In this document: one piece after another, positions 1-64,000 of the stretch
Layout: each line of letters opens with the position of its first letter
Position numbering within the stretch: position 1 is the first letter of the stretch
DNA from: Archaeoglobaceae archaeon
GTDB lineage: Archaea > Halobacteriota > Archaeoglobi > Archaeoglobales > Archaeoglobaceae
NCBI GenBank assembly: GCA_027064525.1
Contig: JAMOPJ010000052.1
Span: 1-64,000, forward strand
DNA length: 64,000 nucleotides
Reading direction: 5' to 3'
Position numbers and translations under genes: made by a program
Notes under the pieces: model-generated
What the model was told of the DNA's origin: nothing
Database searches by the model: none
The model's input: only the letters and a program-made list of their open reading frames with translations

Positions 1-689
1 TAGATGATGACTGTATAGCGGATAGATATTGGATAGAAAATCTTGTTAAAGCTTTCGATAGTAGAGATGTAGGTGGAGTAGGTGGTAAAATCATACCCTT
101 CAGACAGGAAACACTTATAGAAAGATTCGCGAATAACTACTTTAATCAGGAGTATCTGATTAAAACACAGTCCTTTGTCATAGGTTGTAACATGGCTTAC
201 AGGAAGGATGTATTAGAGCTTGTAAACGGTTTCGATGAACTATTTAAGTATGGTGCTGACGACAATGACATTGGTTTCAGAGTAAGATTGAAAGGTTACA
301 GGCTGAGGTATGCACCAGATGCTATAGTTTACCACAAGCATAGGACAACTTTTAGGGGTTTACTCAAACAGCAGTATCACTATGGTAGGGGTCACGCCAA
401 GTTGGGTAAAAAATACGTAAATTATCCCAAATGGCAATTGGCAACATCTATCGGTGCTAAAGTCGTGTGGATCGTAGCTTCGATGCCCTTATCGATATTT
501 GATAGAAACAGGCTAACCTTTAAAGCTCTCAGTATCGTTAGCTCGATATCCTTTCTTCTTGGATTGATCAATGGTATCCTTTTCGAGAAATATCCCGAAG
601 ATAGAAAGATACACGACGATCTCAGCTTTTTGCAAGATTACATCAAAAAGACAAATATTATAGGAAAAATCAAATCAAAGATCAAGTGA
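1..689 (+). CDS. Family 2 glycosyltransferase, C-terminal part (5' truncated by window edge)
   Basis: The reading frame is open from the left edge (first full codon at base 3), so the start lies outside the window. The visible part begins with an Asp-Asp-Asp-Cys run that fits the metal-binding DxD motif of GT-A fold enzymes. It then has a GADDNDIGFRVRLKGY segment matching the acidic acceptor-side motif of GT2 enzymes, then His-rich and basic stretches and one or two hydrophobic segments near the C-terminus. The role inferred from the family is sugar transfer from a nucleotide sugar to a lipid-linked or surface glycan at the cytoplasmic face of the membrane. The next glycosyltransferase starts on its stop codon (GTGA overlap), so the two are probably cotranscribed. 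The acceptor and sugar cannot be read from sequence. Confidence 0.85.
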   Translation, partial: DDDCIADRYWIENLVKAFDSRDVGGVGGKIIPFRQETLIERFANNYFNQEYLIKTQSFVIGCNMAYRKDVLELVNGFDELFKYGADDNDIGFRVRLKGYRLRYAPDAIVYHKHRTTFRGLLKQQYHYGRGHAKLGKKYVNYPKWQLATSIGAKVVWIVASMPLSIFDRNRLTFKALSIVSSISFLLGLINGILFEKYPEDRKIHDDLSFLQDYIKKTNIIGKIKSKIK

Positions 690-1612
690 TAATCATGCCT
701 GCGGTATCGATCGTAATCCCCACACACAACAGATCGAAATACTTAAGAAAGGCCATAGCTAGCGTTCTCGATCAAACCTTCGACGACTTCGAACTCATCG
801 TAGTGGACGAAGCTTCAACTGACGATACTAAAGAAATAGTTGAAGATCTCATGAAAAGAGATAAGAGAATAAAATATTTAAGATATGAAATAAATTCTAA
901 AAAACCTTCAGTTGCGAGAAATAGGGGAATTGTTGTGTCAAAAGGCGAGTATCTTGCGTTTTTAGATGACGACGACGTATGGCTTCCAAAAAAGCTCGAA
1001 ATGCAGATAGAGTTGGCCGAAAAATACGACTTAGACCTGATAGGTTGTAACTATCTCTTGGTGGACGAAAGGGATAACGAGGTAGGCAGGGTTGTCTTTC
1101 CGGAATGGATAAAAGACAACTTACTAGGAGCTTTAATGAAAGGCGTATTCTATCCCAACTTAAGCGGATTGATGATTAGGAGAGATGCGATAGAGTATGT
1201 CGGATTAATAGACGAAAATCTGACGTGGGGAGAGGACTTAGAGCTCGTGATCAGGTTGATCAGGAATAATGCTAAGTTCGACTTTGTTAGGGATTTCTGT
1301 TTCAAATACACCGTTCATACGAACAGGGTTTCCACGAGACTCAATTGGATAAACAAAGCGAGAGACTACGAATACATCGCCAAGAAGCATTGGGATTTTC
1401 TGAGAAATCATCCACAAGAGTTCAGCGAACTACTGAGATGGATCGCGAGGGCATACTGCTACGGAGGATCGATCGAGAAAGGCAGAAGATACTTTAGAGA
1501 GTCCATCAGAATGAACCCGAAGAATTACAAGAGTCTCGTAAGTTACTTGTTCTCCTACATAGGTTTTGAAAGGTTTTCGAAGATCTACAGACTCCTCACG
1601 TCTCGATCCTAA
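686..1612 (+). CDS. Family 2 glycosyltransferase
   Basis: 308 aa. The N-terminus carries the canonical GT2 opening (VSIVIPTHNRSKYL), a nucleotide-binding VVDEASTDDT segment and a DDDD acidic cluster near residue 95 fitting DxD; the rest is a helical C-terminal domain without clear membrane spans. The start is taken as the GTG at 686, overlapping the previous stop (translational coupling); an ATG three codons on (695) is an equally plausible start. It lies in a surface glycan locus, so the inferred role is adding a sugar to an N-glycan or surface polysaccharide. Its 3' end overlaps the convergent gene on the other strand by 17 bases. Donor and acceptor are unknown. Confidence 0.88.
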   Translation: MIIMPAVSIVIPTHNRSKYLRKAIASVLDQTFDDFELIVVDEASTDDTKEIVEDLMKRDKRIKYLRYEINSKKPSVARNRGIVVSKGEYLAFLDDDDVWLPKKLEMQIELAEKYDLDLIGCNYLLVDERDNEVGRVVFPEWIKDNLLGALMKGVFYPNLSGLMIRRDAIEYVGLIDENLTWGEDLELVIRLIRNNAKFDFVRDFCFKYTVHTNRVSTRLNWINKARDYEYIAKKHWDFLRNHPQEFSELLRWIARAYCYGGSIEKGRRYFRESIRMNPKNYKSLVSYLFSYIGFERFSKIYRLLTSRS

Positions 1613-4600
1613 TCGTTCTAACACCATGCGGTGGAACGTCCGTAGAAACGTAGGCCAATATTCTCTTCCCTTCCCTGATCACCTTAACGATCTTACCTCC
1701 CATGACGGTTTTGGGTCTTTTGTCGAGTTTGACAGTCAAAGCTAGTCCGTCCAACTTGTCCTCGCCATCGTTGTATATCTTAATGGTAACGTTGCTGGAT
1801 CCAACTGAGATGTTCAACCTGACATTATCCAACTTCAGAGTATACTCTGCTATTCTTTCCGGATCCACGAAAGTGTATCCCCTACTCTTAGCATAAGCCA
1901 CTATGCTTTTGATATCGCCGTCATATTTGAACAACACGTCGGGATCCCACCTGAATATCAAAATGCCGTTCGATTTGCCGGCAGCATCTACGACCCTAAT
2001 TGCATCTCTCATGTCGAACTTCTTCGTGTTCTTCGTTAGCATCGGCGAAGAAACGGGAAGCAAGACGATTCCACTCGATCTGTTGTGCATCCACAAAATC
2101 TTCGGCAGTCTGTATCCTTCTTCATACAGATATTCGAACGGTTTGGGTATGTTCTTTCCGATCACATAATCGACGCCCTTTCTCTCCAACGTATCGAGGA
2201 GTCTTTCGTTCGGAATGCCCTTCAGATATACACCTTTCGCAGACACGTTCACCTTATCGATCGTGAATATAACCTTCACGTTGGAAGGTAATCGATCTTT
2301 TGGAATTTCCTTATCCGTAACCAAAACGTATTCATCGATACCGAGCTTCTTCAAATCCTTCAGGCGTTCGATAATCTTCGAATTCAAGTCATCAGCCTTT
2401 CCAAGCACTATCATCGGCAGAATACCCGACGGATACGGATATATCTTAACAGTCGTGCTGTTCTCTATCCTACTTTTTGCTTCCTTGAACTTCCCCAATC
2501 CAAACCATTGCGTTATCTTCACGCTCTCTTCTGGAAATACGTTGTAGTGTGTGAGGTATATTCTAACGAGAGCGTAGCCTTCGTAACCTATGAGACCTTT
2601 ATACAGCACCTTTGCCGGATAGGCGGATGTTGGTTCGAACTCTATTAAGATTCCTCCGTTTCCAGCGCCGTAAATGTATATCCATTTGAACTTCTTGTCC
2701 TTTATCAGGGAGTAATCTTGATTGGGGTATATCGTTCTGTATATAGTTTTGCCGCAACCGCCGAACTTGAAGTTCGTTGCGAGGAGAGTGAGGTCGTCCG
2801 CGAACTCGACTGAGATAACATCCGGCAGATCGTTGTGTATCTCGATTGTCCTCTTGAACGCCTTCTCGAAGAACTCGTAGGTGACCTCGATATCGGCTAT
2901 CGTGGATCCGTTCTTGTTCTTAAGCGATCCCCTATACACGACAACGTTCTTACCAAGTATAACTTCGTCAAACTTCACGTCCTCGTCGAGAACGTAGAAG
3001 TAGTTGTCCTTCCAACCGTGAATCGAAACGAACAGATACTCCTCACCGTCTCCAAAGTAATTGTTTGTTAGGTTCCCAAGATAGAGGATCTTCGGTTTTC
3101 CTTTACTGATCCTAACCTTATAATAATCTGTTTGGACCAAAAACGATGTTCCAGCGTCCTTTGCGATCGGTTCTTTGCCGTAAACGATTTTTGTGGAGAG
3201 GTCGACTCTCTTCGTCGGTGAGGGAATATATTTATACATCTCAAAAAGATCTTTTGATGTCGAAACATATATCTTATCCAGAGCTGGGTTCTCGTCCATC
3301 TTTAGCTCGCTGGGTTTTTCCTTATACATCTTGAACGTCCTCTTGGAAACTATATAGTATTTTACGCCGAACGTCGAGTAGAGATCCGTCAAGGGTTCCA
3401 CTTTCGTGGTGAAATGGGCTTCGTGTAAATCCCTGTAGAACCTGACGGTTTCCGATCCGGCACTTACAGTGGTCGTTTCTGGTGGTATCTTATCACCGTA
3501 AACGAAGATTCTGTCGCCGTATGCCCCTCCAGTGGCGCCTTCGTTGGGGCTACCTACCTTCGACAGCCAAGATAGTCCCTCCCTTTCGTATTGACTCAAG
3601 CCTATCTTCGGGAAATACACGTAGTTGCCTAATATCGGTATAATCAGCACCTGAACGAAGAACAGAAATGCGAGAATTGATATCACCGCTTTTTTAAGAA
3701 GCATGGATCTTTTTGAACTCCTGATCCTATTTTCGAGGACGTAGAATCCTTGTGCGGCTATTATTGGCAGGATTATGTAGAAGTAATGTAACTCCCTCAA
3801 CCCTCTCGGTCCGGCGACGTATGCGGAAGGTATCAGAACTATCATCAGCGACAGCAGTAGCGAACGAATCCTCTTGTCAACTTTGAAGCCCCCTATCACA
3901 CCGAGCGCTACGTAGATCGGGTTGAGCCATATTACCCAGAAGGGTGGGCTGTGCGGTAGTCTGCTGACTCCAAGAGGAGCGGAACCCAAAAAGACCTCGC
4001 GCAATCTCTTGAGCCATCGTCTGATCCCATCCAAACTTATAAACGTCAGCAGATACGAAAATAGATAAATCGTCGATATTATATATATATAATATATAAT
4101 ATTGTTTTTGATGAATATCTCCGAATACAGGTTCTCTGAAATCTCGTTGAAGATTGTCCAATGGGTCAGCTTGGTGAACAGTTTTCCTATGGACAGTATG
4201 AAAGTCCCCTTGTCGATATACTGTTCGTTTATCCAAGGTGTGGCTGTCACGACTATGTGATATGATGTGAACAACATCACGAGGGCCAAGATCGTATCGA
4301 CGTTTACTCTCTTATCGATCGACGAGCTGATCAAAGAGTAGATTATGAAGAAGCTCAGCAAAAATATCGTCGTTCCCGTGTGTGATAGAGTTATCGTAAA
4401 AATCGTTATGAACATCAGGAGGTATTTTCTAATCGCATTTGTTTCGTAAAATAGAATGTAGAGTAGAAAAATCACAATACTCGAGAAGAACATTGATGGT
4501 GAGTAATTGACTATTCCCAGCGTTTCGTAGGGTATGGACAGGAGCATGACGAGCGATAGCAGTGCATACCTCTCTCTATTCTTCACGTTTAGCGATCGCA

Positions 4601-4997
4601 TGGCGAACTTGTAATACACTACCAACAGCACGCACAGGCTGATGGTGGGCACGATGACCGACGCCTTTATCAGTCCAATTTGAGTGATCTTGACGACCAC
4701 AGACGTGAGCAGCCACAATCCATACGGATAATTTAAACCCATATGGAAACAAAGTTTTTTGCAAATATCATAAAAATTATATATTGAATTAGATTTACCC
4801 ATTATTTTCGTGTAGACGAGGTGTGTGTAAACGTCGCTGCCATGTGGAATTCTATATATTATTGTTGGAATTAATAAACAAATTAATACTATGTAGAAAA
4901 TGAGAATGTGCCAATAAGTTAAATTTGATAGTATATATGATTTTATTACATAATATGTATTTTTTATATTTATTTGAAAACGTTGTGTAAGTTCCAT
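1596..4997 (-). CDS. Large multi-pass membrane protein, GT-C-like N-terminal half with extracytoplasmic C-terminal half
   Basis: 1133 aa. Residues about 25-460 contain a long series of hydrophobic helices (I judge around ten to thirteen). After the first helix comes HGSDVYTHLVY, resembling the acidic loop motif after TM1 in GT-C glycosyltransferases. The remaining ~670 residues are mostly beta-rich and lie outside the membrane if the topology is GT-C-like; the end looks like an Ig-like domain. By family analogy it would move a sugar from a lipid-linked donor onto a surface polymer, but I recognise no named family and the call rests on architecture and neighbours. The start is the ATG at 4997; the 5' coding region is noticeably AT-rich compared with the rest. 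It is transcribed against the flanking glycosyltransferases. It could instead be a transporter or a polymer-modifying protein. Confidence 0.7.
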   Translation of the reverse strand: MELTQRFQINIKNTYYVIKSYILSNLTYWHILIFYIVLICLLIPTIIYRIPHGSDVYTHLVYTKIMGKSNSIYNFYDICKKLCFHMGLNYPYGLWLLTSVVVKITQIGLIKASVIVPTISLCVLLVVYYKFAMRSLNVKNRERYALLSLVMLLSIPYETLGIVNYSPSMFFSSIVIFLLYILFYETNAIRKYLLMFITIFTITLSHTGTTIFLLSFFIIYSLISSSIDKRVNVDTILALVMLFTSYHIVVTATPWINEQYIDKGTFILSIGKLFTKLTHWTIFNEISENLYSEIFIKNNIIYYIYIISTIYLFSYLLTFISLDGIRRWLKRLREVFLGSAPLGVSRLPHSPPFWVIWLNPIYVALGVIGGFKVDKRIRSLLLSLMIVLIPSAYVAGPRGLRELHYFYIILPIIAAQGFYVLENRIRSSKRSMLLKKAVISILAFLFFVQVLIIPILGNYVYFPKIGLSQYEREGLSWLSKVGSPNEGATGGAYGDRIFVYGDKIPPETTTVSAGSETVRFYRDLHEAHFTTKVEPLTDLYSTFGVKYYIVSKRTFKMYKEKPSELKMDENPALDKIYVSTSKDLFEMYKYIPSPTKRVDLSTKIVYGKEPIAKDAGTSFLVQTDYYKVRISKGKPKILYLGNLTNNYFGDGEEYLFVSIHGWKDNYFYVLDEDVKFDEVILGKNVVVYRGSLKNKNGSTIADIEVTYEFFEKAFKRTIEIHNDLPDVISVEFADDLTLLATNFKFGGCGKTIYRTIYPNQDYSLIKDKKFKWIYIYGAGNGGILIEFEPTSAYPAKVLYKGLIGYEGYALVRIYLTHYNVFPEESVKITQWFGLGKFKEAKSRIENSTTVKIYPYPSGILPMIVLGKADDLNSKIIERLKDLKKLGIDEYVLVTDKEIPKDRLPSNVKVIFTIDKVNVSAKGVYLKGIPNERLLDTLERKGVDYVIGKNIPKPFEYLYEEGYRLPKILWMHNRSSGIVLLPVSSPMLTKNTKKFDMRDAIRVVDAAGKSNGILIFRWDPDVLFKYDGDIKSIVAYAKSRGYTFVDPERIAEYTLKLDNVRLNISVGSSNVTIKIYNDGEDKLDGLALTVKLDKRPKTVMGGKIVKVIREGKRILAYVSTDVPPHGVRTIRIET

Positions 4998-5054
4998 TAC
5001 GTTAGTCGTTAAAGATAAAGCTTAAAAACGTTTTGTGTGCTAGGGTGGTCAATT

Positions 5055-6227
5055 ATGAAAGTTTTAATCGTTACAAATTGGTATCCAACGGAGAGAAATC
5101 CTGTAGCTGGTGTTTTTGTTAAGGAATTCGCCGAGGCGGTGTCTAAGTATTGCGATGTCGTAGTTTTGCATCCCGAACCCTCAGAAAATGTAAAAATGTT
5201 TAAAATAAGAAAAACTAGTAATAATTTTAAAGTCATCAAGCTGATGTATAGGGCTATCGGTTCCAGTTCGCTTTCCTATGTTCTCTCGTCGTTTTTGGCG
5301 ATATTGTGGATGGTGAAAAACATCAAGAAATTCGCTCCAGATGTCATTCACGCTCATAACTATTTAGCTGCTGTGTGGGCGATTATCGCTGGAAGAATAT
5401 ACGGGATTCCGGTAATAATAACCGAACACGGACTCCACAAGGAAGGAGATGACTATAAGGATTACCTCCTAAAAAGTGTTAGATTGAAAATCAAAAATTT
5501 CATTGCAAAAATAATATTTAACAGTGCTGATTATCTGATCTTCGTCAGTCGTGCATCGAGAGATCATATATCTCAAACTTTGGGAGTTTTAAAACCAAAT
5601 AGCGTTATCTCCAATGTTCTCAATGAAAACTTTTTAAAGATTAAAAAAATTATAAGTAATAATTATAATAATAAAAAGATCATATTGTTCATAGGAGGTT
5701 TGAATCCACGTAAAGGTGTGAACTATCTTTTAGAGGCTGCTAAGATACTAAAGAGGAGGAGGTCAGATTTCATAATTAAGATCGTTGGATATGGACCATT
5801 TGAAGGGAAATATAGGAAACTGGCCAAAGAGTTAGGCGTAGATGATGTAGTAGAGTTCCTTGGTAGAGTCAACGACAACATTAAAATAGAGCTACTGAAG
5901 AGCTGTGACGTGTTTGTCCTACCATCTCTGTTTGAAAATTTCGGTATAGTTCTAATAGAAGCCATGGCATGCGGAAAACCCGTGGTGACGACCTCGAGCG
6001 GGGGACAAGTCGAATTCGTAAACGATCGTTGCGGTAAAATCGTCCCACCGAAAGATCCCTTGGCACTCGCAAATGCCATAGAGGATGTTCTCGAAAATTT
6101 GGATAGATACTCCAATAAAGAGATATCATATTACGTTAAAAAGATGTTTAATCCAATAACTGTTGGTAAAATGATTTATAAGACATACAAACAAGTTATT
6201 TACTCCTTTAATAATAATAAAAAATAA
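5055..6227 (+). CDS. GT4-type glycosyltransferase (GT-B fold)
   Basis: 390 aa. The start is the ATG at 5055, six bases after a GGGTGG-type ribosome site; the frame is open to a GTG at 5037 but that would bury the ribosome site. N-terminal Rossmann domain begins MKVLIVTNWYPTERNPVAG with the glycine-containing loop of GT4 enzymes. The C-terminal domain has LFIGGLNPRKGVNYLLEAA and the donor-binding E-x7-E segment (LFENFGIVLIEAMACGKPVV). The likely role is retaining transfer of a sugar from a nucleotide sugar to a membrane lipid or glycan. The coding sequence between about 5150 and 5700 is AT-rich relative to neighbours, which may mark horizontal transfer of glycan genes. Specificity cannot be inferred. 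Confidence 0.9.
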   Translation: MKVLIVTNWYPTERNPVAGVFVKEFAEAVSKYCDVVVLHPEPSENVKMFKIRKTSNNFKVIKLMYRAIGSSSLSYVLSSFLAILWMVKNIKKFAPDVIHAHNYLAAVWAIIAGRIYGIPVIITEHGLHKEGDDYKDYLLKSVRLKIKNFIAKIIFNSADYLIFVSRASRDHISQTLGVLKPNSVISNVLNENFLKIKKIISNNYNNKKIILFIGGLNPRKGVNYLLEAAKILKRRRSDFIIKIVGYGPFEGKYRKLAKELGVDDVVEFLGRVNDNIKIELLKSCDVFVLPSLFENFGIVLIEAMACGKPVVTTSSGGQVEFVNDRCGKIVPPKDPLALANAIEDVLENLDRYSNKEISYYVKKMFNPITVGKMIYKTYKQVIYSFNNNKK

Positions 6228-6277
6228 AATATTTAGACCAAAAATTTTTTATGCTCATCATTACAACTATTATCAGT

Positions 6278-9200
6278 ATGAGGTGGAGTAGGTCATTTGG
6301 ATTATTATTAATGATAATAATGCTCATCAGTATCACTTGGGTATCACTGGCGTCGGCATCCGATGAGAGCATCAGCGTCGCTGGTCATTGGCCGTTCGGA
6401 CCAATGTGGAGAGTAAAAACGGACGATAAATACATCTACGTTGCTGCGGGAGCAGAGATAAGGGTGTATAAGCAACCTCATTTGGATCCCAATCTAATCC
6501 CAGAAAAGCCAAAGGTGTTTACATACGAACCATACAGCAAGGTCTATGCTGGAACGAGAATAACGAGTTTTGAGATCAGTGGAGACTATCTATACGTAGT
6601 TACAGAAGATAGGTTCGAGATCTTCGACATAAGCGACTTGAAGAATCCAGTTAAGGTTGCTGAAATCTATCCGCCCAGCGAGATATACATAGGTCCGCTT
6701 GGAGGATTGGCTATTGTGAACGACAGCGTTGCCTATATTGGTGATTACCGTTACGGTGGCATCTGGATAGTCGACATTAAGGACAAGTATCATCCCAAGA
6801 CCATAGGAACGATAAAAGGTCCGAGTGGCGTTCTGGCAATACTCGGAAAATACATGTATGCCACCAGGGACAAGACCATCTGGATATACGACATCTCCAA
6901 TCCAACCTCACCGGTCAAGGTAAATAAAATAACGCTCAAGTTTTCAAACTACATCAGCGGATTTGCGAGATACGGTAACTATGCTTATGTAGTCGATTAC
7001 TACACGGGTATAGGGATACTAAACATTTCCAACGTGACCAATCCGGTTATGATCAAAAAGATCACGGGGTTTACAGCAGTTAGAACGAAGGTGGTCGGAA
7101 ATTTACTTTTTGTGGCAACACGTTACGAGGACTTCAGAATATACAACATCTCTGATCCTGAGAATCCTAAATTCATAGCTAAGGCGAGTGGGGGTGTGCC
7201 GGGATACACTGAAGACATAGCGATTTCAGGGAACTATGTATACGTCGTAGCATCGACGTATGGATTGAAGATATTCGGCATATCTGACATTTCAAAGCCG
7301 AAGTATAAGGGTGCTATAAAGTCGAACGATGTCAGAGCGATAGCATACGTCGACGGATACTTGGTGTCCGGTGGAGACTACGGAATATGGGTCGTCGACA
7401 TATCCAACCCGGCACAGCCGAAGGAAGTAACATATCTCGACAACTGCGGGAGAGTTACGGCAATCAAGAAGATAGATCACTACCTGTATTTGGAGGGATC
7501 GTGGGGTTATGCTATCGTAATAGTGGACATCTCAGATATAACACATCCAAAGATAGTGAAGAAGATAGTGTCCGTAGGTCCTAACGAGCCGAGGGTTGGA
7601 TACGGAGGATATTACGACGGCAAGTATTGGTATACTATATCAGCCGATTGGAAGAATTTCGTCGTCGTTAACGTCTCTGATCCCTTAAATCCGAAGATAG
7701 TTGGCAGAGCATCGATTGGTGGTAGAGCGGCGGGTAAAATAGACAATTACGTCTTGCTATCCACAAGTAAAGGTGTGTATGTGATAAACGTCTCAGATCC
7801 CACCAATCCGATTGTGGAAGCTCATCCCATAACATCTGGTAAGATAGCGTCGGTGCTGGGAACCCTCGTTGCGATAGACAAGGGATCGTATCTGGAACTC
7901 TACGACTTCTCAAATCCATTGAGGCCTGCAAATCTTTCCAAGATATCTACAGGTGGTAGCCCGGGTAGTGTAAGGATGCTCGGGAACTACTTGGTGGCGC
8001 ACTTTAACACCCTAAAACTATACGACATAAGCGATCCGAAACATCCGAAGAAGGTCTTGGAGTTCAACTTCCACAAGAACCCGTTGTTCTACTCGGCATA
8101 CACGGGGAGAGGTGGCATAATTCCATATGAAGACAACAAGCTGATAGTCGCCAAGCAATATGAGGGAATCTACATACTGCAACTATCGACTACACCCGAC
8201 ACGATTCCTCCTGTTATAAGCGATGTCAAAGTAATGAACATTACAGCTACCACAGTCGTGATAACTTGGAAGACCGATGAGTTATCGGATAGCTTGGTCA
8301 AATACGGATTGAAACCCGGAAGCTACGACCATCAGATATATGACAAGACCTTGACTGTAAATCACAGAATGAAGCTCTCAAACCTAAGTCCAAATACCAC
8401 ATATTACTTCGTCGTAGGTTCGAAGGATCAGAGCGGAAATTACAACGAAAGCTCAGAGCACTCGTTCACGACATCGAGCGGTAAGATAGACACGACTTCA
8501 CCAACTACAACATACAAGATAACACCCGAGCCGAACGAGAGGGGATGGATAAACGTAACGCCAGTAACGGTGACCTTCTTTCGCAGTGACGACAGTGGGA
8601 TTGCTTACACTAACTATTCTACTGATTCGAAGAATTGGAAGAAGGTAGAAGGCGAGAATCCGTTCAACGTTACGCTACACAATACAACGACGATATGGTT
8701 CTACTCCGTCGATGTGAACGGAAACGTGGAGCCTGTAAAGAGCGTAACCGTAAAGATAGACTGCAACCCACCTGAGATCTACGATATCAGCGTATATACT
8801 TGCAAGGATTCGGTTAAAATATCTTGGAAGACCAACGAAACTACGGTCGGTATGGTAAGGTATGGTAGTAAATCTGGAGATTACGATCATGAAGTTTCCG
8901 ACCCGACGTTTGCCAAGCACCACACGGTGAGATTAACGAATCTAACTATGGGAACATATTACTTCGTAATCGTGAGCATAGACGAAGCTGGAAACTCTGC
9001 TCAAAGCGAGGAGATGAAATTCACTATAGGAAATTCATCCAGCAGAAATTCATCCACCGTCGATCTTGAGTTCAGCCCGAAGGTCAGGGTGCTCAAGGTC
9101 GATTGGGTTAAGGAGATAACCCTGAAGCTTAACAAAGCACCCAACGGTCTATCTGGCTATAACATCACGGTAAGTGTTGAGAATTCATCGATAGCTGAAA

Positions 9201-9682
9201 TAGAATCGGTAGAGTTTCCAGATTGGGCAACTCTACACGACAACTCTACTCTTCCTTCAAGCACAGTTTGGATTAAAGCAGTAGACTTGAACGACAGCGT
9301 TAGACCTAACGCCAAGAACGTTGAAGTTGTAACTGTAAAGATCAGAGGTAAGGCCGCTGGGAGAACGAAGATAACAATAACGACGTATAGAATAGACGAT
9401 GACAACGGAAATCCGATCAGCCTGAACACCACCGAGTGCAAGGTTATGGTAGTTCCACTTCCACCCTTGCCAAAGTGCAACGATCCACCGACAGATCCTA
9501 ATGGAGATGGTGTTTACGAGGATCTTAATGGAAACATGAAGATCGACTTCGACGATGTTGTCAAATACTTCAAGTTCATGTATTGGATAGAGAAGAACTA
9601 TCCGGCTAAGTTCATTGATATAAACAAGAACGGCAGGATAGACTTCGACGACATAGTGAAGTTGTTCAAGGAGGTGAGTTAA
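6278..9682 (+). CDS. Secreted LVIVD-propeller / fibronectin III / cohesin / dockerin protein
   Basis: 1134 aa from the ATG at 6278, which gives a normal signal peptide (MRWSRS followed by a hydrophobic core ending near SLASA); an in-frame ATG at 6251 is possible. About twelve LVIVD-type repeats of the form IxDISDxxNPxxV lie at residues ~112-595 and should form one or two beta-propellers. Then come a fibronectin III-like domain (~643-733), an Ig-like domain (~737-828), a second fibronectin III-like domain (~829-918), a cohesin domain (~927-1061) and a C-terminal dockerin with two calcium-binding loops (DPNGDGVYEDLNGN and DINKNGRIDFDD). Family knowledge: dockerins bind cohesins tightly, so the protein could bind its neighbour's cohesin or self-assemble at the cell surface. 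A. fulgidus has an adjacent pair of cohesin-bearing proteins. The next gene follows after one base with a GGAGGTGA ribosome site, so they form an operon. Confidence 0.9.
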   Translation: MRWSRSFGLLLMIIMLISITWVSLASASDESISVAGHWPFGPMWRVKTDDKYIYVAAGAEIRVYKQPHLDPNLIPEKPKVFTYEPYSKVYAGTRITSFEISGDYLYVVTEDRFEIFDISDLKNPVKVAEIYPPSEIYIGPLGGLAIVNDSVAYIGDYRYGGIWIVDIKDKYHPKTIGTIKGPSGVLAILGKYMYATRDKTIWIYDISNPTSPVKVNKITLKFSNYISGFARYGNYAYVVDYYTGIGILNISNVTNPVMIKKITGFTAVRTKVVGNLLFVATRYEDFRIYNISDPENPKFIAKASGGVPGYTEDIAISGNYVYVVASTYGLKIFGISDISKPKYKGAIKSNDVRAIAYVDGYLVSGGDYGIWVVDISNPAQPKEVTYLDNCGRVTAIKKIDHYLYLEGSWGYAIVIVDISDITHPKIVKKIVSVGPNEPRVGYGGYYDGKYWYTISADWKNFVVVNVSDPLNPKIVGRASIGGRAAGKIDNYVLLSTSKGVYVINVSDPTNPIVEAHPITSGKIASVLGTLVAIDKGSYLELYDFSNPLRPANLSKISTGGSPGSVRMLGNYLVAHFNTLKLYDISDPKHPKKVLEFNFHKNPLFYSAYTGRGGIIPYEDNKLIVAKQYEGIYILQLSTTPDTIPPVISDVKVMNITATTVVITWKTDELSDSLVKYGLKPGSYDHQIYDKTLTVNHRMKLSNLSPNTTYYFVVGSKDQSGNYNESSEHSFTTSSGKIDTTSPTTTYKITPEPNERGWINVTPVTVTFFRSDDSGIAYTNYSTDSKNWKKVEGENPFNVTLHNTTTIWFYSVDVNGNVEPVKSVTVKIDCNPPEIYDISVYTCKDSVKISWKTNETTVGMVRYGSKSGDYDHEVSDPTFAKHHTVRLTNLTMGTYYFVIVSIDEAGNSAQSEEMKFTIGNSSSRNSSTVDLEFSPKVRVLKVDWVKEITLKLNKAPNGLSGYNITVSVENSSIAEIESVEFPDWATLHDNSTLPSSTVWIKAVDLNDSVRPNAKNVEVVTVKIRGKAAGRTKITITTYRIDDDNGNPISLNTTECKVMVVPLPPLPKCNDPPTDPNGDGVYEDLNGNMKIDFDDVVKYFKFMYWIEKNYPAKFIDINKNGRIDFDDIVKLFKEVS
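9137..9294 (+). repeat. 158-bp perfect direct repeat, copy 1 (inside cohesin domain)
   Basis: These 158 bases are identical, base for base, to 9807-9964, offset by 670. Both copies encode the same part of a cohesin domain in the same reading frame (from APNGLSGYNITV to KAVDLNE/D). Similarity drops abruptly outside the repeat, although the flanking protein sequence remains homologous. Confidence 0.97.
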
Positions 9683-9683
9683 A

Positions 9684-10763
9684 ATGCTGAGAACTTTTAT
9701 CTTAATTTTTATTCTGATTACATTGGTTCAACCTGTTTTGGCAGATTTGGTCGTCGAAAGCAGGACTGTTCAATCTGACACATTTATAAATATAACACTA
9801 ACCGAGGCACCCAACGGTCTATCTGGCTATAACATCACGGTAAGTGTTGAGAATTCATCGATAGCTGAAATAGAATCGGTAGAGTTTCCAGATTGGGCAA
9901 CTCTACACGACAACTCTACTCTTCCTTCAAGCACAGTTTGGATTAAAGCAGTAGACTTGAACGAATGCATTCAGCAGAATGCGACGGATATTACTTTAGC
10001 GACTCTAAAGATCAAAGTGAAGGGCACGGGTATCACTCACATAAATGTGACCTCTGTTAGAATGGACGATGACAACGGATATCCCATGTATCCGAGGATA
10101 TTCAATGGGACTATAGAAGTGCAGCAGACTACTCAGACCTCAACCTCGAGTGGATCTTCAGTTGCTACTCCAGCTGGAGCATGGGTAACTTCAGGCGGTG
10201 GTGGCGGTGGAGGTGGCGGAGGATCATCTATCTCTACAACTTCAGATGAAAACATTGGCTCCGAAGAAATCAAGATAACAGCTCCAACCGAAGTTAAGGC
10301 GAACTCCTATTTTACCCTCTATATCGAAGTTCCATACAACGCAACGATTAGGATTAAACTCCCAGAAGGTTGGACAGCAACCAAAACTGAAATTACAGTA
10401 AATAATTCCAACGTCAGCACATTTATAGGAGTTCCAAGAGATGCGGAGGGTAATTACACCATAACCATCGAAGTGATATCTGGAGACAGAGTAAAAATCA
10501 GAAATGTCACAATAAAGGTTATAAAGGTAAGTAGCATTTCAATGCCCTTCTTCTACACACATACAACTTCGAAATCCACTCCAACCTCGAAAATTACGCC
10601 CGAGCTAAAGCCAACAGAAGAGCCGACACCGACGCCAACAACCATAAGCTTTACTTCTAAAGTTCTCTCAAAGGTTTTTGAGGTAATAATTACCTATATA
10701 CAGCTATTAATAAAAACTCTGCTGAGAATACTAACACCATTTACGAAAATAATATACGTTTAG
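9684..10763 (+). CDS. Secreted cohesin-domain protein with polyglycine linker and hydrophobic C-terminus
   Basis: 359 aa, preceded by a strong GGAGGTGA ribosome site. Signal peptide at residues 1-21 (ends VLADLVV); cohesin domain at ~22-150; a Ser/Thr/Gly linker with ten consecutive glycines (bases 10194-10223, all four glycine codons used in a mixture); an Ig-like beta domain at ~192-285; a Thr/Pro-rich spacer at ~300-325 (EEPTPTPTT); and a hydrophobic, basic C-terminal segment that may anchor it in the membrane. There is no dockerin. The inferred role is a membrane-attached receptor whose cohesin captures the dockerin of the upstream protein, a two-part surface scaffold. Its stop overlaps the convergent oxidoreductase gene by four bases. 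A. fulgidus carries a comparable cohesin gene pair, so this is probably a conserved feature of the lineage. Confidence 0.88.
   Translation: MLRTFILIFILITLVQPVLADLVVESRTVQSDTFINITLTEAPNGLSGYNITVSVENSSIAEIESVEFPDWATLHDNSTLPSSTVWIKAVDLNECIQQNATDITLATLKIKVKGTGITHINVTSVRMDDDNGYPMYPRIFNGTIEVQQTTQTSTSSGSSVATPAGAWVTSGGGGGGGGGGSSISTTSDENIGSEEIKITAPTEVKANSYFTLYIEVPYNATIRIKLPEGWTATKTEITVNNSNVSTFIGVPRDAEGNYTITIEVISGDRVKIRNVTIKVIKVSSISMPFFYTHTTSKSTPTSKITPELKPTEEPTPTPTTISFTSKVLSKVFEVIITYIQLLIKTLLRILTPFTKIIYV
9807..9964 (+). repeat. 158-bp perfect direct repeat, copy 2 (inside cohesin domain)
   Basis: Identical to 9137-9294 over all 158 bases. The absence of even synonymous differences, next to flanks that have diverged clearly, indicates recent gene conversion or a recent partial duplication. 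Confidence 0.97.
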
Positions 10764-11731
10764 TGTTTTAACATCACCTCTTTTAACTTTATTACGGTTT
10801 CCCCCTTCCAGGAATTTATGGCTGATATTGCAACAGAGAGGACGTAAAGCCCATCCTCTCCCGACGGTTTCGGTTCTTCGTCATACATGACATATCTCAG
10901 AAATGTTTCAAGCTCGTTTTTAAGCGGTTCTCTCTTTTCGACATCCACACTGTAAACGTCCCCGTTCTTGCAGATCGTAAGGGTTTTGTCTATGTAATCT
11001 ATTGTAGCGACGCCCCTTGTTCCAACAACAGTAAGCGTTCTTATCTTTCTCGAAGTTAGCCAGTTGGTTTCTATAATACCCACCCTGCTATTTGTAAATC
11101 TGAGAACTATAGACGCATAGTCTTCGAAGCTGTGAGAGCACATCCCACTCCTGCCAGCTACGGCGTAAACGCTTATTGCTCTGTCATCATAGAGATAAGA
11201 CATAGTGTCTATCTCGTGAACTGCCAAGTCAACTATTACTCCGACATCTCTTACTCTCGGCGAGTATGGCCCCACTCTTTTACCCGACATTGACAGAATG
11301 TCTCCAAGCAATCCTGAGGATATTACCTCTTTAAGCTTTAAAACAGCCGGATTGAACCTTTCGATGTGACCTACCATAATCTTGACTCCTGACTTCTTCG
11401 CAGCTTTAAGTATCTTTTTTGCATTTAATATGTTATCGGCTATCGGTTTTTCTATGAGCATGTCGACACCGTATTCTGCGACATCTATCGCTACGTCCTT
11501 GTGCAGGCTCGTTGGAACCGCTATGCTTACAGCGTCAACTCCAGCGTCGAGCAACTTTAGGTAGTCTGTATATGCTTCAGTGTTATACATTCTTGCCACA
11601 TTCTTCACTACATCCTCCCTGACATCCACAACGCCAACTAGTTTAGCATGAGGAATTTCACTATAAACTCGCGCATGATGTTTTCCCATCTGCCCCACAC
11701 CAATAACGCCAACTCTAACCTTTTTCATCAC
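10760..11731 (-). CDS. Gfo/Idh/MocA family NAD(P)-dependent sugar dehydrogenase
   Basis: 323 aa. The N-terminal Rossmann fold has GVIGVGQMGKHHARVY (GxGxxG) and the family's EKPIA motif near residue 96, followed by GHIERFNPAV at the start of the alpha/beta substrate domain. It resembles the WlbA-like branch that oxidises the 3-hydroxyl of UDP-N-acetylhexosamine derivatives; this assignment is inferred from the motif pattern plus the nearby hexapeptide acyltransferase (13071), a combination typical of acetamido-sugar synthesis for archaeal N-glycans. ATG at 11731, with a second ATG next to it at 11728. A TATA-like ATATATA lies about 45-50 bases upstream. The 3' end overlaps the cohesin gene by four bases. 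Confidence 0.85.
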   Translation of the reverse strand: MMKKVRVGVIGVGQMGKHHARVYSEIPHAKLVGVVDVREDVVKNVARMYNTEAYTDYLKLLDAGVDAVSIAVPTSLHKDVAIDVAEYGVDMLIEKPIADNILNAKKILKAAKKSGVKIMVGHIERFNPAVLKLKEVISSGLLGDILSMSGKRVGPYSPRVRDVGVIVDLAVHEIDTMSYLYDDRAISVYAVAGRSGMCSHSFEDYASIVLRFTNSRVGIIETNWLTSRKIRTLTVVGTRGVATIDYIDKTLTICKNGDVYSVDVEKREPLKNELETFLRYVMYDEEPKPSGEDGLYVLSVAISAINSWKGETVIKLKEVMLKH

Positions 11732-11953
11732 TCACACCTATCAACTCGCTATATTTTGATTAAAGCTGTGAAGTATATATCCTTTTCTATTTTTTTCATA
11801 TTCTCATTACCTTATTATTATAATGCTCCTTATCACAATAATATTTTGTATCATTAACATTATCATCATAAATTTAAGGATACTTTGAATGGTGAATGGT
11901 GATCGAACATGAATTCAAAAATTTTAAAAAGATCGTAATAGATAGAACAAACT

Positions 11954-13048
11954 ATGAAGTATTTAATTTCATTTGGATTATTCCTACTTCTCATTCATGT
12001 TGCAAGTGCTCAGATCATCGTTGTTCCAGACGACTACCAAAAGATCCAGTGGGCTATAGACAACGCTTCCGTTGATGATATGATAGTTGTTAAGGATGGA
12101 ATTTACATTGAAAACGTTGTGATAGATAAGAGCATAACTCTGATGTCCGAAAGCGGACCCAACAACTGTAAAATCGGCGCTGCAGATTCTGACCTTCCAG
12201 TGATAAAGATAGTGGCGGACAACGCAAAAGTTACCGGATTCTGCATCGAAGGTCAAAATTGCGGGATATACATATACGATTCAGATATCTGTGTCGTGCA
12301 TGATATGAAGTTCGTATCCAACAAATACAGTGTGAGAATAAAGAACTCAGATGACTGTGAGGTCTACGACTGCGTTTTCGATTCCAACGAGTATGGAATC
12401 ATTCTTAACTCATCTGAGGAATGTTTGATAATGGACAACAACTTTATAGGAAACGACTTCGCAGTAGTTCTTAACACATCGGATGATAACGAAATTTCCG
12501 AAAACTACTTCGAGAGCAACACATACGGCATATTCTGTGAGAATTCAAACTCGAACTACATAGAGAGCAACGAATTTGTCAAAGATGAGAAAGCGGTTGT
12601 TTTAAAATCCTCAAACGAACTCATGATCGACGATAACTCCTTCACAGACTGTGTTTGTTCATTATCACTAATGGATTCGTTCGATAACGAGATTTACCTA
12701 AACGACTTCGTAAGGAGTTCTGTCAAAAGTCAGAATTCGGTCAATTACTGGAACTCTACGATTTTGTATCTCTACGAATACAATGGTCATGAATATGTTA
12801 GCTACATCGGCAACTACTGGGACGATTATACTGGTGTAGATTCCAACAACGATGGAATAGGAGAACAGTCATACATAATTGATACGGACAACTTGGATTA
12901 CTATCCTTTAATCTCGTCAAAAGATTATTATGCATTGAAGTTTGAGGTCATAGCGACACCAACACCAGTGTTCATTCCTGAATTCCCGGTAACCGTGCTG
13001 CCGTTGGCCATTTGCATAATGCTGTTAATCGCTCGAAGACTATTTTAA
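11954..13048 (+). CDS. Secreted right-handed beta-helix (NosD-like) protein with IPEFP C-terminal anchor
   Basis: 364 aa. Signal peptide (MKYLISFGLFLLLIHVASA), then a pectate-lyase-like beta-helix of short repeats around Asn/Asp-rich turns (ICVVHDMKFVSN, CEVYDCVFDSN, CLIMDNNFIGN and similar) at residues ~25-270, resembling the NosD/copper-binding beta-helix family. It ends with a Thr/Pro stretch, IPEFP, a hydrophobic helix and a basic tail (ARRLF). That tripartite tail resembles archaeal C-terminal surface-sorting signals of the PEF-CTERM kind, although no sortase is seen here. Acidic and Asn-rich composition suggests a heavily glycosylated surface protein. A TATA-like TTTTAAAA about 28 bases before the ATG suggests a leaderless transcript. 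The ligand is unknown. Confidence 0.82.
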   Translation: MKYLISFGLFLLLIHVASAQIIVVPDDYQKIQWAIDNASVDDMIVVKDGIYIENVVIDKSITLMSESGPNNCKIGAADSDLPVIKIVADNAKVTGFCIEGQNCGIYIYDSDICVVHDMKFVSNKYSVRIKNSDDCEVYDCVFDSNEYGIILNSSEECLIMDNNFIGNDFAVVLNTSDDNEISENYFESNTYGIFCENSNSNYIESNEFVKDEKAVVLKSSNELMIDDNSFTDCVCSLSLMDSFDNEIYLNDFVRSSVKSQNSVNYWNSTILYLYEYNGHEYVSYIGNYWDDYTGVDSNNDGIGEQSYIIDTDNLDYYPLISSKDYYALKFEVIATPTPVFIPEFPVTVLPLAICIMLLIARRLF

Positions 13049-13070
13049 CGATTAAACATATTTTTCTAGT

Positions 13071-13706
13071 ATGATAGACGAAACGGTCAAAATCTTCGGA
13101 AACACGAAGATCGGTAGAAACGCCGTAGTGATGCAAAACGTGATAATAGGTCACCCAACCACAGAGATCATTAAAAAACCGAACTGGCATGAGCTCGATT
13201 TTGAAGGTGCAAAGATAGGTGATAATGCTATAGTTAGGTCAAACACCGTGATATACTGCGATGTCGAAATAGGCGACAACTTCGTCACGGGGCACAATGT
13301 TGTTATAAGGGAAAAGACGAAGATCGGAAATAACGTCTTGATTGGGACGAACACGGTTATTGAGGGTGAGACTGTGATAGGTAACAACGTCAGCATTCAG
13401 TCTAACGTTTATATTCCAAGAAAGACCATCATAGAAGATCACGTATTCATAGGCCCAAATGCGGTTTTAACGAATGACAAATATCCCGTTAGGAAGGAAT
13501 ACGAACTTAGAGGACCAATAATAAGAAAGGGTGCGACGATAGGTGCAAATTCGATCATCCTTCCGGCAGTTGAGATCGGCGAGGGGGCGTTCGTCGCTGC
13601 TGGTGCTCTGGTTACAAAGGACGTTCCGCCGTGGAAGCTTGCAATAGGTGTGCCCGCGAGGATTGTAGATCTACCAGATTCACTTAGGGTTTTGAACAGA
13701 CTTTGA
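13071..13706 (+). CDS. Hexapeptide-repeat (LbH) acyltransferase, likely sugar N- or O-acetyltransferase
   Basis: 211 aa. Starts with IDETVKIFGNTKIGRNAVV, followed by many [LIV]-G-x4 hexapeptides (VEIGDNFVTGHNVVI, TKIGNNVLIGTNTVI and so on) forming a left-handed beta-helix across almost its whole length, with an extended loop (NDKYPVRKEYELRGP) in the usual acceptor-site position and a C-terminal helix after GVPARIVDLP. Family members use acetyl-CoA to acetylate an amino or hydroxyl group on nucleotide sugars, as trimers. With the Gfo/Idh/MocA gene nearby it would fit synthesis of an acetamido sugar such as a UDP-diacetamido derivative, but no aminotransferase is present between them, so the pathway is incomplete here. 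Confidence 0.87.
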   Translation: MIDETVKIFGNTKIGRNAVVMQNVIIGHPTTEIIKKPNWHELDFEGAKIGDNAIVRSNTVIYCDVEIGDNFVTGHNVVIREKTKIGNNVLIGTNTVIEGETVIGNNVSIQSNVYIPRKTIIEDHVFIGPNAVLTNDKYPVRKEYELRGPIIRKGATIGANSIILPAVEIGEGAFVAAGALVTKDVPPWKLAIGVPARIVDLPDSLRVLNRL

Positions 13707-13739
13707 AAATTATTTAATCGCGAAGAACGAACTAGGTTC

Positions 13740-14267
13740 ATGCCATACGAAGAATGCATAGAAACTATATTCACGAGGGTTTCAATAAGGAGGTTCAAGC
13801 CAAAGCAGATTCCCGACGAAGTGATTCTCAAGATCTTAGAAGCCGGAAATGCCGCGCCATCTGCTGGCAATCTGCAGGCGAGGGATTTCATAGTTGTTAA
13901 AAATCCAGTTACAAAGCTCAAGCTCGCTAAGGCGTCGCTGAACCAGATGTTCATAGCCGAAGCTCCGGTAGTTGTAGTCGTATGTGCAAATTATCCCCGT
14001 TCGATGAGAGTTTATGGAGATAGAGGCAGGCTTTACGCCGAGCAGGATGCCACGGCTGCAGTAGAGAACATACTCTTAGCAGTTCACATGCTTGGACTTG
14101 GAGCGGTTTGGGTTGGAGCGTTTGACGAAGCAGAAGTTTCCGATATTTTAGATATTCCAGCTTATGCGAGACCGATGGCGATAATACCTATAGGCTATCC
14201 AGATGAATCTCCAAAGCCGAGACAGAGGTATCCAATCGAATATCTGACACACTGGGAGAAGTGGTAA
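13740..14267 (+). CDS. Nitroreductase-family flavoprotein
   Basis: 175 aa. Carries the family opening ([21 protein letters not shown]), the FMN-contacting [16 protein letters not shown] segment at residues ~40-55, and the C-terminal half with [15 protein letters not shown]-dependent oxidoreductases of this family use NAD(P)H to reduce diverse acceptors; the physiological substrate is unknown. Genes before and after are unrelated, with short gaps on both sides. The ATG at 13740 is followed directly by well-conserved sequence; no strong ribosome site precedes it, consistent with leaderless translation. Confidence 0.87.
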
Positions 14268-14299
14268 TGTTTTTGTAAATTAACATTTTTTAACTGTTG

Positions 14300-15034
14300 A
14301 TGCTAGAAGTCACAGATCTTACAGTTAAATACGGTGAAGTCGTTGCGGTCGATAGCGTATCTTTCTGCGTTGAAAAGGGAGAGATTTTTGGAATTCTCGG
14401 CCCGAACGGGGCTGGCAAGAGCTCCACGATAAAGGCGGTCGTCGGACTTGTAGATTTTGAAGGTAAAATTAGGATAAATGGCAAACCTCTCAGCTTTGAG
14501 AGCAAGAATCTTATCGGATACGTTCCTGAGGAGTTCATGTTGATCGAATCTTTAACCCCTTTGGAGTTCTTCGAGTTCGTTGCCTCAGTGAGAGGCGTAA
14601 AGAATTCGAGGAAGATCGACATTCTCATAGACGCTTTCGGGATACGCAGTTACGTAAATAATCCCATAGCTACCCTTTCAATGGGAACGAAGCAGAAGGT
14701 ATCCATAATATCCGCCCTACTTCATGATCCTCTCCTTCTGATACTGGACGAACCGTTAAACGGATTAGATGCGAGGTCTTCGAGGATACTTAAGGAGATC
14801 ATGCAGAAACACGTTGAAAGGGGTGGCGCGGTTCTGTTTTCCACTCATATAATGGAGATCGCCGAAAAGCTCTGTGACAGGATAGCGGTAATAAATAACG
14901 GTAGAATAATCGCCGAAGGAACTGTGGATGAACTAAAAGAGCTTGCGAGCGTCGAAGGTTCTCTTGAGGACGTTTTTCTGAAGCTTACCGGTCAGGATGT
15001 GGGGATAAGGGAGATCATCGATGCCATCTCTTAG
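14300..15034 (+). CDS. ABC transporter ATP-binding protein (exporter type)
   Basis: 244 aa. Walker A (GPNGAGKSS), Q-loop region, degenerate signature (LSMGTKQKV), Walker B (LLILDEP) and H-loop (STHIMEIAEKLCD) are all visible in order. It matches the NatA/CcmA-like group that pairs with ABC-2 permeases. Start taken as ATG 14300; a TTG one codon earlier is possible. The permease gene begins inside its last codons (14-base overlap at 15021), so the two form one transporter unit. Substrate unknown; such pairs export lipids, drugs, peptides or sodium. Confidence 0.93.
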   Translation: MLEVTDLTVKYGEVVAVDSVSFCVEKGEIFGILGPNGAGKSSTIKAVVGLVDFEGKIRINGKPLSFESKNLIGYVPEEFMLIESLTPLEFFEFVASVRGVKNSRKIDILIDAFGIRSYVNNPIATLSMGTKQKVSIISALLHDPLLLILDEPLNGLDARSSRILKEIMQKHVERGGAVLFSTHIMEIAEKLCDRIAVINNGRIIAEGTVDELKELASVEGSLEDVFLKLTGQDVGIREIIDAIS

Positions 15035-16475
15035 AGAGCTCTGGAGAATATCGGGATACTTCTACAGAGATGTAGCTTTCAGAACGATCCTTGAGACAAA
15101 CGTAGGGCGAAAAAGCTTGGAGAAGGTCATAAAGTCTTCCAAGAACTCGATGATTCTAAACAAGCTCATCGTAGCTTTCGTCCTGTGCGTTTTTGCCGTT
15201 ACTACCGCATACAGATTTAAAACGGTCGATTTCGTTGTGTTCTATATAATCACGACTTTCATTTTTGCATTCTTCTTTCTCCAGACCACTACGACCTTCG
15301 TCTCCCAAAAATTTGATTTGCTGTTCGTCCTACCTCTTAAAGAGGAGGAAATTTCGAAGATTGCTATCCTGACTTTTCTGAGGATATTTGACATACCGCT
15401 TATAGCGGTCACTCTCGTCTTCGTGATTGGTGTTGCTCTTAGAGATTTTCGGGCAATTTTACCCGCCTTCACCGGAATAGCGGTGTCCGTAGCGTTGGCG
15501 TTAGGAATCGTCTTCTACATGTCTAAATTGTTCTACACAAAGTTAACCGGCTCGGCATCCGGCTGGAGGAGTGTAGTGAGGTTGGTGTGCCAGATCGTAT
15601 GGGCGCTATCATTCTTCCTAATTTACGCCTTAGGTGGCATTCTAAGCAGGCTGAGCTACTTAGAAGGGTATTTGGTCTTTCTTGAATCGTATTCGAACAC
15701 CTTGGGATTTCTCTTCCCCTTCTGCTACTCCTATCTATGCACCGGCGTAATTACGTTTAGCTCTTTACTTGGCTCGATCCTCTGGACGGGGTTGGGTTAC
15801 TACTCTGTTAAATGGGTTCTGTCCAACATCAGGAAGGTTCAAGCGATTTCCATCTTTCAGCAGTCGGATGTTAAGATCAAGCTCACGAGTCCGACTATTG
15901 CATTTGTTAGGAAGGACATGAGGCTGATATCGAGGAATCCCGCCTACACATTTCTGGTTTTGTTGCCGATATTCGAGGGACTGATGCTATCTTTTGGTAA
16001 GTTCATGCCCGCAGTTTTGATTTTGCTTTCGTTTCTCGTAGTTCTCTCGTATTCCCTTTACGGATTGGAGAACGTGAATGTTGTTAAGATCTTGCCCGTT
16101 AAGCCTAAAACAATCATAACTGCCAAGATGGTTATAATTTCGATGATATATGCTATCTCTATTGCGGTATTGGATACGATCTTCCTAGTAAGGGGAATCT
16201 GTCCCGATTTCCTCTTCGAACTTGCGATCACCCCATCGGTAATCGCGATGGCTATTGTAACTCTTTCAGCGACGAGCAAAATCGGGGCAAAGAGGGACGT
16301 ATTTTCCGGTTTGGAAACGGTTTTAATCCTCTTCCTTCTGGGATTCGTTGTAATCTATACTCCCGTAATCATCGGATACGTTTGTAAGGTGCTATACGGG
16401 ACATTTCTGATGCCTGTAGCTGTGACGTCGCTCGTGGAGTTGATATTTTCTCTGGCTCTGCTAAACGTTTTATAG
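15021..16475 (+). CDS. ABC-2-like permease subunit
   Basis: 484 aa with roughly ten to twelve hydrophobic segments and no recognisable catalytic motif. The first ~45 residues are a basic cytoplasmic region (SLEKVIKSSKNSMILNKL) before the first membrane span. It overlaps the ATP-binding subunit gene by 14 bases, which identifies it as the partner membrane subunit. Halves of similar design (residues ~45-265 and ~285-484) are typical of large ABC-2 export permeases. tgtA follows after about 20 bases, so some readthrough into it is possible. Confidence 0.8.
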   Translation: MPSLRELWRISGYFYRDVAFRTILETNVGRKSLEKVIKSSKNSMILNKLIVAFVLCVFAVTTAYRFKTVDFVVFYIITTFIFAFFFLQTTTTFVSQKFDLLFVLPLKEEEISKIAILTFLRIFDIPLIAVTLVFVIGVALRDFRAILPAFTGIAVSVALALGIVFYMSKLFYTKLTGSASGWRSVVRLVCQIVWALSFFLIYALGGILSRLSYLEGYLVFLESYSNTLGFLFPFCYSYLCTGVITFSSLLGSILWTGLGYYSVKWVLSNIRKVQAISIFQQSDVKIKLTSPTIAFVRKDMRLISRNPAYTFLVLLPIFEGLMLSFGKFMPAVLILLSFLVVLSYSLYGLENVNVVKILPVKPKTIITAKMVIISMIYAISIAVLDTIFLVRGICPDFLFELAITPSVIAMAIVTLSATSKIGAKRDVFSGLETVLILFLLGFVVIYTPVIIGYVCKVLYGTFLMPVAVTSLVELIFSLALLNVL

Positions 16476-16493
16476 CCGTCCATCGATTTGGCG

Positions 16494-17957
16494 ATGATGC
16501 AGAAATTCGAGATCTTGGATAAGGATGCGATGGGTAGAATCGGAAAACTCGAAACACCCCACGGCAAAGTCGAAACTCCTGCGTTGATGCCCGTAATCAA
16601 TCCAAACATCGAGCTGATTCCGGCAAGGGAGATGAGGAAATTCGGTGCGGAGATTCTGATCACGAACGCATACATAATCTACCGAACACCCGAACTTAAG
16701 GAGGCTGCGGTTAAGAAAGGAGTTCACGGTATTTTGGGAGTAGACATGCCGATAATGACCGACAGCGGGAGCTATCAACTGATGGTTTACGGTGACGTTG
16801 AGATTTCGAACGAAGAGATTTTGAAATTCCAGATGGACATAAACTCGGACATAATCGTCCCTTTAGATGTTCCAACACCGCCCGATGCCGATTACAACAC
16901 CGCTTTAAACGATCTTGAAGTGACACTTCAGAGGGAGAAGGAAGCGGCGGGGATGGAGAGAGGGGATAGGTTGCTCGCTCTGCCAATTCAAGGCTCGACA
17001 CACATGGATTTGAGAAAGAGGTGTGCCGAGGAGGTTGTCAAGCTGGGTGGAGACGTTTATCCCATCGGAGGAATAGTTCCGCTCATGGATACATATCGAT
17101 TTTACGATTTGGTTAAAATAATCTTGGAGGTTAAGTCCGTTTTGCCTTCATATGCTCCGGTTCATTTATTCGGTGCTGGACATCCGATGGTTTTCGCTTT
17201 GGCAGTTGCCTTAGGTTGCGATCTATTCGATTCCGCCGCTTACGCTTTATACGCCAAAGACGATCGTTATTTAACTCCATACGGGACGAAGAAGCTTGAG
17301 GAGCTCCAATACTTCCCATGCTCCTGCCCTATATGCTTAGAACACACTCCGGAAGAGCTTAGAAGAATGGATAAAGAGGAGAGGGCCAAGCTTTTGGCGG
17401 AACATAACCTCTGGGTTAGCTTTGAAGAGATCAGAAGGATAAAGCAGGCCATAAAGGAGAACAATCTCTTCGAGCTCGTGGAATGCAGGATAAGAAGCCA
17501 TCCAAACCTTCTGTTTGCTTGGAGACAGATCAAAAATTATGGGTGGCTTCTGGAACAATACGATCCCTCGATGAAGCACTCCTTCCTCTACGCTGGAGTT
17601 GAAAGCTGTTACAGACCGGCGGTGCTCAGACATCACGAGAGGGTGCTGAACGTGGAACTGCCGGATAAGGATGAGATCGTAATTTCGGCGGATGAAGGAG
17701 TCTTGGCAGATTTCTATCTAAGGCCGGCTTTTGGCGTTGTGCCGATTGAGATGCTTGAATCCTATCCAGCGGGACATGCAGAAATTCCACCGCCAGATCT
17801 ATTGGAGGATGAAGCTCTTAAGATCGCCGTGCGGGGTTTGAAGAAGTTCTTGGAACATCACAGCGATAGAAGGTTTGTGATAGTGGCCAAAGGCAAATGG
17901 CTTGAATTTTTGAAAGATCTGCCGAAAAACGCGGTGGTTGAGCATGATAAGTCTTGA
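16494..17957 (+). CDS. tgtA: Archaeosine tRNA-guanine transglycosylase
   Basis: 487 aa. Swaps guanine-15 in the D-loop of archaeal tRNAs for preQ0, the first committed tRNA step of archaeosine formation. Seen: RIGKLETPHGKVETPALMPV opening, the catalytic-domain MTDSGSYQLMVYGDVE stretch (nucleophile/acid Asp region), GDVYPIGGIVPLMD, and the zinc site CSCPIC...H. The start is probably ATG 16494 or 16497; the frame is open to TTG 16488. The C-terminal part is compatible with the archaeal C1 domain, while the RNA-binding PUA domain seems to lie on the next gene's product. It overlaps arcS by 14 bases, a functional pairing. Confidence 0.95.
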   Translation: MMQKFEILDKDAMGRIGKLETPHGKVETPALMPVINPNIELIPAREMRKFGAEILITNAYIIYRTPELKEAAVKKGVHGILGVDMPIMTDSGSYQLMVYGDVEISNEEILKFQMDINSDIIVPLDVPTPPDADYNTALNDLEVTLQREKEAAGMERGDRLLALPIQGSTHMDLRKRCAEEVVKLGGDVYPIGGIVPLMDTYRFYDLVKIILEVKSVLPSYAPVHLFGAGHPMVFALAVALGCDLFDSAAYALYAKDDRYLTPYGTKKLEELQYFPCSCPICLEHTPEELRRMDKEERAKLLAEHNLWVSFEEIRRIKQAIKENNLFELVECRIRSHPNLLFAWRQIKNYGWLLEQYDPSMKHSFLYAGVESCYRPAVLRHHERVLNVELPDKDEIVISADEGVLADFYLRPAFGVVPIEMLESYPAGHAEIPPPDLLEDEALKIAVRGLKKFLEHHSDRRFVIVAKGKWLEFLKDLPKNAVVEHDKS

Positions 17958-19563
17958 AAAGAGAGATGGACTGGCCAGAGTAGGCAAACTTGAAGTAGAT
18001 GGAATAGCGTTCGAAGCACCTCTGATGATCGACTTTCTTAGGAAATCCGAATTTAAAGAACTGATCGATAAGATCGATTTTGGAAAAGCTCCATACGTTC
18101 TCAAGGAGATCGATCCGAAGAGGTTTGAGGTTCTGAAAAGTAAAGATGAGAATTTTATCGTCGTCACCGGCTTGAGCGTTTTAAGTCCGAGAAAGCTGGT
18201 TGAAACATTGATAGAGCTTAGGACTGGTAGCTTCAAGCCTTTGTATACTCCAGCTTTAGCTACACCAAAAAATCTCCCTTTACTAGTTTACTTTGGAGTA
18301 GATATCGTCGACAACATACTGCCTATCTTTAAAGCTTACGAAGGAATTTACATGCTTGAAAACTGCGAATTCGAGCTTAAATCGCTCAGATCTCTCCCGT
18401 GCAACTGTGAGATATGCTCAAGCCATGGTGTTAAGGATTTGGATGAAGAAATGCTTGCAGAGCACAACACAGCTGTTTTGAGAAGGCAGTTGGAACTCGT
18501 CAGGGAGCAGATAAGGCAGGAGAATCTCAGAAACTTTGTAGAGGCACATGTAAAGTTCGATCCTGAACTGACGGCAATGCTGAGAATCGCTGACGAATAT
18601 CGCGAGCATTTCAAGCGCTATAATGCCGTCTTCAAGAGATCGAAGCTGACTCCAACGAGTGAGGATTCCTTCACGAGGCCCGAAATCACGACATTCTTCG
18701 AAAGGGCTATAGATGCGTATAGGCCGAAGGGTAAAGTTCTGCTGATTTTACCGTGCTCTGCGAGGAAACCTTACATGCTTTCAAAATCACATTCGAGGAT
18801 TCGATCTTATCTGGGTAATTTGCTGAGGGGTGTTGAGGAGATAATCGTTTCTTCTCCTTTAGTCGTTCCCAGAGTTTTTGAGCTTACGTATCCGGCGGTA
18901 AACTACGATGTTCCAGTTACTGGACACTGGAGTGGAGACGAGATCGAATTCGTTGCGGAGAGACTCGCCAAGTTCATCGAGAAGGGCAAATTTGATGTGA
19001 TAATCGCCCACGTTGAAGGTGGCTACGGGAAGGTTGTAGAGCATTTAGGGATCGATGTAATCTTTACGGCTGAAGGTGATGTTACAACACCTCAATCTCT
19101 AAACAACCTGAAGAGGACTTTAGAAAACATCGCCAAACAAGATTTCGATCTATATTTATCGATCTTCGAACACATGCTCAGGTATCAGTTTGGAGTCGAG
19201 CTATCTGAGCTTGGGGACGGTTTTAGGGTTAGGGGCAGATATCCGAATCTTGAGCTGTTTCAAGGAAAGGACAGAATCGCAAGGATAGACATCAACTATG
19301 GGATGCTCGACATATATATGCCTTTAGCTAAGCTACTACTTGAAAAGAACGTTTACACCGTTAGGATAGACAACTTTGAGCCTAAGGGGACTATATTCGC
19401 TGTCGGCGTTGAGGAGGCTGACGAGCGGATAAGACCTAACGACATCGTAGTCTTTTACAACGACCGCCTGTTCGGAGTTGGAAGAGCTCTTATGACCGGA
19501 GTTGAGATGACTCGAATGGACAGGGGATATGCGATAGAGGTTAAAAGATCCAAAAAATTATAG
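17944..19563 (+). CDS. arcS: Archaeosine synthase (TgtA2/ArcS) with C-terminal PUA domain
   Basis: 539 aa. A paralogue of the transglycosylase that converts preQ0-modified tRNA to archaeosine. The N-terminal half is a degenerate TGT barrel that keeps the Cys cluster (LPCNCEICSSHG) but lacks the transglycosylase catalytic signature. It then has the ArcS-specific LPCSARKPYMLSKSHSRI segment (residues ~260-280) with Cys and Lys residues linked to amidinotransfer, and finally a PUA domain (residues ~455-535, MTGVEMTRMDRGYAIEV). Start at ATG 17944 inside the end of tgtA; the frame is open to TTG 17938. The 3' end overlaps the convergent leuC-like gene by six bases. Confidence 0.93.
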   Translation: MISLEKRDGLARVGKLEVDGIAFEAPLMIDFLRKSEFKELIDKIDFGKAPYVLKEIDPKRFEVLKSKDENFIVVTGLSVLSPRKLVETLIELRTGSFKPLYTPALATPKNLPLLVYFGVDIVDNILPIFKAYEGIYMLENCEFELKSLRSLPCNCEICSSHGVKDLDEEMLAEHNTAVLRRQLELVREQIRQENLRNFVEAHVKFDPELTAMLRIADEYREHFKRYNAVFKRSKLTPTSEDSFTRPEITTFFERAIDAYRPKGKVLLILPCSARKPYMLSKSHSRIRSYLGNLLRGVEEIIVSSPLVVPRVFELTYPAVNYDVPVTGHWSGDEIEFVAERLAKFIEKGKFDVIIAHVEGGYGKVVEHLGIDVIFTAEGDVTTPQSLNNLKRTLENIAKQDFDLYLSIFEHMLRYQFGVELSELGDGFRVRGRYPNLELFQGKDRIARIDINYGMLDIYMPLAKLLLEKNVYTVRIDNFEPKGTIFAVGVEEADERIRPNDIVVFYNDRLFGVGRALMTGVEMTRMDRGYAIEVKRSKKL

Positions 19564-20805
19564 AAACTCTCTCGGATCCGCTATCTCACCCTTTATGGCT
19601 GAAGCGGCAGCGGTTGCCGGTGAAGCTAAGTATATGAAGGCGTTCGGGTTTCCCATCCTTCCCTTGAAGTTTCTGTTCTGAGTTGAGATGCAGACCTCTC
19701 CATCCGCAAGCACACCCATATGAATGCCGACGCAAGGCCCGCAGCCCGGTGGAATCACCACACCTCCGGCTTCGACGATCACCTTGAGGTAGCCGAGTTC
19801 CATGGCTTTCAGGTAGATCTCTCTACTCGCTGGAGCTACTATAAGTCTAACACCTTTAGCGACTTTTCGTCCTTTAAGCATCCTTGCAACGATCTCTATG
19901 TCCGAAAGCCTGCCGTTCGTGCACGTTCCAACGTAAACCTGATCTACTTTCGTTCCTTCAACTTCACTGACTGGACAGACATTGTCAACGTTATGGGGCT
20001 TTGCAACCATCGGCTCGATGTCAGCTTCAAAGTATAGCTCTTTCTCGTATTCAGCATCTTCATCGGGCTTTATCTCCCTGAATTTATCTTCTCTACCCCT
20101 CTCAGCCAAGAACCTCCTTGTAATCTCGTCCGTCTTAAATAGGCCAACCTTAGCTCCGCATTCTACAACCATGTTGGCCATCGTTAGACGGGAGTCCATA
20201 TCCATGGCATCGACTGTCTCGCCATGGAACTCCAGAGCCTTGTAAGTTGCTCCATCAACGCCCAATTTGCCAATTATGTGTAATATGAGATCCTTCGCAA
20301 ACACACCCTTCGGCAACTTTCCGTTTATCTCGATTCTGAAGGTTTCAGGCACTCTGAACCAGTTCTTTCCCAAAACCACCGCTATTGCTATATCCGTGGA
20401 GCCCATTCCGGTTGCGAAAGCTCCGAGCGCTCCATACGTGCAAGTGTGGCTGTCAGCTCCGACTGCCAAATCTCCGGGATTCACAAATCTCTCAACCATC
20501 AGCTGGTGAATTATGCCCTCTCCGGGCGGGTTGAAGTCTGCCCCTATCTTCTCGGCAAATTCCTTTATGAGCTTCTGATCGTTGCTAAGCTCTTTTCTTG
20601 GTGAGGGGGCTGCATGATCGACGAAGAAATGTGTTCTACTTGCAGCTTCAATCGGTCTGTTCAGCTCCCTAATCCGCCTTATAGCGAGAGGAGCAGTTCC
20701 ATCTTGCAGAGCTATTTGGTCTATCCTTGCCACAACCAAATCTCCAGCGTAGGCATCTTTTCCACTTCTCTCACTTAGAATCTTTTCTGCAATCGTCTTA
20801 CCCAT
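19558..20805 (-). CDS. leuC: 3-isopropylmalate dehydratase / homoaconitase-type large subunit
   Basis: 415 aa. Aconitase-superfamily enzyme; the large subunit binds a [4Fe-4S] cluster through Cys in GADSHTCTYGALGAF, VGTCTNGRLSD and GCGPCVGIHMG, all visible. The small archaeal large-subunit type (about 415-420 aa) works with a separate LeuD-like small subunit, not present in this window. The likely role is isomerising 2-isopropylmalate in leucine synthesis; homoaconitate or other hydroxyacid substrates cannot be excluded by sequence. IlvD, another branched-chain enzyme, is 13 kb away. The 3' end overlaps arcS by six bases. Confidence 0.9.
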   Translation of the reverse strand: MGKTIAEKILSERSGKDAYAGDLVVARIDQIALQDGTAPLAIRRIRELNRPIEAASRTHFFVDHAAPSPRKELSNDQKLIKEFAEKIGADFNPPGEGIIHQLMVERFVNPGDLAVGADSHTCTYGALGAFATGMGSTDIAIAVVLGKNWFRVPETFRIEINGKLPKGVFAKDLILHIIGKLGVDGATYKALEFHGETVDAMDMDSRLTMANMVVECGAKVGLFKTDEITRRFLAERGREDKFREIKPDEDAEYEKELYFEADIEPMVAKPHNVDNVCPVSEVEGTKVDQVYVGTCTNGRLSDIEIVARMLKGRKVAKGVRLIVAPASREIYLKAMELGYLKVIVEAGGVVIPPGCGPCVGIHMGVLADGEVCISTQNRNFKGRMGNPNAFIYLASPATAAASAIKGEIADPREFL

Positions 20806-20822
20806 GGATGTCGGTTCTTCGC

Positions 20823-21530
20823 ATGGATAAAATCACTTTCGAAAAGCTAATTAAGAGAGAAGAGACCTCGGTGTCAATGGAAATTGTATCAATAATCGTA
20901 ATAATCATTTGTGTAATTGGGTTCGTGATAGCGTTGATAAACTACGCTATCGTAAGCAAGATCGAGATAACCAATCTTAATTGGAAGGTTAAAGAGACTT
21001 TTCACGCTCTCTCAGCTTTGGCAACGATAATGATTGCCAAGGCGGTAGTCTTGGTTCAGCAGTTGAAAGACTTTGAGATTTTAGTCGATTTAATTTCGGT
21101 GATATACGTTCTAATCTTCAATATCGTTTTGCTGAATACCGTGCTGAGATCTGCAACGACGATTGCGTTTTGCAAGGATAGCGTTAACGTGCCCTTTTAC
21201 ATAACAGTTCTATGGATAGTGTTCGAGGAGAAGATCGCGATCTCTCAGCTTGTTGTTGATTTTGCGATAGCCGTTTCCGCTCTCGTTATAGCGACGATTC
21301 TATTGAAATTGGCGAGATACATAAGAGTATTAAATCTAATAGTCGTTCCGGTCAACATGAGACCATCCCTTTTGGTATTCTTGGTTTTCATGATGTTCTA
21401 CCTTTCATCGGTGCTTGCACATCCAATTAACGAAAACGTTTCGAGGTGTCTGCTTGCGGTTTCGCTTGGAATAGCAATAATTTCGATGATTTTACTCGAT
21501 ATAGAGCTCAGAAGAACGGTCAGATTTTAA
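20823..21530 (+). CDS. Integral membrane protein of unknown function
   Basis: 235 aa from the ATG at 20823, with about six or seven hydrophobic helices beginning at residue ~20 (EIVSIIVIIICVIGFVIALI). ATGs at 20808 and 20877 are alternatives. I recognise no family. A sequence NLNWKVKETFHALSALA follows the first helix, and a short acidic loop separates later helices. It is divergent from leuC with only ~17 bases between starts, so the two promoters must overlap or lie in the coding ends. Its 3' end overlaps the convergent PHP gene by 11 bases. Confidence 0.6.
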   Translation: MDKITFEKLIKREETSVSMEIVSIIVIIICVIGFVIALINYAIVSKIEITNLNWKVKETFHALSALATIMIAKAVVLVQQLKDFEILVDLISVIYVLIFNIVLLNTVLRSATTIAFCKDSVNVPFYITVLWIVFEEKIAISQLVVDFAIAVSALVIATILLKLARYIRVLNLIVVPVNMRPSLLVFLVFMMFYLSSVLAHPINENVSRCLLAVSLGIAIISMILLDIELRRTVRF

Positions 21531-22164
21531 CTATCGGCTCTCCCTTCTTTAAATACCTTCTCGCAATTTCGAAGCCCCATTTAACATCTCCTACCTTATC
21601 AAGGGTGTGGGCATCGCTTCCGATCGAATACTTCACCGGCTTTCCAGAGCACATCTCCAAAAAGTCCAAAGGGGGAGCCATGTGTGTCGTATTTATCTCT
21701 ATTGCCGTGTCGGTTTCGAGTAAGAGGTCTATTATCTCCACATCCTGAACGAAGTCCCTTCCGGCAGAGCCGAACCTGTCTGAGTGGAGATGTCCCAAAA
21801 CATCCACGACATCACCGAACCTTTCCAAGCAACGCTTCACTCTGTGGTAGTATTCATCAACAGACAAAAATTCGTGAATAGAAGCTATAACTAAGTCGAA
21901 CTCAAAGTTGGGAAGCTGGATCTCTCCATCTGGCAAAATTCCACACTCTACACCGCTCAATATCTTGATATCGTATTTGTCCATTGCCTCCTCGATTTCG
22001 GCCTGTCTTCTCTTAGCTTTGCTCTCATCCATGCCTAACCGATGTTCTACTGAATGATCGACTATCGCTATGACCTTCATCCCCATCTCTTTTGCCTTCC
22101 TCGCGATCTCATCAACGCTTGCGATTCCATCAGAATAAATTGAATGGATGTGGAGGTCGAACAT
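21520..22164 (-). CDS. PHP-domain phosphoesterase
   Basis: 214 aa. Metal-ligand motifs of the PHP fold are visible: FDLHIHSIYSDG at the N-terminus, VDHS near residue 36, a Glu in LSGVECG, ASIHEF, LGHLH and GSDAH. This set indicates a complete trinuclear metal site, so a functional phosphatase or nuclease-like hydrolase. Closest kinds are histidinol-phosphatase-like and YcdX-like PHP enzymes; substrate unknown. It starts one base after the stop of the Mrp/NBP35 gene and has an AGGAGG ribosome site at the end of that gene, so both are on one transcript. Confidence 0.88.
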   Translation of the reverse strand: MFDLHIHSIYSDGIASVDEIARKAKEMGMKVIAIVDHSVEHRLGMDESKAKRRQAEIEEAMDKYDIKILSGVECGILPDGEIQLPNFEFDLVIASIHEFLSVDEYYHRVKRCLERFGDVVDVLGHLHSDRFGSAGRDFVQDVEIIDLLLETDTAIEINTTHMAPPLDFLEMCSGKPVKYSIGSDAHTLDKVGDVKWGFEIARRYLKKGEPIVKI

Positions 22165-22165
22165 T

Positions 22166-22903
22166 TCAAACCTCCTGAATAAGCTTCTCGACGATCTCCT
22201 TGAAGAGTTTAGCAGAGTTCATATCGAGCTTTACGAAAGGTTTACCCTCTTCGCAACTCTTCATGATCTCGGGATCGAGCGGGACGCTCCCCAAGAACTT
22301 GATATCCATCTCATCAGCGAGCTTCTTTCCGCCACCGGCTCCAAAAACATCTATCCTCTTTCCGCAATGTGGACATATAAGCCCGCTCATGTTCTCTATC
22401 AGATATATCTTCTGTATAGCCTTCTTCGCAAAGTTTATAGCTTTTTTAACATCCTCAAGCGCGACGCTCTGCGGTGTTGTTACTATTACTGCTGCATCTG
22501 GCTTAGCAAGCTGGAATATACTTATAATTTCGTCACCGGTTCCCGGAGGGCAGTCTATGACCAGATAGTCCAAATCGCCCCAATTCACGTCGTTGAATAT
22601 CTGTTCTAAAAACTTGTGTTTCATTGGACCTCTCCACACAACTGGAGCATCTTTAGATGGTAGCAGGAACTGAATTGAAACAACTTTTAGTCCATTAACC
22701 TCTGCGGGTTTAAGCTTACCCTCAACGACCTCTAAACCCTTTAAATTATCCAAACCCAGTATCTTGGGTATACTCGGCCCGTGCAAATCGCTGTCGAGCA
22801 ATCCAACCTTATAACCCTTCATTGTAAGAGCAAAAGCGATGTTAGCTGCTACGGTGCTCTTTCCGACTCCTCCCTTTCCGCTCATGACGACTATCTTCTT
22901 CAT
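22166..22903 (-). CDS. Mrp/NBP35-family P-loop ATPase (iron-sulfur cluster carrier)
   Basis: 245 aa. The deviant Walker A GKGGVGKSTVAANIA with its extra signature lysine is at residues ~9-23; LLDSDLHGPSIPKILG follows; Walker B region YLVIDCPPGTGD; and a CPHCG pair near residue 178 that in the family binds a bridging [4Fe-4S] cluster at a dimer interface. The known role is assembly and delivery of Fe-S clusters to apoproteins. The lack of an N-terminal DUF59 or ferredoxin domain makes it the compact archaeal form. It leads a two-gene operon with the PHP protein. Confidence 0.92.
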   Translation of the reverse strand: MKKIVVMSGKGGVGKSTVAANIAFALTMKGYKVGLLDSDLHGPSIPKILGLDNLKGLEVVEGKLKPAEVNGLKVVSIQFLLPSKDAPVVWRGPMKHKFLEQIFNDVNWGDLDYLVIDCPPGTGDEIISIFQLAKPDAAVIVTTPQSVALEDVKKAINFAKKAIQKIYLIENMSGLICPHCGKRIDVFGAGGGKKLADEMDIKFLGSVPLDPEIMKSCEEGKPFVKLDMNSAKLFKEIVEKLIQEV

Positions 22904-22980
22904 ATAAGCACGATCGACTCTTTGCTTAAGAAGTTATCCTTCTATTTGCTTTCGCCAAATTCGCAAGCCTTATCTGTGGT

Positions 22981-22996
22981 GTTCAATATAACGAAC
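22981..22996. promoter_or_regulatory. Putative operator half, dyad GTTC-TATA-GAAC
   Basis: GTTCAATATAACGAAC is a partial palindrome (outer four bases and central TATA symmetric). It matches 13 of 16 bases of 23012-23027 in the same orientation, 31 bases downstream, about three helical turns. The position just upstream of the XRE regulator start suggests autoregulation; this is inference. Confidence 0.5.
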
Positions 22997-23011
22997 AAAA
23001 ATATCATAGGA

Positions 23012-23027
23012 GTTGAACATAATGAAC
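23012..23027. promoter_or_regulatory. Putative operator copy 2, overlapping regulator start codon
   Basis: GTTGAACATAATGAAC repeats the upstream element with three mismatches and covers the ATG of the XRE regulator gene. A protein bound here would block initiation. The start itself is supported by GGAG at 23009-23012. Confidence 0.45.
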
Positions 23028-24629
23028 GTTTCTGAAATAGGAAGGAGGGTAGCAACGCTTAGGAGGAGAAGGGGATTATCGCTATCAAAGCTCGCTGAAA
23101 TCGCTGGTATTTCGAAATCAACTCTATCAGCTTTGGAGTCTGGAAAAATAAACCCTACAATATCTACTCTTTGGTCGATAGCAAATGCGTTGAACGTTCC
23201 TTTTGGAGAACTGATTCCCGATGTCGTCGAAGTTGATGAATCGGGCATGACCGTTCGACTTATAGAACGATCGATCGGAAGACCGAAGATAGAGGTCTAC
23301 AAGATGATTCTTAAGCAGGGGTGCGTTAGAAAGGCGGAAGCGCATCAGAGAGGAGTTGTTGAGAAAATAACGGTTGTGAGCGGGAGTATGATATCTGGGC
23401 CGATTCAATCTCCGAAGTTCTTGAAAGCTGGGGATGAGTTCGAGTTCAGAGCTGACATCCCCCACATCTACGTAGCTATAGAAGAGACAAAGGCGATACT
23501 GACGATAAGATATCCCGATGAGGATTTTAGATATGATCTAATTACGTCTTTTCCGAAGAGCGATGTAGAGATAAAAAGTTTGATCGATAGAATTGAGAAT
23601 TTCGGAGGATCTGCATTCAGAATAGAGCTTCATGGAGATTACTGTAAAGAAGATTTAGCAAGGCTCAAGGATGCTTTAAGTAAATTAAAGGTAAAGACTT
23701 GGATCGCCAAGCAGAGCGATTGCGTATCTATATATGTCTTCAACACACCCATCAGAATCCGAATTCCAGAGAACGTTAATGGTGAAGCTTTGAAGGTTTT
23801 GAGGCTGTTGAAGAGAGGTAGATTGTCCGAAAAAGAGTTGGGGTATCTTCAGAACCTCGTTGATGGCTCGTCTTTGCTTTTAAGCGTTTTAGCTTCCGAA
23901 GCTTTGCTTGCCCATGGTCATCCGAGAGTTCCCGAGATTGGTTTGGAGAATCCGAAGGTTTTACGTCCCGGCTATGCCCTCCAAGCTTTGTTCGTAGCTT
24001 CTGCCGTTAGGAGGTTCGTTGGGGGTAACGTAGATGCTACGATCTTGGGAGATGAAACCCATAAGGTTATGTTGAACGAGCTTCTGCGAATAGATGAAGG
24101 CTCGAATGTTCTGATTTCATTCGACTCTAATCTGGACGTTTTGCAGAATGCTGAGGAATACGAGTTCTTGATAGTTTGCGGAGACTTCGTCTCTCCCTAC
24201 AGCGATCGATTGGAGAGTTTCGGAAATACGGTTCTCCACCATTCGAGGTTGATGGTAGAAACGCTTGTGGATGCTGAATCCGCAGATAGATCGATAGAGC
24301 TACTGTCTACTAAAGTTCCGCTGATAGCCTATCTGGCCATGACCGGAGAATTTGAAGCGGCGATAAGCCAAGCGTTCATCCTTCACAAGGAGCTCGGAGA
24401 AATCGAAATAAGAGATCCGATGGAGTCATACTGTCTATTCCAGCGTTTGGAGCTGTCGGAGATTATCAAAGGCTCTAAGCCTTACCCGGAGATTTTCAAA
24501 TCGATTGCAGAAAATTCTGGTTTCTCCTTGCTCTACCACGAGAGGATCCTCGCGACGGATGGAAGGGAAGGTGGAATTCACATTCTCGCCTTCAGAAGGG
24601 AGGGATGGGATGTTCAAGAAAGGGCTTAA
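23022..24629 (+). CDS. XRE-family transcriptional regulator with cupin and large uncharacterised C-terminal region
   Basis: 535 aa. Start at ATG 23022, about ten bases after GGAG; the frame is open to TTG 23013. Residues ~5-62 form an XRE helix-turn-helix (LAEIAGISKSTLSALESGKINPT), and ~70-170 resemble a cupin sensor domain (DEFEFRADIPHIYVAIE). Ordinary HTH-cupin regulators are about 180-200 aa; here ~365 further residues follow, including a SIS-like or Rossmann-like region (EGSNVLISFDSNLDVL, EYEFLIVCGDF), which I cannot assign to a family. The gene overlaps azlC by 20 bases, so it probably controls or senses the branched-chain amino-acid exporter. Two similar dyad repeats sit at its start. 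Confidence 0.75.
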   Translation: MNVSEIGRRVATLRRRRGLSLSKLAEIAGISKSTLSALESGKINPTISTLWSIANALNVPFGELIPDVVEVDESGMTVRLIERSIGRPKIEVYKMILKQGCVRKAEAHQRGVVEKITVVSGSMISGPIQSPKFLKAGDEFEFRADIPHIYVAIEETKAILTIRYPDEDFRYDLITSFPKSDVEIKSLIDRIENFGGSAFRIELHGDYCKEDLARLKDALSKLKVKTWIAKQSDCVSIYVFNTPIRIRIPENVNGEALKVLRLLKRGRLSEKELGYLQNLVDGSSLLLSVLASEALLAHGHPRVPEIGLENPKVLRPGYALQALFVASAVRRFVGGNVDATILGDETHKVMLNELLRIDEGSNVLISFDSNLDVLQNAEEYEFLIVCGDFVSPYSDRLESFGNTVLHHSRLMVETLVDAESADRSIELLSTKVPLIAYLAMTGEFEAAISQAFILHKELGEIEIRDPMESYCLFQRLELSEIIKGSKPYPEIFKSIAENSGFSLLYHERILATDGREGGIHILAFRREGWDVQERA

Positions 24630-25260
24630 GGGCAGCGTTCCGATAGTCTTGGGATACTTTCCCGTTGCTGTGACTTTTGCAATATCCGCGATGGCCATGG
24701 GTTTCAGCGAAACTGAAACGATCTTGGCATCCATGCTAATATTCGCCGGGGCGAGCCAGTTCGCTTTGATCGCTCTGATGCCCCAATCTTTCCTGAGTGC
24801 AGTTGTGATTCCGATTGCTCTGAATCTGAGACACATCGTTTACGGCTGCATAGTTTCGAGGAGGGTGAACGTGAAGAAACCGTTCTTAACGGCCTTCGGC
24901 CTTACCGATGAGGTCTTTGCGTTATCTCTCAACGCCGACGATGAGAAGTTCATATGGGGGTTGGAAGTTGGAGCCTACTTGGCTTGGGTTTTGGGAACCT
25001 TAGCTGGAACAATCGGAGGTTCTTTCCTCCTTTCGAGCGAGGCGATAGCACCGTCCCTAACTTTCTCTCTAACCGCTCTGTTCCTGATACTTCTGATTCC
25101 CAATTTGAAGGGATACCGTGCTCTAGCCGTTGCTGTTGGAGGAACCGTTGCCATGATATTCAATATGATCGGATGTGCATCGATCGGAATTCTGCTCGCC
25201 GGGATTTTGAGTCCGATAATCGTGTCGAGGGTGAGAGCGTGGAGCACTACTTGGCGATAG
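24610..25260 (+). CDS. azlC: AzlC-family branched-chain amino acid exporter large subunit
   Basis: 216 aa starting at ATG 24610 inside the end of the regulator gene. Multi-pass membrane protein beginning FKKGLKGSVPIVLGYFPVAVTFAISAMAMG, the family's conserved first spans, followed by EFAGASQFALIALM-type sequence (FAGASQFA) and a NLRHIVYG motif, all characteristic of AzlC. With the small AzlD subunit it exports branched-chain amino acids or analogues. Coupled to the regulator upstream and to azlD downstream (22-base overlap). Confidence 0.88.
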   Translation: MFKKGLKGSVPIVLGYFPVAVTFAISAMAMGFSETETILASMLIFAGASQFALIALMPQSFLSAVVIPIALNLRHIVYGCIVSRRVNVKKPFLTAFGLTDEVFALSLNADDEKFIWGLEVGAYLAWVLGTLAGTIGGSFLLSSEAIAPSLTFSLTALFLILLIPNLKGYRALAVAVGGTVAMIFNMIGCASIGILLAGILSPIIVSRVRAWSTTWR

Positions 25261-25532
25261 TGATGGTGGCTCTGGGAACTTACTTGGCGAGATACCTCCC
25301 GTTGCGTTTCAGGTTCAGGATTGGAATAGAAGAATACCTAGAATACTCGTCAGCTGGACTGATTTCGGCACTATTTGTAACGTCGCTCGCATCCTCCAAG
25401 CCTGTGTCTGCGAGCGTATTGGCTCTCATAGTCGTGCTGTTAACATTCCTGAGATGGAGGAACTTGGGGTTGTCGATACTGGCCGGTGTCGCTGCTCATC
25501 TTGTCATAACACTAATTCAAAAGGGTTATTAA
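25239..25532 (+). CDS. azlD: AzlD-family exporter small subunit
   Basis: 97 aa, four short hydrophobic spans including GTYLARYLPLRF, the usual AzlD region. The GTG start at 25239 is chosen because GAGGGTGA lies four bases upstream; GTG 25260 and ATG 25263 are alternatives. AzlD is the short partner required with AzlC. Its length matches the family's ~100 aa. Confidence 0.8.
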   Translation: MEHYLAIVMVALGTYLARYLPLRFRFRIGIEEYLEYSSAGLISALFVTSLASSKPVSASVLALIVVLLTFLRWRNLGLSILAGVAAHLVITLIQKGY

Positions 25533-25554
25533 TGGAAGTGATGATTTTGGACGG

Positions 25555-26061
25555 ATGAAAAAACTTGCAGTCATCCTATTAGTTCTAATTTTGCTCGGAT
25601 GCGCACAGCAGAAGCACGAAGAGAAGCTGAACGCCACGAACATAACTCCAGACGAGATTATGGGTCTTAGGAAGGTGGTCTGCTTAACCGGAGAGACCGC
25701 GCTGGAGTTCGTGAAGAAGATGCATGTGGGCGAGATCAGATTCGTGAGCGACATCGCGATGATGCACTATCTAAACCTCACGAATCCTCATTCGAAATAC
25801 GTAACCGTTTGGGTGACGGTCTATCCAAATTCGAGTGTTGCAAGGGATGAGACGGATAGGATGGCGAAGTCGATGGTCGAATACGGGTGGAAAGATGTCA
25901 GGACTATGAACGTCGATGGGTTAAAGGTTTACTACATCAAACCACCGGGTAAGAACGATACCCACTACTTCTGGTGCAAGGACAGCTACATGATCTACAT
26001 TATACCACACAACATGACGTCAGAAGAAGTTAAAGAATTTATTATAAAAATAACAAAATGA
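25555..26061 (+). CDS. Secreted lipoprotein of unknown function
   Basis: 168 aa. Signal peptide with a lipobox-like LLGCA at residues ~14-18, so it is probably lipid-anchored at Cys17. The mature part has three further Cys and sequence patterns (KYVTVWVTVYPNSSVARDE, YYIKPPGKNDTHYFWC) without a family I recognise. Several N-x-S/T sites suit surface exposure. The GT2 gene starts two bases after its stop, so the two are cotranscribed. Confidence 0.75.
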   Translation: MKKLAVILLVLILLGCAQQKHEEKLNATNITPDEIMGLRKVVCLTGETALEFVKKMHVGEIRFVSDIAMMHYLNLTNPHSKYVTVWVTVYPNSSVARDETDRMAKSMVEYGWKDVRTMNVDGLKVYYIKPPGKNDTHYFWCKDSYMIYIIPHNMTSEEVKEFIIKITK

Positions 26062-26062
26062 T

Positions 26063-27115
26063 ATGAAGTCAGCAATAATCGTAGCATATAGGGACAAGGG
26101 ATTGATTGAAGAAAACATCGAGGAACTGCTGAGAAGTGGATATGAGGTTGTAGTCGCTGCCGACGAGCCAAGCGACGAACTAATTCGAATTTTGAACAAA
26201 TACGACATCAAGGCAACGATAAGCAATAAAAGAAGGGGAAAGTGGAGAGCTCTGAACGATGCATTGAAGATTGCGAGCGGGGAAGATATACTATTTTTGG
26301 ATTCTGATACGAGAATAGTCGAAATCTGTAAGCTGAATGGGAAGGATGCGGTCGAGATTAGGAAAGAGGTCTTTGCGAACTCCATCCTTGAAAGACTGAT
26401 AAGTATAGACTACTTTGTAATGTTTCTGACTGCCAAGCTTGCTGAGAGGTTTAACTCATGCCTCAGCATAAATGGTTCCGCTTTTTTGGTGAAGAGGTCT
26501 GTTATCCAGAAGATCGGTGGATTCAGGAGGAGAATAAACGAGGATACAGACTTGGGCGTTCGCTTGGGGTTGAACGGTTTCAAGGTCGGAGTTGGTGGCA
26601 GAGCGATAACGAAAGCCCCTTCGAACCTTAAGGATTGGTTCGTTCAGAGAGAACGCTGGAGCTTGGGAGGGGCTGAGGTTTTAATCGAAAACTTTTGGAA
26701 GATTGCGAGGAAGCCGAGACTTTGGATCCCCTACCTCTTTGTTTTCTATCCGGCGATAATAGGCTTCATCTTAAGCTTACTATTGCCAGACAGCCTAATC
26801 CTAAAGCTACTCTATCTCCTTATTCCTTTTATGGTGTTCCTATCTCCGAAATTGCTGTCCTTGGCTATGCTCATGCTATTCGAAATCCACACTCTCAAGA
26901 ATCTGCTCGTAATACTGCTGTCTTTCGTCATATGGTCTGTAACCGTAACGTTTCTGGCGAAGAGATTTGAATACAGAATCGACTGCAGGTTACTGCCTTT
27001 ATATTACTTTATATACTCTCCTCTCTGGACGATGATCTGCATTACCTCTTTCTTTAAGGTTCTCATTCTAAAACTGCTTAAAAAAGAGATAAAGGTTAAA
27101 CGCTGGCTGATTTAG
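26063..27115 (+). CDS. Membrane-bound processive-type family 2 glycosyltransferase
   Basis: 350 aa. The catalytic domain has a DSDT metal-binding motif at about residue 80, NEDTDLGVRLG (ED acceptor motif) and QRERWSLGG (the QxxRW motif of processive GT2 enzymes), followed by about four C-terminal membrane helices. Missing the usual N-terminal membrane span. Such enzymes make polysaccharides or glycolipids. Its stop abuts the convergent PEP synthase gene with no gap. A second enzyme of the same kind is at 45331. Confidence 0.88.
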   Translation: MKSAIIVAYRDKGLIEENIEELLRSGYEVVVAADEPSDELIRILNKYDIKATISNKRRGKWRALNDALKIASGEDILFLDSDTRIVEICKLNGKDAVEIRKEVFANSILERLISIDYFVMFLTAKLAERFNSCLSINGSAFLVKRSVIQKIGGFRRRINEDTDLGVRLGLNGFKVGVGGRAITKAPSNLKDWFVQRERWSLGGAEVLIENFWKIARKPRLWIPYLFVFYPAIIGFILSLLLPDSLILKLLYLLIPFMVFLSPKLLSLAMLMLFEIHTLKNLLVILLSFVIWSVTVTFLAKRFEYRIDCRLLPLYYFIYSPLWTMICITSFFKVLILKLLKKEIKVKRWLI

Positions 27116-29398
27116 TCATTCCGGAATATTCTCAAGCTCCTTCTCTCTGAGCTTGTCGAGCATTATCTTCTTCTCAACTCTCGCAACAACCTCTCTTATC
27201 CTCTGAACCGCATCTGGATTAGCTGAAACGCTGTCGATTCCCATCTTGACGAGCTTCTCAACCACATGCGGATAGCTCCCAGCTTGTCCGCAGATCGAGG
27301 TCTTCACGCCATACTTCTTACATACCTTTATGGTTCTTTCTATTAGCTTCATAACGGCCGGATGTGTCTCGTTGTAGAGATAGGCTACGTTCTCGTTGTT
27401 CCTATCGACTGCGAGAGTGTATTGTGTCAAATCGTTCGTTCCAAGACTTATGAAGTCTATACCCTCTTTTATTATGTCTTCTATGATAAGAGCAGCAGCT
27501 GGCGTTTCGACCATTATTCCGAATTCGATCTTGTCCAACGGCAAACCTTCCTCCATTATTATCTGCTTTGCCCTTCTAACCTCCTCTGGCGAAGTCACAA
27601 GCGGTAGCATTATACCGATGTTCGTGTATCCCTCTTCGACGAGCTTCTTTATGGCCCTTATTTCTGCTCTGAAGTGCTCTTCCTCCTTGAGGTCTCTCCT
27701 TATCCCTCTGAATCCAAGCATTGGATTTGCTTCAATCGGTTCGTCTTCTCCTCCCTCCATGGCTCTAAACTCGTCAGTAGGAGCATCTAGCGTTCTTATC
27801 CAGACAGGCTTGGGATAGAACGCTTTGACGACCTTTTTCATCCCCTTGTAGAGCTCGTTTATGTATTTCTCTATCTCACCATCCTTGATGTATTTCATCG
27901 GATGCTTCTTCAAGCCGAGAACCATGTGCTCGATTCTGAACAGCCCAACTCCGTCTGCTCCCGTAGCTACGGCTCTTTCAGCCGCATCTGGGATGGATAT
28001 GTTCACCTTAACCTCCGTAGCGGTGATAATCGGAGCCTGAGCCACAACAGCTGGCTTTTCTTCCTTCTTCTTCTCCTTGATAGCTCCGGCATAAACTATA
28101 CCCTTGTCGCCGTCTACGGTTACAACCATTCCATCCTTCAAGACTTTTGTAGCCTTCTCTGTTCCAACAACAGCCGGCACACCAAGTTCTCTTGAGACGA
28201 TAGCAGCGTGGCAAGTTAGACCACCTTCATCGGTGACTATAGCCGAAGCTTTTCTCATTGCTGGAACCATGTCTGGAGTGGTCATCGTCGTAACGAGCAC
28301 ATCTCCCTCCTCAACCTTCGATATCTCATCCGGACTCAGAACGATCTTAACCTTCCCGATTCCAATACCCGGTGAGGCTCCCAATCCCTTAAGCAGGATT
28401 TTGCCTTCTTCCAGCTCAACCTCTTCCTCTTCTTTCTTTTCCTCTCTAATCGTCGTGATCGGTCTTGACTGAAGTATGTAGATTTTCCCCTTTTCGATTG
28501 CCCACTCGACATCTTGCGGAGTTCCGTAGTGATCTTCGATGATTTCTCCCAAATTCACGAGATCTTCAATCTCTTTATCGCTCAAAACTCTGGCTTTGGA
28601 TTTTTCCTCATCTAACTCGACCTTCACGGTCTTGCCATCTTCTCCCCTTGTGAGCATGATCTTCTTCTCGGCAATCTTAACGACCTTGATCGTCCTCTGA
28701 ACTCTATCGTATTCGTAGTGATCCGGAGTAACCATTCCGCTCACTATCGCTTCACCAAGCCCCCAAACAGCTTCGATGATCGCAATTTTGTCGCCAGTTA
28801 CGGGATGAGATGTGAACATGACACCGGATTTCTCCGAATTGACCATCTTCTGCACAACAACGGCTATGCTGACATCCTCATGCCTGAATCCCTTCTGAAC
28901 TCTGTAGTAGATTGCTCTCGGCGTATATAATGAACTCCAACACTTCTTAACCTTTTCAACGACTTCGTCTTCTCCTTTAACGTTTAAGTAGGTTTCCTGC
29001 TGTCCTGCGAAACTCGCTCCGGGCAGATCTTCGGCAGTTGCTGAGCTCCTAACCGCAACGAACACTTCTTCTCCGCTTTCCTCGCAGAGTTTTCTGTAAG
29101 CCTGCTTTATCTCTTCTTCAACCTCCTTCGGCATCGGAGTGGATTCAATCATCTCCCTAATTTTCCTCGAAGCCCCCTCAAGCTGTTTAGTGTCTTCGAT
29201 GTTTATATCTCTCAAAACTTCAATTATCTTCTCCTTAAGCCCAGAATTCTCAAGAAAATCCATGAATGTTTTTCCATCAACAACAAAACCCTCAGGAACC
29301 GGAATTCCGACCCTTATAAGCTCACCCAAGTTTGCAGCTTTGCCGCCGACAATAGGTATATCGTCTTTATCGACCTCATCGAGCCAAAGGACACCCAT
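27116..29398 (-). CDS. ppsA: Phosphoenolpyruvate synthase
   Basis: 760 aa. Converts pyruvate plus ATP to PEP, AMP and phosphate for gluconeogenesis. Seen in order: the N-terminal ATP-grasp domain (DDIPIVGGKAANLGEL, VRSSATAEDLPGASFAGQQ), the swivelling phosphohistidine domain with GGLTCHAAIVSRELG (catalytic His), and the C-terminal PEP/pyruvate barrel (ETPAAALIIEDI, SLGTNDLTQ, CGQAGSYP with its catalytic Cys). Start chosen at ATG 29398, five bases after GGGTGGT; a GTG at 29407 lies inside that ribosome site. The length is normal. It is divergent from the GGPP synthase gene across a ~200-base region with repeated elements. Confidence 0.95.
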   Translation of the reverse strand: MGVLWLDEVDKDDIPIVGGKAANLGELIRVGIPVPEGFVVDGKTFMDFLENSGLKEKIIEVLRDINIEDTKQLEGASRKIREMIESTPMPKEVEEEIKQAYRKLCEESGEEVFVAVRSSATAEDLPGASFAGQQETYLNVKGEDEVVEKVKKCWSSLYTPRAIYYRVQKGFRHEDVSIAVVVQKMVNSEKSGVMFTSHPVTGDKIAIIEAVWGLGEAIVSGMVTPDHYEYDRVQRTIKVVKIAEKKIMLTRGEDGKTVKVELDEEKSKARVLSDKEIEDLVNLGEIIEDHYGTPQDVEWAIEKGKIYILQSRPITTIREEKKEEEEVELEEGKILLKGLGASPGIGIGKVKIVLSPDEISKVEEGDVLVTTMTTPDMVPAMRKASAIVTDEGGLTCHAAIVSRELGVPAVVGTEKATKVLKDGMVVTVDGDKGIVYAGAIKEKKKEEKPAVVAQAPIITATEVKVNISIPDAAERAVATGADGVGLFRIEHMVLGLKKHPMKYIKDGEIEKYINELYKGMKKVVKAFYPKPVWIRTLDAPTDEFRAMEGGEDEPIEANPMLGFRGIRRDLKEEEHFRAEIRAIKKLVEEGYTNIGIMLPLVTSPEEVRRAKQIIMEEGLPLDKIEFGIMVETPAAALIIEDIIKEGIDFISLGTNDLTQYTLAVDRNNENVAYLYNETHPAVMKLIERTIKVCKKYGVKTSICGQAGSYPHVVEKLVKMGIDSVSANPDAVQRIREVVARVEKKIMLDKLREKELENIPE

Positions 29399-29438
29399 TA
29401 AAACCACCCTTAGTTATTAAAACCCCCAAATTTAAAAG

Positions 29439-29460
29439 GCTTTTGCAAATCATCAATATT
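29439..29460. promoter_or_regulatory. Repeated promoter element, copy 1 (upstream of ppsA)
   Basis: GCTTTTGCAAATCATCAATATT closely matches 29533-29555 (one base insertion, few mismatches). A TTTGCAAA dyad lies just upstream of a TTTTAAATTT TATA-like box of ppsA (29428-29437 on the minus strand). A shared transcription factor site is inferred. Confidence 0.45.
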
Positions 29461-29532
29461 CCTCAAAATATAATTTAACTTGTGAAAAATTGTTTTTTGG
29501 TAATCGATTATCCAGTGAGAGTGGTTTTGAAA

Positions 29533-29555
29533 GCTTTTGGCAAAACATCAATATT
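29533..29555. promoter_or_regulatory. Repeated promoter element, copy 2 (upstream of GGPP synthase)
   Basis: This copy contains TTTTGGCAAAA (near-perfect dyad, 29535-29545) and runs into ATATTTTTAAAT, a TATA-like box about 43 bases before the ATG at 29603. Confidence 0.45.
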
Positions 29556-29602
29556 TTTAAATCAGAATATCAAAAACAACCTCAAAAAAAGGAAGTGAAA
29601 CG

Positions 29603-30508
29603 ATGATCGAAAGCTGGGAAGAATACAGAATTATAAACGAGGAACTCAACAAGCTCGTAGAAAGCGTAAGGACGATTCCAAAGATTAAAAAGGCTCTTAA
29701 ACATATAATAAAGGCCGGTGGTAAGAGAACCCGTCCGATCATCGTTCTTTTGAGCGGGAAGCTTTGCGGTGGAAGCTATGAAGACGTAATGAACATGGCC
29801 TTAGCAGTTGAGCTCATTCACACCGCAAGCTTGGCGCACGACGACGTAATAGACAGAGGGGTGATGAGAAGAAACGTCAAGGCCTTGCACGTCGAATATG
29901 ACATATCTCTCGCGATCTTAGTTGGAGACTGGTTGATTTCGAAATCTGTCGAGTTAGTTTCGGTTTACGATGAGAAAATAGTCAAGGGGTTTGCGGAAGT
30001 TGGAATGAAGATGAGCGAAGGTGAGGTTTTGGACGTTTACAGCATAAGGGAACCTTTCAGCGAAGAGGATTACTTTAAGTGCATTTCAACGAAGACTGCA
30101 GCCTTATTCGCTTACAGTGCCAAGAACGCTTGTTTGGTTGTTTCTGATGATAGAAAAGCTGCTGAGAGGTTGTTCGAATATGGGAACAACTTGGGCTTGG
30201 CTTATCAGCTCGTCGACGATCTGCTTGAGTTTTTGGACATGTATGAAGACAAGAGCTCTGAGTTCGAATCTCTAACGCTCCCGATGATATACGCTGAAAA
30301 GTTCGGTTTTGAGGAAGGAGTATCGAGAATTCTCGAACTTATAAGGAGTTATGCTAAAAGGAGTAAAGATGCATTGGACTATTTTGAGGATTGCGAGAGT
30401 AAATTCAAGCTTTTGCGTTTGGTAGATTACATGACTTCCGATCTGATTAAGAACTACGTGAGCAAGAACAAAGACGTTTTGAGTCTGCTCGAATCGTTTA
30501 AGGCTTGA
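29603..30508 (+). CDS. Geranylgeranyl/farnesyl diphosphate synthase (polyprenyl synthetase)
   Basis: 301 aa, preceded by GGAAGTGA. Makes the C15/C20 isoprenoid diphosphate used for archaeal ether lipids. First aspartate-rich motif HDDVID near residue 77 with RRNVKALH after it; second motif QLVDDLLEF around residue 205, in which the third Asp of DDxxD is replaced by Glu. GGKRTRP near residue 46 is the conserved substrate-binding loop. The 3' end overlaps the convergent methyltransferase gene by 11 bases. Chain length (C15 versus C20) is not certain from sequence. Confidence 0.9.
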   Translation: MIESWEEYRIINEELNKLVESVRTIPKIKKALKHIIKAGGKRTRPIIVLLSGKLCGGSYEDVMNMALAVELIHTASLAHDDVIDRGVMRRNVKALHVEYDISLAILVGDWLISKSVELVSVYDEKIVKGFAEVGMKMSEGEVLDVYSIREPFSEEDYFKCISTKTAALFAYSAKNACLVVSDDRKAAERLFEYGNNLGLAYQLVDDLLEFLDMYEDKSSEFESLTLPMIYAEKFGFEEGVSRILELIRSYAKRSKDALDYFEDCESKFKLLRLVDYMTSDLIKNYVSKNKDVLSLLESFKA

Positions 30509-31622
30509 GAATAAACACCTTCGTATCCAATCCACCGTATTTTACCCAAATTTCTCGATCTATTGTGTAATCGTTTTTCATAGCTTTATCCCTTAGAATC
30601 CTGTCTTCTGCTGTGATGATAACGATCTTTTCGTTGACGACATCTTTGGCCGATCTTAAAAATCCGTCGTATAACCTCTCGATTATTCCCTTCTTTGCAA
30701 TTCTCAGTCCGTATGGCGGGTTGGTTATGGCTATGTCCACCTCCTTAAGACAGAGCTTCGTTGCGTCAGCCTGAATGAAGTCGATCGTGTCGTAAACGCC
30801 AGCAGCTTTAGCGTTCAAGATTCCTCCCTTTATGTGCTTCCTGAATTTCTCTATGCCAATAAGTCTCATCTTCACATCGCTCTCATACCTTTCAGCCTCC
30901 CTTCTAACTTCTTCGAGCAGATCTTCGCCGTATATGTTGGTAAAGAGGAAATTCACCTTTCTGAACTTCTGCGGAGGAATATTTCTTCCCATCATCGCAG
31001 CTTCGATGAGAATCGTTCCGCTTCCGCACATCGGATCGAGCAAAGACTTCTTTGGGTTCCAGTCGGATAGCATTACCAAAGCTGATGCTATCGTCGGATT
31101 CAGAGGGGCGGGATGGTCGTAAACTCTGTATCCTCTCCTATGCAAAGATTCATCGCCAGTTGTGTCTATTCCCACGTAAACCTCGTTGAATATCACATCT
31201 ACTCTGATTATCACATCCGGCTCGTCCAAATCGACCCTGAGTCTGACGCCCTTGGATTCCATGTAACTGTCTATGACAGCTTGTCCAGCCACTCTCCCGA
31301 CATCCAAGGATGTGAAGTCGTGCTCTCCGGCCCTTAGCGGTCTTATTGCGAAGCTCTGATTGGGTTTTATCCAGCTGAAATCCAAGTCCTTCACGATTCG
31401 GTAAATATCATCGAGCGTTTCGAACTTCTCGACTGCGAGCAGAATCATTATCCTCTCCAGAGTTCTTGCAACGTAGTTCAGCTTTGCCATGAGCTTTAGA
31501 TCCCCTTCGAAGAAGATCCTCCCTCTGCCCTCCCTAACTTCCGTAACCTTTCCACTCAAGCTCTCGATCTCCTTTGCAGCGACCTCTTCGAGCCCCGGAG
31601 ATAGCGTCGCATAAAATTGCAT
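30498..31622 (-). CDS. THUMP-domain RNA N2-guanosine methyltransferase (Trm14/TrmN-like)
   Basis: 374 aa. N-terminal ferredoxin-like and THUMP region (FYATLSPGLEEVAAKEI, residues 1-165), then a Rossmann methyltransferase domain with DPMCGSGTILIEAAMMGRNIPP for SAM binding and the TNPPYGLRI catalytic motif typical of N2-guanine exocyclic-amine methyltransferases. The best known archaeal relatives methylate G6 or neighbouring sites in tRNA. The C-terminus overlaps the GGPP synthase gene by 11 bases on the other strand. Confidence 0.9.
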   Translation of the reverse strand: MQFYATLSPGLEEVAAKEIESLSGKVTEVREGRGRIFFEGDLKLMAKLNYVARTLERIMILLAVEKFETLDDIYRIVKDLDFSWIKPNQSFAIRPLRAGEHDFTSLDVGRVAGQAVIDSYMESKGVRLRVDLDEPDVIIRVDVIFNEVYVGIDTTGDESLHRRGYRVYDHPAPLNPTIASALVMLSDWNPKKSLLDPMCGSGTILIEAAMMGRNIPPQKFRKVNFLFTNIYGEDLLEEVRREAERYESDVKMRLIGIEKFRKHIKGGILNAKAAGVYDTIDFIQADATKLCLKEVDIAITNPPYGLRIAKKGIIERLYDGFLRSAKDVVNEKIVIITAEDRILRDKAMKNDYTIDREIWVKYGGLDTKVFILKP

Positions 31623-31685
31623 TGGATGAAGGGATGGGGCTCGATTAAAATCTGTTTTTGCTAAAAGATTAAAAATAAAAATAGT

Positions 31686-32549
31686 TTAATACTTGCAAGG
31701 AACAAGCAGAACGGGGAGCATGGACTTTCTTATGACTCCATCTGCAGTGCTACCTAACAGCAAATCCTTCAGGACGCTTCTACCTCTCTTACCAACAACT
31801 ATCACGGTCGAACCCTTTATTATCGCCTCGTTGATTATCGCATTCGATGCAATTCCAACTCCAACCTCAAGCTCGCTCTCGAACTTGAACTTCTTCGCAA
31901 ACTCCTCAAGCTTCTTTAAAGCCTCCTCTGACAGTTCTTTGGTCTTGTCTGGCTTTCCGTAGTCTATGACGTGCATGAGCGTGGCCTTTTTGACGTAATC
32001 TTCGAACAGCGCCTTCACGGTCTCCACTATGCTGTCGGAACACGGAGAGAAGTCCAAAGCTATTAGAGGCTTGTCGAAAACCCTTCTCGCATCCCAGATG
32101 CACTTGACAGTGTGTCTCGCCTTGTCCCACTCGTATTTGACGAGGAGAACAGGTTTAGTAGCAACCCTCGCAACGTTTGCAGCAGTTGTTCCGATCAACA
32201 TGTCTCTGAGGATGTGTTCACCTTTAGACGGCATGTAGATCAAATCTACGTTCTCCTCCTCGGCAACATTCGCGATCTCAAGCGCCGGATGGCCCATTCG
32301 GACGATCGTTTTTGTTACGTTTATTCCCATCTCCTTGAAGTCCTTCGCTACCTTTTCGAGCTTCTCCTTGGCGTTCATCTGCATCTTATCGAAGTCTATG
32401 AACTCATCTCCTGTCGGATGAATGTCCAACACGTGGATTAGAATAAGTTCTTCTGCCACGCCTGTGCTGAAGAATCTCGGAATACAGTTGCTAAATGCAT
32501 ACTCCGACACCAACGAAAAATCGACCGGGAACAGAACCTTGCTGATCAT
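31686..32549 (-). CDS. Tandem universal stress protein (two UspA domains)
   Basis: 287 aa, two UspA-like halves (~1-142 and ~150-287). Each has the ATP-binding G-x2-G-x9-G pattern (MPSKGEHILRDMLIGTTA in the first and VGKRGRSVLKDLLLGSTAD in the second), followed by PVLLV. Tandem Usp proteins bind ATP and take part in stress adaptation; the target is unknown. A GAGGTGATG ribosome site precedes the ATG and a TATATATA box lies at about 32587-32598. Confidence 0.92.
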   Translation of the reverse strand: MISKVLFPVDFSLVSEYAFSNCIPRFFSTGVAEELILIHVLDIHPTGDEFIDFDKMQMNAKEKLEKVAKDFKEMGINVTKTIVRMGHPALEIANVAEEENVDLIYMPSKGEHILRDMLIGTTAANVARVATKPVLLVKYEWDKARHTVKCIWDARRVFDKPLIALDFSPCSDSIVETVKALFEDYVKKATLMHVIDYGKPDKTKELSEEALKKLEEFAKKFKFESELEVGVGIASNAIINEAIIKGSTVIVVGKRGRSVLKDLLLGSTADGVIRKSMLPVLLVPCKY

Positions 32550-32673
32550 ACCACATCACCTCTTGAAAAACTATTATTATAACACCCACTATATATACTT
32601 TACTAATCAAATTAGCTCACAGATCATAACCAGCTCAAAAAGATTTAAATAATCTTTGTAAAATTGTAGATTT

Positions 32674-33261
32674 ATGTTAAAAATATTGATAGATCCAGAC
32701 ACTTTTTTCAGGGAGCATGATGATGTTAACATCTTTATAGCTGTCTTACTCGTTGTAATTTCTGCTATTCTTGGAATAGTGATGCTATACGCAAACTTGG
32801 ACATAATCGAAAGCACAATGATCAAGCAACTTCAGCAGACCCTTCCTGCGGAGCAGGCGAGGTTGATGTTCGAAGCTATGAAATACAACCTCCTACTCTC
32901 TCCTCTGATTAGTTCGTTCGTGGGCTGGGTGATCATCGCCGGACTGATTCACGCTGTTTCATCGGTCTTTGGAGGGGTAGGAGACTTCGTCAAAACTCTA
33001 AAGCTCACAGCTTTCGGCTACATTCCGAGCATAGTTCTGTTTCCAGTGAGTTTTTCAATAGTTCGCATGACCCACGAACTCATGAACACGCCGATCATGA
33101 TTGTCAGCATTTCTTCGACGATCTGGCAGTTTATTATCCTCACATTTGGAATCAAGAATTGGAGAAGACTCGACACCACAAAGGCGGCCGCATCTGTTGC
33201 CATTCCACTCGTAATCCTCACGGGGCTTGGTATTATAGGAAGGTTATTAAGACCGACGTAG
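32674..33261 (+). CDS. Yip1-domain membrane protein
   Basis: 195 aa. Five hydrophobic helices with the Yip1 family layout: a short N-terminal [10 protein letters not shown] segment, helix, a loop, then helices with [22 protein letters not shown], a stretch typical of Yip1 proteins. Function in archaea is not established. A TTTAAATAAT box about 30 bases before the ATG suggests a leaderless transcript. It lies 10 bases upstream of ilvD. Confidence 0.8.
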
Positions 33262-33271
33262 AACTTATGCC

Positions 33272-34915
33272 ATGCGTAGCGATATCGTTAGGAAGGGTGT
33301 AGAGAAGACTGCTCATAGGGCTCTTCTCAAAGCTTTGGGAGTTTGCGATGACGAGATGGAAAAGCCGTTCATAGGCATTGCGAACGCCTACAATACCATA
33401 GTTCCGGGGCACATGCACTTGGACAAAATCACTCAGGCGGTGAAAGAGGGGATTTACGCAGCTGGGGGAGTGCCTTTCGAATTCGGAGTAATAGGCGTAT
33501 GCGACGGAATTGCGATGGGGCACGAAGGCATGAAGTTCTCATTGCCGACGAGGGAGCTCATAGCAGACAGCATCGAGGCGATGGTTCAGGCTCATCAGTT
33601 CGACGGGCTTGTTGTAGTAGGGGCTTGTGACAAGATAGTTCCCGGAATGCTCATGGCGATGCTGAGGCTCGACATTCCAGCGATAATGGTCTGCGGAGGC
33701 CCAATGCTCGCTGAGAGAGTTGGAGACAAAGTGGTTACGATAAAGACTGCCTTTGAAGCTGCCGGACTTTACAAATCGGGCAAGATAGATGAGAAGACTC
33801 TAAAGCTCTACGAGGACTTCTGCGCCCCATACTGTGGGAGTTGTCAAGGGCTCTATACGGCGAACACGATGCAGATATTGACGGAAGCCTTAGGCCTGTG
33901 CCTTCCATACTGCTCTACCTCTCCCTCCTGCTCTTCGAGAAAGCTTAGAATTGCGAAGGAGAGCGGAAGAAGAATAGTGGAGCTCGTCAAACGGGGAATC
34001 AAGCCTTCGGACTTCATAACTGAAGAGTCATTCAAGAACGCGATAACGATGGACATGCTGATAGGTGGATCGACCAACACTGTTCTTCATTTGCCAGCGA
34101 TTGCGAGAGAAGCTGGAATAAAGCTCAGCTTGGATCTTTTTGACGAGATAAGCAGAAGGACGCCTCATATCGTTGCCATAGATCCCGCATCGGAGTTCAC
34201 GATCGCGGATTTGGATGAAAGCGGTGGAGTTCCGATGCTCATGAAGAAAGCCAAAGATCTGCTTAGCGACGAGATGACCGTGAGCGGTAAATCTGTCTAT
34301 GAAATTGCGGAATCCGCTTTCATCAGGGGGAGGGACATAATCAGGGATATCTCAAATCCGCTGAGCAGAGAAGGGGGCATAGCCATTTTGAAGGGTAATC
34401 TTGCTGAGAGAGGTGCGGTAGTTAAGACCGCTGCTATAAGCGAGGACATGATGCGATTCGAAGGCAACGCGAAGGTCTTCGATTCCGAGCAAGAGGCGTT
34501 GAAGGCCATCCTGAGCAACGAGATAGAGGAGGGCGATGTGGTAGTTATCAGATACATGGGACCGAAGGGTGCCCCGGGAATGCCCGAGATGTTGTTGCCG
34601 ACTGCTGCAATAGCAGGGATGGGGCTAAGGAGAGTGGCTTTGATCACCGATGGAAGGTTCAGCGGTGCCACAAGAGGGCCGTGCATAGGCCACGTTTCGC
34701 CTGAGGCTATGGTTGGAGGAACGATAGCGCTCGTTGAGAACGGCGATGTAATTGCAATAGATATTCCGGCAAGAAAGATCGAACTGAAAGTTGAAGAGGA
34801 TGAGCTTGCGAGGAGGAGGGAGAAATGGAAGCCAAAGGAAAGAAAGCTTACGGGATTCCTCGCAAAGTATGCGAAGTTGGTGAGTCAAGCGGATGAGGGG
34901 GCGGTTTTGCATTGA
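33272..34915 (+). CDS. ilvD: Dihydroxy-acid dehydratase
   Basis: 547 aa, normal length. Dehydrates 2,3-dihydroxy-3-methylbutanoate or -pentanoate to the 2-oxo acids of valine and isoleucine synthesis. Conserved Cys ligands of the iron-sulfur cluster are in [11 protein letters not shown] and [27 protein letters not shown] and the C-terminal [21 protein letters not shown] are family-typical. The gene follows the Yip1 gene closely; start ATG 33272. Confidence 0.95.
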
Positions 34916-34952
34916 GAAATGATTATTTTTAAATTTTAAAATAAATTTTAAA

Positions 34953-37900
34953 TCAAACCATAACTCTCTTTACGACCTCGGCTCTCACGTCTGGATCGTA
35001 GTATGAGTATGCGACGCTCACCAAAGGCGCCTTCGACGATATCACGAACAGAGGCTTCGCGTAGAACTCGAAGTCTGCCTTCTGCCTCTCGAAATAGAAT
35101 ATCACCTTCCTGTCCGCTATCTCGAATCTCTTGCACTTCACCTCTCTGAGAGTTCTCTCGTCTGGAACGAAACCGCTCGGAACTGCAACGTCTATCACCG
35201 CCATCTCCACCGGCACCTTCGACTCGAAGTGGACGATCACCCTCAACCCTTTGCTCTCGATCTCCTTCGTGTCGTATGTGACGTTCAGTTCTATCGGCGA
35301 AACGGCCCTCTTGGGAATAACGTTGAAACGCTCGACGAACTGAACGATCGCCTTTCCTTTGCCTTTCGCAGAAACGTGAACGAGCTTGCCGGCGGGAAGC
35401 TCCACTATCTGCGTCACATCCGCGTTTTCTCCGTTTACGTTCACTATCTCGATGTGATCATCCCATTCCACTCTTATCTTCAAATCTACATCATGTCTCT
35501 TCGCTATGCAGTATTCGGTGAGAGCCTTTATAGCGGTTACCGTATCTTGAGTCGAGTAGAAACCCCCGCTCGGATTTCTATGCCTCACGAGCCAAGACGC
35601 TAACAAATCTCCATCTTTACTCATCTTAACCATGGCCAAGAGTGCGTAAGCTGTAGCTTCTACGTCCGTGACCTCGTTTCCGGTTGAGATGTGCCCGTTT
35701 TCGATCGGAAGTTTGTCGGTGTAATCCTTTCCGGCCAAAGCCAAAGCGTAGCACGCCAGAGCTTTGGAGTAGTTCGTCGCGTTGTCGAAGTTTTTCTCCA
35801 AGTATTTGATCGAGTCACTCGCGTTGTAGCCAGCTTCGAGCAGAGCTATGGTGACGTAGGCTGTCATCGCATACCTCCCTTTCACTCCACCCATCATGTC
35901 TCTGTGGTGGATGAAACCTACGCTCTCGAAGCTCCCGTCGTTCCTCTTGTGAGAGAGCAGCCACGAAACAGCCCTATCTATCACGTTATCGTCGATGTAA
36001 ACGATGTCTTTAGCTTCAGCAAAAGTCCTAACGACGAAAGCTGTCAGGAATGTCGATCCCTCTTCATCTCTATCTCCGAACGCTGAGAAACTTCCATCGC
36101 TCCTCATGAACGTTAGCTCCCTCTGATAGCCGGTGGTTATCATCATTTCAGCCTTGGCCATGAGTTCGGGGTTCATCTCGCCGGTGGCGATGAGATACTT
36201 GGCAACGTAAACTCCGGGAGCCATGATTATCATGTTCTGCTCTCCACATCCAAACGGCATTCTGATTAGCTTCTCAAGTCCACTGATCGTCTGAGCCATG
36301 TAACTTCCCGATATCGCCAAGTAGAACCTTTCGGAATCCGGAACCGCTGAAACGTTCAGCTTCGTCATGACATCGAAGCTGTCTCCATCACCGATTATGT
36401 GGTTCTCCGCAATCTCCCTCGTTACGCCTTCCGGAACTACCCTCAGAGCTTTTATTATAGCATCCGCAAAGTCTTCACATCTCGCCGTTATCTTAAACTT
36501 GACTTCACCAACTTCCTTCGCTTGGAATTCGAACGGGAACTCCGCTATTCCATCCACCCTAACCCAGCCTTCTGCAATCTTGACCCATTTTCCGTCTTTC
36601 ATCTCCTCGACCGTTATTAGGACATCCTGACTCTCGTTGAGGTAGTTGTATATCACGACTTTCAGCTTCGCTTTATCACCTCTTACGACTGAATACGGGA
36701 AGTCTGCCTTTATGAAGAACGGTTGAAAGACCCTTATCTTCCCACTTCCAATTCTTAAGCCGTCGTCGAGCGTTACGGCGTGAATTGCCCATGTAGTTAT
36801 CGTATCCGGAGCTTTGAGCTTTAACGTCCTTCCGGCGAATCCGAAGAACCAAGTTTCTGGGAAAAACTGCCTGACCATCTTCACCTCAGCGAGCTTTGGA
36901 GGAGTTGACACCGGCACGGCCTCCTCTCTCGCAGCCTTAGGAGCTGCCATCGGTGCTATGCCTATCATCCACCAAGGTTTAGGCTGGTGGTATCTACCCT
37001 CCTCACCCTTCGTCATCTCCTTATTCGTCAGAACGACCAATCCGGACTCCTCGAACATGTCGTAGCTTCCGAAGGTTCTGTAGTAATATGGAGAATGGAT
37101 CTCAATCTTCGGCTCTCCGTATAGCTTCTCAAGCCTCCTGAATACCTCCTCAAGGTTCAATCTGTTTTCGGCTAAAACGAACACCGATCTATCGACTATG
37201 CTGACACCCACTCTATCCGCGTCGAACCTTATGGTAACGCTCTCCCTCGGCCTGACCTCCTTTCTATCCACCTCTACTTTCAGAGGTTCGTAGGATGGCT
37301 GAACCTCGAAGCTCAACCTATCCGCAACCACCTCACTTCCGGAGAAGCTGTAAACGACGATCTCGCTCTTGGGAGCCATCTCGGGAGTGGCTCTGAACCT
37401 AATCTCGTCACCTTCGGTGTAATCGGCGAACAGAATTATGCCCTTCGAAACGACCTCGTAATAAACTCTCTTCCCTGACGGGTGATAAACGTGAAAAACG
37501 AACTCATCTCCGACCTTCTCCCCTCTCACCTTCTCGACGTGGATGTAGAAGCTCTTGGACATGGCCCTTCCCACGGTTACGAATGAAACCATCTTTCCGT
37601 CAATGAGCGCCTCGATGGCGAGGGTTTCGACCCAGTCCTCAGGCTTGAGCTCTATTAGAGCCTTTCCACCCTTCGTCCTAACTTTCATCTCATCGCTGTC
37701 GATCTTGTCCTTGGAGATCTTCTCTATTTTGAGCCTAACTTCGCTATCCGTAGGCTTTCCATCCTGAGTCCTCGTGATTACGAGTAGCTTGAAGGGTATT
37801 CCGGGCTTGAACGAGGAGCCTTCCGGGATGAGCTTGACGTCGATCTTAGATGGAACCACCCTTACGAGCTTCGTGACGGTTTGGCTGTAGCTCGTGTTCT

Positions 37901-38798
37901 CCTCAAAAACCGTAACGTTGAGAAGCAACCCTCCAGCCTGCTGTCTTGGCGAGGAGACGACGAACTTAACCGGAGGAATCTCGAATTCTACCTTTCCATC
38001 GATCTTCCCTCTCCTTTCCGCGAACTTCTCCCACCTTCCGACGTATCTGAAAGCTTCTACCTTAAATTCCCCTCTAACGGGCTTTCCGAAGGTGTATTTA
38101 GCTTCGATGCTACCCTTAACGCTCTCGTTCGGCAGAACCCAGTCTCTCGTCGTCACGTTGATCTCGAACTTCGGGAGGGTGTATTCTTCAACTCTGAAGT
38201 CCAACTGGTCGATCGTTCTGCCGTTCCTCAAAACTCTGATCTTCCAAACGCCCTCGTTCAGCTCTTTCGACAGGTTGAAGCTCAGTTGGGCCATCCCATC
38301 GACATGAACTTTCTTCTTGAAAACCTTCACACCCTTAGCATCTGAAATCTCAACCGTAACGTCGTCTTCAGCTTTCTTGAGCGTCGAATCGACAGCTATC
38401 AGCCTTATGTGAACTGTTTGCCCCGGCTTATAGATCGGCTTATCGGTTTCGACGAAAACTATCGAATCCTTAACTACTTTAACCTCAGCCACGCCTTTAA
38501 AATCGCCAGCCGTTATTTCGAGCCTATACTTTCCCTCTTTTTCCGGAGCCCTAAGCTCGAACTTTCCGCAACCGCTTAAGGTGAGAACCTCCTCCCTGTC
38601 ACCTATCCTAACCTTAACCTTCGCCACAGCCGGCTTTGAACCGTTTAGAAGAGTGTATCCGATGTAGTTAACATTCCCAGCCTTCAAAACCTTTGGAACC
38701 GTGAATAGGTATGTGTCCGCATGCTCGGGTTGGTTGAGCATCATGAAAGTTACCGCTATGATGATAATCGTCAATATTGGCAAAAGTTTTCTGAGCAT
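34953..38798 (-). CDS. Alpha-2-macroglobulin family protein with intact thioester motif
   Basis: 1281 aa. Begins with a hydrophobic anchor (LPILTIIIIAVTFMM), so it is probably attached to the outer face of the membrane. A series of beta-rich macroglobulin-like domains follows (KPIYKPGQTVHIRLIAVD, KFEINV, SSFKPGIPFKLLV and others). An Ala/Pro-rich low-complexity stretch at about residues 605-635 (APMAAPKAA) could be the bait region. The thioester motif GCGEQN is at residues 850-855 (Cys codon at 36246-36248), then the alpha-helical thioester domain (~840-1080) and a C-terminal receptor-like region (~1150-1281). In the family, proteolysis of the bait activates the Cys-Gln thioester, which traps the protease covalently. 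The usual bacterial partner, a PbpC-like glycosyltransferase, is not here. Physiological target unknown. Confidence 0.9.
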   Translation of the reverse strand: MLRKLLPILTIIIIAVTFMMLNQPEHADTYLFTVPKVLKAGNVNYIGYTLLNGSKPAVAKVKVRIGDREEVLTLSGCGKFELRAPEKEGKYRLEITAGDFKGVAEVKVVKDSIVFVETDKPIYKPGQTVHIRLIAVDSTLKKAEDDVTVEISDAKGVKVFKKKVHVDGMAQLSFNLSKELNEGVWKIRVLRNGRTIDQLDFRVEEYTLPKFEINVTTRDWVLPNESVKGSIEAKYTFGKPVRGEFKVEAFRYVGRWEKFAERRGKIDGKVEFEIPPVKFVVSSPRQQAGGLLLNVTVFEENTSYSQTVTKLVRVVPSKIDVKLIPEGSSFKPGIPFKLLVITRTQDGKPTDSEVRLKIEKISKDKIDSDEMKVRTKGGKALIELKPEDWVETLAIEALIDGKMVSFVTVGRAMSKSFYIHVEKVRGEKVGDEFVFHVYHPSGKRVYYEVVSKGIILFADYTEGDEIRFRATPEMAPKSEIVVYSFSGSEVVADRLSFEVQPSYEPLKVEVDRKEVRPRESVTIRFDADRVGVSIVDRSVFVLAENRLNLEEVFRRLEKLYGEPKIEIHSPYYYRTFGSYDMFEESGLVVLTNKEMTKGEEGRYHQPKPWWMIGIAPMAAPKAAREEAVPVSTPPKLAEVKMVRQFFPETWFFGFAGRTLKLKAPDTITTWAIHAVTLDDGLRIGSGKIRVFQPFFIKADFPYSVVRGDKAKLKVVIYNYLNESQDVLITVEEMKDGKWVKIAEGWVRVDGIAEFPFEFQAKEVGEVKFKITARCEDFADAIIKALRVVPEGVTREIAENHIIGDGDSFDVMTKLNVSAVPDSERFYLAISGSYMAQTISGLEKLIRMPFGCGEQNMIIMAPGVYVAKYLIATGEMNPELMAKAEMMITTGYQRELTFMRSDGSFSAFGDRDEEGSTFLTAFVVRTFAEAKDIVYIDDNVIDRAVSWLLSHKRNDGSFESVGFIHHRDMMGGVKGRYAMTAYVTIALLEAGYNASDSIKYLEKNFDNATNYSKALACYALALAGKDYTDKLPIENGHISTGNEVTDVEATAYALLAMVKMSKDGDLLASWLVRHRNPSGGFYSTQDTVTAIKALTEYCIAKRHDVDLKIRVEWDDHIEIVNVNGENADVTQIVELPAGKLVHVSAKGKGKAIVQFVERFNVIPKRAVSPIELNVTYDTKEIESKGLRVIVHFESKVPVEMAVIDVAVPSGFVPDERTLREVKCKRFEIADRKVIFYFERQKADFEFYAKPLFVISSKAPLVSVAYSYYDPDVRAEVVKRVMV

Positions 38799-38868
38799 AT
38801 TTCAACTCAATTTTGAACATATTTAACACATTTTGTTTCATTAGATTTTATAAATCATCCGACCAAGC

Positions 38869-39798
38869 ATGATCGTGCTTCCAGACGTTCAGTTTCTGAA
38901 GCCCGAGATCCCGATAAAGCTGAATAGGGTTGGGGCTGTGGGGATTAAGAAGCTCGTCAAGGTTGAGAGGAAAGAGAAGAGACCCATAATACTTATATCG
39001 AACTTCGACGTCTTCGTCGATCTTCCGCCGAGCATGAAGGGTGCAAATCTAAGCAGGAACTTCGAGGTAATAGATGACATTCTCGAAAACCTCACCGCAA
39101 AGCCGGTGAGAAGGCTTGAGGATCTCTGTTTGAAGATAGCGGAAATATTGCTTGAAAGGCACGAGTATGCGACGAAAGCGGAGGTGAAAATGGAGTCCGA
39201 GCTAATACTTAAGAAAAGAACACCCGTTACATCTCAAATAACGCAGGAGGTCGTTAAGATTTTGAGTGAAGCTATAGTCTGCAGAGATGGCAAGAAGAAC
39301 GTATTTGTAGGGGCTGAAGTGGTGGGAATAACCGCCTGCCCGTGTGCTCAGGAGCTCGTTAAAGCTAAATCCGCTGAGAAGCTTAGGGAATTGGGTTTTG
39401 GCGAGAAAGAGATTGAGAAGATCCTAAACGCGATCCCATTGGCGACGCACAATCAGAGGGGTAAAGCTTTGATCAAAATGCAGGTTAGCGAAAGCTTCTC
39501 ACCGTCGATTGACAAGCTGATCGAGATAGCGAAGAGGTCTATGAGCTACGAAGTCTACGAGGTTTTGAAGAGAGAAGATGAGCTCGAAGTGATCTGGAAT
39601 GCTCATCGCAATCCGAGATTCGTCGAAGACTGCGTCAGGCTGATGGCGAGGTTCGTAGTTGAGGAGTTCGATGATGCGCCTGATGAAATCCTAGTTTTCT
39701 TCAGGCAGGAGAACGAGGAGAGCATACATCAGCACAACGTAGTGGCTGAGAGAATTGCAACGATGGGAGAGCTGAGGAGGGAATTATCTTACCAGTGA
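38869..39798 (+). CDS. mptA: GTP cyclohydrolase MptA
   Basis: 309 aa. Iron-dependent GTP cyclohydrolase that forms 7,8-dihydro-D-neopterin 2',3'-cyclic phosphate, the first step of tetrahydromethanopterin synthesis. Family marks: [22 protein letters not shown] opening, [34 protein letters not shown] and ATHNQRGKA (metal/active-site His). The ATG at 38869 is followed at once by conserved sequence. The 3' end overlaps the convergent ABC ATPase gene by 15 bases. Supports a C1 metabolism based on methanopterin. Confidence 0.94.
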
Positions 39799-40605
39799 GA
39801 AGTAGATGTCCTCGAGCCTCGGAGTTTCCACATCTATCTTGATTATCTTAGCTTTGGGAATGATCTCCCTCAAAAACTCGTTTAGAGCATCGACGTCGTT
39901 CGTGGAAAACTCCCTTTCAACACCATCCAATTTGTAGTGGAGAACGTATCTCTGCATACCTTTCAGCTCTTCGAGATCTCCATAGTATAGTATTCTCCCA
40001 TCTTTCATTATCGCAACCTTGTCGCAGACGAACTCCACGTAATAGAGGTTATGGGCAGAGAACAGAATCGCCTTATCCCTCAGGCTCTTCATGAACTCCG
40101 CTATGAACAGGGATGTGGAGGGATCCAAACCACCTATCGGTTCGTCGTATATCAGATAATCTGGATCGTGAATCAAGGATCTCGCTATCGATAGCTTTCT
40201 CCTCATACCCTTAGAAAATTCCGCTATAGTTTTGTTTGGAATCCTCAACGCCTCTATCAGCTCTTCAGCCCTCTTCCTCGCCTTATCTCTCTCAACTCCG
40301 TAAAGCGAAGAAAAGAACATGAGGTATTCGAATGCGTTCATATCTTCGTAGAGCGAATCGATTTCGGGAACGTATCCGATGTTCTTCTTGAGCTTACTCT
40401 TGTTTTCGAAGAAATCCAAGCCATCGTATTCGACTTTGCCAGAATCGGGCTTCAGCAGGCCGACAAGGATCTTGATCGTAGTGGATTTTCCGGCTCCGTT
40501 TTCTCCTATCAGTCCTAAGATCTCACTCCTATCTATCTCGAAGCTGATCCCCTTCAACGCCAAAAAATCTCCGTAGCGCTTTACGAGGTTCTCCACTCTG
40601 AGCAT
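39784..40605 (-). CDS. ABC transporter ATP-binding protein
   Basis: 273 aa. Walker [11 protein letters not shown], signature [15 protein letters not shown]-like region ([12 protein letters not shown]), Walker [13 protein letters not shown] and H-loop [13 protein letters not shown] are present. It belongs with exporter ATPases and most likely powers the two permeases divergently encoded at 40657 and 42222. Between them is a 51-base region with one TATA-like element. Confidence 0.93.
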
Positions 40606-40624
40606 CGAATATGGGTCGACAGGA

Positions 40625-40634
40625 TTATATATAT
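40625..40634. promoter_or_regulatory. Possible bidirectional TATA box
   Basis: TTATATATAT is centred about 24 bases from the start of the minus-strand ATPase gene (40605) and about 28 bases from the plus-strand permease gene (40657). Both distances fit archaeal TATA-to-start spacing of leaderless genes, so one nearly symmetric box may serve both directions. Confidence 0.5.
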
Positions 40635-40656
40635 CGCTTATCCCATACTCATTATA

Positions 40657-42240
40657 ATGCTTAGGATTGCTCTTCTCGAGCTCAGGGCGAAGAGGAGATG
40701 GAGTAGTAGATTCGTAGCGATCCTAATCGTTCTCACCGTAATAACCGTAATCGTTTCCGTTCATTCCTTGCTAAACGGGGTGAAGATAGATCGCGGAATC
40801 TACTCGGCGAACATCGACATCGACGATCCCAAGTTCGTCAAATCCGACAATCCGGACATATCGATTTACGATGGCAAGATATTCGTCAGAGGGGATCTGA
40901 AATCTCTCTCAGCGTTCGACGAGTTTAGAAATTACGTTAGGAGGGTTTACAACGAATGGATTGGAGAAAAATTCGGTAGCTCTGCTTTTCCGATTTTGAT
41001 CAGGGTGATCAGAATTCCTACGAAAACGGAATTCGAAGTTTCGGCAAAGAACCTGAAAGGAGTAATCGAAACCGTGAAAAAGGAGAGCGAAGTTACACCA
41101 AGAGCTGAAGAAAAGAGGGAGGAGAAGATAGAAAAGCAAATACCAAAACGGATCGAAGGAGGAGCGAAGGAAAAGACGAGTAAAACTTCGGAATTTCTAA
41201 CGCCAGACGAGCTAAGACCTCCAAGTCTTTTGGGCAAGCTTATCTATGCGTTTGGTTTTGTGATCCCGATTTACTTTGTGATTCAGGTTTACTCCTCTTC
41301 GGCGATAGAGGATAAGGTGAAAAGGAGGTTAGATCTTCTGTTTGTCGCTGAAGACGAGTGGAAGGTCTTAGTCGGCAAAATGCTCCCGTATCTTGCTTTA
41401 TCTTTAGCATTGGCATGCATCGTCGTTGCAGCATTTGGCAAGAACATTTTTGGCGTTTTGTTCTTAATCCCGATAATCCTGTTCCTCTTAGCTCTGAGCA
41501 CATTCACCGCAATGATTTCGAGAAGCTACAGGGAGATGACGTTTCTGACGATAATAATCTCGATATTCATAACTACATATCTCTTCATCCCAGCGATCTT
41601 CACAGCAATTCCGATGAGCAAAATATCACCGATAACCCTCCTCTTAGAGTTCTTGGAAGGTGAGAACGTCGAACCGAAAGATTACATCATCTCGACGTCC
41701 CAATTCTACATCATGTCCGCCGTTCTATTTTACTTATCTCTGAATTCCCTCGAAATAATGCACTCTCAGTCAAATCCGATAGAGAAGATCGTGGAAATCT
41801 CGATACGCATCGTAAAGGGGTATCCTAAGGTGTTCGTTGCATCGCTTCTGTCCATTCCTTTCGTATTCGTGATCGAATTCTTCACCCTCTCCCTCATCTT
41901 CGCGATAGAGCACGCTTTTGCGGTGGTGATTTTGATGATCGCAGTGATCGAAGAGTTCTTCAAAGGTCTCTTCATATACTCCGCTTTCAAAAACGGGTTA
42001 AATCCCTACGTATCGGCGTTCTTATCTGCATTGGGATTTCTGATCGGAGAGAAGGCGATCCTGTTTTCATTTATTCCCGTAAAGTTCGTTGAGTTCCTCC
42101 CGATTCCGCTGATCGCACACGTTTTGTCTGCGTTTATATTCGTCGCCACAATGAGATTCGGATTTAGGAGAGCTTTGCTCGCATCATCCGCATTCCACGC
42201 TATATACGACGGGGTGGTCCTATGGAACCTCTTAGGATAG
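40657..42240 (+). CDS. ABC-2 permease fused to PrsW-like intramembrane protease domain
   Basis: 527 aa. The N-terminal part (~1-340) looks like an ABC-2 export permease: one helix at ~20-35, a long extracytoplasmic loop with a charged Lys/Glu-rich segment (~150-180), then several helices (VIQVYSSSAIEDKVKRRLDLL is a usual ABC-2 loop). The C-terminal ~140 residues carry PrsW/CPBP-type motifs: E432-E433-x-x-K436 (IEEFFKG), a His in AHVLSAF at 488 and H514-A-I-Y-D518 near the end. These are the residues expected for a glutamyl-type membrane protease. Fused permease and CPBP-protease proteins are known among Na+ exporter-like systems, so this may be a related arrangement with a PrsW-like motif. 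Overlaps the next permease gene by 19 bases. Confidence 0.75.
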   Translation: MLRIALLELRAKRRWSSRFVAILIVLTVITVIVSVHSLLNGVKIDRGIYSANIDIDDPKFVKSDNPDISIYDGKIFVRGDLKSLSAFDEFRNYVRRVYNEWIGEKFGSSAFPILIRVIRIPTKTEFEVSAKNLKGVIETVKKESEVTPRAEEKREEKIEKQIPKRIEGGAKEKTSKTSEFLTPDELRPPSLLGKLIYAFGFVIPIYFVIQVYSSSAIEDKVKRRLDLLFVAEDEWKVLVGKMLPYLALSLALACIVVAAFGKNIFGVLFLIPIILFLLALSTFTAMISRSYREMTFLTIIISIFITTYLFIPAIFTAIPMSKISPITLLLEFLEGENVEPKDYIISTSQFYIMSAVLFYLSLNSLEIMHSQSNPIEKIVEISIRIVKGYPKVFVASLLSIPFVFVIEFFTLSLIFAIEHAFAVVILMIAVIEEFFKGLFIYSAFKNGLNPYVSAFLSALGFLIGEKAILFSFIPVKFVEFLPIPLIAHVLSAFIFVATMRFGFRRALLASSAFHAIYDGVVLWNLLG

Positions 42241-43259
42241 CTCTGAAGGATCTCAGAAGTATCAAAAAGGAGAAGACTATTCTCGTAGTCATATCTCTGC
42301 TCTTCTTCGTTGCCTCTTTCTCCTCCTTGGTCGTCTTCGGTTTAACCCTTCTATATTCTCCGATGGGCTACGCGAATGCAAAGATAGGGCTCGTAGGAGA
42401 GGCACCTCTATTCTCGTCCATAGTTCATCCGATTCGATACGATTCGATCGAGCGAGCCGTTAAGGATTTGGTGGAAGGTAGAGTAGATGCTGTAGTAGTC
42501 TTCAACGAGAACCTCACCGGCCAAAACTTCATAACGATATATCTGCCCAAGGAGGACATCAAAGCGATAAAGGCGACGCTTTATCTTAGAAAGAAACTTA
42601 TGGAGTATCAGGATGCCATAAGAAGGATAAAGGGAATACCTACTCTCAATCTGAAGGTTTACGAAAACGGGAGAGAGATCGATGTTCCGGAGGGATACTC
42701 CTTACACTTCAGGTTCGTATACGTCATGCTCATTCCGTTGTTGGCTGTAACTACTGCGGTCATAACCTCCGCATACCTCATCGATTCGATATGCGAGGAG
42801 ATCGAAACTAGGACTTTAGACGTTTTACTTACCGTTGTCGAACTCGGAGACATCATTACTGGCAAAATACTCTCATCTCTAATCTTGTCGGTTTTGCTGA
42901 CGATATTTTGGATGCTCATGCTCTCGTTGAACGGAATATCGATCGACCATCCCGCCTTAGTAATGATAATCGCATTGTCGATCTGCTTCGTTCTTATCTC
43001 CTTATCTTTGGTCATCTCAGCGTTCACGATGAACAGAGAAAAGGCACAGCTCGTTTTTTCTATCGTCGTGGTGTCTGCTATCATGCTGATGTTTTCGAAT
43101 TCCGTTTCTCCTATCGGACTTTTAGTCAGGATCTCCGCCGGCTCGATCTTCAGCGCTCTCGAAGTCATCGTATATCCCGCAACGTCCGTTTTGGCCATGC
43201 TTCTGGCCATCCTCATATCCGAAAAACGCTTAAGCAAAGCGATAGGCTTGGAAGTATGA
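42222..43259 (+). CDS. ABC-2 permease subunit
   Basis: 345 aa. Typical ABC-2 layout: a first helix (TILVVISLLFFVASFSSLVVFGL), a ~130-residue extracytoplasmic domain, then about five helices with LIDSICEEIETRTLDVLLTVVELGDIITGKILSSL, the cytoplasmic coupling loop of the family. It pairs with the protease-bearing permease upstream and presumably the ATPase at 39784. purE begins on its stop codon (ATGA overlap). Confidence 0.85.
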   Translation: MEPLRIALKDLRSIKKEKTILVVISLLFFVASFSSLVVFGLTLLYSPMGYANAKIGLVGEAPLFSSIVHPIRYDSIERAVKDLVEGRVDAVVVFNENLTGQNFITIYLPKEDIKAIKATLYLRKKLMEYQDAIRRIKGIPTLNLKVYENGREIDVPEGYSLHFRFVYVMLIPLLAVTTAVITSAYLIDSICEEIETRTLDVLLTVVELGDIITGKILSSLILSVLLTIFWMLMLSLNGISIDHPALVMIIALSICFVLISLSLVISAFTMNREKAQLVFSIVVVSAIMLMFSNSVSPIGLLVRISAGSIFSALEVIVYPATSVLAMLLAILISEKRLSKAIGLEV

Positions 43260-43729
43260 AGGCCATTATAATAATGGGCTCGAAATCCGATTTGGAGTTC
43301 GCAAAAAAGATCGCGAAAAAACTTGAGGATTTTGGCGTTAAATATGATATGAGAGTAGCTTCGGCTCACAAAACACCGGAGAGGGTTTTGGAGATAATCA
43401 GAAGCCACGATGATGTGGTCTTCATAACTATCGCGGGAAGGAGCAACGCTTTGAGCGGTTTCGTCGATGCGAACACATCCTGCCCCGTGATAGCGTGTCC
43501 GCCATACAGCGACAAGTTTGCCGGAGTTGACATCTTCTCATCTCTCAGGATGCCCTCAGGAGTTGCACCGATGGTTGTGTTGGAGCCCGAAAACTGCGCT
43601 TTAGCTGTTGCCAAGATAATTGCTTTGAGAGATGAAAGTGTTAGAAGGAAGGTCGAGGAGTATCAGAGGAAGAAGAAGGAGGAAGTGATAAGGGCAGACG
43701 AGGAGATCAGACATGGAAGTGGAGATTAA
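43256..43729 (+). CDS. purE: Phosphoribosylaminoimidazole carboxylase / N5-CAIR mutase catalytic subunit
   Basis: 157 aa. The N-terminal IIIMGSKSDLEFAKK phosphate-binding loop, ASAHKTPERVLE and ITIAGRSNALSGFVDANTSCPVIACPP are PurE hallmarks. It acts in purine synthesis, forming CAIR. The start ATG at 43256 overlaps the permease stop; the frame itself stays open well upstream but that part is not PurE. Its 3' end overlaps the CYTH gene by 17 bases, so three unrelated functions are translationally chained. Confidence 0.92.
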   Translation: MKAIIIMGSKSDLEFAKKIAKKLEDFGVKYDMRVASAHKTPERVLEIIRSHDDVVFITIAGRSNALSGFVDANTSCPVIACPPYSDKFAGVDIFSSLRMPSGVAPMVVLEPENCALAVAKIIALRDESVRRKVEEYQRKKKEEVIRADEEIRHGSGD

Positions 43730-44219
43730 GTTCAGAGCCGACAGAAGCGTTGAGGACAAGATAAGGAAGATTGCAGAGTTCGTGTGCGATAAGGTGGAGG
43801 AGGACGTTTACTTCAACTCTCCAGTTAGGGATTTCAGGAAGAGCGACGAAGCTCTGAGGATTAGGAAAGATAGCGAGGGAATCAAGCTGACATACAAAGG
43901 CCCGAAGGTGGACGCGGAAACTAAGACGAGAGAGGAGATCGAGATAAGGGTGGACGACTATGAGAAGGCTATGGAGATATTCAACAGGTTGGGATTCAGA
44001 ACGATCAGAAGAGTGGTCAAGAGAAGAAGGATTTACAGATACGAGGATGTCACGATTTGCTTTGACGATGTCGAAGGCTTAGGACAATTCGTAGAGATAG
44101 AAGTCAAATCGGGCGACTTAGAATCCGCAAAGCAAAAGGTTTTCGAAGTTGCGAAGATGCTCGGCTTCGATCCTTCGAATTCGATAAGAGAATCTTACTT
44201 AGAGATGCTCGAACGGTAA
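43713..44219 (+). CDS. CYTH-fold protein, class IV adenylyl cyclase (CyaB-like)
   Basis: 168 aa. The opening MEVEIKFRADRS has the ExExK motif of the CYTH fold; ALRIRKDSEGIKLTYKGPK and the later acidic strand segments (ICFDDVEGLGQFVEIEV) supply the other conserved charged residues lining the tunnel. CyaB-type proteins make cAMP from ATP; archaeal relatives may instead act on thiamine triphosphate or inorganic polyphosphate. Overlaps purE by 17 bases. Confidence 0.87.
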   Translation: MEVEIKFRADRSVEDKIRKIAEFVCDKVEEDVYFNSPVRDFRKSDEALRIRKDSEGIKLTYKGPKVDAETKTREEIEIRVDDYEKAMEIFNRLGFRTIRRVVKRRRIYRYEDVTICFDDVEGLGQFVEIEVKSGDLESAKQKVFEVAKMLGFDPSNSIRESYLEMLER

Positions 44220-44353
44220 CTCGAACTTAGAACCGTAATTATGGGCATCCTGATTCCGAGATCGTCGAAACAGCTGGACAGATCTTAATGGAATCGGACG
44301 GAGGATTCGAGATCTTAAGCTACGATACGTTCAGAACGCCGGTATCCTAAGAT
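44220..44353. other. Gap with short unassigned open frame
   Basis: 134 bases between the CYTH gene and the convergent flippase-like gene. One plus-strand frame is open for about 39 codons to a TAA at 44350 and reads like protein (HPDSEIVETAGQIL then MESDGGFEILSYDT), but no start or family is evident. It may be the tail of a lost gene. Confidence 0.3.
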
Positions 44354-45361
44354 TCAGTCGAGGTATTTCGACTTCAGTAGCTTGACGTTCACTATGAATC
44401 CGACGAAAATGTTCGTGTAATACGTTACAAATCGCCATATGGCTACGAGCACACCCAGCACGGCCTGAGGAACGAATTTCGAGTATAGATAAACCATTCC
44501 CGCTTCCGCAATCCCACTGCTCCCCGGAGTGAGTGGGATTAGAGAGACGATTACGAGAATGAATTGTGCAGTAATCGAAAGCAGAATTGCTGGATCCTGA
44601 TTCAGAGCAAGCAAAACCGCAGACGGCACCAAAAACTCCGGAAACCAGATCAGAGCTGTGTATAGGATGGATAAAGCAACCCTACCGAACGGATTCTTGA
44701 GCATGTCCACTAAAGCTTCTCGAAACATCAGAGATTCTTCTTTAACCCTGTTTGCAATTCTCGAAGCTTTATCTTCTCCGAACCTCTTGAGCTTCGAATA
44801 GATCCAGTTCGAGAGCCTCTCTATGTTCCTCTCATCCTTCACGATTAGATATAGGAAAAGCAGGAATCCGATGAGGCAGATGCTGAAGATCGCTCCGACA
44901 TCAAAACCGAACTTCGTTGCGAATCCCGATATTGCGAGAAATATCACCAAAGCCACGACGAAGAATATAGCGTCGAGCAACCTTTCAGCCAAAACCACCG
45001 CAGTTGCGGATCCTAAGGGAATTTTGTCGGAGAGCATCTTGATTCTCAATGGCTCCCCTCCAGCGGATGATGGAGTTATCGCAGCTAAGAACGTGCTCGC
45101 TATAGAGATCTCCAACGCATATCCCAGAGGAATCTCGGCCTTTAGCATAGATGTGAGTTGTTTAAGCCTGACTCCCCAGAAGAACCAGAAGAGAAAGTGC
45201 AGAAAGAGGGCCAAGAGCAGAAATCTCCAATCCGCCTGAAATATTATCTTCCAAGTTACTTTCGTTTCGGTGAGCTTGAATATAACGATTATAGTGATTA
45301 TGCTCACGATCAGGCCAATGATCATTGGTTTTACTGTGGAACTCTTTTTATTGGACTCCAT
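44354..45361 (-). CDS. Flippase-like integral membrane protein (LPG-synthase TM / UPF0104 family)
   Basis: 335 aa, seven or more hydrophobic helices. Family marks: FWGVRLKQLTSML in an early loop, ITPSSAGGEPLRIKMLS near residue 95 and SLIPLTPGSSGIAEAGMVYLYS near the C-terminus. Such proteins are implicated in flipping or attaching polar headgroups to lipids. Start chosen at ATG 45361, preceded by GGAGAGGGAT; the frame is open 13 codons further upstream into the GT gene. It overlaps the GT2 gene by 31 bases, so the two are probably functionally linked. Confidence 0.85.
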   Translation of the reverse strand: MESNKKSSTVKPMIIGLIVSIITIIVIFKLTETKVTWKIIFQADWRFLLLALFLHFLFWFFWGVRLKQLTSMLKAEIPLGYALEISIASTFLAAITPSSAGGEPLRIKMLSDKIPLGSATAVVLAERLLDAIFFVVALVIFLAISGFATKFGFDVGAIFSICLIGFLLFLYLIVKDERNIERLSNWIYSKLKRFGEDKASRIANRVKEESLMFREALVDMLKNPFGRVALSILYTALIWFPEFLVPSAVLLALNQDPAILLSITAQFILVIVSLIPLTPGSSGIAEAGMVYLYSKFVPQAVLGVLVAIWRFVTYYTNIFVGFIVNVKLLKSKYLD

Positions 45362-46299
45362 TCGATCCCTCTCCCTTTGACATATTTCGCTATGGCGCAT
45401 ATCGCGGAATACTGTAGTAGGATGGTATGGATCAGTAGGCCAAAGGTTACTAAAACTTTTTTAAAGCTTCTGAATTTGTAGATAAGGAGAGGTGGCGCGA
45501 GAATCAGAAATGGGAGCAGTATTATGATCGCATAGGTTAAAGTCAGAGCGGAAATCCAAGAGAACATAAATCCCCAATTTTTTGTAGCGAGGACGCATTT
45601 CCTGTATTTCCACAGCTGAAGTCCGCCGTAATACCACCTCTTTCTCTGGGCAACTAAATCTCCCCAGCTCAACGGAGCTTGTTCGTAAACTTTCGTTCCG
45701 TCTACCAAAATAGCTCTGTAGCCCAAGCAGTGCATCCTCGTGGCGAAGTCCGCATCCTCGGTAACCGCATTTTCATTCAGCCTATACTTCATCAGCAGAT
45801 CCGCCCTCAAAACACCTATCAGCCCGTTGAACTGCTTGAACTTCGACTTCTTCAGTAGGAAGTTTATCAGATAGTATTCGGCTTCAACAGTCTGAGAAAC
45901 AAAATTTATGGGATTCGATATATATCTTCGAGAGGATGCGATGTAGGCTTTTTCATCCCGCTTTAGAGCTTCAACGCATTTGACGATGAAATTCCTCTCT
46001 GGGCGAGAATCCACGTCGAATATGGCTATGTAATCGGGCTTGAAATCTCTCAGATAATCTAAAGCGTCGTTTATTGCTCCGGCTCTTTTCCCTCTCGTCG
46101 TGTTCCTCTCCAAAACTTCGATACCCAATTCTTTAAGCTTCTTTCCCCTATCATCGTTTGGGCCGTTCTTATCAACGACAAAGACGATCTTAAACTCGAA
46201 GTCATCGTAATCCAAAGATAGAAGATGTTTTGCAGAATTGATGAGGATCTCCAAAGGCTCGAAGGGAGAGACCGGAACAATTACTGCAACTCTACTCAT
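45331..46299 (-). CDS. Membrane-bound processive-type family 2 glycosyltransferase
   Basis: 322 aa. GT2 opening (VAVIVPVSPFEPLEIL), DVDSR metal motif near residue 98, ENAVTEDADFATRMHCLG (ED motif) and AQRKRWYYGG (QxxRW motif), followed by two or three C-terminal helices. Likely makes a glycolipid or extracellular polysaccharide. It overlaps the upstream 75-aa gene by eight bases and the downstream flippase-like gene by 31 bases, suggesting a synthesis-plus-export operon. Confidence 0.88.
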   Translation of the reverse strand: MSRVAVIVPVSPFEPLEILINSAKHLLSLDYDDFEFKIVFVVDKNGPNDDRGKKLKELGIEVLERNTTRGKRAGAINDALDYLRDFKPDYIAIFDVDSRPERNFIVKCVEALKRDEKAYIASSRRYISNPINFVSQTVEAEYYLINFLLKKSKFKQFNGLIGVLRADLLMKYRLNENAVTEDADFATRMHCLGYRAILVDGTKVYEQAPLSWGDLVAQRKRWYYGGLQLWKYRKCVLATKNWGFMFSWISALTLTYAIIILLPFLILAPPLLIYKFRSFKKVLVTFGLLIHTILLQYSAICAIAKYVKGRGIEWSPIKRVPQ

Positions 46300-46519
46300 A
46301 GACCACTCTTTTCATCTTCTCCATGATGTCTAACAGCTTCCTTTCAAAATTTATGGCATCTTCGAGCAAATCCCCAAGTTCGAACTCCTCGATCTCATCC
46401 TTCATCTCTGGATGAGAGCTTATGAAATCCTCCAAGCACGTTATTATCGACCTTATGTCGCCGTAAGCTTCGTTCAGCAACGCGAGCATCAGCATTATTC
46501 TTGCCTTCCGATCGAACAT
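46292..46519 (-). CDS. Small hypothetical helical protein
   Basis: 75 aa from ATG 46519, chosen because GGGAGGTGGGTGT directly precedes it; an in-frame upstream start would put that ribosome site inside the gene. The product is acidic and helical (SHPEMKDEIEEFELGDLLEDAINFERKLLDIMEKM), with no membrane segment, and no family recognised. Overlaps the GT2 gene start by eight bases, hence operonic. Confidence 0.65.
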   Translation of the reverse strand: MFDRKARIMLMLALLNEAYGDIRSIITCLEDFISSHPEMKDEIEEFELGDLLEDAINFERKLLDIMEKMKRVVYE

Positions 46520-46575
46520 ACACCCACCTCCCGGCTCTTTCAATTCGTTAGCTCCGACTCAGCTCGTAGGGACGA

Positions 46576-47589
46576 TCAGGCGGTCGCCTTCTTCCAGAAG
46601 GAAGGGTAAGTTCCCCTTTCCATTATGACTCTTGTAACATCCACAACTATCCCACTCCTAACCTTTAGCATGTCCTCGGCATCCATCAGCGCCTTACCTA
46701 AAGCCACCAATTCGTTCTTCAGAGTGAATATAGCAACTAAGCCATCCTTCTTCACAGTTTTCTCTATGTAGAGAACGCCTTTCGCAGTTAAGTCCGCTCC
46801 ATGGCAGATGGCATCCACTGCGGTATCCTTTATCACGATCTTTGGGACGTTTATCACCGCCAGCTCCATCGGCTTTATTATCTGTCTCAGATACTTTTCC
46901 TCTCCTTCCTCCCTCCACATCACGTATGCGTCGAGGAGATCGTGCAACGTGTAGCATATGCTCTCGTCGAATATCCCCGTCCTCGTTCTCCTCAGCTCTT
47001 GCATGTGAGCCCCACAACCCAGAACTTCCCCAATGTCGGTGCAGAGCTTTCTGATGTATGTCCCAGCTTCGGTTGTAACCTTAAAGAGAACGTCCCTCCC
47101 TTCTATTTCAAGTATCTCTATCTTGTAGATCGTTCTAACTCTCAGCCTCTTCTTAACCGCAGATTTGAGAGGAGGTCGCTGGTATATCTTGCCTTCGAAT
47201 AGCTTGAGAACTCTCTCAACCTCTTCCCTTCTCACGTCCCCGTGCAATCTCATGAGACAAACGTATTCCTTCTCCGAACCCTGCAGAATTCTAACCAATT
47301 TCGTAGCATCTTCGATCATTATCGGCAGAACACCCGTAACCCTCGGATCCAAAGTTCCGGTGTGGCCGGTCTTCTGAACGTTCAGAATCCTCCTAACCCA
47401 GACCACTACCTCGTGACTGCTCGGCCCCATCGGCTTGTCTATGACGACGAAACCCTTTCGGATGTATTCCTCCATAGGTCGATTGAAAGGATAACAGCCG
47501 TAGCTCTCATCCGTGCTACCCTCTTCCTTAACGTAAAACCTTTCTTCGAAGTCCTTCTCCTTCGTTATGTCTTTGGTGAGTATTTTCAT
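46576..47589 (-). CDS. cbf5: Cbf5, pseudouridine synthase of H/ACA RNPs and tRNA
   Basis: 337 aa. VIDKPMGPSSHEVVVWVRR and the catalytic-Asp motif GHTGTLDPRVTGVLP are visible, followed by KSAVKKRLRVRTIY and a C-terminal PUA domain (residues ~245-325, LTAKGVLYIEKTVKKDGLVAIF). It catalyses uridine isomerisation in rRNA with guide RNAs, and position 55 of tRNA. A TTTTTAAAT element about 25-30 bases before the ATG suggests a nearly leaderless transcript. Confidence 0.94.
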   Translation of the reverse strand: MKILTKDITKEKDFEERFYVKEEGSTDESYGCYPFNRPMEEYIRKGFVVIDKPMGPSSHEVVVWVRRILNVQKTGHTGTLDPRVTGVLPIMIEDATKLVRILQGSEKEYVCLMRLHGDVRREEVERVLKLFEGKIYQRPPLKSAVKKRLRVRTIYKIEILEIEGRDVLFKVTTEAGTYIRKLCTDIGEVLGCGAHMQELRRTRTGIFDESICYTLHDLLDAYVMWREEGEEKYLRQIIKPMELAVINVPKIVIKDTAVDAICHGADLTAKGVLYIEKTVKKDGLVAIFTLKNELVALGKALMDAEDMLKVRSGIVVDVTRVIMERGTYPSFWKKATA

Positions 47590-47984
47590 GCTCAGAAGAT
47601 CGACTCCTAAACGATTTAAAAATTGTGTGATCGTTGAAGCTAACGGATGGTATTTCTTGCTTCACCAAGAAAACGCACCATAGATCGGGTCTTTCGATAC
47701 TATCTATCTAAACAATCTTTATTCTCCTACTGGCTTTCACTCGCTTCACTCTTAAGTTTACAGTAATAATATTTTTTAGCTGTGACCCACCAGATAAGAT
47801 GCGAAGCCTCTCCTGTTCCACCTACTTTTAACAGAACATTCAGTTCAATAGGACTCTTTATCCGATGGACTGTATCTCTATTATTTAATGTACGTATCCC
47901 CTTGGTCAAGCAATATTTTATAACAATTGCAGTCGTCGTAAGGTCTAGGAGATTGCAAAGTGAGAGATTAAAAGGGTGGAACAT
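47590..47984. other. 395-base region without a confident gene; possible small membrane-protein remnant on minus strand
   Basis: The left end holds the cbf5 promoter. On the minus strand a frame is open from ATG 47984 to 47727 (85 codons). It carries NLLDLTTTAIVIKY and later IELNVLLKVGG, patterns resembling DUF5658-type small membrane proteins (compare NILDLVTTVYAI in the gene at 60736), but the second half is not very hydrophobic and no ribosome site is seen. On the plus strand TTTTATA at ~47914 may be the ATPase-gene promoter. Direct tests for an expressed gene are lacking. Confidence 0.35.
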
Positions 47985-49052
47985 ATGATCACTAAAATAT
48001 ATATCAAAAATTACAAATCCATTGAAAAGGCAGAGTTGGAACTCTCAAAGGTCAACGTTTTAATTGGGCCAAACGGAAGTGGTAAGAGTTCCGTTTTAGA
48101 ATGTGTTGAACATTTTAGACGAGCCATTGAGAGTGGATATTCCAGTACTGGCGAGTATAGTAAAGGACACTATATTGAAAGAGGAACCATTACACCTATG
48201 TTAATACCCCATTTCAAGTATGTAGTGTTTCAGCACGATGAAAGTAGACATATAATCATAAAATTAGATTTGAATTTAAATATAAATGATCAAATATATC
48301 AAGCATACTATACTTTGCAAATATCTCCATCTCTGACACAATTTCACTTTGAAACAGAGGGTTTTACCGATAGTATACCTAAACTGAAGGAAATCTTAAC
48401 TATTTTAATACTTTGGTCTAATAGAAAGATTCCCAGAGCTTTGAGAGGAGTATTTGCAGATGTCCACAAGATTAACGTAACAAACGCTCATCAACTATTT
48501 TACTACACATGCTACAGGTCTGAGTTTAAGGAAAACATCCAAATTGTTAAAGATTTCTACGCAAAATACGGTCTTCACGATATTAGATGGGTTCCCACTG
48601 CAGAAGAGCAATACGAAATAATTGCCACTACCGATGAGGGAGTTGACGTAAATCTGGCGGATGTAGGTTCGGGTTTGAACGCTCTATTCCCTATCGTTGT
48701 AGCATTGGCATTCTATCCAGAAAACAGCACAATATTTATCGAGCATCCAGAGATGCATTTGCATCCTAAACTTCAATACGAATTAGCAGAATTTCTTCTC
48801 GATGTTTCGAAGAAAAGAAATTATCAGCTTGTTCTAGAAACTCACTCCGAACACCTACTCTACGGACTACTAAATGCCGTAGCAAGGAAAGAGCTTGAAT
48901 CAGAAAACTTAACGATATACTCGGCAAGAAAAGAGCGAGGAAGATCGATCTTCGAAAAGCTGAAGGTTTATGAAGATGGTAGCGTTGAAGGGAACCTTCA
49001 AGACTTTCTTGAAGCAGATATCGACGCATTCTTGGATTTCCTAAAAGCTTAG
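47985..49052 (+). CDS. OLD-like / AAA_21 family ATPase
   Basis: 355 aa. ABC-type ATPase fold: KIYIKNYKSIEKAELELSKVNVLIGPNGSGKSSVLE (Walker A), a helical insertion (~90-215), a signature-like ADVGSGLNALFPIV, Walker B variant IFIEHPEMHLHPKLQ and VLETHSEHLLYGLL. No nuclease (Toprim) domain is attached. Start ATG 47985, five bases after GGGTGG; the frame continues to GTG 47976. It is followed eight bases later by a decayed PIN-domain gene with AGGTGA ribosome site. Such ATPases often drive nucleases in defence systems, so a linked ATPase-nuclease pair is inferred. Confidence 0.85.
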   Translation: MITKIYIKNYKSIEKAELELSKVNVLIGPNGSGKSSVLECVEHFRRAIESGYSSTGEYSKGHYIERGTITPMLIPHFKYVVFQHDESRHIIIKLDLNLNINDQIYQAYYTLQISPSLTQFHFETEGFTDSIPKLKEILTILILWSNRKIPRALRGVFADVHKINVTNAHQLFYYTCYRSEFKENIQIVKDFYAKYGLHDIRWVPTAEEQYEIIATTDEGVDVNLADVGSGLNALFPIVVALAFYPENSTIFIEHPEMHLHPKLQYELAEFLLDVSKKRNYQLVLETHSEHLLYGLLNAVARKELESENLTIYSARKERGRSIFEKLKVYEDGSVEGNLQDFLEADIDAFLDFLKA

Positions 49053-49060
49053 GTGAAAGT

Positions 49061-49529
49061 ATGATCGTTGTTGTCATCGATACGTGTGTTCTAAGGCGGG
49101 CGTTAGAGTACGAAAAGTCTATAAAAACCGATGATGAAAGCCAGCAAGCTCATCGCTAGGCTGTTGCAAAGAAAAGATGTCGTTTTCGTTGCCAATTCGG
49201 AAACCAAGCGAGAGTATTACAACCACCTTGAAAGTCTAAAGAAAGAACTCGCTAAGATGAGAATCCATCCCCAAAGCTTTGGACTTCTAAGAGCATTGAT
49301 GCCAAAGCTTAGAACGGTTCTGGATGAAAACCACAGCTTTGAGTTCGCTGGAGAACCGATCGGTAGAAAGGACTACCATCTGCTAAATTCTGCTAAAGTC
49401 CGGTGCGTTGATGTTTAAACAGACATTTACCTTAGTTCTAACATTTGCCAGAGATGTATATCGTGGAAAGGAAGCCAAAAATGGAAAAGGTGTAAGAATT
49501 CTCATAATAAACCTAGCCAAAGCCTCTAG
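49061..49529 (+). pseudogene. Decayed PIN-domain nuclease gene (multiple frameshifts)
   Basis: Begins with AGGTGA then ATG 49061. Reading three frames in turn gives IVVVIDTCVLRRALEYEKS (first Asp), then from ~49131 ANSETKREYYNHL (conserved Glu) and EPIGRKDYHLLNSA (third acidic residue), then from ~49390 LKSGALMF, then from ~49419 TDIYLSSN (fourth acidic site). The pattern is a PIN domain with acidic metal ligands in order, broken by at least three indels; the longest intact piece is 49131-49418. The indels could partly be sequencing errors, but several in one short gene favour decay. It shares an operon with the ATPase upstream. Confidence 0.7.
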
Positions 49530-49603
49530 CATCGATGCTTTCTTCAATTAATAGACTCTCCATAATTCATTCTCATCAGATGCCTTTTTTAGTGAAATTC
49601 GAT

Positions 49604-50659
49604 TTAAGCGATTTCAGTTTTACTCAAAACTACCTCGAACTCATCCTTTGAGGGATTAACATCTTCCAAAATGGTATATCTTCTCTTTCGAATGTTCTTG
49701 GCGAACATCAACGCTTCGAGCACCTGCTCCTTCGTTAGTCCTATCTCTTTAGCAGTCGTCGGAGCCTGTATCTTCTCCAAGGACATCTTTATGAGCTCCC
49801 AGTCGCCTTCGCCGTAATGTTTTTCGTGCAGATACTCCATGATGATCGTGCCCAAAGCGACCTGCTCGCCGTGAGTTCCGTTACCATAGCCGAGGATATC
49901 CAAAGCGTGGCTGAACTTATGCTCCGAACCACTTGCCGGTCTGCTACTCTTAACGAGTGAAATTGCAACCCCGCTGAGTATGAGCCCTCTCACGAGCATC
50001 TCCAAATGATTTCTCAAATCAAGCTTCTCTGCACTCATCAGCATGAAATTGGCTGGCATTATCGCCATGCTCGCTGCAACTTCGTTGAACTCCTCTCCAA
50101 TCTTATCCCTTGCGAGCTTCCAGTCTTTCACGGCTACGACGTTCGAAATGAGATCACCGTAGCCCGAACGAAGCAACCTAATCGGGCTGTGCCTCAGAAT
50201 GGTCAGATCGGCCAAGACAGCTGTTGGAGGATCTACGAGTATCGATACCGCTTTTCCGTTCTCCTTAAAGCTCGCTACCGGAGAGGCTATTCCGTCGTGA
50301 GATGCGACCGTGGGTATGCTTATGAAAGGAACACTTAGCTCAGATGCCACAACTTTGGCAATATCTAAGACCTTCCCTCCACCTATCCCGATAACACCGT
50401 CAATATCCGCGTATCCTATGGAGACGACTATGTTTTTCGCGATCTCCATGCTCGAATCCTTAACGAAGAATTTGTTCGATATAAAATCGGATATCTTCCC
50501 CTCGATCTTTCTCCCAGCGACCTCGTAGGACTTCTTTCCGGTGATCAGTATTGCCGAAGAGATCTGAAGCCTCTTCAGAATGTCCGCTACCTTCTTTCTT
50601 GCGCTCTCGCTTATTTCAACTATCAGCGGGATCTCGACGCTTCTACTGAACTTCACCAT
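49604..50659 (-). CDS. egsA: sn-Glycerol-1-phosphate dehydrogenase
   Basis: 351 aa. Reduces dihydroxyacetone phosphate to sn-glycerol-1-phosphate, the archaeal lipid backbone. Family marks: IGIGGGKVLDIAKVVA (NAD-binding), FISIPTVASHDGIASPVAS, RSGYGDLISN, and metal-ligand His in SEHKFSHAL and GNGTHGEQVALGT. Start ATG 50659; its 5' end overlaps the htpX gene by seven bases. Supplies ether-lipid synthesis together with the GGPP synthase gene elsewhere in the window. Confidence 0.94.
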   Translation of the reverse strand: MVKFSRSVEIPLIVEISESARKKVADILKRLQISSAILITGKKSYEVAGRKIEGKISDFISNKFFVKDSSMEIAKNIVVSIGYADIDGVIGIGGGKVLDIAKVVASELSVPFISIPTVASHDGIASPVASFKENGKAVSILVDPPTAVLADLTILRHSPIRLLRSGYGDLISNVVAVKDWKLARDKIGEEFNEVAASMAIMPANFMLMSAEKLDLRNHLEMLVRGLILSGVAISLVKSSRPASGSEHKFSHALDILGYGNGTHGEQVALGTIIMEYLHEKHYGEGDWELIKMSLEKIQAPTTAKEIGLTKEQVLEALMFAKNIRKRRYTILEDVNPSKDEFEVVLSKTEIA

Positions 50660-51540
50660 ATCCCCATTTCCATAGCTATCCTCTTCAGTCTCTCTATCCT
50701 TTTCTCAACCGGCGGATGGGTTGAGAACAGCGATGCAATTGTCTCTCCGCTGATGGCCGGGATTATGAAGAATGCATTTAACCCTTCGATCTCCTTCTTG
50801 TATTCGGGCGGTATGAGATCCATCCTTCCGCTGATCTTGGCCAAAGCGGATATGAGAGCTTGCGGTTTCCTAGTGAGTATCGCACTCCCAGTGTCGGCAG
50901 CGAACTCTCTGTATCTGCTCAACGCGAGCATTAGTAGTGTGCTTATCAGCCAGACGATCATCGAGATCAGGAAGAGGGCTATTCCGATTGCGGCGCTATT
51001 CTCTCTTCTATCGTCTCCGAACATTCCCATGAACATCGCGTATCTGGCTACGAACCAAGCTACCGTCGCTATGAAACTCGCGATCGTCATTATCGCAACG
51101 TCTCTGTTCTTGATATGGCTCAGCTCGTGACCTAAGACTGCTTCTATCTCATCCCAGTTCAGGGTTTTGAGTAATCCGGTGGTTACCGCTACAACCGCAC
51201 TGCTTGGACTTCTACCAGTTGCGAAGGCGTTTGGAACTGGCGAATTAACGATGGCTATCTTTGGCATAGGCAGATTCGCTCTCTGACAGAGTTTTCTAAC
51301 TATCGCATGGAGTTCTGGAGCTTCATGCTCATCGACTATCCTCGCTCCGGTGCTGAGTAAAACTATCTTGTCCGAGAAGTAGAACTGGATGAAGAGCATA
51401 AGACCGGCTATTATCATTATATAGGTCAGAGGGAATCCTACGATGTAGAGTAGTGTTATGAATCCCAAGTATATGACTGCGAGTAGGAACATCGTTATGA
51501 CCATCCTTATCGTTAGACCCCAGTCCCTTATCCAGTTCAT
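50653..51540 (-). CDS. htpX: HtpX-like membrane zinc metalloprotease
   Basis: 295 aa. N-terminal membrane hairpin (MFLLAVIYLGFITLLYIVGF), catalytic HELSH at residues 138-142 (HELSHIKNRDVAIM), a second membrane pair, and the third ligand region AADTGSAILTRKP. Degrades damaged membrane proteins. A TATATA box (51561-51572, minus strand) about 25 bases before the ATG indicates a leaderless transcript. Forms an operon with egsA (7-base overlap). Confidence 0.92.
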   Translation of the reverse strand: MNWIRDWGLTIRMVITMFLLAVIYLGFITLLYIVGFPLTYIMIIAGLMLFIQFYFSDKIVLLSTGARIVDEHEAPELHAIVRKLCQRANLPMPKIAIVNSPVPNAFATGRSPSSAVVAVTTGLLKTLNWDEIEAVLGHELSHIKNRDVAIMTIASFIATVAWFVARYAMFMGMFGDDRRENSAAIGIALFLISMIVWLISTLLMLALSRYREFAADTGSAILTRKPQALISALAKISGRMDLIPPEYKKEIEGLNAFFIIPAISGETIASLFSTHPPVEKRIERLKRIAMEMGIW

Positions 51541-51560
51541 CGCTTTGTGATTTTGCCGGC

Positions 51561-51572
51561 GGATATATAAAG
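51561..51572 (-). promoter_or_regulatory. TATA box of htpX
   Basis: CTTTATATATCC on the minus strand, 21-32 bases before the htpX ATG, fits an archaeal TATA box giving a nearly leaderless mRNA. Confidence 0.5.
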
Positions 51573-51660
51573 CCTTTTGGGGACTTGATAACGATGGACA
51601 GAGAGCTTTCCTAAGTATTGAGCTCTATCTTTGAAGAGTTCTCGCTCGACCTTGAGCTAT

Positions 51661-52671
51661 CTATAAAAGTTCCTTAGGTATCACGTAGATCGATTCGTCG
51701 TGCTCCACAACGAAAACCAGATCTCCGGGCTTCAGCTCTGCTTTCGGTTTCTTCGCCTGAACAACCTCCTGCGTAACGGGATGCAGAACCTCCACAACAA
51801 ACTCATCACAGCTTATCACTACGCTCTCCTTGACCTCACCTCTCCTCGCTATCAACTTAGGATTTCTCAGATTGATCGTCTCTCCGCTCTCAAGAGAGAC
51901 CGCTTTGCCCAATCTTTGGCTCGTAACGATACATATCCTGCCGTTTTCTTCGACGACATCTCCCTTCCTGTAAGCAGGCAATCTGACGGCGTATGTGAAT
52001 CTGTAAACGTCTTGCCCGTCTCTTCTCGTGTGTATCTTCTTACTTTCTATGATTTTGCCTCCGAGTTCTTCGGCTATGAGTCTCGAGATCTTTCTGCCTA
52101 TGTTCCTGTCTCCGAAGTAATAATCTATTCCCTCCTTCCTTTCGACGATTTTGCTTATGAAGGCCTTTTGATTCTCCTTCTCCCTCTCGAGAACCCTTAT
52201 GATTATGTTTCTGACGACTTCTAACTCTTCTTCGCTTATCTCTCTGTCATCAGCTCTTATTTGAACGATGGATTCGTAGTATCCTCCCGCCTCTCTGCTA
52301 CATCTCTTGCAAACCTCTCTCTTCACCCTAACCTCTACAACCTTCTTGGCGCGGACAAACTTACCGTCGAGCAGACCTTCAAGCTTAACGACAAATCTTC
52401 CAACCTCTCCTCTCGTGAGCGGAGACACGAAAACGTCTTCAACCTCAAATTCTGGGAGAACCCTTAAAGAGGAGTAAATCGCATCTACGAGAGCGTCTTC
52501 AAACGATATCTCCTTCCACTTACCCTTTATCTTGAAGAACCCACATCTCGGACATTTAACGAGTTCGATTATGTCGTCTAACCAGAATATATCTTTCCTC
52601 TCCGCATAGCATTCCGGACACATCTCCAAGTTTCCTTCCATAGGCTTTCCGCACACTGGACATCTCCTCAT
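51661..52671 (-). CDS. NMD3-type ribosome export/biogenesis protein
   Basis: 336 aa from the ATG at 52671. Zinc-binding Cys pairs occur at RCPVCGK, CPECY, VKCPRCG and VCKRCSREAG, as in the NMD3 N-terminal domain, followed by the archaeal NMD3 core and a C-terminal domain (ELKPGDLVFVVEHDES). Eukaryotic NMD3 acts in 60S subunit maturation; the archaeal role is presumed similar. The reading frame stays open upstream into a foreign nuclease gene, but a TATA-like TTTATATA lies ~28 bases before 52671, so the gene is probably leaderless and starts here (an ATG at 52680 is the alternative). Confidence 0.85.
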   Translation of the reverse strand: MRRCPVCGKPMEGNLEMCPECYAERKDIFWLDDIIELVKCPRCGFFKIKGKWKEISFEDALVDAIYSSLRVLPEFEVEDVFVSPLTRGEVGRFVVKLEGLLDGKFVRAKKVVEVRVKREVCKRCSREAGGYYESIVQIRADDREISEEELEVVRNIIIRVLEREKENQKAFISKIVERKEGIDYYFGDRNIGRKISRLIAEELGGKIIESKKIHTRRDGQDVYRFTYAVRLPAYRKGDVVEENGRICIVTSQRLGKAVSLESGETINLRNPKLIARRGEVKESVVISCDEFVVEVLHPVTQEVVQAKKPKAELKPGDLVFVVEHDESIYVIPKELL

Positions 52672-52696
52672 TGCAAACATCGACTTGCGGAGGGGG

Positions 52697-52706
52697 CTAT
52701 ATAAAT
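52697..52706 (-). promoter_or_regulatory. TATA box of nmd3
   Basis: On the minus strand ATTTATATAG is centred about 28 bases upstream of the NMD3 ATG at 52671, arguing against the long upstream fusion frame and for a leaderless transcript. Confidence 0.5.
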
Positions 52707-52714
52707 GTAGTGCC

Positions 52715-52745
52715 AAAGTTTTTATAATTTGGAGCATAATATTTT
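52715..52745. repeat. 31-bp direct repeat, left copy, flanking restriction-modification island
   Basis: Matches 54527-54557 with one mismatch (C52735 versus T54547) in 31 bases. It includes a TTTTTATAATTTGG core that acts as the TATA box of the gene after the right copy. Distance between copies is 1812 bases. Confidence 0.9.
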
Positions 52746-52801
52746 TGCAGTTATATCGTGATGACAATTTGATATTTTTAATGTTATAATTGTAATATAA
52801 T

Positions 52802-53486
52802 TTACTTATTTTCAAAATAATCTTTAACAGTGTCGCAGATCTTTCTATTAGCTCATCGATACTTAAAATTTTACTTCGTTCGATATCCAACCACCTATAT
52901 TCTCCAGAAACTTCGTGGTATATCTCAACTCCGACACCGTTATTGTATTCGCACAAACCTTCAAGTTTATCTAACAAGTGGGCAACTCTGTTTCTCGTTC
53001 CCAGTCTCAATAGCCAAGCGGAATAGAACTTTGGATATGTTTTTTCTATCCATTCTAACCAGCTTCCGACGTTTTGATTGAACTTCCTTTTTAGATCGAT
53101 TGGTGTGTATTTTACCTCCTTTATTCTCTTGTCTATGTCAATGGATATGGGTCTTTCAGGGTATAGCTTACCTCCTCTTCTGTGAGGAGGGCTACCTATC
53201 ATCTTGGCTTCACCAGCAATTATGTAAATATTACCATCCACGAATGCAAAATCTACTTTATGAACATCCGTGTAGCCTCTTAGAGTCATTTCCTTAAGCT
53301 CAACATTGCACTTGGAACGAACGAGAGCTATAATCGTATCTTTGAAGTAGTTTCCCTTTGTCTGTAGATTCCTTCTTCAATACCACCAGACTTTCGAAGC
53401 TCGTCCAACTTTTCAATGATCTCCAACAGCTCATCCTTAATATCCTCAAAATTTAGCCCATTTTTAACTATCCTATTGTTTAACAT
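52802..53486 (-). pseudogene. Restriction endonuclease-like gene (PD-(D/E)xK), frameshifted
   Basis: Starts at ATG 53486, overlapping the methyltransferase stop by 14 bases. Reading MLNNRIVKNGLNFEDIKDEL... the frame is lost near 53360-53372 and continues in another as KGNYFKDTIIALVRSKCNVELKEMTLRGY, including the nuclease core KVDFAFVDG...GEAKMIG (Asp and Glu-x-Lys; E-A-K at 53203-53211). A second shift near 52838-52848 would give ICDTVKDYFENK and a stop at 52802. Both shifts look like single-base losses; restoring two bases gives 687 bp, a multiple of three (228 aa). I infer a type II-like restriction enzyme adjacent to its methyltransferase. Recognition sequence unknown. Confidence 0.72.
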
Positions 53487-54496
53487 CTTCCAACTCCTTA
53501 AGGGCATCCGCATCACCAAATGCTTTAAATGTAGCGTTGGTGAAAATGACCTCCCTCAAAATCCTTCCCTTTGCATATTCGAAGAAGTCTGGATCAACCT
53601 CTATACCGATGCTGTTCCTTCCACATCTTACGGATGCAACGTTGGTCGTTCCAGTTCCCGTAAAAGGATCGAGAACAACATCATCGACAAACGAGAACAT
53701 TCTTATTAGCCGTTCTGCCAATTCCAGCGGAAACGGAGCTGGATGATGCTTTGTTGATTCCCCTCTTATCGTCCAAATCTGTCTGAACCATTCCTTAAAC
53801 TTGTTTTCGGGAATGACACTTAGCTTTCTTTTTATCAAGGATTGTTTTCTGTAACCCGGTTTTCTAAACACGAGTATGAATTCTATATCGTTTTTGATTA
53901 TTGCATTGGGTTCATATGGTTTTCCCAAAAAAACCATTTCCAGAGACTTCTCTTGTAACGTTTGTGATCTTATACCATACTATTGGAGCAAGGTTTTCGA
54001 ATCCTATGCTTATGCATTGACGCTGAATGTCGGCATGAAAAGGAATAACGCTATGCCTACCATGTTTTCGTCTTGAAAGGCATATGTCTCCAACGACAAC
54101 GATCAGCCTTCCTCCCGGAACTAAGACACGATAGCACTCTTTCCAAACTTTATATAGCTCATCAAAAAACGTATTGTAATCCTCCACGACCCCAAGTTGA
54201 CCTTTAACTGGTTTATATTCTTTTAGCGTCCAGTAGGGAGGGGATGTTAGGATTAGATGAACACTTTTACTTTTCATCTTTTTCATCAATTTACGTGCAT
54301 CACCTAAATGTAACTCATGATGAGTAGGAATTTTACTTATAATATCTTCTATTCTTTTAACAACTTTACTATCTTTAGCCAATTGAACTATCTCTTTTTG
54401 AATATTGTCAGAGAATATGTTTTTGCGCAACCATTCTAAATCTTTCTTTAGCAGTTTTGATTCCAAAGTATCTTGAAACGACATATCAGTTGTCAT
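53473..54496 (-). pseudogene. Beta-class DNA methyltransferase (m4C/m6A type), frameshifted at a T7 tract
   Basis: The N-terminal piece (54496 to 53912) has LGDARKLMKKMKSKSVHLILTSPPYWTLKEY, the catalytic motif IV in SPPY form typical of N4-cytosine methyltransferases, and GGRLIVVVGDI. The C-terminal piece (53937 to 53473) has DPFTGTGTTNVASVRCGRNSIGIEVD (SAM-binding motif I). Motif IV before motif I defines the beta class. The two pieces are in frames offset by one at a run of seven T (A7 on the plus strand at 53927-53933); with six T the protein reads GNGFLGKPYEPN continuously. Total length 1024 bases, one more than a multiple of three, supports a single inserted base (340 aa restored). Could be an authentic frameshift or a homopolymer artefact. 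Confidence 0.8.
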
Positions 54497-54526
54497 CTCT
54501 TCAGTCTTAAAACTTTAACTAGCATA

Positions 54527-54557
54527 AAAGTTTTTATAATTTGGAGTATAATATTTT
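54527..54557. repeat. 31-bp direct repeat, right copy, flanking restriction-modification island
   Basis: Same sequence as 52715-52745 except one base. It contains TTTTTATAATTT, which is positioned ~25 bases before the ATG at 54560, the expected TATA-to-start distance for a leaderless gene. Confidence 0.9.
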
Positions 54558-54559
54558 AC

Positions 54560-55441
54560 ATGGCTCTGTTCGACTGGGGAACTTATAACGGAAAGTGGAA
54601 GCTCCACATAGCCGAACTCTTGGGAATGAGACTTACCGAAATTCCACCATACGATTTTGCGAGGAGGAGATACGTTGAGGAATATTTCAGAGAATATGGA
54701 GAACTCGCGAAGGCTTTCAGCACTATCACCGCCCACTCCCCTTATTACAGCACCGTTTCAGAGGATGAGGAAACTCTTGAGAGGGCAAGAAAGGGGCTAA
54801 TTGCAGCTGCCAAGAGGGCTGAAATCGCTGGAGCAGAGGTTTTCAACCTCCACTTGGGTGGAAAGCTCGATGACATAGACAAGACCATAGAGATGTCCGC
54901 CGAAACGATCAAGATGATACTCGAAAGCACTGAGAACATCAAGATATCGCTTGAGACAACCTATTCAAGAAATCTCTTGGGTTCTATAGACGAAATCAAA
55001 GCGATTATGGAGTCTCTGAATTCGAACAGGGTTATAATTTCGCTACAGCTTGAGAACGACTGGATGAGGGAAAAGAACGTATATAGGACTGGTTTATTCC
55101 ACAAAGCTTCGGAGGAAACGGATGAAGCTTTCTGGATGAATATACTCAGAAGAGCGCTGGATCTCTGTCCGGATTATCTATCGCTGAGGTTTTCCCAGAT
55201 TACTGGTGTCAAGTTGAGGGGTATCGTAGTAAAGAAGAGAGTCCCGCTTGGAATGGGGTATCCGAAGCTCGATACTCTGACTTCAGCACTTGCGAAATTC
55301 ATAGTTCGGGAGATCTATGACGAAGATCTGCCGACTAAGATCCATCTGATATATACTGGAATCCCGGACACGAAGTATAGAGACTGCATTCAGCTCTACT
55401 CGAAAGTTGCGAGAGAGCTCGTTCCGCTGATAGAAAGATGA
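54560..55441 (+). CDS. TIM-barrel protein of the xylose-isomerase/endonuclease IV-like superfamily
   Basis: 293 aa. ALFDWGTYNGKWKLHIAELLGMRL opens the barrel, with FSTITAHSPYYSTVSED, AEVFNLHLGG, ENIKISLETTYSRNLLGS (Glu near residue 141), VIISLQLENDW and KIHLIYTGIPDTKYRD carrying the metal-site type His and acidic residues seen in AP endonuclease 2-like proteins. I cannot tell whether it is a nuclease or a sugar isomerase. The ATG at 54560 is chosen because the TATA-like element is ~25 bases upstream. The helicase gene starts on its stop (ATGA), so a joint role in DNA repair is suggested. Confidence 0.78.
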   Translation: MALFDWGTYNGKWKLHIAELLGMRLTEIPPYDFARRRYVEEYFREYGELAKAFSTITAHSPYYSTVSEDEETLERARKGLIAAAKRAEIAGAEVFNLHLGGKLDDIDKTIEMSAETIKMILESTENIKISLETTYSRNLLGSIDEIKAIMESLNSNRVIISLQLENDWMREKNVYRTGLFHKASEETDEAFWMNILRRALDLCPDYLSLRFSQITGVKLRGIVVKKRVPLGMGYPKLDTLTSALAKFIVREIYDEDLPTKIHLIYTGIPDTKYRDCIQLYSKVARELVPLIER

Positions 55442-57117
55442 TCGAACTCAGGCCTTATCAGAAGGAAGCAGTTGAGCATGCCTTAAAGCATAAAAGATCG
55501 ACGTTGGTCCTTCCGACTGGAACAGGTAAGACGATAATAGGTGCTTTTTTTCTAAAAAATCTTTTTAGCAGAGGTTTGATTAAGAGAGCGCTCGTTTTGG
55601 TTCCAACTCGAATTTTGGTTGAACAGACTCACAAAGTTTACAGACAATTGGGAATCGATTCCGAGATGATCTACGGTATTCATCCGAAGCATAAGAGGGA
55701 AAAGATGTGGAAAAAGGCGAAAGTTGCAATCTCGACGCCAGAAACGGTTTACAGTGATTTGGAGCTTGTGAAAGTCGATGCGATAGTTGTGGATGAGTGC
55801 CATCATGCGGTTGGAGATGACGCATATGCGAAGGTTTTGAAAGAACTTGAATGTGAATACAAACTTGGTTTATCTGCATACATACCCAAGAAAAGGAGAA
55901 GCGAGATCGAACATCTGATTGGAAAGGTTAAGGAATGGAGCACGAGCGACGTTAGACCTTTTATCGCAGAATGGATTGCGGAGGTATTTGAGACTCCTTT
56001 TATCAAGAGAGAGATGGATATATACGACGAGATCGATCGGAGGAGGAACCTCGCTAAAGGAAGTGAAAAGCTGATATACACCTCAGCACTCAAATTCTTT
56101 GCTAAGGATGGAGCTTTGGCTCTTAAAGAAAGCCTAAGCAGGCGAAACAAACTTTCGAAAATGTTGGAAGATCTAAAAAACGATGTTCTCAAGCTCAGAG
56201 ATCTACACAAGCTGGGATACCTCTTCAGAGCTTTGGAGCTTTATGAAGGTTTTAGCAAGGCTATAGTCTTCGTGGAGAGGGTAGTGGTTGCTAAAAAGCT
56301 AGCGGAAATTTTGAGCGAGAAAACAAATTACAGAGTAGCTCTGATAATTGGAAGGCAAAGGGAGAAGATGAGGAGCATGTTGGAAGAAGCCAAGCAGGCT
56401 GATCTAATAGTTTCAACATCTGCTGGCGAGGAGGGGGTGGATCTTCCCACGGCGGATCTGCTGATAAACTGGAGCAACACTTCAAGCCCGCTCAGGTTTA
56501 TACAGCGACATGGAAGGATAATGAGAAAAGCGGGAAGGAAAGTGAAATTCGTCGTTTATCTCGTGACCCCCGACACGATCGATACGGACGATTTAATCGC
56601 TTCGATCGATCAGGCAAAGAAGATAATTGACATAAACATCGATAGGGACGTTTTGGAGGAACTCTGGAGAAAATCGAGGAGGCACAAGATCGTCGAAGAG
56701 CTAAGCACCCCTATGCCGGTTGAATGGATCCAACAGATAAGTGGTAGGACTCGGAGCGAGGTTAGATTTGCTTTGAAAAAATCGGCAGAGGAGGGTGAGT
56801 TGATATACATCTACACACATCTGGGCAAGACTTACGTCAGGAAGAATTGCCTCGATAAGCTTGAGCAGTTTAGGGAATTCCTTCAACCCAAGCACTTGGG
56901 CAAGGTTAAGATCAAGCTGAATGGAAGAACAAAGACGATAATCGGTGATTACAAAAAACTTAAAGAAGAACTGAGCAAATTTTTGCCGCTTCCGAAGCTT
57001 GAGATAACGGTGATAAAAAAGTTGGAAGAGATCGAAGAATACGACTTCAAGAGCTACAACTTTCCTATAGATACGCCGGAAGTGCTGGATGTCGTTTTAA
57101 GGAACGCTCTATCCTAA
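55438..57117 (+). CDS. SF2 DECH-box helicase (Hef/XPF-helicase-like)
   Basis: 559 aa. Motif I LPTGTGKTIIG, Ia VLVPTRILVEQT, II VDECHHAVG, III-like GLSAYIPKK, then motifs V-VI STSAGEEGVDLPTADL and QRHGRIMRKAG. Insert-type helical region between domains (~180-260) is like Hef/Mph1 family helicases that unwind branched DNA. It lacks a C-terminal ERCC4 nuclease; its C-terminus (~440-559) is of unknown type. Coupled with the TIM-barrel gene upstream. The stop overlaps the convergent gene by four bases. Confidence 0.85.
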   Translation: MIELRPYQKEAVEHALKHKRSTLVLPTGTGKTIIGAFFLKNLFSRGLIKRALVLVPTRILVEQTHKVYRQLGIDSEMIYGIHPKHKREKMWKKAKVAISTPETVYSDLELVKVDAIVVDECHHAVGDDAYAKVLKELECEYKLGLSAYIPKKRRSEIEHLIGKVKEWSTSDVRPFIAEWIAEVFETPFIKREMDIYDEIDRRRNLAKGSEKLIYTSALKFFAKDGALALKESLSRRNKLSKMLEDLKNDVLKLRDLHKLGYLFRALELYEGFSKAIVFVERVVVAKKLAEILSEKTNYRVALIIGRQREKMRSMLEEAKQADLIVSTSAGEEGVDLPTADLLINWSNTSSPLRFIQRHGRIMRKAGRKVKFVVYLVTPDTIDTDDLIASIDQAKKIIDINIDRDVLEELWRKSRRHKIVEELSTPMPVEWIQQISGRTRSEVRFALKKSAEEGELIYIYTHLGKTYVRKNCLDKLEQFREFLQPKHLGKVKIKLNGRTKTIIGDYKKLKEELSKFLPLPKLEITVIKKLEEIEEYDFKSYNFPIDTPEVLDVVLRNALS

Positions 57118-57362
57118 TCCTTTGTTTTCGGTTTTAAGGTTATCCTCATTCCCCCTTCTCCATTGGCGGATACGAAGAGTCTGACAAGGCCTTCAGATTT
57201 AACCGCCGCTTTGACCCATATCTCAATCTTATCAACCTCGAAATCCCTAAACCAGCTCGAAATCTCTGCAAGATTGACTTGGAATGGTGCTCTCATCTTG
57301 GTCTCTGTAAGTCCTAACTCAACGTCAGGTGGCTTTTCAAAAACAAGTTCAACGTTTACCAT
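57114..57362 (-). CDS. Small hypothetical protein
   Basis: 82 aa, beta-rich soluble protein (VNVELVFEKPPDVELGL, VDKIEIWVKAAVKSEGLVRLFVSANGEGGMRITLKP). I do not recognise a family. Coding potential is supported by length, balanced composition and close packing: its end overlaps the helicase end by four bases and its start lies 86 bases before the divergent nucleotidyltransferase gene. No ribosome site is clear. Confidence 0.55.
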   Translation of the reverse strand: MVNVELVFEKPPDVELGLTETKMRAPFQVNLAEISSWFRDFEVDKIEIWVKAAVKSEGLVRLFVSANGEGGMRITLKPKTKD

Positions 57363-57448
57363 AAAATCTATTTTGAAATTTAAACTATAAATTTTTTACG
57401 GTATTTCAACCGAAATGGATTTTTAATCTATACAACCACGGCATTTTA

Positions 57449-58450
57449 ATGAAAGTAGTCATAATGGCCGGTGGTTATGCAACGAGGCTATGGCCCATAA
57501 CGAAGACTAAGGCAAAGCCACTTCTTCCAATTGGCAAGAAGAGGATCATAGATCACATTTACGAGAAGGTTTCGAAGTTCAAGGTTCCGATTTACGTCTC
57601 CACGAACAAGAGGTTTGAAGAGGATTTCAGGCGTTGGGCAAAGGATAAGGACGTTGAACTGATAGTCGAGCACACGACGAGAGAGGAGGAGAAGTTGGGA
57701 GCGGTTAGGGCTTTGGCTGAAGTTGCGAGGATGATAGACGATGATCTGCTTGTAGTTGCTGGAGACAACCTCTTCTCGTTCGATTTGGACGGTTTCGTTG
57801 ATTATTACAGAGAGAAGGGGAAGACTATAGTTGCCCTTTACGATGTCGGCGACTACGAGCTTGCCAAAAGGTATGGCGTTGCAGATGTTGATGGAGAGAG
57901 GGTTATAAGGTTTTACGAGAAGCCGGAGAATCCCAAATCGACTTTGGTTGGAATCGGAATCTACGCCCTCCCACATGAAGCTGTCGATCTGTTGCAGGAG
58001 TATGTGAGAATAAACGAGAAGCCCGACAACTTGGGAGATTTCTTGGGTTGGCTTTGCGAAAGAGTTGATGTTTACGGTTATCCGTTCAACAACGGAATAT
58101 GGTATGACGTAGGAAATCCGGATTCGTATATAGAGGCGTTCAAGTTCTACATGGACGAGTTCGTGGATGAGAACGTTGAGATCGACAAGGCTTCGAAGAT
58201 AATTCCGCCCGTTGTAATTGAAGAGGGTGTCGAAATAAGAGGGAGATCGATAGTCGGCCCCTACGCATACATCGGCAAGAACTGTGTTATAGAGAGTTCG
58301 GATGTGAGTGATTCGGTGATCTTCGATAAGGTGATTCTCAGAAAGGCGAGAATCTGGAGAAGCATAATCGATGAAGACTGCGAGATTAGAAACCTTGAGC
58401 TAAGCAGTTCCATAATCGGAGGGCACGCAAAAATTCAGAGAGGTGATTAA
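57449..58450 (+). CDS. Sugar-1-phosphate nucleotidyltransferase with C-terminal hexapeptide domain
   Basis: 333 aa. N-terminal nucleotidyltransferase signature VIMAGGYATRLWPITKTKAKPLLPIGKK, product-site FYEKPENPKS, and VAGDNLFSFD carrying the metal Asp. C-terminal half (~230-333) is a short left-handed beta-helix (VEIRGRSIVGPYAYIGKNCVI). Such enzymes make UDP-, dTDP- or GDP-sugars, here likely for surface glycans. A short intergenic inverted repeat follows. Confidence 0.9.
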   Translation: MKVVIMAGGYATRLWPITKTKAKPLLPIGKKRIIDHIYEKVSKFKVPIYVSTNKRFEEDFRRWAKDKDVELIVEHTTREEEKLGAVRALAEVARMIDDDLLVVAGDNLFSFDLDGFVDYYREKGKTIVALYDVGDYELAKRYGVADVDGERVIRFYEKPENPKSTLVGIGIYALPHEAVDLLQEYVRINEKPDNLGDFLGWLCERVDVYGYPFNNGIWYDVGNPDSYIEAFKFYMDEFVDENVEIDKASKIIPPVVIEEGVEIRGRSIVGPYAYIGKNCVIESSDVSDSVIFDKVILRKARIWRSIIDEDCEIRNLELSSSIIGGHAKIQRGD

Positions 58451-58476
58451 ATCTTTGGTAACAAGCAATTTTTGAT

Positions 58477-58548
58477 TGCAAATATTGCCATCGGTCATGT
58501 TTACTTCTCCTTTCGAGTTCATGCTCTATGTCAACGGCAATATTTGCA
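58477..58548. repeat. Inverted repeat, 13-bp arms, 46-base loop
   Basis: TGCAAATATTGCC (58477-58489) is the perfect complement of GGCAATATTTGCA (58536-58548). It lies between two convergent genes. It could be a transcription terminator or RNA structure, or two copies of a protein-binding site, because each arm is itself a near-palindrome (GCAAATATTGC). Confidence 0.55.
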
Positions 58549-58563
58549 GACATGGGCGTGAAT

Positions 58564-59478
58564 TCAGCCTCTCCAGCAATCTAACTGCGACTTGATCGAT
58601 TTCAAAAGCTCAACGGCTTTGCCATCTCTGAAGAAAGGATCACCTAAAACGACGTGATCGCAGATCTTAAGCAAATCCTTTACTCTCTTCTTTACATCGC
58701 TTAGGTTACCGCTTATGCTGAACTTATCGAGCAGAACATCCCTATACTTTAAAATCGTTTTGAAATCATCAACTTCGAACAGATCAGCCCCCCTTTGCCT
58801 TATCGAGATCAGCCTTCCAAAATCCAATTCGGCAAAATCTTTACACATTTTAACGAATCCGAACTCTTCGACGAACTTCCTACTGCTGCATGAGACTATT
58901 GCACAAGCCAAGAGCAGATCTTGCTCGAAATCACTCGACAGAATAAGAGCCGGAGCAAATGCAACCTTAATTATCTCACGCTCCGCAAAGCGGGATATCC
59001 ACTTCAAAAACTCTGGATAGCCGTAGTTGAAGAGAATGCCATCCGCTATTTTCGAAGCCTTGGCTGTTATAATGGGACTTGAGCAACCGCAGAATATCGG
59101 AATATCAAGCTTCTCCTTTAGCTTCTCCAAACACCTTACCGTCACTTCAAGCGCCTTTTTTGGATCTCTGAAGTTTCCCGGAGCGATACCCAATAGAAAT
59201 TCGTTGGAATGTCTATTGATCAAGCTATGAACTTGCTCAACTATTTCAGAACAGCTACGTCTCAAAGGAGAAACGATTCCAAAACCGATAGGAACAGAAA
59301 CGAAATCCACTATAAGATCCGCAACGTAAAACGGATCTTTAAAAAGTGGATTTTCCCCTATCCAAATGATAACGTTTGCCCTATCAGCTTTCAAAGCGAC
59401 TTCAACTACTTTTTCATCGGGCAGATCGCCATTGATATTCAAACCTAAAACTTCAAATAGCCGTGTCTTTCGAGCCAT
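58564..59478 (-). CDS. F420-dependent Mer-like oxidoreductase (luciferase-like superfamily)
   Basis: 304 aa. TIM-barrel of the bacterial luciferase/MSR superfamily; [51 protein letters not shown] is similar to Mer-type start regions, and [21 protein letters not shown] resembles the F420-binding part (usually GLGPGD or similar). Coenzyme F420 use is typical for the superfamily in this lineage. Substrate unknown; it is shorter than true Mer. It starts inside the end of the aIF1A gene (34-base overlap), with AGGTGG only three bases before the ATG. Confidence 0.8.
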
Positions 59479-59732
59479 TCCACCTGAGGATTAGTGTATC
59501 TCCAAACTATATCCGCTCTATCCTTCCTAAACGGCCAAGGGACTATTATAACTACATCTCCCTCTCTAATCCAGACTCTCTTCCTCATCTTTCCCGGTAT
59601 TCTTGCCAACCTCTCCACACCATCTTCACACCTAACCTTAACGTGTCCAGCACCAAGCATCGAGGTCACTATTGCAAACATCTCTCCTTTGCTTTTATCC
59701 GGCAATTTAACCCTAATTACCTCCTCTTCCAT
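59445..59732 (-). CDS. Translation initiation factor aIF1A
   Basis: 95 aa, S1/OB-fold factor. Conserved [62 protein letters not shown] is unmistakable. It binds the small ribosomal subunit A site during initiation. tyrS lies immediately upstream with no spacer, so the order tyrS-aIF1A-Mer-like is one operon. It overlaps the Mer-like gene by 34 bases. Confidence 0.95.
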
Positions 59733-60704
59733 TCAATCACCTCCTTTCAATTTTTCTCTAACATTTTCTAAGATTTTGTTTAAATATTTTGCTACGGCCT
59801 TCTTCAAATCTAAAGGATGGAGATTTCCAGCTTGATAGTCCGAAGCAAGCTGATCGAAAGATTCGTATTCTACGTCTCCACCGAACTTCTCCTCCCTCTC
59901 GATCAGGATTTTACCAAACCTTGGGAAGATGTAATACTGGACTATCTGCAGAATTGGGTTATCTTCAACCTGTCCCTTCGGACAGTAAGCCTTCAAAATC
60001 TTCCTCTCCACCTCCTCAGCTGAATCCCGCACAGATATGTAGTTGCCCTTCGAGGAACTCATCTTTTGTCCATCTAATCCAACGAGAATCGGTGTGTGCA
60101 GACATACGGGAGCTTTGTAGCCCAACCTTGGCAAGTTCTCCCTTGCAAGCATGTGGATCTTTCTCTGATCCATTCCTCCAACAGCTAAATCGACTCCCAA
60201 GTGGGCTATGTCCAAAGCTTGCATAAGCGGATAGATCATCTGGGAAACCATCGGGTCCTCCTTCCTCCTGCTGACCTCGTCCATGCTTCTCCTCGCTCTA
60301 TTTAGCGTCGTAATTCGGGCCATCTTCAATACATCTAAAACGTAATCCCTGTTCAGCTGATATTCACTCCCCAAAACGAACTTGGCTTTACTTTCATCTA
60401 ATCCCAAAGCTATGAACGCTCTCTTATTGTATTCTGCTATCTTGGCAATCTCATCGAAATCACCCTTCTCGTTGAGATAAGCGTGAACGTCTGCGAGGAG
60501 AACGATAACTCTAAATCCAGCCTGCTGTAGATCCATGAGCTTCTGAACAGTCATCATATGTCCTAAGTGAATCTCCCCGCTCGGTTCATAACCGACGTAA
60601 GCCGTAGGCTTGTCGTTTGTTTCTAAGAGCTGTTTAAGCTCTTCTTCAGTTACTATTTCAACCGCATTCCTCGTAACCAGTGAAATCTTCGTTTCTAGAT
60701 CCAT
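59733..60704 (-). CDS. tyrS: Tyrosyl-tRNA synthetase
   Basis: 323 aa from ATG 60704, the archaeal/eukaryotic short type. Class I synthetase with HLGHMMT (HIGH-like), KMSSSKGN and a Rossmann core; charges tRNA-Tyr. The frame is open 22 codons upstream but a short AT-rich leader and the conserved DLETKISLVTRNAVEIVT start support 60704, likely with a leaderless transcript from a TTTTTAAAA element about 30-35 bases upstream. Confidence 0.95.
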   Translation of the reverse strand: MDLETKISLVTRNAVEIVTEEELKQLLETNDKPTAYVGYEPSGEIHLGHMMTVQKLMDLQQAGFRVIVLLADVHAYLNEKGDFDEIAKIAEYNKRAFIALGLDESKAKFVLGSEYQLNRDYVLDVLKMARITTLNRARRSMDEVSRRKEDPMVSQMIYPLMQALDIAHLGVDLAVGGMDQRKIHMLARENLPRLGYKAPVCLHTPILVGLDGQKMSSSKGNYISVRDSAEEVERKILKAYCPKGQVEDNPILQIVQYYIFPRFGKILIEREEKFGGDVEYESFDQLASDYQAGNLHPLDLKKAVAKYLNKILENVREKLKGGD

Positions 60705-60735
60705 AAAACTGGCAGAGCTAAATGGTTTTAAAAAA

Positions 60736-61098
60736 TCATCGAAGGTTGAGCGTTGGAATAATCTTCGCAATAAAGATCAGAATTGGAGATACATCGGTGT
60801 TGAACGTGATCTGCCAAACGTTCAGGATGGTTGCTAGACCCAATACGAATGTCATCATACAGAAACTGATTACACAACCCCTGTTTATGCCGACGAGGAA
60901 AGGATTCCTGCTCTTTGATGTCAGAACGTATACGATGGAGAGGATTAGAGGAAAAAGGATCTTGAACGATGAGTAGAGAAGGGGATCTCTTTCAAGTAAA
61001 TATCTAACGGCAACGTTAGCTTCGCAAAATCCAAGCACGTGGATTGCATAGACAGTCGTAACTAAATCTAAGATGTTAAACAGATTAGCAAAGATCAT
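60736..61098 (-). CDS. Small membrane protein, DUF5658-like
   Basis: 120 aa, about four hydrophobic helices. The N-terminal IFANLFNILDLVTTVYAIHVLGFCEANVAVRYLLE contains the N-x-x-D-x-x-TT and E-x-N pattern of DUF5658-like proteins. No function is known. ATG 61098 chosen, with GAGAGGT about 10 bases upstream; a GTG at 61119 is in frame. Lies just upstream of tyrS, in the same direction. Confidence 0.7.
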   Translation of the reverse strand: MIFANLFNILDLVTTVYAIHVLGFCEANVAVRYLLERDPLLYSSFKILFPLILSIVYVLTSKSRNPFLVGINRGCVISFCMMTFVLGLATILNVWQITFNTDVSPILIFIAKIIPTLNLR

Positions 61099-61223
61099 GA
61101 TAGTAATACCTCTCAGCACAGAAATATTATTTATTGGTTAGTATTTGAGAATTCAATTAATTGAAAGATTATTATGATTGTTGTTAGAAATCTTTTCACA
61201 CTAAAAAATAATTGTGATAATAA

Positions 61224-62330
61224 TTAGCTTACAGGCTCGTAGACTATTCCGAGCTTCTTCGCGTATTCGTAGGCTTCTTTCATCTCTTCAGTGGTGGGTC
61301 TCCTTGCGATATCCTTCCACCTCTCTGGATGTCTCGCAACCAAGAACTCGGGTCTATACTGCTCCATTATGTTCACCAAAGCCCTTGGGCAATTTTCTGC
61401 GATCCATTTCAGAATGGGTTTCGTGCAACATTCGATGTGGTTTGGTAAGACAAGATGACGGATGATTATGTCCGCCCAGTCGTGAGCCCACTTTATGTTT
61501 CTCGTTACGATCTTCCAGTAGTTTTTTACCAAGCTCAACCTTTCCGCACATGCGTCAGTTCCGTATTTGAAGTCTGGGAGCCAAATATCGATAACCTCCC
61601 GCAAAAGCTTCATGGTCTCCTCACTGCAATACATGTTGCTGTTCCAGAGCTGAGGGACGTTCACATCTAAATATCTAAGGCTCTCTAATATCATGTGTGT
61701 GTTTGGAGTCGGATCTCCTCCGACGTGGTTTATGTTTCTTGCTCCCTCATCTCTGAGCTCTTTCTGAATCAAAGCTAATTTTACGGCATCCACTACGACT
61801 CCATCCCTTGGGAACTCCTGACTTATGTCGTAATTCTGACAGTAGACGCATTTGAAGTTGCATCCACCGTAGAATATCGTCCCACTCGGAACCAAAGGAG
61901 CTTCCTCACCGTGATGCAAGAAGTAACTGTGAACGTAAACCTTGTCCACACCACAAACCCCGATCTCACCCTCTTTCCTGTTCACTCTGCATCTTCTCTC
62001 ACAAAACTCGCAGTTCTCGTAGATTCTGTTTGCTATTTCTATCTTAACATCCAAGAAGTTTGGCTTAGCGTCTTCAAGATTTTTAAAATCGATTTTACCA
62101 GATCTTATCTTCGCAAACGTTTCATCGAACTTCTTGGAGAGTTCGTCGTGCAGATCCCAGAGCTCTTCCATGCTCAAGCCTGCCGGGTCATTCTCAGCGG
62201 GTATCTTTTTGCATATCATGAACTTGGCCGGCTTTTCGTTATCCATCACGGCTTTATACCAAGATAGACGCTCTTGAACGGTAGGATCCTCCCAAACGAG
62301 TATCGAGTCAGGACGGAATATCTTCCACAT
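61224..62330 (-). CDS. Radical SAM protein, PflX-like (pyruvate formate-lyase activating enzyme homologue)
   Basis: 368 aa. The radical-SAM motif CNFKCVYCQNYDIS (residues ~155-165) binds a [4Fe-4S] cluster; a Cys-rich region before it (CEFCERRCRVNRKEGEIGVCGVD) likely binds a further cluster. GARNINHVGGDPTPNTHMIL and NSNMYCSEETMKLL are typical of the PflX/COG1313 group. The substrate is unknown; no glycyl radical enzyme is nearby. About 120 bases upstream lie the promoter of lysA and this gene. Confidence 0.9.
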   Translation of the reverse strand: MWKIFRPDSILVWEDPTVQERLSWYKAVMDNEKPAKFMICKKIPAENDPAGLSMEELWDLHDELSKKFDETFAKIRSGKIDFKNLEDAKPNFLDVKIEIANRIYENCEFCERRCRVNRKEGEIGVCGVDKVYVHSYFLHHGEEAPLVPSGTIFYGGCNFKCVYCQNYDISQEFPRDGVVVDAVKLALIQKELRDEGARNINHVGGDPTPNTHMILESLRYLDVNVPQLWNSNMYCSEETMKLLREVIDIWLPDFKYGTDACAERLSLVKNYWKIVTRNIKWAHDWADIIIRHLVLPNHIECCTKPILKWIAENCPRALVNIMEQYRPEFLVARHPERWKDIARRPTTEEMKEAYEYAKKLGIVYEPVS

Positions 62331-62454
62331 CGATGTTGATTTACCGGGAAGCTATAAAACGGTTGTCAACATGTCTTTGTGCTTAGTTTATAGACGTCAC
62401 AAGCTTGATTGGGAATCGTAAAACGTTAATATTTCTTAAGCGAATCATTCGAGC

Positions 62455-63714
62455 ATGTTCAAAAGCGTAAACGGTATTCTTCATGTCGAAGATGTCAGCG
62501 TTACAGAGTTGGCCGAAAAGCTTGGAACTCCTCTCTATATTACCTCAAAATCCAAGCTTGAGTCGAATTTGAAGGCTTACAAGGATGCTTTTCCAGAGGC
62601 TGGTCTGCTTTACGCCGTGAAGGCTAACAACAACCTCTCGATCATGAGGATCATTGCAAAAAAGGGATTTGGAGCGGATGTTTTCAGTGCTGGCGAGCTT
62701 TACATGGCTATGCTATCTGGATTCAAGCCCGAAAAAATTCTCTTCAACGGAAACTCGAAGAGCGATGAAGAAATCAGAATGGGTATCAGAACGGGCGTAA
62801 AGTTCAGTGTTGACAGCATCGACGAACTATACTCCATTTCCGAGATAGCCGTCGAAGAGGGCAAGGAGGTTGATATCGCGTTCAGGATAAATCCCGCCAT
62901 AGATCCCAAAACCCATCCAAAGATAGCCACAGGCCTAAGGACATCGAAGTTCGGAATCCCTTGGGAGAATGTGCTCGACGCCTACAGACTCGCCTTGGAG
63001 TTGCCGAACGTTATTCCTGTAGGTATCCACTGTCACATAGGTAGTCAGATCACCGAGCTCAGTCCGTTCGTGGAAGCTTTAAACAGACTTTTCGATATAG
63101 CTGTGAAGCTTGAGGAGATGGGAATCGAGGTTAAGTTTTTGGATTTGGGCGGTGGATTGGGAATCGATTACGAAGGAAAGGGTGCACCAACTCCGAAGGA
63201 TTTCGCAAAAGCGATTATGCCAGTCTTTGAAAAACGTTGCAGGGAGCTGAAGTCGAAGCCAGAGCTCTGGTTGGAGCCGGGAAGGAGTATAGTGGGAGAC
63301 ACTACGATTCTGCTTACCAGAGTAAATGCCGTAAAGCGCTCTTACAAGAACTTCGTTGCGGTCGATGCTGGATTCAATCTGCTAATCCGTCCAGCGATGT
63401 ATGGTGCATACCATAGGGTTGCCGTTGCTAACAAGATGGATATGCCCGCTGAGGAGGTTTACACGATAGTTGGACCTATTTGCGAGAGTGGAGATGTTCT
63501 TGCAGAAGATCGAAAGCTTCCGAAGGTTGAGAAGGGCGATCTGATTGCTATATTCGATGCTGGAGCCTACGGTTTCGTGATGAGCAGTCAATACAACGGT
63601 CGCCCGAGATGTGCAGAGGTGCTCGTGGATGGATCGAACTGGTTCGTGATAAGAGAAAGAGAGAGCTTCTACGATCTCATAGGTAAGCAGGTAATTCCGG
63701 ACTTTTTGCTCTGA
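62455..63714 (+). CDS. lysA: Diaminopimelate decarboxylase
   Basis: 419 aa. PLP-dependent, converts meso-diaminopimelate to lysine. The catalytic Lys is in LLYAVKANNN near residue 55; HCHIGSQI (substrate/PLP phosphate), GGGLGI and EPGRSIVGD are the PLP-binding signatures; the C-terminal ICESGDVLAEDR contributes the substrate-binding Cys and Glu. Length is normal. The start has a TATA-like TTAATATTTC about 20-30 bases upstream. Confidence 0.95.
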   Translation: MFKSVNGILHVEDVSVTELAEKLGTPLYITSKSKLESNLKAYKDAFPEAGLLYAVKANNNLSIMRIIAKKGFGADVFSAGELYMAMLSGFKPEKILFNGNSKSDEEIRMGIRTGVKFSVDSIDELYSISEIAVEEGKEVDIAFRINPAIDPKTHPKIATGLRTSKFGIPWENVLDAYRLALELPNVIPVGIHCHIGSQITELSPFVEALNRLFDIAVKLEEMGIEVKFLDLGGGLGIDYEGKGAPTPKDFAKAIMPVFEKRCRELKSKPELWLEPGRSIVGDTTILLTRVNAVKRSYKNFVAVDAGFNLLIRPAMYGAYHRVAVANKMDMPAEEVYTIVGPICESGDVLAEDRKLPKVEKGDLIAIFDAGAYGFVMSSQYNGRPRCAEVLVDGSNWFVIRERESFYDLIGKQVIPDFLL

Positions 63715-63771
63715 TTTTTTATTCTTCTACGCTCGCGTTCACTTAGATACTATAATTCGACAAGGTTTTTC

Positions 63772-64000
63772 ATGGTAAGGTCGATAATCAACCTCCCAAA
63801 AATCGTTGGATCCCTATCCAAGGCAGATAGAGAGCTCTTTGATCGAATTTACCGCTATTATATCGAAGTTGGAAGACTGAAGTTGCCCAACGGAATTAGA
63901 GAGACCGCATTAAGGGAATTCGGAGAATGCGAGGAGCAGACGATTGTCAGGATTACAAATAAAATAACACTCGAAAGCACGCTTTTCAACGAACTCAGGG
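63772..64000 (+). CDS. Hypothetical protein, 5' part (truncated by window edge)
   Basis: Open from ATG 63772 to the right edge (76 codons). The product starts VRSIINLPKIVGSLSKADRELF and continues ECEEQTIVRITNKITLESTLFNELR, a pattern resembling archaeal DUF4921-like proteins related to GalT-type nucleotidyltransferases; this is a weak guess. No clear ribosome site. Confidence 0.5.
   Translation, partial: MVRSIINLPKIVGSLSKADRELFDRIYRYYIEVGRLKLPNGIRETALREFGECEEQTIVRITNKITLESTLFNELR

Follow-up and report, generated by a model that had tools for sequence, protein, structure and literature searches.

A stretch of 158 bp is identical, base for base, in two cohesin-like domains encoded by adjacent genes of an Archaeoglobaceae archaeon, while the sequence around it has diverged. 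Recent segmental gene conversion between diverged paralogous cohesin domains of neighbouring genes very probably explains this tract. The window, that is the whole 64,000-nucleotide stretch of DNA analysed, belongs to one assembly, on which the evidence for this pair is founded. The event is of a known kind, a fairly ordinary gene conversion in an interesting place, and offers a clean archaeal case in which one segment was converted between protein domains that lie close together and differ elsewhere. Among the papers searched, none deals with conversion of dockerin-binding cohesins. The features of the locus are listed in Table 1.

Table 1. Features of the two-gene locus, with positions counted from the first letter of the window
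Feature	Position	Strand	Basis and remarks
Gene 1, 1143 aa	6251..9682	+	ORF; PF08309 E=3e-38, PF16656 E=1e-20, NF047446 E=1e-13
Cohesin-like domain 1 (gene 1, aa 949-1067)	9095..9451	+	Own-genome profile match E=1.2e-47; fold predicted by AF2 and Foldseek
Tract copy 1 (aa 963-1014, APNGLSGY...AVDLN plus two bases)	9137..9294	+	Exact match; 52/52 codons identical
Dockerin, gene 1 C-terminus, two EF-hand-like loops	9488..9670	+	Archaeal dockerin profile A4, E=6.5e-30, to be read with the window sequence being a row of the profile
Gene 2, 359 aa	9684..10763	+	ORF; signal peptide and anchor assigned by eye
Cohesin-like domain 2 (gene 2, aa 29-146)	9768..10121	+	Profile match E=7.8e-48
Tract copy 2 (aa 42-93)	9807..9964	+	Exact match
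Gene 2 hydrophobic C-terminus (putative membrane anchor)	10675..10760	+	Sequence inspection

Origin of the identical tract

The two copies of the tract, offset by 670 bp, match with 0 mismatches, synonymous positions included, exactly as the earlier note had described. Each copy starts at a codon boundary (residue 963 of ORF1 and residue 42 of ORF2) and is read in frame, in equivalent places of two homologous domains. Both domains are full length; their alignment over the whole length needs no more than one gap and has the tract in the same register. The divergence claimed for the sequence outside the repeat is also confirmed, ungapped identity being 33% over the 97 bases upstream and 61% over the 126 bases downstream. 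The codon alignment of the two domains comprises 354 sites with 91 mismatches. When its matched and mismatched sites were permuted 5000 times, the longest identical run was at most 38 nt, against the 158 observed.

At positions where the residue matches, the same codon is used in 52 of 52 cases inside the tract and in 12 of 21 outside (p=3e-6). The path between the two window flanks in the tree amounts to 1.47 substitutions per site, and the tract distance is 0. From 0 differences in 158 sites we calculate an upper 95% bound of about 1.9% on the divergence that has accrued after the event. The earlier note had proposed recent gene conversion or duplication, and the codon counts uphold the first of these. 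It is highly unlikely that the entire cohesin domain, or the gene end, was recently duplicated and that its ends then diverged fast: a single event predicts uniform synonymous divergence, but 9 of the 21 residue-matched flank codons differ beside a stretch in which none does, with sharp boundaries between them. In its favour, entire C-D modules were copied recently in other clusters (e.g., G345 and G354), and an AU test on the short flanks is compatible with sister flanks, the sister relation of the two window domains standing at p=0.80. The flanks of these domains are no nearer each other in the flank tree than to domains of other genera. We did not retain this tree as proof of old paralogy, the flanks being too short and the sister relation being kept by the AU test. 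As far as the sequences tell, the tract is far younger than the rest of the two domains.

Strong purifying selection on the protein, DNA or RNA could in principle keep the two segments identical with no transfer, and conservation is somewhat higher in the segment than elsewhere in the domain (mean column entropy of 2.04 versus 2.45 bits). Such selection is extremely improbable as the cause, since constraint on the protein leaves synonymous sites free to change. Cohesin pairs with 69% protein identity encoded on different contigs have the same codon at 34 of 85 and 30 of 82 positions (0.37-0.40, with a cross-genome median of 0.41), thus about 40% against 52 of 52 in the tract. Codons of these unlinked pairs are at background level, so DNA identity goes with linkage and not with protein constraint.

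The genome is in 53 contigs and 158 bp is close to short-read length, as would suit an assembly artefact in which similar but non-identical copies were collapsed to one consensus by bubble removal or the tract was duplicated through misassembly, a caution that the earlier note had fairly raised. We consider this improbable, because neither reading frame nor domain is disrupted, the domains are in register, each copy of the tract is bordered immediately by flanks of its own, and the contig continues for at least 64 kb, the tract pair being the only direct exact repeat of at least 30 bp in the window. Moreover, a collapse needs near-identical copies, which would itself imply recent conversion.

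The gene conversion that we favour would have started from two genes with old, diverged paralogous cohesin domains lying 670 bp apart in the same orientation. Recombinational repair, presumably of the RadA type, would recently have overwritten about 158 bp of one cohesin with the matching segment of the other. As a replacement and not an insertion, it would have preserved the length and reading frame of both domains. A regression of tract against flank distances gave alike residuals (0.106 versus 0.095) for the two possible donors and favours neither. The K/E residue just before the tract agrees by position in the window and in Methanophagales contig L091; its reading as retained orthology was dropped, as it is a single residue.

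Near-identical cohesin copies in one organism are known from bacterial scaffoldins, where they are tandem domains of one protein, whereas the window cohesins sit one each in two separate adjacent genes. The tuf genes are near-identical along their whole length, in contrast to the window flanks, which are only about 33-61% identical, and the window copies are neighbours. The window pair shares non-reciprocal copying between homologous copies within one genome with the duplicate tuf genes of Salmonella, for which gene conversion was described (PMC5485169).

Cohesin and dockerin domains of the two proteins

The product of gene 1 has a putative signal peptide (assigned by eye) followed by LVIVD beta-propeller repeats, FN3-like domains, an OmpL47-type domain, the cohesin-like domain and the C-terminal dockerin. 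Gene 2, whose ORF begins 1 bp past the stop codon of gene 1, encodes a putative signal peptide, the second cohesin-like domain, a Gly-rich linker, a beta-sandwich, a Pro/Thr-rich stretch and a hydrophobic C-terminus that is likely a membrane anchor. Cellulosome scaffoldins are recognized by several cohesins per protein and by carbohydrate-binding or cellulase partners; gene 1 and gene 2 have one cohesin each. A Pfam search gave no glycoside hydrolase or CBM match in either gene.

The earlier note had named both domains cohesins. The Pfam search does not support the name, as PF00963 has no useful-score match to either window domain, and the cohesin part is missed as well by NCBIfam and by single-sequence or profile searches of the PDB. 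PF00963 matches 4 of the 47 family members, weakly (best 9e-5). Profile-profile comparison yields a match to archaeal PF00963 cohesins with E=4e-5 and a probability of only 69%. The Pfam model was taken as a proxy for the cohesin family and not as its definition, and we relied on the fold. The AlphaFold (AF2) model of the domain was built from four sequences and has modest confidence, with a pLDDT of about 60 overall. Its best PDB matches in Foldseek are cohesins, including 2jh2 (E=6.5e-6) and 2xdh (E=2.8e-5), and model and matches together display the nine-stranded jelly-roll of the cohesin fold. The name cohesin is accepted because this fold search matches solved cohesins; on the predicted fold, we regard the window domains as a divergent cohesin branch of its own.

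Structure 2xdh is that of the Archaeoglobus fulgidus cohesin. The A. fulgidus pair, AF2375/AF2376, consists of adjacent genes with a cohesin and a dockerin in one and a cohesin in the other. By Foldseek (2xdh) the cohesin fold is the same as in the window. The A. fulgidus cohesins are however classical PF00963 domains, whereas those of the window belong to another sequence branch left unscored by Pfam. Genome G035, from the window's family, has a PF00963 cohesin with 2xdh as its best solved relative, which would agree with the Archaeoglobales named in the earlier note.

The C-terminus of gene 1 has the two EF-hand-like calcium loops of a dockerin. PF00404 gives it 19.0 bits, under the cut-off of 22.9, and the A4 profile matches the PDB dockerins 2y3n and 2ccl. 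The genome contains just two cohesins of the window type, and its one clear dockerin of the corresponding type is that of gene 1. A 782-residue secreted protein (L099, positions 6283-8631, on contig C48 of the same genome, G000), composed of metallophosphatase and alkaline-phosphatase-like domains identified by eye, also ends with EF-hand loops, a divergent pair resembling a dockerin. This tail might possibly be a second ligand for the window cohesins.

Around the pair (window positions 5037-13706) lie glycosyltransferase, Gfo/Idh-type oxidoreductase, NosD-like and hexapeptide acetyltransferase-like genes, assigned partly by eye. The oxidoreductase gene next downstream of the pair has no match at E<=1e-50 in four congeners, so this region looks like a variable surface-polysaccharide locus. 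The cohesin pair is also absent from these congeners (G001-G004). An empty site was sought by local synteny but is not demonstrable, the congeners having neither the pair nor a close match to the next gene.

Possible role of the shared segment

Type I complexes of known structure have the dockerin on the 8-3-6-5 sheet of the cohesin. Profile alignment to classical cohesins places the tract over strands 3-6; by analogy, it would cover most of the face at which dockerins usually bind, three strands of four. The conversion would then have given both cohesins nearly the same face. As the genome has a single clear dockerin, the simplest model is that the gene 1 protein docks on the gene 2 anchor. 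Gene 1 would encode a secreted scaffold-like protein whose dockerin binds the membrane-anchored cohesin of gene 2, achieving anchoring, and perhaps also the cohesin of another gene 1 product, allowing chain growth.

Selection may have preserved the conversion, both cohesins needing to bind the single dockerin of gene 1; this proposal, compatible with gene conversion, we find tentative but well worth considering. That the genome has two such cohesins but a single clear family dockerin would agree with it, as would the mapping of the tract to strands 3-6. It is weakened by the second, divergent dockerin-like end on the secreted phosphatase of the same genome and by the lack of homogenisation in most adjacent pairs elsewhere. 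Should the converted segment prove to be the dockerin-binding face, tracts of this kind would hint, from sequence alone, at cohesins with a dockerin in common, for which binding arrays are usually needed.

Cohesin pairs in other archaea

Of 394 genomes sampled in the phylum, 86 have relatives of the cohesin domain; this branch is common there and missed by standard domain models. Alignments A4 and A5 describe a phylum-wide cohesin branch with its own dockerin type, largely overlooked by PF00963 and PF00404. Its presence is patchy, with one of five genomes of the window's genus and four of 51 of the ANME-1 family f7. The viral contigs searched have no relative of the domain. Typically, a long gene with cohesin-dockerin at its end is followed by one that starts with a signal peptide and a cohesin, and this [X-cohesin-dockerin][cohesin-anchor] arrangement is widespread in the phylum. 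The first gene differs in its N-terminal cargo (subtilase, PKD, glycoside-hydrolase-like, molybdopterin oxidoreductase), and the second can have features for surface anchoring, for example a PGF-pre-PGF domain in L157 or a CFI-box C-terminus in L091. The latter, a Methanophagales contig, has the same domain pair and layout as the window but differs in its other domains and anchors. Many dockerin and cohesin proteins are reported for ANME archaea (PMC9012536), in a section that does not report conversion.

The earlier note had proposed, as a check, to see whether cohesin segments cluster within each species. They do so for the window tract, for two ANME-1-family pairs and for some closely linked duplicates, but not for most of the 28 adjacent pairs compared. 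Identical runs longer than 40 nt occur only in the window pair and in the two ANME-1-family (Methanophagales) pairs, G134 (the L091 pair) and G314, with 46 and 51 nt. Most of the 28 have cohesins 25-56% identical in protein and runs of at most 14 nt, and these cohesins are often nearer the same-position cohesin of another species. In G123/G177, identity is 0.94 and 0.89 between genomes versus 0.52-0.53 within them. The Archaeoglobus-type (PF00963) pairs of the window's family likewise cluster by position (31% identity within versus 60-67% between genomes) and are unhomogenised, unlike the window pair. The claim that the cores are kept the same to bind one dockerin therefore fails as a general rule; homogenisation is rare elsewhere, which argues that the same face on both cohesins is not generally required.

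In the two ANME-1-family pairs, codon identity is in excess over the second half of the same segment (21 of 22 versus 38 of 68, p=5e-4, and 20 of 21 versus 44 of 71, p=3e-3), the segment having been picked after the runs were seen. G123/G177 have shorter runs in this segment, 30 and 24 nt, and identical codons are in weak excess or in none (p=0.11 and 0.04). Among the 51 genomes of the ANME-1 family, four of which have the domain family, there is no further adjacent pair. One could imagine recurrent conversion focused on the dockerin-binding face of [X-cohesin-dockerin][cohesin-anchor] operons and leading to anchoring and self-polymerisation, with the window, the two ANME-1-family genomes and, weakly, G123/G177 as independent cases; we deem this unlikely.

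Two further clusters extend the range of arrangements. In G345 (L144, L145), several long cohesin-dockerin proteins are clustered, and their cohesins are 90-97% identical, with an exact run of 240 nt; judged by these identities, the array is the product of recent module copying or conversion. G314 (L132) has a small scaffold-like cluster, in which cohesin-dockerin and cohesin genes adjoin the gene for a protein that combines two cohesins with a dockerin.
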